Source: Lachnospiraceae bacterium (lineage in GTDB: Bacteria; Bacillota; Clostridia; Lachnospirales; Lachnospiraceae). From it: a stretch of DNA of 32,681 bases. The translations under genes and the position numbers were made by a program. The notes beneath the pieces were generated by a model that saw only the letters and a list, made by a program, of their open reading frames with translations, did not search any database and was not told where the DNA came from. The DNA is taken from positions 1 through 32,681 of the forward strand of contig JAFZLD010000008.1 of NCBI GenBank assembly GCA_017553505.1, given 5' to 3'. Positions 1-32,681 of the stretch are shown in pieces; positions within the stretch are counted from its first letter, which is position 1; each line of letters opens with the position of its first letter.

Positions 1-10
1 GAGAAGATAA

Positions 11-712
11 ATGAAGATAGTAATGATAAACGGTCAGAATCATAAAGGAAGTACATATAATATCGGGAGATTACTTGCAAAGAATATCGGAAGTGATAAA
101 GATATAGTTGAATTCTTCCTTCCGAAGGACCTGAATCATTTTTGCCTCGGGTGTTATACTTGCATAGAGGATGATACCAAATGTCCTTTCTATGAAGAAA
201 AAAACAGGATAATGAAAGAAGTTGAAGAGGCAGATATTCTGATATTCACAACCCCGACTTATTGCCTGAGAGCCTCGGCCCCGATGAAGAACTTCATAGA
301 TCTGACATTCAATTACTGGATGTCACATAGACCGCGAAAGTGTATGTTCAATAAAACGGCAGTTGTCATATCAACCGCAGCAGGAAGCGGAGCAAAGAAG
401 GCAGTAAAGGATGTAAGTGATGCTCTTTTCTATTGGGGTATTCCCTGTATCGTTGAATATGGCATCTGCATACAAGCTATGAATTGGGACGGAGTTAGTG
501 AAAAGAAAAAACAGAAGATTGAAAAAGATACAATAAGGATTGCGCAAAGGCTTTCCCGAAAAAAAAGCGTAAAAGCAGGTATAAAGACAAAAGCCATGTT
601 TTCATTGATGCGTATGATGCAGAAAGCAGATTTAGGGGCCGGTGAAGCAGACAAATCGTATTGGGAGAAAAGCGGATGGCTTGGTAAAGAAAGACCTTGG
701 AGGATGGAATGA
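11..712 (+). CDS. Flavodoxin-fold NAD(P)H-dependent oxidoreductase
   Basis: A 233-residue cytoplasmic protein of the NADPH-dependent FMN reductase / flavodoxin-like family. The N-terminus (MKIVMINGQNHKGSTYNIG) has the beta-strand followed by the Ser/Thr-rich phosphate loop that binds FMN. Further in, TPTYCLRASAPMKNFIDLT is the usual second flavin-contact segment. A Cys-rich stretch (CLGCYTC, then DDTKC) around residues 46-60 is typical of the clostridial iron-sulfur-flavoprotein-like branch, although the full cluster motif is not certain. The C-terminal 60 residues are basic and poorly conserved. The start has only a weak upstream purine run (GAGAAG) at the window edge, so upstream context is missing. 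The substrate cannot be told from sequence. The family is confident, the specific role is not. Confidence 0.85.
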   Translation: MKIVMINGQNHKGSTYNIGRLLAKNIGSDKDIVEFFLPKDLNHFCLGCYTCIEDDTKCPFYEEKNRIMKEVEEADILIFTTPTYCLRASAPMKNFIDLTFNYWMSHRPRKCMFNKTAVVISTAAGSGAKKAVKDVSDALFYWGIPCIVEYGICIQAMNWDGVSEKKKQKIEKDTIRIAQRLSRKKSVKAGIKTKAMFSLMRMMQKADLGAGEADKSYWEKSGWLGKERPWRME

Positions 713-862
713 CACGATTCTGTGGATTGAAACTTTTTTACAACTTTTGATTACCATTTTGTGCTTAAATAAGCTATGATATGCCACCATTTAAGGAAAA
801 AGGGATAAAAACATATTTGGGACAATGCCCGAAAAAACAATGAATATCGGGGTTTTAAGATA

Positions 863-1327
863 ATGATAAAAGTTTTATTTGTCTGCCACGGCAACATCTG
901 CCGTTCACCCATGGCAGAATTTATGTTTAAAGATATGACTGAGAGGCTTGGCATCGCGGGCGACTTCGAGATTGCTTCGGCGGCGACGAGCGATGAGGAG
1001 TGCTGGAACGGGGTTGGGAACCCTGTGTATCCGCCGGCGAGGGCGGAGCTTGCCAAGCATGGAATCGGATGCGAGGGGAAGCGCGCGAGGCAGATGACGC
1101 GCGCAGATTATGAGAAGTACGATTATCTCATAGGTATGGAAGATATGAATGTGAGGAATATGCTGAGGATTCTCGGTGGAGACCCCGACGCGAAGGTCAG
1201 CAAGCTCCTCGATTATACCGACCGTGGGGGTAATATTTCGGACCCGTGGTACTCGGGAAGATTTGCGGAGACTTACAGAGATATTGATGAGGGGCTGAAA
1301 GGTTTTCTTTTGCATCTCGGGTATTGA
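863..1327 (+). CDS. Low-molecular-weight protein-tyrosine phosphatase
   Basis: A 154-residue cytoplasmic phosphatase of the LMW-PTP/arsenate-reductase fold. The P-loop VCHGNICRSP near the N-terminus is the C-X5-R signature, with the nucleophilic Cys and the phosphate-binding Arg. The catalytic acid loop is DPWYSG near residue 133. The length matches the family norm. It dephosphorylates phosphotyrosine (or small aryl phosphates), and bacterial members often act with tyrosine kinases of polysaccharide export, but no such kinase is in this window. The ribosome site is poor (GGGG about 12 bases upstream). The middle of the gene (about 950-1100) is visibly more GC-rich than its neighbours. No clear terminator follows. 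Confidence 0.93.
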   Translation: MIKVLFVCHGNICRSPMAEFMFKDMTERLGIAGDFEIASAATSDEECWNGVGNPVYPPARAELAKHGIGCEGKRARQMTRADYEKYDYLIGMEDMNVRNMLRILGGDPDAKVSKLLDYTDRGGNISDPWYSGRFAETYRDIDEGLKGFLLHLGY

Positions 1328-1392
1328 TACAAATGTTCGCGGACTGCATACATGTGTAAAGAAAAACAGGAGAAATTCCCAAGTTTTGGTGC

Positions 1393-1421
1393 TTGACGTG
1401 TCCGCTCGTAAAGGATATAAT
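1393..1421 (+). promoter_or_regulatory. Sigma-A type promoter of the hyd operon
   Basis: TTGACG (1393-1398) and a perfect TATAAT (1416-1421) are separated by 17 bases, the ideal spacing. Transcription should begin near 1428, giving a leader of about 80 bases before hydC. This is the strongest promoter-like match I found in the window. Confidence 0.8.
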
Positions 1422-1425
1422 ACAA

Positions 1426-1443
1426 ATGATAAAAAATTAACAA
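1426..1443 (+). promoter_or_regulatory. Rex-like operator over the hyd transcription start
   Basis: ATGATAAAAAATTAACAA matches the Rex consensus TTGTTAAnnnnTTAACAA at 12 of 14 defined positions, with a perfect right half-site. It sits on the predicted +1, where a bound repressor would block RNA polymerase. Rex is an NADH/NAD+-sensing repressor known to control hydrogenase and fermentation genes in Clostridia, so the biology fits. The site is AT-rich and could arise by chance, and no rex gene is in the window. Confidence 0.5.
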
Positions 1444-1454
1444 AGGGACATAGG

Positions 1455-1478
1455 CGGACAGTGAGGTTAGACTGTCCG
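1455..1478 (+). promoter_or_regulatory. Leader hairpin upstream of hydC
   Basis: CGGACAG (1455-1461) pairs perfectly with CTGTCCG (1472-1478) around a 10-base loop, and is followed by TTTTGT. It lies inside the predicted untranslated leader, about 20 bases before the ribosome site. It could be a weak attenuator or an mRNA-stabilising stem. The U-tract is too short to call it an efficient terminator. Confidence 0.45.
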
Positions 1479-1510
1479 TTTTGTATGAATGATTATTAAG
1501 GAGAGAATGA

Positions 1511-1996
1511 ATGCTTTCGGAGAAAGAGATTAAGACCCTTGACGAGATTCTTGAGCGCTTCGGCCACGATGCTACCAGAGTAATCGGCATCATGCAGGAG
1601 ATTCAGAAGGTATACCGTTATCTTCCCGAGGAGAGCCTTAGCTACATTTCCAAGGATTTGGGCATCAGCGAGGCTAAGATTTTCGGTGTGGCAACCTTCT
1701 ATGAGAACTTTTCCCTTGAGCCTAAGGGTAAGTACGTAATCAAGGTTTGTGACGGAACTGCATGCCATGTACGTAATTCCGTGCCGATTCTTGAGGAGTT
1801 CAGAAAGGAATTGGGGCTTTCTGACAAGAAGAAGACTACCGACGACCGCATGTTTACGGTTGAGACCGTTTCCTGCCTCGGCGCCTGCGGACTTGCGCCC
1901 GTATGTACGGTTAATGATACCGTGCATCCTGCAATGACCCCCGCTAAGGTTAAGGAAATCATTGATGAACTTAAGAGTAAGGAGGTAGAAGCGTAA
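1511..1996 (+). CDS. hydC: Bifurcating hydrogenase [2Fe-2S] subunit (NuoE-like)
   Basis: A 161-residue thioredoxin-like [2Fe-2S] ferredoxin subunit homologous to NuoE of complex I. The four cluster ligands are visible as C80-x4-C85 (CDGTAC) and C122-x3-C126 (CLGAC). The N-terminal helical bundle (residues 1-70) is normal for the family. In electron-bifurcating [FeFe] hydrogenases this subunit passes electrons between the flavin subunit HydB and the rest of the complex. The start is preceded by AAGGAGAG. An ATG at 1507 is out of frame. The stop codon overlaps the hydB start by one base (TAATG), so the two are translationally coupled. The hydC-hydB-hydA order supports the assignment over respiratory complex I. 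Confidence 0.93.
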   Translation: MLSEKEIKTLDEILERFGHDATRVIGIMQEIQKVYRYLPEESLSYISKDLGISEAKIFGVATFYENFSLEPKGKYVIKVCDGTACHVRNSVPILEEFRKELGLSDKKKTTDDRMFTVETVSCLGACGLAPVCTVNDTVHPAMTPAKVKEIIDELKSKEVEA

Positions 1997-3891
1997 TGGC
2001 ATTTGATGTTGTTAAGACCAGAGAAGACTTAGACCGTCTTCACAAGAAATTTAAAGCTTCCCTCGACTCACAGCGTAAGCAGATTCTTATCTGCGCAGGT
2101 ACCGGTTGCGTAGCTGGCGGTTCACTTAAGATTTATGAAAGACTTCAGGAGATATTGAAAGAGAAGGATATCCCCTGTTCCGTTATGCTTGAAGAAGAGC
2201 CTCATGACACTGTCGGTGTTAAGAAGTCAGGCTGTCACGGATTCTGTGAAAAAGGTCCCCTTTTAAGAATCGAGCCTTTCGGATGGTTGTACCTTAAGGT
2301 TAAGGTTGAGGACTGCGAGGAAATCGTTGAGAAGACCATCATCGGCGATGAGTGCGTAGACCGTCTTGTATACAAGGACAAGGACGGTAACCCTTACAGA
2401 CAGCAGTCAGAGATTCCTTTTTATAAAAAGCAGACGAGACTTGCTCTTGAGCACTGCGGACAGATTAACGCAGAATCTTTGGTTGAGTATATTGCCGTAG
2501 GCGGTTATCAGGCAGTTGCCAAGGCTTTGTTTGACATGACCAGTCAGGAAATCGTGGACGAGATTACCAAGTCTACACTTCGCGGACGCGGAGGCGGAGG
2601 ATTCCCCACCGGCACCAAGTGGGCACAGGTGCTTGCTCAGGATTCCGAAGACAAATATATCGTATGTAACGGTGACGAGGGTGACCCCGGCGCATTTATG
2701 GACCGTTCCATGATGGAAGGCGATCCTCACCGTGTTATTGAAGGAATGATTATCGCGGGTAAGGCTACCAACGCTCACCACGGTTACATCTACGTGCGTG
2801 CGGAGTATCCTCTTGCGGTTGAGAGATTATCTATTGCTATCGAGAAGGCTACAAAGCGCGGACTCCTCGGTAAGAACATCATGAACTCGGGCTTTGACTT
2901 TGACTTAAAGATTTGTCAGGGCGCAGGTGCTTTCGTATGTGGTGAGGGCTCGGCTCTTACAGCTTCCATCGAAGGCCACAGAGGCATGCCTCGTGTTAAG
3001 CCTCCCCGTACTACCGAGCACGGTTTGTTTGATAAGCCCACAGTTCTTAACAACGTTGAGACATTCTGTAACGTTCCGCCCATTATCCTTAAGGGCGCAG
3101 ACTGGTATTGTACTTTCGGTCCCGAGAAGAGCCACGGTACCAAGGCATTTGCTTTGACCGGTAACGTTAACAACACAGGTCTTATCGAAGTTCCCATGGG
3201 CACCACGCTTAAGGAAGTTATTTACGATATCGGCGGCGGTGTTAAGGGCGGCGAATTCAAGGCTGTTCAGATCGGTGGACCTTCGGGCGGATGCTTGTGC
3301 CTTAACTCCGATGAAGATCACTTGAATATATCCCTTGACTTTGACTCGCTTAAGAAAGTGGGCGCGATGATAGGTTCAGGCGGACTTGTAGTTATGAACG
3401 ATAAGTCCTGTATGGTTGAAGTTGCAAGATTCTTCATGAACTTTACCCAGAACGAATCCTGTGGTAAGTGCGTGCCTTGTCGTGAGGGTACCAAGCGTAT
3501 GCTTGAGCTTCTTAACGATATCGTTGAAGGTCGCGGCACCATGGAGCATCTCGAGACACTTGAAGAGCTTGCTGATACCGTAAGCAACACCGCTCTTTGC
3601 GGACTCGGTAAGTCTGCTCCTTCACCTGTTATCAGTACCATGAAGTACTTCAGAGACGAGTACATAGCTCACGTAGTGGACAAGAAATGTCCCGCAGGTC
3701 AGTGTAAGGCTCTTTCGACTTATAAGATTAATCCCGACCTTTGTAAGGGATGTACCAAGTGTGCCCGTCAGTGTCCTGTGGGCGCTATTACCGGCACGGT
3801 TAAGGAACCCCATACAATTGATGTTACAAAGTGTATTAAATGCGGTGCCTGCATGGCAGGTTGCCCGTTTAAGGCAATAGAAGTGGTTTAA
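1996..3891 (+). CDS. hydB: Bifurcating hydrogenase NADH/FMN subunit (NuoF-like)
   Basis: A 631-residue flavoprotein and the NAD(H)-reactive core of the complex. Domains in order: an N-terminal thioredoxin-like [2Fe-2S] domain (CAGTGC near residue 35 and GCHGFC near 85); the complex I 51-kDa domain with the glycine-rich NADH/FMN loop RGRGGGGFPTG (196-206) and NGDEGDPGAFMDR; an SLBB domain; an NADH-4Fe-4S domain with C489-x2-C492-x2-C495 (ESCGKCVPC); and a C-terminal 2[4Fe-4S] ferredoxin with C583/C586/C589/C593 and C613/C616/C619/C623. The extra C-terminal ferredoxin module separates HydB from plain NuoF and is characteristic of the bifurcating enzyme. It oxidises NADH and splits or joins electrons with reduced ferredoxin. 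The stop lies just before the hydA ribosome site. Confidence 0.94.
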   Translation: MAFDVVKTREDLDRLHKKFKASLDSQRKQILICAGTGCVAGGSLKIYERLQEILKEKDIPCSVMLEEEPHDTVGVKKSGCHGFCEKGPLLRIEPFGWLYLKVKVEDCEEIVEKTIIGDECVDRLVYKDKDGNPYRQQSEIPFYKKQTRLALEHCGQINAESLVEYIAVGGYQAVAKALFDMTSQEIVDEITKSTLRGRGGGGFPTGTKWAQVLAQDSEDKYIVCNGDEGDPGAFMDRSMMEGDPHRVIEGMIIAGKATNAHHGYIYVRAEYPLAVERLSIAIEKATKRGLLGKNIMNSGFDFDLKICQGAGAFVCGEGSALTASIEGHRGMPRVKPPRTTEHGLFDKPTVLNNVETFCNVPPIILKGADWYCTFGPEKSHGTKAFALTGNVNNTGLIEVPMGTTLKEVIYDIGGGVKGGEFKAVQIGGPSGGCLCLNSDEDHLNISLDFDSLKKVGAMIGSGGLVVMNDKSCMVEVARFFMNFTQNESCGKCVPCREGTKRMLELLNDIVEGRGTMEHLETLEELADTVSNTALCGLGKSAPSPVISTMKYFRDEYIAHVVDKKCPAGQCKALSTYKINPDLCKGCTKCARQCPVGAITGTVKEPHTIDVTKCIKCGACMAGCPFKAIEVV

Positions 3892-3904
3892 GGAGGTACG
3901 TGTG

Positions 3905-5599
3905 ATGGAAAAGTATATGATTATCGACGGAATGCGTATTCCTTTTACCGATGAAAAGAATATCCTTCAGGTTATTCACAAGGCCGGAATTCATGTTCCT
4001 ACATTTTGTTATTATTCAGACATGTCCATCTTCGGCGCATGTCGTATGTGTGTGGTAGAGGACAACAGAGGCAGTATCCATGCTTCCTGTTCCACCCCTC
4101 CCAAGGATAAGATGGAGATTAAGACCAACACCCCTCGTCTTCACGAGTACAGAAAGATGATTCTGGAGCTTCTCCTTGCATCTCACTGTCGTGATTGTAC
4201 AGTCTGCGAGAAGAGCGGAAGATGCCGTCTTCAGATGCTTGCGGTTCGTTTCGGCTTAACAGACATCAGATTTAAGAACAATCGTGAGGAAATGGAAATC
4301 GATAATTCCTCCGAGTCAATAGTAAGAGATCCCGGTAAGTGCATCCTCTGCGGTGACTGCGTCCGTATGTGTAACGAAGTTCAGAACGTAGGCGCCATCG
4401 ACTTTGCTTACAGAGGCAGCAAGATGAAGGTTATGCCTGCCATGGGACGTAAGATTGTTGATACCGAGTGCGTTAACTGCGGTCAGTGTGCGGCTGTATG
4501 TCCTACAGCTGCCATCCATGTTAAGAGCTCCCTCAAGGCTATTTGGAAGGCTCTTTACGATCCCAAGACCCGCGTTGTTGCTCAGGTTGCTCCCGCAGTA
4601 AGAGTTGCTCTTGGTGAAGAGTTCGGCTTAGAACCCGGTAAGAACACCATGGGTCGTATCTATGCAGCTCTCAGAATGCTTGGTTTTGACAATGTATTCG
4701 ATACTTCCGTAGGCGCTGACTTAACTGTTGTTGAGGAGGCCGGCGAACTTATTGAGAAGATTGAAAAGGGCGACAACAAGTATCCATTGTTCACTTCCTG
4801 CTGTCCCGCTTGGATTCGCTATGTGGAGACCAAGCACCGTGAGCTTCTTCCTTACGTATCCAGCTGCAAGTCTCCCATGGAGATGTTCGGCGCCACCATT
4901 AAAGAGTACTATAAGAAAGCAGACGAGGAAGAAGGCTTAAAGACCGTTTCCGTAGCCATCATGCCCTGCGCTGCCAAGAAATACGAGATTACCCGCGAGG
5001 AGTTCATCCGTAACGGTATCCGCGACGTAGATATCGTTATCACCACCTCCGAACTTGCCCGCATGATTAAAGAAATCGGTATTCAGTTCAATGAAATCGA
5101 GCCTCAGGGCCCCGATATGCCTTTCTCGATAAGCTCAGGCGCAGGTACCATCTTCGGCACTACCGGCGGTGTTACCGAGGCAGCACTCAGAAGAGTTGCC
5201 AAGGCTAAGACCAATGAGGAACTCAAGGCTATTGAATACCTTGGCTTAAGAGAGTTCGACGGTGTTAAGACCGCCAAGGTTCCTTACGGGGACAAAGAAC
5301 TCGACATCGCAGTAGTAAGCGGACTTGGCAATGCCGAGAAGCTTATCAAGGCTATCGAGTCAGGCGAGCTTCACTTCGACTTCGTAGAAGTTATGGCTTG
5401 TCCTCTCGGATGTGTAGCCGGTGCCGGCCAGCCTTTCGTATATCGTGAAGGCAAGGAAAAGCGTGCTGCAGGTCTCTTTAAGGCAGACCGCTCATCCGTT
5501 ATCAAGTGCTCCGGCGACAACCCTGTTGTGGAAGATCTTTACCACGGCGGCGTACTTGAAGGCAGAGTTCACGAACTCTTGCACGTAGAGTACAAGTAG
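3905..5599 (+). CDS. hydA: [FeFe] hydrogenase catalytic subunit
   Basis: A 564-residue H2-forming subunit. N-terminal clusters: a [2Fe-2S] domain (FGACRMC...ASC), a His-Cys [4Fe-4S] motif (HCRDCTVCEKSGRC) and a 2[4Fe-4S] ferredoxin (CILCGDCVRMC, CVNCGQCAAVC). The H-cluster domain carries all three signatures: L1 TSCCPAW (297-303), L2 MPCAAKKYE (353-361) and L3 MACPLGCVAGAGQP (from 497). The usual third glycine of L3 (GGG) reads GAG here. The size matches monomeric clostridial enzymes: there is no C-terminal [2Fe-2S] extension like that of Thermotoga HydA. I chose ATG 3905 over GTG 3902 because AGGAGG (3891-3896) then has 8-base spacing. It acts with HydB and HydC, which lie directly upstream. 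The HydEFG maturases are not in the window. Confidence 0.95.
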   Translation: MEKYMIIDGMRIPFTDEKNILQVIHKAGIHVPTFCYYSDMSIFGACRMCVVEDNRGSIHASCSTPPKDKMEIKTNTPRLHEYRKMILELLLASHCRDCTVCEKSGRCRLQMLAVRFGLTDIRFKNNREEMEIDNSSESIVRDPGKCILCGDCVRMCNEVQNVGAIDFAYRGSKMKVMPAMGRKIVDTECVNCGQCAAVCPTAAIHVKSSLKAIWKALYDPKTRVVAQVAPAVRVALGEEFGLEPGKNTMGRIYAALRMLGFDNVFDTSVGADLTVVEEAGELIEKIEKGDNKYPLFTSCCPAWIRYVETKHRELLPYVSSCKSPMEMFGATIKEYYKKADEEEGLKTVSVAIMPCAAKKYEITREEFIRNGIRDVDIVITTSELARMIKEIGIQFNEIEPQGPDMPFSISSGAGTIFGTTGGVTEAALRRVAKAKTNEELKAIEYLGLREFDGVKTAKVPYGDKELDIAVVSGLGNAEKLIKAIESGELHFDFVEVMACPLGCVAGAGQPFVYREGKEKRAAGLFKADRSSVIKCSGDNPVVEDLYHGGVLEGRVHELLHVEYK

Positions 5600-5664
5600 A
5601 AAAATAAGCGCTGTAATTTGCAGATATAGGCTGATTACAGGAATGGCTTTTTGGAAGCTTTATA

Positions 5665-5673
5665 TGGTATAAT
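5665..5673 (+). promoter_or_regulatory. Extended -10 promoter before the AAA+/TelA operon
   Basis: TGGTATAAT is a full extended -10 element (TGn plus TATAAT, 5668-5673). There is no convincing -35 box 16-18 bases upstream, as expected for extended -10 promoters. The start would be near 5680, inside the left arm of the following hairpin. Confidence 0.5.
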
Positions 5674-5674
5674 G

Positions 5675-5699
5675 CAAGGGACTCGAAAAGAGTCCCTTG
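5675..5699 (+). terminator. Perfect 10-bp stem-loop after hydA
   Basis: CAAGGGACTC (5675-5684) pairs perfectly with GAGTCCCTTG (5690-5699) around a GAAAA loop. It lies 75 bases after the hydA stop and before the next ribosome site. The tail (TTTACTATTTA) is only moderately U-rich, so it could be a weak terminator for the hyd operon or a 5' stabilising stem for the next one. A second, looser pairing (CTGTAAT/ATTACAG, 5611-5640) precedes it. Confidence 0.5.
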
Positions 5700-5728
5700 T
5701 TTACTATTTAGGGTTAGAGGGTATTACG

Positions 5729-6835
5729 ATGGTACAAAGAATGAGTGAGACGGAACTTCAAATCTCATCCATAAAGAATCTTGATATGGTGAATATCTAT
5801 CACCTCTTCGACGACGGAAAGTCACTGCTTGGCATACTTGCTTACTACGAAGGCAGCAAGGTAATTAATCTGTGCGCTGCCGATGAAGGCTTTCCGGTAC
5901 TTCTTGATAAAATAGTCGAAGTCTATTCTCGTGAGAAACAATACGGAAGAATCGTGTTAGATTATAACACTAAGCAGATACTGGATCGGTCAATTTCTTT
6001 GTCGACAGATAACTACGGGAAAATGCTAAGTGACTTCACCGAGACGGCTAAGCCGATATTTCTTGACAAGGCATTTATACATGTACTGACGATTCCGCTT
6101 GTAAAATACGTTGTTGAGGGAATATATGGTGTTAACGACACGCCCGTCAACTGGGACATATATAACAAGAGCTGGTACGGACATGGAATACTGACTGCAT
6201 CAGTCAATCGAAAAACGGTCAGATTTCCTTACAGAATAACGCGACAAAACGACAAACTGTACCGTGTAATCATTAACGGAGTGCTTAAGCAGAGCAATAC
6301 GCTTACGATTGATATAATGCATGACATGAAAGGAATCGGAGTAAACTTTTATGATGCTTTGTGCGGATACGAAGGAAACCTTACCGCAGACATTTCGGAA
6401 GCGACGCCGACATTACAGTTTAACATCAATAGCGCAGGAAAGAGAGTTTATTATACAGAAGATATCATAACAGAGAGCAATTCCGAAGAATCGCGCAATG
6501 TCACGAAGCTTTCTTTTGCGGACATTGAGTTCAAAGAATACAAGCTTCCGTGGGGAGAGAGGATATTCTTAGCCGCTGACAATGACAGAACACAGTGCAT
6601 ATTCGCAGGAAGCAGCGTGGCGGAAACGATTTCATACGGAATATGCAGCGTAGGACTGGGTGACGGCAAGAAGACCCCAATAGGACTTGGGTTGTTTTCA
6701 TATATGCTTTTTGAATCCGCATCGCTAAAGGAGCTTCACTTCCTCGATATGGGTTACCCGCAGCTTGCGTTGTACAAGGATAATTTCGCGGGAAAATGCT
6801 ACACACTTAACAAGGGGGTACACCATGGCAATTAA
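5729..6835 (+). CDS. Unrecognised protein, first gene of AAA+/TelA operon
   Basis: A 368-residue protein I do not recognise. It has no signal peptide, membrane segment or Cys cluster, and looks soluble, mixed alpha/beta and cytoplasmic. The last 50 residues (GLGLFSYMLFESASLKELHFLDMGYPQ in two parts, then ALYKDNF) faintly recall the end of a GNAT-like acyltransferase fold, but I see no acetyl-CoA loop and would not assign it. The start is ATG 5729, because AGAGGG (5716-5721) is well spaced. An in-frame TTG at 5651 has no ribosome site and would translate across the promoter and hairpin. It overlaps the AAA+ gene by 11 bases, which implies translational coupling and a shared job, perhaps as adaptor or substrate-recognition partner. 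Confidence 0.8.
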   Translation: MVQRMSETELQISSIKNLDMVNIYHLFDDGKSLLGILAYYEGSKVINLCAADEGFPVLLDKIVEVYSREKQYGRIVLDYNTKQILDRSISLSTDNYGKMLSDFTETAKPIFLDKAFIHVLTIPLVKYVVEGIYGVNDTPVNWDIYNKSWYGHGILTASVNRKTVRFPYRITRQNDKLYRVIINGVLKQSNTLTIDIMHDMKGIGVNFYDALCGYEGNLTADISEATPTLQFNINSAGKRVYYTEDIITESNSEESRNVTKLSFADIEFKEYKLPWGERIFLAADNDRTQCIFAGSSVAETISYGICSVGLGDGKKTPIGLGLFSYMLFESASLKELHFLDMGYPQLALYKDNFAGKCYTLNKGVHHGN

Positions 6836-9080
6836 GATTGAATTAGGACAGACACAGGACGAAAAGCGCCTGGACGATATCATAGATGTTTTGCAGAAGC
6901 GGTCGCAAAAGAGCGCGGCACTTCAGAGAGTTATCGCTGAGCTCAAGCAGGTTGAGGACGGAAAGAAAGAGCCTGATATTAAGCCGCTTGCTTTGTACGT
7001 TGATACGTGGGACGTAATCAGATCGAGCAGAGTGGAGGCTTCCAAGTATAATCTTCTGATGGAAAACGCCAAGAAGATTTATGACGATATATTCACCCTC
7101 GGCGAGCATACCCCTGAGTTTGATACGAAGGCAGTTTTTTACAAAAACATAATTCATGAAGACGGCGCGTTGCTTACCGGCGGTTATGTGAACTCGACGT
7201 TTGACTACAATTTGTTTTCGTCATTTGCGGACAAGAACAATTATCAGGTGCTGATTCGCACCATTAAGAAGGCCGACGAGCCTGACAAAGTGCTGGATGC
7301 GGTTTCGACTTACGGACTTCGCGTAAGAGAGTATATTATTGACGACTATGGGTATTTAAGCAACCTCCTCGCTGTGACAAAGAAACTTATTGCCACCAAT
7401 CCCGAAAATTATGAGGCAATAATTGATGAAGCGGCTGCAAAGGTCGAGCGTTGCAACGGAGTGTACGATATTTCTCCCGAAAGGCTCGCACTTGTTGAAA
7501 AGAATGTCAGCACCGCAGAAGCTATAGTAGCAAGCGGGAAGGAGCTTTTTGAAGGTATTGAACTTAAAAGCAAGACTTTCGAAGCAATGGCTGATGAGTT
7601 AAACGAAAAGGCCAAGAACATCGTCAGAATCTCTGAGGAGACGCTTGATGCCAAAGCTAAGAACGTTAAGGCAGAAGTTGACATTGCCCTCAAGGAATAT
7701 ATAGCTTCGCAAAAGAAAACGATTATTATGGAGAAAGACGCTCTCCTTAAGCAGGTATTTTCCGATGCAGAGGCAGAGCTTAACAAATATAAGGCTCTTG
7801 CGAAGGCACTTACAAACAATACTTCCGCAGAGATTGCCATGCTCGGTAAGGATGCGGACGCTGTGGTGGACCGCATAGGAAGAACCATTCATAACGATGA
7901 GAAGATTAATGAATTTCTGACCAAGGCGAAGGTTGATGAGGCTATTCTTGATAAGATAGAGAAACTCAGCGTACTTAACAACGCAAGCATAGAGCGCATG
8001 GCAAAGCAGCCTAACGGCGTGCCTGTTCCGCCTATGGCACCCGGCATGCCTGTCGGCGAGCCCGGCCCCGAGGCCGGCGCACCTCTCGGCGCACCCAGTC
8101 TTATGCCGCCCCCTCCGCACGTTCCTCAAAGATACAGACATGACGGCCCCATTGAGCCCGTAAGCCCCCTTCTTGACAGAAGTATTCCTTTTGCCGACCG
8201 CTTCAGATTGGTTCAGGCGGAGAAGCAGAGAAGAATTGAGCAGGGTGAGCTCTTTCACGAGATGTTTGACGATGTAATCACCGCAGTTATGGAAGATGTT
8301 AACCCTTACCTTATCGGACCTTCGGGTTGCGGTAAGACATATATGATAATGCAGGTAGGACAGATTCTGGGACTTAACTGCGACGATATCGGCTACATCA
8401 ATGAAGAATACGATATCCTCGGCTATGTTACGGCTACAGGCGAGTACAGCGAGTCTAACTTCTACAGACTTTATAAGTACGGCGGAATTGCTTTCTGCGA
8501 CGAGCTTGATAACGGTAACAGCAAGGCTACGGTTAAGCTTAATTCTTTCCTTACCAACAAGATTGATTCAAGCTACAGTTTCCCCGGTGGCGAGCGCGTA
8601 CAGCGTCATCCCAACTTCCGCGTGATTGCGGCGGGTAATACCGACGGAAGCGGTGCAGACGTTAACTACAGCACCAGAGAGAAGATAGAGGAGTCTGTTC
8701 AGCAGCGTATGATTCCTATCTATATCGACTACGATAACCGTGTAGAACAGGCAATTCTTAAGGACTACCCCGACTGGTTCGAGTTTGTATGCGCCTTCAG
8801 AAAGGCTACCGACAAGTGGGGAGAGGTATGCGGAATTCCCGCTTCGGGTATTGTTACCACAAGAGATACGCAGAGAATCAGGACGTACCTTGAAAACGGA
8901 AGCTTCAGCACCGAAAAGATTATTATCTATGAATTTATACAGACCAAGGACCCTGAGTATCTTGCTTTTCTTGCCGAAGAACTCGACAAGAGAATCGATG
9001 CCAAGTCCGTGGCTCGCAGTATCTTGACAACATTCACCAAGCAGGTTGAACTGGTTAGAAGCAAAGGAAGAAAGTATTAA
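6825..9080 (+). CDS. Coiled-coil/Pro-rich AAA+ ATPase (MoxR/CobS-like)
   Basis: A 751-residue cytoplasmic ATPase. Residues 1 to about 395 are helical, with long charged stretches rich in Ala, Glu and Lys (about 240-390) that look coiled-coil. Residues 396-437 form a Pro/Gly-rich linker. From about 480 to the end is one AAA_5-type module: Walker A GPSGCGKT (498-505), Walker B AFCDELDN with D559/E560, sensor 1 VIAAGNTDG, and an arginine-finger-like STREKIEESVQQRM. This domain resembles the MoxR/CbbQ/CobS group of remodelling ATPases, which normally act with a von Willebrand A partner. The start is ATG 6825 with AAGGGGG (6812-6818); an upstream in-frame TTG at 6765 lies inside the previous gene. 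The stop shares one base with the next start (TAATG). The client is unknown. Confidence 0.88.
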   Translation: MAIKIELGQTQDEKRLDDIIDVLQKRSQKSAALQRVIAELKQVEDGKKEPDIKPLALYVDTWDVIRSSRVEASKYNLLMENAKKIYDDIFTLGEHTPEFDTKAVFYKNIIHEDGALLTGGYVNSTFDYNLFSSFADKNNYQVLIRTIKKADEPDKVLDAVSTYGLRVREYIIDDYGYLSNLLAVTKKLIATNPENYEAIIDEAAAKVERCNGVYDISPERLALVEKNVSTAEAIVASGKELFEGIELKSKTFEAMADELNEKAKNIVRISEETLDAKAKNVKAEVDIALKEYIASQKKTIIMEKDALLKQVFSDAEAELNKYKALAKALTNNTSAEIAMLGKDADAVVDRIGRTIHNDEKINEFLTKAKVDEAILDKIEKLSVLNNASIERMAKQPNGVPVPPMAPGMPVGEPGPEAGAPLGAPSLMPPPPHVPQRYRHDGPIEPVSPLLDRSIPFADRFRLVQAEKQRRIEQGELFHEMFDDVITAVMEDVNPYLIGPSGCGKTYMIMQVGQILGLNCDDIGYINEEYDILGYVTATGEYSESNFYRLYKYGGIAFCDELDNGNSKATVKLNSFLTNKIDSSYSFPGGERVQRHPNFRVIAAGNTDGSGADVNYSTREKIEESVQQRMIPIYIDYDNRVEQAILKDYPDWFEFVCAFRKATDKWGEVCGIPASGIVTTRDTQRIRTYLENGSFSTEKIIIYEFIQTKDPEYLAFLAEELDKRIDAKSVARSILTTFTKQVELVRSKGRKY

Positions 9081-9979
9081 TGCCCGTAACTCCGTCACTA
9101 CAGATAAGCAGAGATGAAAAGTTCAGAATATACAGGATTAATTTCAAGTCACTTACAGAGCTCGAACTCTACCTTAAAGGTAATCCGGAAGTAAACAAAT
9201 CTGTGTTTAAGACACAGAAGAGTATTTACCTTCTGGAGGATTTCGCCGGAGAGCCGTTGCCTGCCGCCATCAATTATTGCCACGGCGGCTATGAGACAGG
9301 ACTCGGTGTATTCCTGCGCCTTAAAAAGGAACTTGAGAGCGTCAACGTTATGAAGACGAATTTCCGCCGCTCTGTGCCTGCAGTAGTAGGTTCCAGGCCG
9401 CATGTGCCCAATTTCGTAGCCGGCACGCCCAAGACCATGTTCCGCCTCGATAAGGCCAAGGAAAAGAAGTTCATCGACATGTACATAAATCTTGCCTACA
9501 GCGGCGAGAATACTGATGAGCAGATCAGAAACCGCGGCATACTTACGCTTAACCTTATTACCCTTTTCGAAAGCAACGGTATCGGCGTCAATCTGCATGC
9601 TTTTGAGGCAAGTTACAACTATGAGGAACTCTTCATAGCCGACGTTAAGCTTAAACGTCCCGACGAAATCATCAATGTCGGCAAGTGCTATTACCCTTTG
9701 TGCGGTAAGGAGTTTATCCGCCGTGTTCTGCTGCGAGTCAAGGAATCCATGCCCTTTATGGAGAAGTGGGGCCTTGGCTACGGCGCAGTTCTGCCGGAGA
9801 CCCTTATCAGAAAATACATGGGAATCGACGACAAGAAATTGTTGATTCTTGCGCCCGACGAAATGGGCATTAAGGGCAAGGACATATATGAGGACGCAGC
9901 CGTTTTCTTTGAGCGCCTTAACCTGTCCGACAAGATATCCATCCCCAACTACAAGAATCACAAGAAAAATGAGGCATAA
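9080..9979 (+). CDS. Possible vWA-like partner of the AAA+ ATPase
   Basis: A 299-residue soluble protein without a firm family. Residues 107-120 (PHVPNFVAGTPKTM), then a strand IDMYINLAYSG (132-142), then RG at 152-153 followed by a helix and LFESNGIGVNLHAFEA, resemble a group of phage and actinobacterial proteins I recall as DUF7192-like. The strand-helix-strand pattern is consistent with a degenerate von Willebrand A/Rossmann core, although no DxSxS metal site is present. A vWA-like role would fit its position directly after a CobS/MoxR-type ATPase. The last residues contain NLSDKISIPNY (281-291), which is nearly repeated at the start of the next protein. It overlaps the AAA+ stop by one base and ends two bases before the next ATG. 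Function is inferred from context only. Confidence 0.8.
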   Translation: MPVTPSLQISRDEKFRIYRINFKSLTELELYLKGNPEVNKSVFKTQKSIYLLEDFAGEPLPAAINYCHGGYETGLGVFLRLKKELESVNVMKTNFRRSVPAVVGSRPHVPNFVAGTPKTMFRLDKAKEKKFIDMYINLAYSGENTDEQIRNRGILTLNLITLFESNGIGVNLHAFEASYNYEELFIADVKLKRPDEIINVGKCYYPLCGKEFIRRVLLRVKESMPFMEKWGLGYGAVLPETLIRKYMGIDDKKLLILAPDEMGIKGKDIYEDAAVFFERLNLSDKISIPNYKNHKKNEA

Positions 9980-9981
9980 AG

Positions 9982-10602
9982 ATGAGCGAAATCAATCTTA
10001 GCGATAAAGTATCCATAATCAACTACGGCGTAGGCATACAGCACAAGCTTGCCAATTTGAGCGCAGCCGTGTCCGACATAGTCAAAGAAAAAGACTATTC
10101 CGACATCAAGCAATTAACCGACACCCTCATCGAGCTTATGTCCATGGATGAGCGCAAGACGCCTCTTTACACGGACACCGTAATCGAAAGCATCAAGGAA
10201 GAACTTATCAAGATTCGCTTTGAATTGTTAAAAGAATGCAAGCTCTATGAAGAACTTCGCAACACGAACGAGGTTTACATAACACAGATATCAACCGAAA
10301 TTGCCGATGGCGAAAGTTTTATCAGAGGTATCAAGGATAGTAAAATATCCTATTCAGACTCGTTCTCGCTTTCCGAGCTTAAGGCGCGCGTCAAGGAGCT
10401 TAAAACTTCCAAGACCGTTGCCGGAACCTTGAACGAGCAGTTATCCCTTTATCAAAAGAACAGTGCTTCTTTTGCCGAAAGAATCAGTTCCGTTATCAAT
10501 TCACTCATGCCTCTGTGGGAGAGCAAGGCAGCCCTTTCCGCGAATAAAGAAAGCACACAAAAAGCCTTCAGGATGCTGAAGGCTCTGGTGGACGAAATAT
10601 AA
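9982..10602 (+). CDS. Short TelA-like toxic anion resistance protein
   Basis: A 206-residue helical protein resembling TelA/KlaA (toxic anion resistance family, PF05816). The N-terminal YGVGIQHKLANLSAAVSDIV matches the family's FG-x2-Q-x-K opening. Residues 88-115 (KLYEELRNTNEVYI followed by an ADGESF-like turn) match the middle. Residues 133-185, including LKARVKELKTSKTVA, LYQKN and VINSLMPLWESKAAL, match the most conserved core (RVxxLKxSxTxA, QxxxLIQxN, TxxPLW). Typical TelA proteins are about 350-400 residues, so this is a compact form. TelA proteins are linked to tellurite and envelope stress by genetics, with mechanism unknown. It is the last gene of the operon, and its stop abuts the stop of the convergent HD gene with no intervening base and no terminator. 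Confidence 0.82.
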   Translation: MSEINLSDKVSIINYGVGIQHKLANLSAAVSDIVKEKDYSDIKQLTDTLIELMSMDERKTPLYTDTVIESIKEELIKIRFELLKECKLYEELRNTNEVYITQISTEIADGESFIRGIKDSKISYSDSFSLSELKARVKELKTSKTVAGTLNEQLSLYQKNSASFAERISSVINSLMPLWESKAALSANKESTQKAFRMLKALVDEI

Positions 10603-11166
10603 TTATTTCTCTGTGGCGATTTTGCGCTCGGTTTCTTCTCTTACAAGAGCGCGGAATCGGGTAAGATAATCGGAGAAGGCAACCTTGTCGTCTCCGTAGG
10701 TAAGATTGAGCGTGTATTCTTTCTCTATCCAGGTTGATAAGTCCGACTCGTTGTGAGAGATTACCGCTTCGAGATTGTCGAGGGCTTTGTAGATACGAGC
10801 CTCGGTAGTGACGCGGGCCTCCATCTCAGCATAGAGGTCGTTCATCTCGGTTTTATAGGGCTCGGGAAGGGAATTGACCCAATCGGTCAAGAACCTTTCT
10901 TCCTTGGATTCATCCGCCGCGGACTTGTCAAAAGAAGGTATATCGCCTGTAAATATCTCTCCGAGATCGTGTATCAGACACATCTTAATCACTTTGTCAA
11001 AATCCACATTATTAAACTCATCCTTTAAGAAATAAGCCATCATCGTAATACGCCAGGAGTGCTCGGCAACGCTTTCGTGCCGTCCGCCGGGGGTATAGCA
11101 GTGACGTGTGGTATCCTTAAGCTTCTCTATTGTGTGAAGCACTTCCAAATATTTGTTAATCTCCAA
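10603..11166 (-). CDS. HD-domain hydrolase (YfbR-like)
   Basis: A 187-residue cytoplasmic HD-superfamily metal-dependent phosphohydrolase. Metal ligands visible are H36 (HESVAEHSW), the H66-D67 doublet (CLIHDLGEIFTGDIP) with E70 and D75, and a later Asp in YKALDNLEA. The pattern is that of the HD_3 / 5'-deoxynucleotidase YfbR group, which removes phosphate from nucleoside monophosphates, but substrate cannot be fixed from sequence. The start codon is TTG (11166), supported by a strong GAGGAGG six bases upstream. It lies 18 bases after trmO on the same strand, so the two are probably co-transcribed. It ends tail-to-tail against the TelA-like gene. Confidence 0.88.
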   Translation of the reverse strand: MEINKYLEVLHTIEKLKDTTRHCYTPGGRHESVAEHSWRITMMAYFLKDEFNNVDFDKVIKMCLIHDLGEIFTGDIPSFDKSAADESKEERFLTDWVNSLPEPYKTEMNDLYAEMEARVTTEARIYKALDNLEAVISHNESDLSTWIEKEYTLNLTYGDDKVAFSDYLTRFRALVREETERKIATEK

Positions 11167-11184
11167 TGTAACCCTCCTCTTAAT

Positions 11185-11856
11185 CTACTCGACGGCAGTC
11201 ACCGTCAGAACATTTCTGTTAACCTGAAACTTTATATTTTTGCCTGCAAAAGAAACCCCATACACCCGCGCAGGGTCATCGTGATAATGGGGACGAGGGT
11301 CCTGCTTAAGAACATCTATAGCGGATTCACGTTTGTCTGCAGGAAGCATGGACAGTAAATCGCTTGGAAATGCGACTTCGAGCCTTTCCTCGATATGAGT
11401 GCCGGCGAATCCGTCGGAAGCCTCGGGATGAGCGTCAGCATAGGCTAGGTAAGGCTTAATATCGAAGATAGGTGTATTGTCCCGCATATCGATGCCGGAG
11501 ACTATTATCTCGGGGCCATCGGCGGTGTATTCGACACGTTCTAACTTGACGTTTGAAAGACCTATGGGATTGGGTCTGAAAGGAGAGCGCGTAGCAAACA
11601 CTCCGCGGGTCTCATTACCACCCAGCCTCGGAGGCCTTACGGTTGCCGTAAACTTGTCGGAAGCGACGCCTTCAAACTCCCACAGGAGCCATAAGTAGTC
11701 AAATTCATCGATACCCTTAAGAGCATCGGAGTTTCTGAATTCGGGCTCGAATACGATGCGTCCGGTAAGAGACTTAACAACTCCGCTTTGCCTCGGAACA
11801 CCGAATTTCTCGGGAAAGTCTGTATGAATATGTGCGATTACTTTTAACTTGTCCAT
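11185..11856 (-). CDS. trmO: tRNA m6t6A37 methyltransferase TrmO
   Basis: A 223-residue protein of the TrmO/TsaA/YaeB family, which uses S-adenosylmethionine to methylate N6-threonylcarbamoyladenosine at tRNA position 37. Signatures are FPEKFGVPRQSG at the N-terminus, FDYLWLLWEFEG, and the highly conserved ATRSPFRPNPIGLSNVKL. The C-terminal domain contains DPRPHYHDDPARVYGV. The start at 11856 fits the family N-terminus but has no Shine-Dalgarno sequence. Instead, TACAAT ends six bases before the ATG, so the mRNA may be leaderless. It is followed closely by the HD hydrolase gene. Confidence 0.94.
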   Translation of the reverse strand: MDKLKVIAHIHTDFPEKFGVPRQSGVVKSLTGRIVFEPEFRNSDALKGIDEFDYLWLLWEFEGVASDKFTATVRPPRLGGNETRGVFATRSPFRPNPIGLSNVKLERVEYTADGPEIIVSGIDMRDNTPIFDIKPYLAYADAHPEASDGFAGTHIEERLEVAFPSDLLSMLPADKRESAIDVLKQDPRPHYHDDPARVYGVSFAGKNIKFQVNRNVLTVTAVE

Positions 11857-11872
11857 GAGGGTATTGTACTAT

Positions 11873-11902
11873 AAAAAAACCGCCCGGAGAACCGGACGGT
11901 TT
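11873..11902 (-). terminator. Rho-independent terminator of the first foldase gene
   Basis: AAACCG-c-CCGG pairs with CCGG-a-CGGTTT (11877-11887 with 11892-11902) around AGAA with one mismatch. On the minus strand it is followed by seven T residues (complement of 11873-11879). It lies just after the stop at 11914 and before trmO. Confidence 0.85.
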
Positions 11903-11913
11903 AAATTTAAGAA

Positions 11914-13143
11914 TTATTCTGTAGCGCCTTCAACAACCTTGGCGTTCTCTCTGATGTACTTAATTACTGCGTACTTGATAGCGGTCTGGTTAACGTAGGA
12001 CTGACCGTATGTGGAAAGGGCCTGTTCTTCGCCACCGTAGTACTTAAGAATCATCTTATAATCTTCATCATCAATGGTTAAGCCTGCGCTTTTGAAGATG
12101 GATTCGTAAGTAAGATCCATGCTGGCCTCCTTAATAGCACGTTCCTTAAGGTCCTTCTCATACTCGCTGTTGCTCTTCTGAGTGTAATCGGAGAAGCTCA
12201 TGCTTGCGGCATCTGAGTATCCGTAGTATGTCATGTAAGTCTTGTACTGTTCGAAACTCTGCTCATCACTGTACTTAAGAAGCTGCTTTAAGTGGTTTCT
12301 GTAAGAAGAAGGAATCTTCGAAGCAGAAGCGTTCTCTGTAACGTAATTGGAGATATATGTGTCAAGGTTGCTCTTATAGCCCTGATCTTTGATGTAGGCT
12401 TTGAAGTCTGCAACATTGTCTGCTATATCGCTGTGATTGGTCTTAACATACTCGTCATCAAGCTCGGGAAGAGTCCAGATGGAGTTAACTTTACATTCGA
12501 ATACTGCTTCCTTACCTGCAAGGTCGGGGTTGTTATCGTAAGGGTCGGGAAATGTTACTGTAACGGTAACATTATCACCGGGGTGAGAGCCGATAAGCTG
12601 CTCTTCAAAGTTATCGATGAACTGGCCGGAACCGATGGTAAGAACCTGATTCTCAGCTGTGCCGCCGTCAAACTGAACGCCGTCGATGGAACCTGAGTAG
12701 TCGAGGTTGATGGCGCTGCCGTCCTTAACGGTTGCGGTAGCATCGTCACTGTAAAATCCGTGCTGCTGAAGATCTGAGTTAATCTGGGATTCAACGGTTT
12801 CATCGCTGAATTCAACCTCTGAGAAAGGAATCTCCATTCCCACAAGACCTAAGTCTGTTACAGAGGATAAATCGGCGCCCTTTACAAATCCTTCGTCAGT
12901 AAGACCTGCACTGTAATTCGAATCGGAAACGGTAGTGGTAAAGTGCTGATACATGCCGGCTGCGATTATACCGATTACAGCAACGGCGAGTAAAATACCT
13001 ATTACCCAGCCGAGGATTGCATCAAAATTCTTCTTAACCTTGGCTGCCTTGACTTCGGCTGCGCGGGCTTGTCTTTTTGCTTTGCTTTTGCTGATGGAAG
13101 ATTCTGATACTTCTTCCACTTTCTCTTTAATTTCTTCGCTCAT
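11914..13143 (-). CDS. Membrane-anchored trigger-factor/FKBP-like foldase
   Basis: A 409-residue protein. A charged cytoplasmic N-terminus (1-43) is followed by one membrane segment (about 44-66, LGWVIGILLAVAVIGIIAAG), so the rest is outside the cell. Residues about 130-215 form an FKBP-type domain: INLDYSGSIDGVQFDGGTA, LTIGSGQFIDNFEEQLIG and GDNVTVTVTFPDPY are the classic peptidyl-prolyl isomerase strands. The C-terminal 190 residues are helical, like the trigger-factor chaperone arms. It is probably an extracytoplasmic folding factor for secreted proteins, an inference from topology and domains. It is a paralogue of the next gene with near-identical FKBP blocks. A well-formed promoter (TTGAAA-17-TATACT) precedes it, so it can be expressed alone. 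Confidence 0.88.
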   Translation of the reverse strand: MSEEIKEKVEEVSESSISKSKAKRQARAAEVKAAKVKKNFDAILGWVIGILLAVAVIGIIAAGMYQHFTTTVSDSNYSAGLTDEGFVKGADLSSVTDLGLVGMEIPFSEVEFSDETVESQINSDLQQHGFYSDDATATVKDGSAINLDYSGSIDGVQFDGGTAENQVLTIGSGQFIDNFEEQLIGSHPGDNVTVTVTFPDPYDNNPDLAGKEAVFECKVNSIWTLPELDDEYVKTNHSDIADNVADFKAYIKDQGYKSNLDTYISNYVTENASASKIPSSYRNHLKQLLKYSDEQSFEQYKTYMTYYGYSDAASMSFSDYTQKSNSEYEKDLKERAIKEASMDLTYESIFKSAGLTIDDEDYKMILKYYGGEEQALSTYGQSYVNQTAIKYAVIKYIRENAKVVEGATE

Positions 13144-13189
13144 AATAAATAGTCCTTCCTATGTATGTGCTTGTGCGACATACGTTAAG

Positions 13190-13218
13190 AGTATACGATT
13201 TTTTGCTGCCTTTTTCAA
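13190..13218 (-). promoter_or_regulatory. Promoter of the 409-residue foldase gene
   Basis: On the minus strand, TTGAAA (13218-13213) and TATACT (13195-13190) are 17 bases apart. The region just upstream of the -10 (AAAAAATCG) is similar to that in the promoter of the paralogous gene, suggesting the promoter was duplicated with it. Confidence 0.65.
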
Positions 13219-13223
13219 GCAGA

Positions 13224-14579
13224 TTATTCTTGGGGCTCGTCAATCACGTGGGCATTCTCTTCAAGGAAAGAGATAACGGAATACTTAATTGCGGTCTGAA
13301 GAATGTAAGGCTTGCCGTAAGTGTTGACAGCGTCCTCGCCACCGTAGTAATTGACAATCTGGTTGTAATCGTCATCGGAAATGGTGAGGTCCGCGCTTTT
13401 AAATATTGACTCGTAAGTAAGATCGAGCGTAACCTGTTCCAAAGCAGTATCGGCTACGTAAGTCTCATAGTCCTCATCGCTTAAGCCGGTGTAATCGGCA
13501 AGAGTCATATTGGCCGCATCGTAGTAACCGTAGTAAACCATGTAGGTCTTATACTCTTCAAACTGCTGGTTGATGGTGTATTTTACAAGGTTCTTCATGT
13601 TATCAAGGTAGTCGGAGGGAATGTCATAAGCTTCGGCATTACTTGAAATGTAATTGGCAATGTAGCTCTGAATGTTGCTCTTAACGCCCTGCTCCTTGAT
13701 GTAAGCCTTTACTTCTTCAAGGTTTGAACCAAAGTCGTTTAAGTATTTCTGCACGAATTCGTCGTTAACTTCGGGAGTCTTGTAAATTGAGTTGACTTTG
13801 CACTCAAAAACGGCTTCTTTGCCCGCTAAATCCGCGCTGTGGTAATCCTCGGGGAAGGTAACGGTAACGGTTACATCGTCGCCGGGGTGAGCGCCGATAA
13901 GCTGCTCTTCAAAGTTATCGATGAACTGACCGGAACCGATGGTAAGTGTCTGGTACTCGGCTGTACCGCCGTCGAACTTAACACCGTCGATGGAACCCGA
14001 ATAGTTAAGATTGATGGTGTTACCGTTCTGAACCGTAAGCTCGGGGTTGTCATCATAAAAAGCATAATTGGATGCAGCCTCCAAAAGGTCGGCATTTACC
14101 TTATCATCGATGTAGGCAACGGAGCCGTAAGGAATCTCCATTCCCATAAGGTTAAGGTCCTTAACGGAAGAGATGTCGGCACCCTTTATGAAGCCTTCTT
14201 CCGTAAGCTGTGCGCTAAAATCAAAGTCGGGAACGGAAGGTTCCGAACCGGAAACGGATTCATTGTCCGAAACCGACTCGCCGGTCGATGCAACTTCTTC
14301 GGATACGGAAGTCTCATTGGTGGTGCTGACAGTGTTTCTGTCATCTGTTGCGGGTTTCTTCAAAAGAAAAATCACAACACAAATCAAACCCGCAATAAGA
14401 GCCACGGAAGCGACTGCAATTGCAATTATCAAGCCTTTCTTATGTGTAACGGTTGCCTCGGCTTCAAGAGGGGCACCATTAAGTGAAGGCTCTGTAGTAT
14501 CGGTTACTTCAGTTTCGGCTGCCTCGGTCGCGGTAACTTGCGCTTCAGTCTTAACTGATTCGTTAAATTCTTCGTTCAT
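13224..14579 (-). CDS. Membrane-anchored trigger-factor/FKBP-like foldase, paralogue
   Basis: A 451-residue paralogue of the neighbouring gene with the same plan: an acidic, Thr/Glu-rich cytoplasmic tail (1-48), one membrane segment (about 49-72, GLIIAIAVASVALIAGLICV), a low-complexity Ser/Glu/Val linker (about 75-115), an FKBP domain (INLNYSGSIDGVKFDGGTA, LTIGSGQFIDNFEEQLIG, GDDVTVTVTFPEDY) and a helical trigger-factor-like C-terminal region. The linker is longer than in the paralogue, which may set the distance from the membrane. Both end in a YGGE-x4-TYG-x2-Y motif. Probably an extracellular prolyl isomerase/chaperone. It has its own promoter and no obvious terminator before the next gene. 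Confidence 0.88.
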   Translation of the reverse strand: MNEEFNESVKTEAQVTATEAAETEVTDTTEPSLNGAPLEAEATVTHKKGLIIAIAVASVALIAGLICVVIFLLKKPATDDRNTVSTTNETSVSEEVASTGESVSDNESVSGSEPSVPDFDFSAQLTEEGFIKGADISSVKDLNLMGMEIPYGSVAYIDDKVNADLLEAASNYAFYDDNPELTVQNGNTINLNYSGSIDGVKFDGGTAEYQTLTIGSGQFIDNFEEQLIGAHPGDDVTVTVTFPEDYHSADLAGKEAVFECKVNSIYKTPEVNDEFVQKYLNDFGSNLEEVKAYIKEQGVKSNIQSYIANYISSNAEAYDIPSDYLDNMKNLVKYTINQQFEEYKTYMVYYGYYDAANMTLADYTGLSDEDYETYVADTALEQVTLDLTYESIFKSADLTISDDDYNQIVNYYGGEDAVNTYGKPYILQTAIKYSVISFLEENAHVIDEPQE

Positions 14580-14623
14580 AACAAAATCCTTTCAAAAGTT
14601 CTTTTTACACAATATACTCCACG

Positions 14624-14652
14624 ATTATACGTTTTTTCGCCGGATTAGTAAA
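14624..14652 (-). promoter_or_regulatory. Promoter of the 451-residue foldase gene
   Basis: On the minus strand, TTTACT (14652-14647) and a perfect TATAAT (14629-14624) are 17 bases apart, about 45 bases before the start codon. A GAAAGGA ribosome site follows. Confidence 0.65.
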
Positions 14653-14753
14653 TCCCATAACGAGTATAAAAATGTGAAAATTCGGTGAAAAATATGCCGC
14701 GGAGTGATATGATATTGCATGTGGTGACATTTTATAAGTAAAGAGAGGTTTGT

Positions 14754-16010
14754 ATGAAAGACTTATTTAACTTTATAGACGCATCCCCCACAGCGTTTCA
14801 TTGCGTGGAGAGTGTGAAGAAGATACTGGACGAAAAGGGATTTAAGGAGCTTAAGGAGTCCGATGACTGGAAGCTCAAGAAGGGCGACAAGTTCTACGTT
14901 AAGAGAAACGGTTCGAGCTTAATTGCTTTCAACATTCCGAAGAGCGGCTTTAAGGGATTTCACATCTACAGCGCTCATACCGATTCACCTTCTTTCAGGA
15001 TTAAAGAGAATCCCGAGATGGTATTTGAGAATAATTATGTGAGACTTAACGTTGAGAAATACGGCGGAATGATTCTTTCCACATGGTTCGACCGTCCGCT
15101 TTCCGTTGCAGGTCGTGTTGTGGTTAGAGACGGCAATAAGCTCACCGAGAAGCTTGTGAACATCGACAAGGACACCTGCGTAATCCCCAACGTTGCTATT
15201 CACATGAACCACGAGCTTAACAACGGTTACAAGTACGGTGTTCAGAACGACCTTTTACCCCTTTTCGGCGGCGAGAAGGCTAAGGGCACCTTTGATGAAT
15301 ATATTGCCAAAGAAGCCGGCGTGAAAAAAGAAGACATTCTCGGCAAGGATTTATTCCTCTACACAAGACAGAAGTGCGTGTATACCGGTGCCAATAAAGA
15401 ATTCATCACCGCTCCCAGACTTGACGACCAAGCTTGCGTATTCGCCGGAATTAAGGGATTCGCAGAGGCTAAGGGCGGAAGCTTTGCGGGAGTGCTTGCT
15501 GTATTTGATAACGAAGAGGTAGGAAGCGGCACCAAGCAGGGCGCTGACTCAACCTTCCTTGAAGACAGTCTGTTCAGGGTATGCGAGGCGCTTTCTTTTA
15601 CCAGATCCGCGTACTTGCGTGCTGTAAGCGAGAGCTTCAATATCTCGGCGGACAACGCTCACGGAGTTCATCCGGCGATGGCGGGCAAGGCAGACCCGAC
15701 TTCAAGACCTTACTTAAACAAGGGCGTTGTGCTTAAGTTCAACGGAAGCCAGAAGTATGCTACCGATGCTGTGAGCGCAGCTTATTTCAAGAAACTTGCC
15801 ATGGGCGTTAAGGCTAACGTTCAGCCTTATTACAACAATTCGGATGTTGCCGGCGGTTCAACACTTGGCAATATTTCCACGGCACATGTGTCGGTTAAGA
15901 CCGCAGATATCGGACTTCCTCAGTTCGCAATGCATTCGGCGGTTGAGACCATGGGCTCTAAGGACGTGGCCGACCTTGTTAAGATAGTTAAGGCTTACTT
16001 CGAAGAATAA
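14754..16010 (+). CDS. M18 family aspartyl aminopeptidase
   Basis: A 418-residue zinc aminopeptidase that removes N-terminal residues, preferentially acidic in known relatives, in the cytoplasm. The N-terminal FNFIDASPTAFHCVES is the M18 signature. Metal and catalytic residues are H75-x-D77 (SAHTDSP), DNEEVGSGTKQGADS, the SADNAHGVHP loop, and the final His in QFAMHSAVETMGSKDV. The length and all blocks match the family. AGAGAGG precedes the start. The AraC-type regulator begins 10 bases after the stop, suggesting a two-gene unit. Confidence 0.95.
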   Translation: MKDLFNFIDASPTAFHCVESVKKILDEKGFKELKESDDWKLKKGDKFYVKRNGSSLIAFNIPKSGFKGFHIYSAHTDSPSFRIKENPEMVFENNYVRLNVEKYGGMILSTWFDRPLSVAGRVVVRDGNKLTEKLVNIDKDTCVIPNVAIHMNHELNNGYKYGVQNDLLPLFGGEKAKGTFDEYIAKEAGVKKEDILGKDLFLYTRQKCVYTGANKEFITAPRLDDQACVFAGIKGFAEAKGGSFAGVLAVFDNEEVGSGTKQGADSTFLEDSLFRVCEALSFTRSAYLRAVSESFNISADNAHGVHPAMAGKADPTSRPYLNKGVVLKFNGSQKYATDAVSAAYFKKLAMGVKANVQPYYNNSDVAGGSTLGNISTAHVSVKTADIGLPQFAMHSAVETMGSKDVADLVKIVKAYFEE

Positions 16011-16020
16011 TCGGTGAAAG

Positions 16021-16971
16021 ATGGACATTGAGTTAAAGTACGATTATCCCAATCCCGACTACCCTGTAGCGGTTAACTTTTGGGAACGTAAAAAAGAAGA
16101 TGCCGCTCAGAGCGACTGGGTGGTGCGCTCGGAAGAAGCGGAAGTGCTTGTTGTCAACAACGGTGAACTCAGAGTTACCTGCGATGACGGCCTTCACAGC
16201 GTTTTTGCGGGTCAGGGAGTGTTGCTTACTCCGGGCAGCCGTCATAAGCTGTCTTCATCATCTACCGAAGATACTGCTTTTTACAGCGTGGTATTCAGGC
16301 CTGATTTTGCAATAGATACGTCGCTTGATAATGATATAGCGGCCAGGTTTTTCGGACCCGTGCGCGACCGCTTCAAGAATACCTGCCTTGTAATGGATGA
16401 AGCCAATCTTCGCGATGAGTCGGCACTTGACAGAATCAACGATATAATTGCAGCCAACACCATCAAGAAATTCGGATATGAAATGGCTACCAAGGGATAT
16501 ATATGCATGTTATGGGTGCTGTTACTTGACTTCTACGGAAGAGTGGAAGTACCTTTCAACGGCAGAAACGTGCCTTCGCAGGACGAACTGCGTGTCAAGA
16601 GCGCCATTGCGTATATGGAGGAATCTTACGCCGACCCGATTACGCTTGAGGATATTGCCGACAGGATTCACGTAAGCCGCAACGAGTGTTGCAGGTGCTT
16701 TAAGCGTGTTATGGCTGTATCCCCGGTAGACTTTCTTATAAGGCTTCGAATATTTCAGGCGGCCAAGATTCTTTATAAGGATCCGCTCAGTGTCGATTCG
16801 ATTTCGGAGCTCGGTTTCAGAACGGGCTTTAACAATACGAGTTATTTTAACAGAATGTTCAAACGTTATCTTGAGTGCACTCCGAGGGAGTTCTCCAAGA
16901 TGCTTAAGACCGACCCCGACAAGGCCAAGAAGATTTTCGACAGTCTTCAGGAATCCGTAACCGGAATTTAA
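16021..16971 (+). CDS. AraC-family transcriptional regulator
   Basis: A 316-residue regulator. The N-terminal half (about 30-130) looks like a cupin sensor domain, with VLLTPGSRHKLSSSS as its conserved turn. The C-terminal 100 residues carry two helix-turn-helix motifs: ITLEDIADRIHVSRNECCRCFKRV (in two segments) and VDSISELGFRTGFNNTSYFNRMFKR, ending in the family signature ECTPREFSKM. Ligand and targets are unknown. The cupin end points to a small molecule such as a sugar. It lies 10 bases after the aminopeptidase gene and has a modest GGTGAAAG ribosome site. Confidence 0.92.
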   Translation: MDIELKYDYPNPDYPVAVNFWERKKEDAAQSDWVVRSEEAEVLVVNNGELRVTCDDGLHSVFAGQGVLLTPGSRHKLSSSSTEDTAFYSVVFRPDFAIDTSLDNDIAARFFGPVRDRFKNTCLVMDEANLRDESALDRINDIIAANTIKKFGYEMATKGYICMLWVLLLDFYGRVEVPFNGRNVPSQDELRVKSAIAYMEESYADPITLEDIADRIHVSRNECCRCFKRVMAVSPVDFLIRLRIFQAAKILYKDPLSVDSISELGFRTGFNNTSYFNRMFKRYLECTPREFSKMLKTDPDKAKKIFDSLQESVTGI

Positions 16972-16982
16972 GAGAATATTAC

Positions 16983-17010
16983 TTGCGATTCGGTAAGTTT
17001 GGGTTATACT
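16983..17010 (+). promoter_or_regulatory. Promoter of the dTDP-rhamnose reductase gene
   Basis: TTGCGA (16983-16988) and TATACT (17005-17010) are 16 bases apart, and AGGAGGA (17027-17033) gives a strong ribosome site before ATG 17041. Confidence 0.6.
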
Positions 17011-17040
17011 GTTTAGAGATATATTCAGGAGGAATTTTGG

Positions 17041-17907
17041 ATGAAGGTTTTGGTTACAGGCGTTAAAGGCCAGCTTGGCTACGATGTTATGCGTGAACTT
17101 GCCAAGAGAAATATTGAGGGAATCGGCGTCGATATCGATGAAATGGACATTACCGATCCCGTAAGCGTAGATAAAGTCATTACCGAGGCGGCGCCAGATG
17201 CGGTTATTCACTGCGCGGCTTGGACAGCTGTTGATGCGGCGGAAGACGAGGACAAGAAGGAGAAGGTTCGTCTTGTCAATGTCGAAGGCCCCCGCAACAT
17301 CGCCAAGGTATGTAAGAAACTTGATATAAAGATGATTCAGATAAGCACGGACTATGTTTTCGACGGTCAGGGCGAGCGTCCCTGGGAGCCCGACGATCCT
17401 ACCGGTCCCGTAAGCGTATACGGTCTCACCAAGCGTGACGGCGAGAATGCTGTTATGGAAATCCTTGATAAGTTCTTTATCGTGCGTATCGCATGGGTAT
17501 TCGGTATCAACGGCAAGAACTTTGTTAAGACCATGCTGAATCTTTCGAAGACCCACGATTCCCTCACAGTCGTTAACGACCAGTGGGGATCGCCTACATA
17601 TACTTATGATTTAGCTCGACTTCTTGTGGATATGGTGCTTACCGACAAGTACGGTATCTACCACGCTACCAATGAAGGCTTCATCAACTGGTATGACTTC
17701 GCCGTAGCTATTTTCAAGGAAGCAGGCATTACCATGAACGTTAAGCCCGTTACCACCGCCGAGTACGGTGTGTCCAAGGCCGCTCGTCCTTTCAACAGCA
17801 GAATGTCCAAGGACAAGCTTGATAAGATGGGCTTTAAGAGACTTCCTTCCTGGGAAGACGCACTTAAGAGATACATGGTTGAGTTAAAAGAAAACGGAGA
17901 ATTATAA
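17041..17907 (+). CDS. rfbD: dTDP-4-dehydrorhamnose reductase
   Basis: A 288-residue short-chain dehydrogenase that reduces dTDP-4-dehydro-L-rhamnose with NAD(P)H, the last step of dTDP-L-rhamnose synthesis. The N-terminal Rossmann loop is VTGVKGQLGYDVM (GxxGxxG). HCAAWTAVDAAEDE and QISTDYVFDGQ are the conserved RmlD blocks, and YGLTKRDGE supplies the catalytic Tyr-x3-Lys. The length matches the family. The other three rhamnose genes (rfbA, rfbB, rfbC) are not here, so this copy is separated from the pathway. The Mrp ATPase gene starts one base after its stop, so the two are co-transcribed. Confidence 0.93.
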   Translation: MKVLVTGVKGQLGYDVMRELAKRNIEGIGVDIDEMDITDPVSVDKVITEAAPDAVIHCAAWTAVDAAEDEDKKEKVRLVNVEGPRNIAKVCKKLDIKMIQISTDYVFDGQGERPWEPDDPTGPVSVYGLTKRDGENAVMEILDKFFIVRIAWVFGINGKNFVKTMLNLSKTHDSLTVVNDQWGSPTYTYDLARLLVDMVLTDKYGIYHATNEGFINWYDFAVAIFKEAGITMNVKPVTTAEYGVSKAARPFNSRMSKDKLDKMGFKRLPSWEDALKRYMVELKENGEL

Positions 17908-17908
17908 G

Positions 17909-18733
17909 ATGAGTGATTGTACCCACGATTGTGGTTCCTGCGGTTCAAACTGCAGTGAGAGAAAAGGTCCGAATCCCTTTCTTGCGCCGATGAATTCACA
18001 GTCTAATGTAAGACATGTAATAGGAGTTGTAAGCGGTAAAGGCGGAGTAGGTAAATCATTGATTACCTCACTTCTCGCAACAGCTGTAAGCAAGAAGGGC
18101 AATGCGGTTGCCATTCTTGATGCGGACATTACAGGCCCTTCGATTCCCAAGGCTTTTGGTATCAAAGGAAAGGCTACGGCAGCCGATGAGATGCTTTTTC
18201 CCGTAGTATCTGAAAGCGGAATAGAGATTATGTCTCTTAACTTAATAAATGCCAATGACTCCGACCCCGTAGTGTGGCGCGGACCCATCCTTGCAAGCGT
18301 AGTCAAGCAGTTCTGGTCCGACGTTGTCTGGGGCGAAGTGGACTACATGTTTGTCGACATGCCTCCCGGAACCGGCGACGTACCCCTTACGGTATTCCAG
18401 TCGCTTCCGCTTGACGGAATCATCGTCGTAACCTCACCCCAGGACCTCGTATCCATGATAGTCGAGAAGGCCGTCAAGATGGCTGAGATGATGAACATCC
18501 CCATCCTCGGCGTAGTCGAGAACTACAGCTACCTCGAATGCCCCGACTGCGGCAAGAAGATTTCCGTCTTCGGTCAGTCCAAAGAATCCGAACTCAAAAC
18601 CCAGTTCGGCGATGATGCGGTCGCTTGCGTCCCCATCAACCCCGCGATAGCCTCCGCCGTCGACGCCGGCAACGTCGCCTCCATCGACGCCCCCTGGCTC
18701 ACCCCCCTCGCCGACAAAATCACATCCCTCTAA
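17909..18733 (+). CDS. mrp: Mrp/NBP35-type Fe-S cluster carrier ATPase
   Basis: A 274-residue P-loop ATPase of the Mrp/ApbC/NBP35 group, which binds and transfers Fe-S clusters in the cytoplasm. An N-terminal Cys motif (CTHDCGSCGSNC) is reminiscent of NBP35. The deviant Walker A is VSGKGGVGKS, with DADITGPSIP as the switch and VDMPPGTGDVPLT as Walker B. A CPDCGKK pair supplies the C-terminal cluster ligands that bridge two subunits. The last third of the gene is conspicuously C-rich, with CTC/GTC/CCC codons unlike its first half. It is translationally coupled to rfbD and closed by a strong terminator. A role in maturing the nearby Fe-S hydrogenase is possible but not shown. Confidence 0.92.
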   Translation: MSDCTHDCGSCGSNCSERKGPNPFLAPMNSQSNVRHVIGVVSGKGGVGKSLITSLLATAVSKKGNAVAILDADITGPSIPKAFGIKGKATAADEMLFPVVSESGIEIMSLNLINANDSDPVVWRGPILASVVKQFWSDVVWGEVDYMFVDMPPGTGDVPLTVFQSLPLDGIIVVTSPQDLVSMIVEKAVKMAEMMNIPILGVVENYSYLECPDCGKKISVFGQSKESELKTQFGDDAVACVPINPAIASAVDAGNVASIDAPWLTPLADKITSL

Positions 18734-18740
18734 ACACCCA

Positions 18741-18767
18741 CACCGGGCACCTGCCCGGTGTTTTTTT
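18741..18767 (+). terminator. Rho-independent terminator of rfbD-mrp
   Basis: CACCGGGCA (18741-18749) pairs perfectly with TGCCCGGTG (18752-18760) around a two-base turn and is followed by seven T residues. Confidence 0.95.
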
Positions 18768-19022
18768 ATGCCAAGTTGACGCGAACCGCCCCGGGCCAAA
18801 GTCTTCCCCATAAACCCTCTCCCGCTTCAATCTCGTGTAGCGGCCGGTCAGACGCTCCGTAAAGACTACGGTCTGCCCTACGCAAAAATGCCGACGCTAC
18901 GATAAAGCCGGAATAAAGCGTGGCGATTTATTCGAAGGCGCCCGATAATAAAGCACGTAGTGGTTTATTATAGAGTTTGATTTAAAGACTTTGGCCCGGG
19001 GCGGTTCGCTGTTGCTCGGCAT
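18768..19022 (+). repeat. Non-coding element bounded by 25-bp perfect inverted repeats
   Basis: This fills most of the 462-base gene-free stretch between mrp and the CarD gene. Bases 18781-18805 are the exact reverse complement of 18985-19009. Outside them ATGCC (18768-18772) matches GGCAT (19018-19022) at the same 8-base offset. The interior holds further pairing, such as CAGAC...CCGTA...TACGGTCTG near 18851-18880. I see no open reading frame, ribosome site or tRNA-like fold. The short direct repeat ATGCCAA at 18768 and 19020 could be a target duplication. It may be a miniature inverted-repeat element or a large structured RNA. Bases 19023-19140 are AT-rich with nothing I can name. Confidence 0.75.
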
Positions 19023-19165
19023 GCCAAAGTACTCCGTCCTCGTGTGGGTTGAAGAGCAGTATATAAGGGGAAAAAATAAGTCAATTGCGGGGGTGAAGAG
19101 AAAAATGGGTAATAATTGTTAATTTTTGGTTAATTTTTTACTTACAGCGTGTACATTCCATGTGA

Positions 19166-19171
19166 TATAAT
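19166..19171 (+). promoter_or_regulatory. Probable -10 box of the CarD-family gene
   Basis: A perfect TATAAT lies 25 bases before the start codon, with AAGGAGG between. The only -35 candidate, TTACAG (19142-19147, 18-base spacing), is poor. Confidence 0.45.
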
Positions 19172-19195
19172 ATAGTCAGTGAAAAGGAGGCACGC

Positions 19196-19693
19196 ATGTA
19201 TAAGATCGATGAATACGTAGTACACATGACCGGGGGAATTTGCCAGATTAAGGACATTACTTCACTGGCTATTTCGGGGGCTGACAAGGACAGGAAATAC
19301 TATCTCTTGGTTCCACTAAGCGCCAAGAGCAGCAAAGTCTACGTACCCGTTGACAATGACAACGCCATGAGGAAGATTTGCTCGGGCGAAGAGGCTAAGG
19401 CCTTGATTGACGACGTTGCTACAATTGAAGAACTGAATATTGACAATGACAAGTTAAGAGAAGCAAGATATCGCGAAGTTATTAAGAGTTGTGACCTTCA
19501 TGACCTCGTAAGCGTTCTCAAGAACTTAAACACCAGAAGAAATATCCGTTTGAAAGAAGGTAAGAAGACAACCGCGACCGATGATAAATATCTCAAGATT
19601 GCGGGCGAGAACCTCTGCAGTGAGCTTGCCTTCGCCCTCGGCAAGGACAAATCTGAGATTAAGCAGATGATTGCCGATCGCATCACGGTTTAA
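19196..19693 (+). CDS. CarD/CdnL-family RNA polymerase-binding regulator
   Basis: A 165-residue protein of the CarD_CdnL_TRCF family, which binds the RNA polymerase beta subunit and stabilises open promoter complexes. The N-terminal Tudor-like domain shows the family pattern: YKIDEYVVHMTGGICQI, then KYYLLVPLSAKSSKVYVPVDN. The C-terminal helical half (REARYREVIKSCDLHDLVSVL, and an RRNIRLKEGKK segment) matches the DNA-contacting domain. AAGGAGG is well spaced before ATG 19196. It stands alone between the inverted-repeat element and its own terminator. Several CarD paralogues are common in Clostridia, so the targets are open. Confidence 0.92.
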   Translation: MYKIDEYVVHMTGGICQIKDITSLAISGADKDRKYYLLVPLSAKSSKVYVPVDNDNAMRKICSGEEAKALIDDVATIEELNIDNDKLREARYREVIKSCDLHDLVSVLKNLNTRRNIRLKEGKKTTATDDKYLKIAGENLCSELAFALGKDKSEIKQMIADRITV

Positions 19694-19707
19694 CATATAG
19701 GCATAAT

Positions 19708-19739
19708 AAAAGACTCTTCGTGTCTGAAGAGTCTTTTTT
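19708..19739 (+). terminator. Rho-independent terminator of the CarD gene
   Basis: AGACTCTTC (19711-19719) pairs with GAAGAGTCT (19726-19734) and is followed by a T-run. The A-run before it makes the stem longer and potentially bidirectional, so it may also end the small minus-strand gene. Confidence 0.9.
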
Positions 19740-19753
19740 GTTGCTTTAATTAG

Positions 19754-19944
19754 TTATTCGTGATACTTCTCAGCTCTTCTGAGAGCTATATAATTATCGT
19801 AAGAAGTTGCAATTGATACATAAACATATCCTTTGGCGTCTTTGGTGAAGAAACCGAAGCGCTGCCTGCAGAATCCTTGGTACATCCCGCGCAAAGCGCA
19901 AGCACAAGGCACAGCGACAACAACTTAATCACATTATTTTTCAT
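19754..19944 (-). pseudogene. Tiny lipoprotein gene, probably frameshifted
   Basis: From ATG 19944 (ribosome site AAAGGA) a 52-residue product is read to 19786. It has a lipoprotein signal peptide (MKNNVIKLLSLCLVLALCAG, then a lipobox Cys at C21) and a short Ser-rich tail. Around 19840-19850 the reading appears to move to another frame, which continues in coherent protein-like sequence (FTKDAKGYVYVSIATSYD and onward) to a stop at 19754. Joined, the two would give a lipoprotein of about 62 residues. Either the gene carries a one-base frameshift (mutation or sequencing error) or the second frame is coincidental. It is not similar to anything I recognise. It lies just downstream of the cysS terminator. 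Confidence 0.55.
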
Positions 19945-19966
19945 GACTAAAAATCCTTTCTTTGGC

Positions 19967-20007
19967 AAAAATATTGGACGGCAAACCTTGCGTAGGTTAC
20001 CGCCCAA
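19967..20007 (-). terminator. Rho-independent terminator of cysS
   Basis: On the minus strand TTGGGCGGTAACCT pairs imperfectly with AGGTTTGCCGTCCAA around a short loop (20007-19974). It is followed by ATATTTTT. It lies 15 bases after the cysS stop. Confidence 0.8.
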
Positions 20008-20022
20008 CATAATGAATCAATA

Positions 20023-21450
20023 TTATTCTGCGAGGCTCCAAACGGTACCTTCGCGGGTGTCCTTAATGACAATGCCCTTGCCGGCAAGCTCCTCGCGGAT
20101 GGCGTCGGCGGTGGCGAAGTCTTTGTTCTTCTTGGCTTCCTTGCGGGCTTCGATGCGTTCCATGATGTAAGCTTCAAGCTCGGCATCTACTGCGGGCTTA
20201 TCGGCAGCTTCTTCCTTGAGAAGGTCGAGGTTAAGAACTTCGTCGAAGCTTGCGATGAGAGCTTTCTTGGTGGCGCTGTTGCAATCGGCCTTTAATACTT
20301 CGTAGAGAAGGGTGATGGCGGAAGAAGTGTTTAAATCGTTACCGAGAGTATCGATGAACTTCTCCTTGTACTCGCTAAATACCTTCTCATCAACGCTCTG
20401 ACCTTCAGACTCGGCAGCGATACGCGCAACCTGCTTTTTGAGCTTGTCGTAAGCGGCCTTAACGTTGTCCATAACTTCGAAGCTGAACTCAAGGGGCTTA
20501 CGATAGTGGCTCTGTAAGCAAAAGAATCTGTATACCAAGGGATTGTAGCCCTTTTTCTCAAGTAAATCCACGCATAAGAACTCGCCTGAGCTCTTAGACA
20601 TCTTGGCGCCGCCCTTCTGGGTAAGGTGATGAACGTGGAACCAGTAGTTACACCACTTGTGACCAAGGAATGACTCGCTCTGCGCAATTTCATTGGTGTG
20701 GTGAGGGAAGATGTTGTCAATACCGCCGCAGTGGATATCGAGCTTCTCGCCCAAATGCTTCATGCTGATGCAGGAGCACTCAATATGCCAGCCGGGGTAA
20801 CCGACGCCCCAGGGGCTGTCCCACTTAAGCGCCTGATCTTCGAACTTGGACTTGGTGAACCAAAGCACGAAGTCGTTCTTGTTTCTCTTATTAGTATCTT
20901 CGTCAACGTCGTCACGAACAGCGACCTTCAAATCGTCTTCGCTCTGATTGGAGAGGACGTAGTATTCTTTGAGCTTGGATGTGTCAAAATAAACATTCTC
21001 GCCTGCAACATATGCAAAACCTTTGTTAAGAAGCTCCTGCACCATATTGATGAACTCGGGGATGCAGTGAGTTGCGGGCTCCACAACGTCAGGAATACGG
21101 ATGTTTAACTTCTTGCAATCGCTAAAGAAAGCGTCGGTGTAGAACTTGGCAATCTCCATAACGGTCTTGTGCTCACGCTTGGCACCCGCAAGCATCTTGT
21201 CCTCGCCGGTGTCGGCATCGCTTGAAAGATGGCCTACGTCGGTGATGTTCATAACGCGCTTAACATCGTAGCCGGCATATCTTAAAGTTCTGTCGAGAAT
21301 GTCTTCCATGATATAACATCGGAGGTTACCAATGTGTGCAAAGTGATACACGGTAGGACCACAGGTATAAAGAGATACCTTACCTTCAACATTGGGTACA
21401 AAATCTTCAACCTTCTTGGTTAAAGTATTGTAGAATTTAATTCTGCTCAT
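20023..21450 (-). CDS. cysS: Cysteinyl-tRNA synthetase
   Basis: A 475-residue class I aminoacyl-tRNA synthetase that charges tRNA-Cys. The catalytic HIGH-type motif reads HIGN in YTCGPTVYHFAHIGN, with the zinc-binding Cys in TCGPTVY and further ligands in GWHIECSCISMKHLG and GIDNIFPHHTNE. KMSKSSGEF is the second ATP-binding motif. The C-terminal helical anticodon-binding region (about 310-475) is complete and ends in an insert-free CysS tail. The start at 21450 has an AAGGAGG ribosome site. No T-box specifier-antiterminator leader is visible in the 175 bases upstream. A weak promoter TTGACT-17-TACTAT (21540 to 21512) may serve it. Confidence 0.97.
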   Translation of the reverse strand: MSRIKFYNTLTKKVEDFVPNVEGKVSLYTCGPTVYHFAHIGNLRCYIMEDILDRTLRYAGYDVKRVMNITDVGHLSSDADTGEDKMLAGAKREHKTVMEIAKFYTDAFFSDCKKLNIRIPDVVEPATHCIPEFINMVQELLNKGFAYVAGENVYFDTSKLKEYYVLSNQSEDDLKVAVRDDVDEDTNKRNKNDFVLWFTKSKFEDQALKWDSPWGVGYPGWHIECSCISMKHLGEKLDIHCGGIDNIFPHHTNEIAQSESFLGHKWCNYWFHVHHLTQKGGAKMSKSSGEFLCVDLLEKKGYNPLVYRFFCLQSHYRKPLEFSFEVMDNVKAAYDKLKKQVARIAAESEGQSVDEKVFSEYKEKFIDTLGNDLNTSSAITLLYEVLKADCNSATKKALIASFDEVLNLDLLKEEAADKPAVDAELEAYIMERIEARKEAKKNKDFATADAIREELAGKGIVIKDTREGTVWSLAE

Positions 21451-21542
21451 ACAGAAACCTCCTTGTACTCGGAATTACGCGATTCTCTGCGTATTCCTTA
21501 TTAACTTAATCATAGTAACAACAAAAAATCTGTGAGTCAAGC

Positions 21543-21623
21543 ATAATCCTCACCAAAGTGGATAGTATAATCAAAGTGTGATAAAATCAACTTATATTAA
21601 GATAATCTCAAAGTGAGGATTAT
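21543..21623 (+). promoter_or_regulatory. Triple operator-like repeat before the GH2 gene
   Basis: Three related copies of ATAATC...CAAAGTG...AT occur: 21543 (ATAATCctcacCAAAGTG), 21567 (ATAATCAAAGTG) and 21603 (ATAATCtCAAAGTG). In addition ATAATCCTCAC (21543-21553) is the exact inverse of GTGAGGATTAT (21613-21623). The last arm covers the GH2 ribosome site, and TATAAT (21566-21571) lies in the second copy. The arrangement suggests a regulator binding at several sites between divergent cysS and the glycosidase gene. Confidence 0.5.
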
Positions 21624-21625
21624 AA

Positions 21626-23302
21626 ATGGGGAGTAAATTTAACGAACTTACGATGGACGCGGCGGTGGAGAGAAGCCCCATGGGTCGATATCCGAGACCT
21701 TCCATGGTAAGAGATTCTTATATGTGTTTAAACGGCAAGTGGGACGACGGGGTAACCGTGCCCTTCCCGCTTGAATCAAGGCTCTCAGGCTTCAAAGGCC
21801 GATTCACGGGCGAATACACCTACTATAGAAAAATCTGCATAGACAAGGACTTTGTGAAGAACCGAATCCTGCTTCATTTCGGCGCTGTTGACGCGATTGC
21901 CGACGTCTACATCGACGACTCTTTGGTGTGCCATCATGAGGGCGGGTACATTCCTTTTACCATCGACGTGACCGACTACATCCACATCGACAAGGTTCAG
22001 ACCCTTACGGTGGAAGTCCGCGACAGCCTTTCGCACCTTTACCCTTACGGTAAGCAAAAGAAAAATCGCGGCGGCATGTGGTACACTCCCGTGAGCGGTA
22101 TCTGGCAGACCGTCTGGATGGAGAGCGTTCCCGAGAAATACATTAAGAGTATAGAAATAACACCTTCCCTCGACCGCGTGACCTTTGATGTCGAGACGGA
22201 CGAGGAAGTTATAGGCGTCGAGATATATGACGGCGACATGCTTGTTTATAAGGGCAAGTCTGACAATCCTTATTTTACCGTGCCCATTAAGAATCCGGTG
22301 TTGTGGACTCCGGATAACCCGCATCTTTACGATGTTACTATTACGGCGGGGCGCGACGAGGTTAAGTCGTACTTCGGACTCAGGACCGTTTCAATCGGAG
22401 AGGTGAAGGGTGTTAAGAGAATATTGCTTAACGGCAAGCCTTTCTTTTTCCACGGGGTGCTCGATCAGGGGTACTTCCCGGAGGGCATATTTACGCCTAA
22501 TAACGAGGATGTGTACCGCGAGGATATATTAAGACTTAAGGCTCTTGGTATCAATACGATTCGTAAGCATATTAAGATTGAGCCCGAGTGCTTCTATGAG
22601 GCCTGCGACCGCCTGGGAATGTTAGTGTTCCAGGACATGGTTAATAACGGAAGATACAGCTTCTTACGCGATACCGTGATGCCGACTATCGGCCACAAGA
22701 CTATCGATGATACCAAGAGACGAGTCAAGGACGAGGTCAAAGCGACCTTCGAGCAGCATATGGAGGATACGCTGGCGCACCTTTATAACTTCCCTTGTAT
22801 TGTGTATTACACGATTTTTAATGAGGGCTGGGGGCAGTTTGACTCGGATATCATGTACGATATTATGAGAGCGATGGACTCTACAAGGATTATCGATTCT
22901 ACTTCGGGCTGGTTCTGGCAGACTACTTCGGATGTAGACAGCTATCACATATACTTTAAGGATGTTCAGATAGAGGAGTCGGACAGACCCATCATTCTTT
23001 CGGAGTTCGGAGGGTATTCGTATAAGATTCCCGAGCATTCTTTTAACCATAGGAAGAACTACGGCTACGGTAAGGCGGAATCCTCCGAGCAGCTTACCGA
23101 GATGATAGTAAGTTTATATACCAAAGATATCCTTCCGGCCATAGATAAGGGCCTGTGCGGTTCGATTTACACGCAGGCGACGGACGTGGAGGATGAAACC
23201 AACGGTTTTTACACATATGACAGAAAGGTCTGCAAGGTTGACGCGGACAGGATGCGCAAGCTTGCTGAGGCACTTTCTCAGAGGATGACTGATGGAACAT
23301 AA
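21626..23302 (+). CDS. GH2 family glycoside hydrolase
   Basis: A 558-residue glycosidase of family GH2 (beta-galactosidase/glucuronidase type), probably cytoplasmic because there is no signal peptide. Order: N-terminal jelly-roll sugar-binding domain (about 25-175, with GEYTYYRKI, HFGAVDAIADVYIDD and GGMWYTPVSGIWQTVWME), an immunoglobulin-like sandwich (about 175-265, ending VLWTPDNPHLYDVTI) and a TIM barrel from about 270. The catalytic acid/base is E400 in FNEGWG and the nucleophile E460 in LSEFGG. It is shorter than LacZ and lacks the C-terminal domains, like the compact gut and rumen members. Substrate is not deducible. It overlaps the downstream TPR-DUF4037 gene by 11 bases. Confidence 0.92.
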   Translation: MGSKFNELTMDAAVERSPMGRYPRPSMVRDSYMCLNGKWDDGVTVPFPLESRLSGFKGRFTGEYTYYRKICIDKDFVKNRILLHFGAVDAIADVYIDDSLVCHHEGGYIPFTIDVTDYIHIDKVQTLTVEVRDSLSHLYPYGKQKKNRGGMWYTPVSGIWQTVWMESVPEKYIKSIEITPSLDRVTFDVETDEEVIGVEIYDGDMLVYKGKSDNPYFTVPIKNPVLWTPDNPHLYDVTITAGRDEVKSYFGLRTVSIGEVKGVKRILLNGKPFFFHGVLDQGYFPEGIFTPNNEDVYREDILRLKALGINTIRKHIKIEPECFYEACDRLGMLVFQDMVNNGRYSFLRDTVMPTIGHKTIDDTKRRVKDEVKATFEQHMEDTLAHLYNFPCIVYYTIFNEGWGQFDSDIMYDIMRAMDSTRIIDSTSGWFWQTTSDVDSYHIYFKDVQIEESDRPIILSEFGGYSYKIPEHSFNHRKNYGYGKAESSEQLTEMIVSLYTKDILPAIDKGLCGSIYTQATDVEDETNGFYTYDRKVCKVDADRMRKLAEALSQRMTDGT

Positions 23303-25472
23303 TGCTGAAGATACTCTGGTCAGGGAAATTAATGATGCGGTGAGCCGCGGTGATGACGGTGCGTTGCTTGAACTTCTCAACGAATACGTAGGGTTGCTGC
23401 GCGACAGGGGAGAGGCGGAGGCTTCGCTTCAAATTGCGGGCAAGATTCTTGAACTTTTAGACAGTATGGGTCTTGCGGGAACCGTTAGCTACGGCACGAG
23501 CCTGCTTAATGTTGCGACTGCATACAGAGCGGCGGGTAAATTGCAGGAAGCTGAGAAGCTTTATGATGAGGTGGCGGCTGTATATGCGGAGACTTTGCCG
23601 GAAGATTCTATGCTGGTGGCTAGTTTACATAACAACAAGAGCCTTCTTTTTCAGGAAGAGGGTCTGTATGAGAAGGCGGCAGCAGAGCTGAATGCGGCGC
23701 TCGAGATTTCCGAGGCCAATAACGCGGAGTACGAGATTGCGGTTACCAACGCTAATCTTTCGAATACCTACGTGGCGCTCGGCGATTTGAAGAAGGCTGA
23801 GGAAAAAGCGCTCGAGGCCGCCGAGATGTTTAAGACTATCGAGGATACCGACACGCATTACGCTTCGGCACTTTATGCGCTCGGCATGATTTATAACATG
23901 AAGGGTCAGCAGGACAAGGCAGTTGCCCCGTTGTCAGAGGCTCTGGCAATTATGGACAAAGAACACGGCAGGACCGAGTATTACGCACGAATCGAAGCGG
24001 AGCTTAAGAAAGCAAAGGGCTCGGATGCCACTGACGACATTAAGGGCATGGATATTTGCCGCGCGTTTTTTGAAGAGAAATTCGTGCCCGTGATTATGGA
24101 GAAGTTCCCTGCGTACAAGAGTAAGATTGCGGCGGGACTCGTGGGAAGAGGTTCGGATTGCTACGGATATGACGATGCAGAGTCCAGAGATCACGACTGG
24201 GGGCCGGGCTTTCAGTTATATGTTTCGGAGGAGACCTATGCCGAAATCGGCAAGGAACTTGAAGAAGCTTATAACGCTTTACCCAAGGAGTTTATGGGCT
24301 TCAAGGTTGCGCCGGTTGTAAGCGGACATAAGCGTCGCGGAGTATCTACGGTAGAAGGATTCTATAAGGAACTTCTCGGCAAGTACCCGCTTGCTGAGGA
24401 AGATTACCTTACCATACCCGATTATGCCCTAAGCACAGCGGTTAACGGATGCGTATTTACTGACGAAGAAGGTGCCTTCAGCCTTGAAAGATCTAAGCTG
24501 GAAGAAGGCTATCCGGAGTCTGTGCAGTTTAAGAAGCTTGCTCAGTACGCTGCCGAGTTTTCGCAGTGCGCTCAGTACAATTTCAGCAGGATGCTTAAGC
24601 GGGGAGATGAATTGACTGCCAAGGTCATGCTCGCCGACGGTATCAAAGCTGCCATGAAGCTTGCACACATCATAGAAAACAAGTATTTCCCTCATGATAA
24701 ATGGCTCTTTAAGAGTCTCGATGATTTGGAGATGGGAGATGAGTTAAAGCCTTTATTGCTTGCCGCTACCGATACTGCAAGCGTCGACCGGATTGGTCAA
24801 TTCTTTGCTCAGATCATGTATGAGATGGGCTACATCAGCGATACGGACGATTATCTCGACCATCATACCGAAGAGTTGATGATTAAGTCTGAGTTATGTA
24901 AACTAACAGTGCAGCAACTTGCCAAGAAAGTAGTCCGACTCGAATTTGAAGCCTTTGACAAAGTACAGAACGAAGGCGGTCGCGCGTCCTGCCAGGATGA
25001 CTTCTGCACCTTCGATATCATGCGCGAAAGCCAGTACCTTACCTGGACCAAAGAAATGCTCATGCAGTACCTGTACGACTTTGAAATTGAGCTTAAGAAA
25101 GGTCACAACCTTATTACAGAGAAGTACGGCCGCATGATGGAGAGCACAGCTCCCACACGCTATGCAGAGATTAAAGATAACTTCCCGGCTATTTCTCCCG
25201 AGAAGAAGCAGATTATAGAGACTATAGTCGCCATCCAGACCGGCATGACCGAAGCTTTCTACGATGCTCACCCGGACCTTCTCAAGCAGGCCCGCAGCAT
25301 TCACACCTCAGAGGATACCGAATACAACACTTCCAACGAGACGTACCTACGCGGCGAGATATCGACATACTCCGACAAGATGCTGGAGCTCTACGGCAGA
25401 TATGTGGCGGCTCACGCACAGGCCGGTAAGAACATTACGGAAGAAATCATTTCACATACTGTAAAGCTTTAA
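23292..25472 (+). CDS. TPR protein with DUF4037 nucleotidyltransferase-like domain
   Basis: A 726-residue cytoplasmic fusion. Residues about 30-250 are tetratricopeptide repeats (helical pairs such as GKLQEAEKLYDEVAAVYAE, EGLYEKAAAELNAALEIS, GDLKKAEEKALEAAEMF, GQQDKAVAPLSEALAIM). The rest is a DUF4037 domain. GRGSD (285-289) followed by DHDWG (300-304) matches the GS...DxD metal-binding pattern of nucleotidyltransferase folds, and GVSTVEGFYKELLG is a conserved DUF4037 block. TPR arms usually hold a partner protein or peptide. The target of the predicted transferase is unknown. The gene begins inside the GH2 gene, so the two are co-translated, an odd pairing of a glycosidase with a putative nucleotidyltransferase. 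Confidence 0.88.
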   Translation: MEHNAEDTLVREINDAVSRGDDGALLELLNEYVGLLRDRGEAEASLQIAGKILELLDSMGLAGTVSYGTSLLNVATAYRAAGKLQEAEKLYDEVAAVYAETLPEDSMLVASLHNNKSLLFQEEGLYEKAAAELNAALEISEANNAEYEIAVTNANLSNTYVALGDLKKAEEKALEAAEMFKTIEDTDTHYASALYALGMIYNMKGQQDKAVAPLSEALAIMDKEHGRTEYYARIEAELKKAKGSDATDDIKGMDICRAFFEEKFVPVIMEKFPAYKSKIAAGLVGRGSDCYGYDDAESRDHDWGPGFQLYVSEETYAEIGKELEEAYNALPKEFMGFKVAPVVSGHKRRGVSTVEGFYKELLGKYPLAEEDYLTIPDYALSTAVNGCVFTDEEGAFSLERSKLEEGYPESVQFKKLAQYAAEFSQCAQYNFSRMLKRGDELTAKVMLADGIKAAMKLAHIIENKYFPHDKWLFKSLDDLEMGDELKPLLLAATDTASVDRIGQFFAQIMYEMGYISDTDDYLDHHTEELMIKSELCKLTVQQLAKKVVRLEFEAFDKVQNEGGRASCQDDFCTFDIMRESQYLTWTKEMLMQYLYDFEIELKKGHNLITEKYGRMMESTAPTRYAEIKDNFPAISPEKKQIIETIVAIQTGMTEAFYDAHPDLLKQARSIHTSEDTEYNTSNETYLRGEISTYSDKMLELYGRYVAAHAQAGKNITEEIISHTVKL

Positions 25473-25502
25473 AAAAGAGCGCCCGACCGGGCGCCCTTTT
25501 TG
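25473..25502 (+). terminator. Bidirectional terminator between convergent units
   Basis: GCGCCC (25480-25485) pairs with GGGCGC (25490-25495) around GACC, with T-runs on both sides (A-run 25473-25478 for the minus strand, T-run 25498-25502 for the plus strand). Confidence 0.9.
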
Positions 25503-25511
25503 TTTATTCAT

Positions 25512-27410
25512 TTAAGTTACCTTCGGAATCTTGAAACTTACACAGGTTCCGAGTCCCGGAGTGCTTTCGACGTGCAATCCCTGACCATATTGGTTCTTAA
25601 GACGCTTGTCGATGTTGTAAATACCTATGCTCTGGTTTTCTTTGGGCATCACGAAGAGCCGTTGCATTGCGGCTTCGTCCATACCTACGCCGTTATCGCT
25701 TACGAAAAACTCGACGGAGTCAAGGTTCTCTATGATACGAAGTGTTACAACGCCCGGCTTATCGGACTTACGAACACCGTGCTTGATAGCGTTCTCGATA
25801 AGAGGCTGTATGGTAATCGGCGGCATCATGATGTTGGGGACCCGAAGCGGGAATTCATTGGCAAACATGATGCTTGGAAATCTTTCTTTTTCTATTGCCG
25901 TGTAGGCTTCCACAAGTTCGAGCTCGTGGCGGATGGGCACGGTCTTGTCCATGTTATCAAGGCTTAGGATGAGCTTTAGGTACTCGGAAAGCGAGTTAAT
26001 AAGCTTCTGGGCCTTCTTGGAATCGGTAACGCAACAATCTGCGATGGTATTAAGCGTATTGTACAGGAAGTGAGGCTTCATCTGCGCGTTTAAGAAGGCG
26101 TTCTCGGAAGCCTGCATCGCTTCAAGCTGACGGGAGAGCTCGCTGGTGTAGAAGTTTTCGTTGGCGTTCTGGGCGGCGTATTCGCGACCTAAGATTGTAA
26201 CCATAGCGATTGATAATACGATGTAACCCATGGAGTAGGCAAACTTCGAAGGTACCAGCATGTCGAATGTAAGCCTGTAGAGTATAAGGTTACTTGCTAC
26301 GAGCGCAAGCGAAATGCCGTAAGGTATAGCATTGGGCTCGTTTTTTTCATAGGCCTTCACGAAGGTATAACCGCACATTATGTAAGGTATTAAAGATACT
26401 ATAGTCGAAATGCTCCCAAGCAACGGGAACTGCTGCAGAGTGAGTGCATTCACGAGCGGGAACAGAAGCAATACCGACACGAAGTAGCTTATTCGTTTCG
26501 GGAAGGATTCTTTGAACAATCCTGCAGTGAAATACATAAGCGAAAGCAGATACAAAGGCTCTGCAACAGCCTCCACAAAGGATCCTGTGCCGGCCGTAAG
26601 GGTCGGGATAAAGCTCATAATGCAGCGGTCGTCCATAAATGCCATAACAATGCATGTCATACCTGACAGGCAGACAAACGGTACGATAACCGACTCGAAC
26701 CTAAGCGCCAGGAGCTGAATGAGCATGTATACCATGGTAAAAATGACATAAGCCGCCATAAAGAGACCGATGTGCTGCTCACCGATCTGTGACCAGTGCA
26801 ATCTGTCGGATGTGGCAAAAAAAGCCGTATCGGGACAGGAATTCATATAATTGACGGGGGAAATAACCTGCGCAACTACCGTATAGTAACCGTCAGCCGT
26901 GGGTGGAAGCTTGCTGACAAAGGATTTCGGGAATATCGGTTTGTTGGAGTTAAACGTAGGAGACTCGGAAACAAGCTCGCCGTTTACAAATATCCTGTAT
27001 TCGCAGAATTCTGACGGGAACCATATGGAATACTCGGCTTCCGTCGGAAGTTTGGTGTTAAAAGCAAGAGTTACGATATAATCATTACCCACTACGCTTT
27101 GCGGTCTTCTGTAATCGGAGAAAGCGGAAGCGTAGAAAAAATCATGAGTCTGCTTGGCATTGGTGATAAAATCGTCCACCGCCGTATAATTGCCGCTTGT
27201 AGGCGAAAGAAGCACACCGGGGAAGCAGATAATCTCGCCTGAAAGCGCGTAAAATTTAGCTGTATCGAAATAAAGAGTGTCGGAGGGTTCATCTGAGCGG
27301 GCGACATTCAATTCGACCGGCTGAATCGATTTATTCAGGAAAAACAAAACCGTAACGTAGATAAGCGGTAAGAGAATAATAATCAGGAGGGCATTGGTTC
27401 TTCTTTTCAT
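25512..27410 (-). CDS. LytS-type sensor histidine kinase with 7TM sensor
   Basis: A 632-residue membrane kinase. An N-terminal membrane anchor (about 8-26) is followed by an extracytoplasmic beta-rich domain (to about 215) and then seven predicted membrane helices (about 215-415), the layout of a 7TMR-DISM sensor. The cytoplasmic part has the His_kinase H-box QMKPHFLYNTLNTI with phospho-acceptor H447, then an HATPase: IQPLIENAIKHG (N-box), VSDNGVGMD (G1) and GLGTCVSFKIP (G2). It should autophosphorylate and pass phosphate to the response regulator two genes upstream. Its start overlaps the end of the other kinase by four bases (ATGA), so the two are translationally coupled. Confidence 0.92.
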   Translation of the reverse strand: MKRRTNALLIIILLPLIYVTVLFFLNKSIQPVELNVARSDEPSDTLYFDTAKFYALSGEIICFPGVLLSPTSGNYTAVDDFITNAKQTHDFFYASAFSDYRRPQSVVGNDYIVTLAFNTKLPTEAEYSIWFPSEFCEYRIFVNGELVSESPTFNSNKPIFPKSFVSKLPPTADGYYTVVAQVISPVNYMNSCPDTAFFATSDRLHWSQIGEQHIGLFMAAYVIFTMVYMLIQLLALRFESVIVPFVCLSGMTCIVMAFMDDRCIMSFIPTLTAGTGSFVEAVAEPLYLLSLMYFTAGLFKESFPKRISYFVSVLLLFPLVNALTLQQFPLLGSISTIVSLIPYIMCGYTFVKAYEKNEPNAIPYGISLALVASNLILYRLTFDMLVPSKFAYSMGYIVLSIAMVTILGREYAAQNANENFYTSELSRQLEAMQASENAFLNAQMKPHFLYNTLNTIADCCVTDSKKAQKLINSLSEYLKLILSLDNMDKTVPIRHELELVEAYTAIEKERFPSIMFANEFPLRVPNIMMPPITIQPLIENAIKHGVRKSDKPGVVTLRIIENLDSVEFFVSDNGVGMDEAAMQRLFVMPKENQSIGIYNIDKRLKNQYGQGLHVESTPGLGTCVSFKIPKVT

Positions 27411-28717
27411 GCATTGGCCCCCTTTTCACGCAAATATGCTTCGGCGTCGGGCGGTACGACGAAGGATACGCTGGTACCTACCCCCGGAGCACTCTGAATA
27501 ACAAGGCCTTTACCGAAGAGGTTTATAAGCCTTGTGTGAATGTTATATATGCCGATACGCGCGCTGTCGTTAAGCGAATCGGTGAGAGAAACCGCAACAT
27601 CTTCGTCCATACCGGCGCCGTTATCGGACACATCGATATGGTAGTAGTCACGGTAAGGAATAATCGTAAGCGTAACTTTGGGTTCGGCAGAATCCTCGGT
27701 AAATCCGTGCTCAATCGCATTCTCCACAAGGGGCTGAATGGAAAGAGGCGGTATATGAAAGTCCGGAAGCGGGTCCGGAAATTTGTATTCGACTTTAAGC
27801 TTGGGATATCTTTCTTTTTCAATGGCCACGAAAGCTTTGGTAAGCTCGATTTCGTTACTTAAGGGCACTATTCCCTGAAGCTGCTGGAAATTAAGCGTGT
27901 GGCGAAGGTATTTGGAAAGAGAAACCGTCAGATCCTCCGCCGTAAACGGGTCTTCATCGCACTTGCGGCTGATAAGGTCGAGAGAGCGATACAAAAATTC
28001 CGATTTCATCTGCGTGCACATAAGCGCGTTGTTCGAATGATTGATGCGCTCGATGGTATCGGAGAGAGAGGCGGAGAGCTTCTGCGTTTTCTTTATGGAA
28101 TTTCCGTAGGAGAGCGCGGTCATCAGCCCGTGGAAAAGCAGATAGAAGGGCATGAACAACATTCTGAGACCGATGATGTCTATGTGAAGCACAACTGTGA
28201 TAAATTCAGCGGTTACAACCATGCCCATGATAGTGTTGGCTATAATCAGATAGAAGTATTCGGATTTTCCATGCTTGATATTAATATGTGAAAGATGAAT
28301 TCCGTGAAATGCGGCAACGTATGACAAAGCAAAAAGAGCCACGTACATAGGAAAAACGTGATCGCTGGGAACTATCAGAGAACAAATGCTCAAGATGAGT
28401 AAAAGGGTATTGTATACGGAGGAATACTTAAACTGCACCTCGGTATACAGATATCCTGAGTAAATATTAAGCAATATGGTAGCTAAAGCGGTGGTAACAA
28501 GAAAAATATTGGGCGAGAGAGTACTAAGATAGTCTGCGTCGTAAATCAGGCAGGGACGCACGGAAATGTTCAGATTGATATTGAAAAAGAAACAAAGACA
28601 AAGGGCTGCAAAGAATACCATGCGCTTTGCGTTGCGGAAAAAATAGAAAATTATACCTGCATATAATCCCGATATTAAACACGACACAACGCAAAAGGCG
28701 CGGATAATGGTAATCAT
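27407..28717 (-). CDS. LytS-type kinase homologue lacking the phospho-His
   Basis: A 436-residue membrane protein with about six or seven predicted helices in residues 1-205, no large external domain, then a His_kinase/HATPase module. The H-box, normally QMKPHFLYNTL, reads QMKSEFLYRSL (236-246). The phospho-acceptor His is Glu (E240, codon GAA), and the Pro, Asn and Thr are also changed. The ATP-binding half looks intact: IQPLVENAIEHGF, VSDNGAGMD, GIYNIHTRL and GVGTSVSF. His to Glu needs two base changes, so it is unlikely to be a read error. It is probably a pseudo-kinase or regulatory subunit that pairs with the adjacent complete kinase, by inference. It starts 29 bases downstream of the response-regulator gene on the minus strand. 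Confidence 0.9.
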   Translation of the reverse strand: MITIIRAFCVVSCLISGLYAGIIFYFFRNAKRMVFFAALCLCFFFNINLNISVRPCLIYDADYLSTLSPNIFLVTTALATILLNIYSGYLYTEVQFKYSSVYNTLLLILSICSLIVPSDHVFPMYVALFALSYVAAFHGIHLSHINIKHGKSEYFYLIIANTIMGMVVTAEFITVVLHIDIIGLRMLFMPFYLLFHGLMTALSYGNSIKKTQKLSASLSDTIERINHSNNALMCTQMKSEFLYRSLDLISRKCDEDPFTAEDLTVSLSKYLRHTLNFQQLQGIVPLSNEIELTKAFVAIEKERYPKLKVEYKFPDPLPDFHIPPLSIQPLVENAIEHGFTEDSAEPKVTLTIIPYRDYYHIDVSDNGAGMDEDVAVSLTDSLNDSARIGIYNIHTRLINLFGKGLVIQSAPGVGTSVSFVVPPDAEAYLREKGANA

Positions 28718-28746
28718 TTACAGTCCTCTTTGAGTTTGTATTTATT

Positions 28747-29844
28747 CTATATGGCTTTAATGAGTTCCTTAATCTCCTGGGAAGGACCGAGACCATACTC
28801 TTTGAATAAGGAGTCTTTGTACTTCTCATAGTAATCGCGGATGGCTGCCGGAGGAAGTTTCTTTTGCTTAAGTCTGATAACTTCCTTGAAGGCGTCTTCC
28901 TCGTAAAGATCTACGCGGAGAACGGATTCGAAAGCATCGATAGCCGCATCGATTCTGTCTGCCTCGGCATAAAGACGTCCTGCTCTGTATAAAAGCTGGA
29001 TGTATCGGCCTTCGAGCCAGCCCTTGGTTTCCTCAGCCCAGTCGTAGAAACGGTTCTCAAGGTAGGGGCCCTTGTAGAGATTGATAAGGGTTTCAACCTC
29101 GGGAAGACCGAGAGTATCGGGGTTAGCAATCTTGCTTCTGAACTCAAGATAGTCACATTTGATTCTGGCGGTGTTGATGCTGTAGTCGTCGTGATCGCGT
29201 ACCAAAACGTCGGTGTAACCGAAGTCTGCGAGAGTACTTCTGATGTAGGTACAGGTTACGCGGAAGTTATTGGCTGCCTTATCAAGATCGGCATCGGGCC
29301 AGAGTGTATCAAGAATCATGTCCTTGGAGCGCGCACGGCCTTCGTTCTGAACAAGGTAAGCAAGGAGTTCCTCGGCCTTGGATGTTCTGAAACGAAGAGG
29401 CTCAAAGTCATTGGCTTTCTTAATGGAGAATGCGCCGAAGCAACTGATAATAAGCTTGTCGTCCTCAACTACGTGAGACTTTTCAAGCTTCTTCTCCATA
29501 CTGTCAATCTGAGCGGTGAAGTCGTCATGAGAAAGCGGCTTTAAGAGATAGCCCGTTGCATGAGCTCTGAATGCCTCCAAAGCATACTGATTGTAGGCGG
29601 TAACAAATACAATTTCCAAATAGGGATTGACGTCCATGAGACACTCGGCAAGTTCAAGGCCGGTCATTTCAGGCATTTCGATATCGAGAAAAGCGATGTC
29701 AACCTGATTGGACTTGATGAAGTCTATCGCGTCGGCGGGCTTGGTAAATGTCTTAAGAAGTTCCAAGCGATTATCCTGGGCGATAAGTCTTTCAAAACGA
29801 TTCAATGCATTCTGTTCATCGTCTACCGCAATAACTTTATACAT
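28747..29844 (-). CDS. Response regulator with winged-helix and BTAD domains
   Basis: A 365-residue transcription factor. The receiver domain (1 to about 120) has VDDEQ at the acidic pocket, phospho-acceptor D54 in FLDIEMPEMTG, and the conserved Thr (FVTAYNQ) and Lys (LLKPL). An OmpR-type winged helix follows (about 135-230: FRTSKAEELLAYLVQNEGR, then a DKAANNFRVTCTYIRSTL recognition helix region). The C-terminal 120 residues form a bacterial transcriptional activator domain of the SARP kind (YKGPYLEN, DWAEETKGWLE, RAGRLYAEADR). LytS-type kinases usually partner with LytTR regulators, so a SARP-type partner is a distinctive combination. It is first in the minus-strand unit, followed by the two kinases. 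A leader hairpin lies at 29876-29893. Confidence 0.9.
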   Translation of the reverse strand: MYKVIAVDDEQNALNRFERLIAQDNRLELLKTFTKPADAIDFIKSNQVDIAFLDIEMPEMTGLELAECLMDVNPYLEIVFVTAYNQYALEAFRAHATGYLLKPLSHDDFTAQIDSMEKKLEKSHVVEDDKLIISCFGAFSIKKANDFEPLRFRTSKAEELLAYLVQNEGRARSKDMILDTLWPDADLDKAANNFRVTCTYIRSTLADFGYTDVLVRDHDDYSINTARIKCDYLEFRSKIANPDTLGLPEVETLINLYKGPYLENRFYDWAEETKGWLEGRYIQLLYRAGRLYAEADRIDAAIDAFESVLRVDLYEEDAFKEVIRLKQKKLPPAAIRDYYEKYKDSLFKEYGLGPSQEIKELIKAI

Positions 29845-29875
29845 GTTAGATTAACCCCCAATTATAGAATTTTGG

Positions 29876-29893
29876 GAGGCGGGATTTCGCCTC
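29876..29893 (-). promoter_or_regulatory. Hairpin upstream of the response-regulator gene
   Basis: GAGGCG (29876-29881) pairs with CGCCTC (29888-29893) around six bases, about 30 bases before the start at 29844. The minus-strand side has no T-run, so it is not a terminator for an upstream gene. The rest of 29894-30000 is AT-rich without a gene. Confidence 0.35.
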
Positions 29894-30037
29894 TGATACA
29901 CTTTTTTATTTCTGTGTATAATGGTGCTGTTTATATTTTATATGAAAATTTGTAAAAGTACAATGCTGATTTACAACAAAGGCGAAAATCATCGAATACT
30001 TTTTGACAATTTTTATGGTGTATAGGAAGATTCTTTG

Positions 30038-30046
30038 TGGTAGAAT
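30038..30046 (+). promoter_or_regulatory. Extended -10 promoter of the 80-residue gene
   Basis: TGGTAGAAT fits the extended -10 form (TGn plus TAGAAT). Transcription would begin near 30053, leaving a short leader with AAGAAGGTG before ATG 30076. A TTGACA at 30003-30008 is too far upstream (32-base spacing) to be its -35. Confidence 0.4.
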
Positions 30047-30075
30047 GTTCTAAATGTAAAAAGAAGGTGTTTAGG

Positions 30076-30318
30076 ATGCGTCGTATTGAATTTAAGATGG
30101 AACGCCCCGGATTATGCAAAGCCGGCGACCACATCACGGTTACGGAAGGCCTTCTTCCCAGTAACTACTATTACACAATAGACCCGTCTCTTGCCATGTC
30201 ACCCAATATCCCCTTCAACAAGCGCCTTAAGTCCCGCGAGGGCACGGTAGTTACTGTTGAGGAAACTCCCAGAGGGTACTATGTATTGGCTGAATTTGAC
30301 GAAGACGAAGTAGAATAA
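30076..30318 (+). CDS. Small unrecognised protein upstream of ridA
   Basis: An 80-residue protein I do not recognise. It is beta-rich by eye with a YYYTIDPS turn, a basic middle (FNKRLKSREG) and an acidic tail (EFDEDEVE). It has no signal peptide, membrane segment or cluster motif. ATG 30076 is preceded by AAGAAGGTG. An in-frame GTG at 30037 would add 13 residues including a CSKC pair, but it falls inside the likely promoter. ridA begins 18 bases after its stop, so the two are probably co-transcribed. It could be a lineage-restricted small protein. Confidence 0.7.
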   Translation: MRRIEFKMERPGLCKAGDHITVTEGLLPSNYYYTIDPSLAMSPNIPFNKRLKSREGTVVTVEETPRGYYVLAEFDEDEVE

Positions 30319-30336
30319 AGAACAGGAGAGTACATT

Positions 30337-30708
30337 ATGAAAGTAGTAGCAACAGATAAGGCCCCTCAGGCCATCGGCCCTTACTCACAGGGTTACATCA
30401 CCAACGGATTGTTCTTTGCGTCAGGCCAGATTGCCATCAATCCCGCCACAAGCGAAGTTCTTAACGGCACCATCGAAGAGCAGACAGAACTTGTATGCAA
30501 AAACATAGGTGAGCTTCTTAAGGCAGCCGGCACCGATTTCGACCACGTAGTCAAGACCACCTGCTTCCTCGCAGACATGGGCGATTTCGCCGCATTCAAC
30601 GGCGTATATGCCAAGTTCTTCACTTCCAAGCCCGCCCGCAGCTGCGTAGCTGTTAAGGCTCTTCCGAAGAACGTTTTATGTGAGATTGAAATAATTGCAG
30701 AAGTATAA
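30337..30708 (+). CDS. ridA: RidA family enamine/imine deaminase
   Basis: A 123-residue protein of the RidA/YjgF family that hydrolyses reactive enamine and imine intermediates such as 2-aminoacrylate, protecting PLP enzymes. The signature blocks are present: APQAIGPYSQG, FFASGQIAINP, the substrate-contact Arg in PARSCVAVKALP and the final CEIEIIAEV. The length is normal for the trimeric enzyme. A good AGGAGAG ribosome site precedes the start, and a strong terminator follows the stop directly. Confidence 0.96.
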   Translation: MKVVATDKAPQAIGPYSQGYITNGLFFASGQIAINPATSEVLNGTIEEQTELVCKNIGELLKAAGTDFDHVVKTTCFLADMGDFAAFNGVYAKFFTSKPARSCVAVKALPKNVLCEIEIIAEV

Positions 30709-30712
30709 TAAG

Positions 30713-30744
30713 AACCCCGAGGCTTTAAAAGTCTCGGGGTTTTG
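30713..30744 (+). terminator. Rho-independent terminator of ridA
   Basis: AACCCCGAG (30713-30721) pairs with CTCGGGGTT (30733-30741) and is followed by further T residues. It stands between convergent ridA and the DUF1294 gene. Confidence 0.92.
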
Positions 30745-30745
30745 T

Positions 30746-31045
30746 CTACTGTATCGTGATATTAAGCTGCGGACTTACAATTAAGTAAATCACTATCGCA
30801 ATCTGGATAAGAAGTATTATGGGCAGGCCAATCGTGAACTTCTTGTGCTTGGTCTTATGGCGAAAGAACTTCATACCGATGATGGAGCCGATGCTTCCGC
30901 CGATAATTGCAAAGAAGAAGAGCATTGCTTCGCTGATGCGCCATTTGTGGTTCTGTGCGCGGTACTTGTCCATTCCCATGGAGGCAAATCCGAAGAGATT
31001 GGCGACCGCAAAGTAAACAATAATCCAGATTGTAGTGCTAGGCAT
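30746..31045 (-). CDS. DUF1294 membrane protein
   Basis: A 99-residue integral membrane protein with about three helices (7-27, 43-63, 76-96). It carries the DUF1294 pattern: FASMGMDKYRAQ, then RISE, GGSIGSIIGM and FRHKTKHKKFTIGLP. Function is unknown for the family. It starts two bases after the argG stop on the same strand, with its ribosome site (GGAAAAT) inside the end of argG, so the two form a unit. The link to arginine synthesis is probably only positional. Confidence 0.9.
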   Translation of the reverse strand: MPSTTIWIIVYFAVANLFGFASMGMDKYRAQNHKWRISEAMLFFFAIIGGSIGSIIGMKFFRHKTKHKKFTIGLPIILLIQIAIVIYLIVSPQLNITIQ

Positions 31046-31047
31046 AA

Positions 31048-32274
31048 TTATTTTCCGTTCTTGGCTACTTCCTGCATCTTCATGGCGCGAACCTTGGTGG
31101 AAAGACCGAAGAGGTTGATGAAGCCTTCTGCGTCGTGGTGATCGTAAAGGTCGCCTGTTGTGAAGGATGCAATCTTTTCATTGTAAAGTGAGTAAGGAGA
31201 AGTGGTGCCGGCCTTGATGATGTTGCCCTTGTAGAGCTTAAACTTAACTTCGCCGGTTACGTATTCCTGAGTCTTCTCGATGAAAGCCTGGCATGCCTCA
31301 CGAAGAGGAGTGAACCACTTACCTTCGTATACGATCTGAGCGAGCTTGTTGCCCATTTCTTCCTTCTCACGGTAGGTGTCGCGGTCTAAGATTAACTCTT
31401 CGAGCTGCTGATGAGCTTCGTATAATATTGTACCACCGGGAGTCTCATATACGCCACGGGATTTCATGCCTACAACACGATTTTCTACGATATCCACAAT
31501 TCCGATACCGTGTTTGCCGCCTAATTTGTTAAGTTCGGTGATGATTTCGGATACTTTCATCTTTTTGCCGTTAACAGCTGTAGGTACACCCTTCTCAAAA
31601 GAAAGGGTTACGTACTCGCCTTCATTGGGTGCCTTCTCGGGAGTTACGCCGAGTACAAGAAGGTGATCGAAGTTGGGTTCGTTGGCGGGATCTTCAAGCT
31701 CGAGACCTTCGTGGCTGATGTGCCAGATGTTACGGTCACGGCTGTAAGAGTTGTCAGCGGAGAAAGGAAGCTCGATTCCGTGCTGCTTGCAGTATTCGAT
31801 TTCTGACTCACGGGAATCAAGTGTCCACTTATCGTTACGCCATGCAGCGATAATCTTTAAGTCGGGAGCAAGAGCCTTGATACCAAGCTCGAAACGAATC
31901 TGGTCGTTACCCTTACCGGTAGCGCCGTGGCAGATTGCGGTAGCGCCTTCCTTACGTGCGATTTCAACAAGACGCTTTGCAATAACGGGACGAGCCATTG
32001 AAGTACCGAGTAAGTACTTATTCTCATATACTGCGTGAGCCTGTACACAGGGAACGATGTATTCGTCGCAGAACTCGTCGATTACGTTTTCAATATATAA
32101 CTTTTCTGCGCCGCAGTACTTGGCTCTTTCTTCAAGGCCGTCGAGCTCGTTGCCCTGACCGCAGTCTACGCAGACACAAACTACTTCATAATCAAAGTTT
32201 TCTTTAAGCCAGGGAATGATAGCTGTGGTATCAAGTCCGCCGGAGTATGCAAGTATTACTTTTTCTTTTGCCAT
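31048..32274 (-). CDS. argG: Argininosuccinate synthase
   Basis: A 408-residue ATP-dependent ligase joining citrulline and aspartate in arginine synthesis. The N-terminal PP-loop is [11 protein letters not shown], with [17 protein letters not shown]-like [13 protein letters not shown] and [12 protein letters not shown] as conserved blocks. The start is ATG 32274 with AAGGAG seven to twelve bases upstream. An in-frame extension to 32424 adds residues unlike the family and crosses the promoter. Probable promoter: TTGCAT (32376-32371) and TATATT (32353-32348), 17 bases apart on the minus strand. Repeats of ATGCA overlap it and may be regulatory. DUF1294 follows. No argH is in the window. Confidence 0.96.
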
Positions 32275-32347
32275 TTGTGTATTCTCCTTATTTGAATATT
32301 TATTAGTATGCAAGCCCCTTTTGGGGCGCTCGTTTCGTGTCTTCCTT

Positions 32348-32475
32348 AATATATACCCATATTTATGCAAATGCAAGTACAAATTCATGCATAAAAATAG
32401 ATGATTACTATTAAAAATACACAAAAATATGTATAAACCCTTGCATAATATTCAAATTGATTGTATAGTTATGCA
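32348..32475 (-). promoter_or_regulatory. argG promoter with clustered ATGCA/TGCAT repeats
   Basis: ATGCA or TGCAT occurs at 32365, 32371, 32387 (palindromic ATGCAT), 32442 and 32471, a high density in 110 bases. The box TTGCATAATATTCAAA (32441-32456) resembles a Firmicute ARG box (TGAATwwwwATTCA) with one base less in the middle. The first copies overlap the TTGCAT-17-TATATT promoter of argG. An ArgR-type repressor is the obvious candidate, by analogy only. Confidence 0.4.
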
Positions 32476-32479
32476 AAAA

Positions 32480-32518
32480 TAAAGTGTGGTTTTTGTCACG
32501 TTTTTGATGTACACTTTA
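32480..32518 (+). promoter_or_regulatory. Inverted repeat before the GNAT gene
   Basis: TAAAGTGT (32480-32487) and ACACTTTA (32511-32518) are exact inverses 23 bases apart. A weak promoter (TTGTCA 32493-32498, TTTAAA 32515-32520, 16 bases apart) lies between and on them, so the repeat could be an operator for the acetyltransferase gene. Confidence 0.35.
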
Positions 32519-32551
32519 AAAGGAATGTGTTTTTACAAAATTGGAGGTCTT

Positions 32552-32681
32552 ATGGATAACGTAATAATTCGTCCCATGACAATAGAAGATTATGACGGAG
32601 TTTTCGCACTTTGGAACTCAATTAAGGGTTTTGCCATCAGAAGTATAGATGATTCCAGAGAGGGTGTGGAAGTCTTTTTAA
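32552..32681 (+). CDS. GNAT family acetyltransferase (N-terminal fragment)
   Basis: The first 43 residues of a gene cut by the window end. MDNVIIRPMTIEDYDGVFALWNS is the usual opening strand and helix of GNAT N-acetyltransferases (IRPMTxEDYDxVxxLW), and DDSREGVEVFL continues the helix before the variable region. TTGGAGG precedes the ATG at 32552. The acetyl-CoA-binding loop lies outside the window, so substrate and completeness are unknown. Confidence 0.75.
   Translation, partial: MDNVIIRPMTIEDYDGVFALWNSIKGFAIRSIDDSREGVEVFL

Follow-up and report, generated by a model that had tools for sequence, protein, structure and literature searches.

A conserved four-gene cassette of Lachnospiraceae combining a MoxR-type AAA+ protein and a predicted VWA-fold DUF7192 protein with a TelA-derived protein and a new family

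The four genes at positions 5729–10602 of the forward strand of a 32,681-nucleotide stretch of Lachnospiraceae DNA (the whole stretch analysed, hereafter the window) form a real, conserved unit, which is best filed with the MoxR AAA+/VWA kind of system, to which a subunit derived from TelA and a protein of a new family, P1, are added. The open frames, termed P1, P2, P3 and P4, overlap by 11 bases at the P1/P2 junction (6825–6835) and by one base at P2/P3 (9080), and are separated by a 2-base gap at P3/P4 (9980–9981); on re-reading of the frames, the four genes given in the original prediction were confirmed and its three junctions proved exact. The start that it had assigned, position 5665, is out of frame with gene 1 and lies inside an extended −10 promoter-like box (TGGTATAAT, a TATAAT box; 5665–5673, + strand), recognised by sequence and identical in the relatives L034 and L030. 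The P1 frame is open already from TTG 5651. In the relative G002 (of which L034 is a contig) the 26 codons upstream of P1 are out of its frame, and the first codon of the gene corresponds to ATG 5729; the start of P1 was accordingly placed at that ATG. Directly after the TATAAT box lies a 10-base perfect inverted repeat (CAAGGGACTC GAAAA GAGTCCCTTG; 5675–5699), which is kept in both relatives compared except for one loop base, and which could either terminate the hydrogenase gene that lies upstream or form a hairpin in the 5' leader.

The carriers of the cassette are a small group of gut and rumen bacteria. Scanning genomes with the AAA+ domain yielded 34 loci. Eighteen of these are distant; among the 16 close ones, 15 are titled Lachnospiraceae and one is titled Acetatifactor. 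P2 was found at all 16 close loci and P1, P3 and P4 at 15 each, the P4 of L049 being detected by profile only. In 14 of the 16 all four genes occur in the same order and on the same strand; the remaining two are truncated within P2, L047 starting there and so lacking P1, and L035 ending there and so lacking P3 and P4. This completeness, together with the dN/dS values below, places the four-gene order beyond chance. The cassette is also complete and in order in three more genomes (G510, G809 and G625). With the window, this brings to 18 the loci at which the order and strand of all four genes are kept (P2 being split in one), and the genes flanking them vary among lineages, with about ten settings on reading of the neighbourhoods. 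Of 397 genomes sampled across the bacterial family, P1 was found in four and DUF7192, to which P3 belongs, in the same four, each with a full cassette, so that a check of co-occurrence across genomes, with order kept at 18 loci, upheld the earlier treatment of the four genes as a set. Within the genus P1 was present in 3/18 genomes and P3 in 3/60 relatives, the same three, whilst P1 in the class sample (1/391) and PF23822 in the phylum sample (1/398) were each found in the window's own genome alone. Gene trees built from 13 of the 18 loci had 8–9 of 10 splits in common for each gene pair. The dN/dS values (NG86; two relatives of the window, and L043 against L044) were 0.17–0.21 for P1, 0.08–0.10 for P2, 0.02–0.09 for P3 and 0.18–0.20 for P4, and these ratios, rough since several dS values were near or above 1, suggest that all four genes are constrained, P3 the most. 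Two of the copies of P2 are irregular. At L048 (6659–8894), from a MAG, the gene is split over two overlapping frames, a frameshift or an assembly error, and in G013 (contig L035, 8738–9458, at the end of C9) the P2 match stops at residue 701, with the rest of P2 on contig C47. The open frame that follows residue 701 resembles an IS200-type transposase, and P2 of G013 may be interrupted.

P2 (751 aa; 6825–9080, + strand) consists of a helical N-terminal part, a coiled-coil-like part, a proline-rich linker and a MoxR-type AAA+ domain. The charged helical, coiled-coil-like stretch (residues 225–390; 7497–7994) was recognised from composition and sequence only, the linker (residues 398–445; 8016–8159) from sequence, and the limits of the AAA+ domain (8160–9077) were set by eye. 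This C-terminal domain matched AAA_5 (PF07728; E 8.6e-09, 36 bits, cut-off 22) and phrog_249 (1.6e-31), and only two PDB sequences matched P2 at E ≤ 0.01, both of them NorQ (0.001 and 0.0063); it is because of the NorQ matches and phrog_249 that the domain is called MoxR-type. A profile of 13 whole P2 proteins gave no PDB sequence match at 0.001. The Walker A motif GPSGCGKT (residues 498–505; 8316–8339), Walker B FCDELDN (residues 557–563), sensor 1 AAGNT (residues 602–606) and Arg 628 showed no variation across the 13 cassette P2 proteins that were aligned, in agreement with the intact MoxR-type motifs originally described, and R628 is by our own assignment the putative arginine finger. The neighbour of P2 is a gene for a partner with a VWA fold by prediction, P3, which adjoins it in all 18 four-gene loci.

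P3 (299 aa; 9080–9979, + strand) belongs to DUF7192 (PF23822; E 6.3e-19, 68.8 bits, cut-off 27) and to phrog_1909 (6.2e-25), and is predicted to adopt a VWA fold. Its predicted structure (pLDDT 86.0, pTM 0.81), compared with the PDB by Foldseek, had only four matches at E ≤ 0.001, all of them NorD VWA domains from structures solved together with the AAA+ partner NorQ. The third protein had been described as a diverged vWA-like adaptor, a description that an unrelated fold would have contradicted and that the VWA domains heading its matches, NorD at the top, support. The first MIDAS motif, at the end of strand β1, is degenerate (NLAYS, residues 137–141; 9488–9502, + strand): it reads NxAxS in place of the intact DxSxS-T-D pattern, of which the T and second D were not identified. 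Among 59 non-cassette rows, position 137 is D or N in 49%, position 139 S or T in 57% and position 141 S or N in 72%. Just before strand β1 lies a highly conserved stretch, VVGSRPHVPNFVAGTPKTMF (residues 102–121; 9383–9442, + strand), which by comparison with NorD is a candidate AAA+ pore finger. DUF7192, whose function is so far undescribed, thereby gains a predicted identity as the VWA-fold partner of a MoxR-type motor.

P4 (206 aa; 9982–10602, + strand) is a shortened TelA. It matched PF05816 at E 3.3e-12 (46.6 bits, cut-off 30), as did 15/15 of the cassette P4 proteins scanned at E ≤ 0.01, and the aligned part (10177–10593, + strand) covers positions 97–253 of the 332 in the TelA model, the parts lost in the alignment being the C-terminal end and an N-terminal part. 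The naming of the last gene as TelA-like therefore holds for the family match and not for the full-length domain, of which only this middle is present. The P4 of G510 covers TelA positions 6–269, and that of G625 is a full-length TelA (1.2e-62, positions 2–328 of 332), so that, judged from these alignments, P4 is a TelA reduced to its middle, with full-length TelA in the same slot in a deeper lineage. The window's own genome carries a separate, canonical full TelA beside an XpaC (PF10112) gene on C9 (173000–187000; L177), and PF05816 is present in 3/14 named control genomes.

In P1 (368 aa; 5729–6835, + strand) helical and beta parts precede a large part rich in beta structure. Searches of Pfam, NCBIfam, PHROGs and PADLOC returned nothing near cut-off (best NCBIfam match E 0.0085, 15.4 bits, cut-off 420), which agrees with the earlier description of the first gene as unknown. 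An XpaC (PF10112) partner was not recognised, and 0/15 P1 proteins matched any Pfam family at 0.1; by these profile searches P1 is a new family with no Pfam match.

The AAA+/DUF7192 pair alone is not special to the cassette and is common in phages. Relatives of P3 occur in 259 of 50,697 phage records (E ≤ 0.01), 236 of them staphylococcal, and relatives of the AAA+ domain in 423 (E ≤ 0.001), an example of the pair being Kayvirus Stab20 g055c–g054c. Of 98 non-cassette loci identified via the AAA+ domain (18 bacterial and 80 of 104 viral, some of them near duplicates), 93 carry both genes, 90 of these within 400 bases, with the AAA+ gene leading in 53 and DUF7192 in 40; the AAA+ gene stands alone in five, three of these at a locus end. 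Profiles of cassette P1 and P4 had no match at E ≤ 0.01 in the 98 listed loci. In the P3 tree the cassette proteins group in a single clade (support 1.0) whose sister (0.991) is L058, a bacterial locus of two genes. The gene adjoining the L058 pair is one which we take to be UvrB-like. At viral loci (L068–L147) genes near the pair resemble ParB, primase/helicase, RNase H, SSB and RecA-like proteins, as read from cluster representatives each present in 9 to 20 of the 98 listed loci, which hints at a DNA-metabolism setting for the phage pair.

The nearest known system is NorQ/NorD, in which a MoxR-type AAA+ protein likewise adjoins a VWA-fold protein, the P3 model resembling the NorD VWA domain and P2 resembling NorQ. 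The cassette differs in the degenerate MIDAS of P3 and its lack of a NorD-like N-terminal domain, in the approximately 445 residues that precede the AAA+ domain of P2, and in the additional P1 and TelA-like P4. The VWA domain of NorQD occupies the C-terminal opening of the ring with a finger reaching into the pore, and a linker within NorD is remodelled through the activity of NorQ (PMC13036017); the NorD MIDAS residues are described as required for an active target but dispensable for NorQ binding (PMC9976466). The phage pair (phrog_249 and phrog_1909) shares homologous, adjacent AAA+ and DUF7192 genes but lacks P1 and P4 and has a shorter N-terminal part in its AAA+ protein, and no function for it was found in the open-access literature searched. 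CobST, described in tailed viruses (PMC8651126), and RavA-ViaA also pair an AAA+ protein with a VWA partner; they differ in that CobT is described with a MIDAS site, E. coli ViaA has an intact DxSxS, and neither includes TelA. A MoxR-VWA pair is also described for jumbo phages (PMC7824862). The XpaC-TelA pair (Listeria lmo1966–lmo1967, and the C9 locus of this genome) contains a TelA homologous to P4, but the cassette has no recognised XpaC and P4 lacks the TelA C-terminal part; no AAA+/VWA genes were seen within the 14 kb surrounding the C9 pair. TelA proteins are tied to tellurite and cell-envelope antimicrobials, and Listeria with a disrupted TelA is reported, on the basis of earlier work, to be more sensitive to nisin and tellurite, through a mechanism described as not known (PMC12791056). 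In Ter stress systems (TerC, TerD, TerF/TerY, TelA) TelA also occurs together with a VWA protein, the two being given as example components of sub-membrane structures (PMC7824862, excerpt), whereas the VWA protein of the cassette is DUF7192 and a MoxR motor is added. In the flanks of the cassettes, a minor part of which was scanned against Pfam, no Ter genes were recognised, and no extra gene family recurred in more than 4/16 close loci. In the open-access literature we found no paper using the name DUF7192 and no description of the four-gene composition, and among the matches listed only PMC7824862 had TelA, MoxR and vWA, in separate contexts.

We consider it rather probable that P1–P4 make up one cytosolic MoxR/VWA remodelling machine dedicated to a TelA-derived client or scaffold. 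The gene unit, the integrity of the motifs, the predicted VWA fold, the TelA ancestry of P4 and the co-inheritance are established here; for the ring, docking, finger, scaffold, client and stress role we draw on the NorQD and TelA literature. P2 would assemble as a MoxR-type AAA+ ring, onto which P3, the VWA-fold adaptor, would dock as NorD does onto NorQ, with its residues 102–121, before the first core strand, probably placed in the ring pore. The helical and coiled-coil-like N-terminal part of P2 would form a scaffold around the ring with the TelA-derived P4, and the beta-rich half of P1 would supply client or ligand specificity. By pulling or twisting P3, ATP hydrolysis would remodel the client in an envelope-stress response; the likeliest client is a sub-membrane assembly of the TelA/P4 type, or else a protein held by such an assembly. 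Because the fold and the pre-β1 stretch are kept and the MIDAS has decayed, P3 may be read as an adaptor without target binding of its own, which would fit a retained coupling to the ring and a target binding passed to other subunits, presumably P4 and P1. A conserved operon coupling an ATP-driven motor to a protein of TelA descent, whose TelA part ranges from full length to minimal, offers a concrete, testable set of partners. A broader claim, which we hold possible but would sooner doubt than accept, is that of a new AAA+ machine class, a phage-shared MoxR/VWA motor in a dedicated four-protein complex driving a TelA-type assembly, with TelA generally a scaffold or client of AAA+ motors and P1 a new recognition subunit.

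Other functions would accommodate parts of the same evidence. A domesticated phage module acting against phages, by superinfection exclusion or defence, would account for the wide distribution of the AAA+/DUF7192 pair in phages and for the patchy presence of the cassette (3/18 genomes of the genus), and TelA in Ter systems has been proposed to help block phage entry (PMC7824862, excerpt); we nevertheless think it unlikely, as PADLOC gave a single weak match for the four proteins (P3, E 0.094) and the neighbourhoods, by reading with few scanned, are mostly ordinary chromosomal genes and not defence islands. Somewhat less probable again is a chaperone for the insertion of a metal or cofactor, of the kind of NorQD or CobST, serving for example the adjacent [FeFe] hydrogenase, with P4 only a scaffold. 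The nearest structural relatives, NorQ/NorD, do drive metal insertion (PMC13036017, excerpt), an [FeFe]-hydrogenase gene precedes the cassette in the window and phage relatives of P2 carry the annotation porphyrin biosynthesis, but within the stretches compared the hydrogenase is found at only 2/16 close loci, both in the window's own genus, with different flanks elsewhere, and P3 has a degenerate MIDAS although NorD requires its MIDAS for the target. That the four are unrelated genes, neighbours by accident, is highly improbable: compact genomes are often tightly spaced and P1 and P4 evolve faster than P2 and P3, but the survey contradicts this reading, since it found conserved order (18 ordered four-gene loci in about ten settings), co-presence in the same 4/397 genomes and congruent trees.

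Several further observations concern neighbouring genes. The hydrogenase/cassette region of the window is flanked by a low-molecular-weight-phosphatase-like gene and an HD-type gene, and in G011 (C61; L032, 4332–6040) only a small membrane-protein-like gene lies between two such genes, and neither the hydrogenase nor the cassette matches that contig. Zinc-ribbon-like proteins adjoin the cassette in some lineages (L036, 10568–11863; L048, 4825–5349), with weak TFIIB-type matches below cut-off. At 11914–14579 of the window two adjacent genes, approximately 58% identical over their shared part (from relatives' copies), resemble by eye trigger-factor-type proteins. A protein with TPR repeats, DUF4037 and DUF4125 (23292–25469) adjoins a glycoside hydrolase family 2 gene. 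The stretch 25515–29844 carries, in a row, two genes for histidine kinases and one for a response regulator whose BTAD match is weak.
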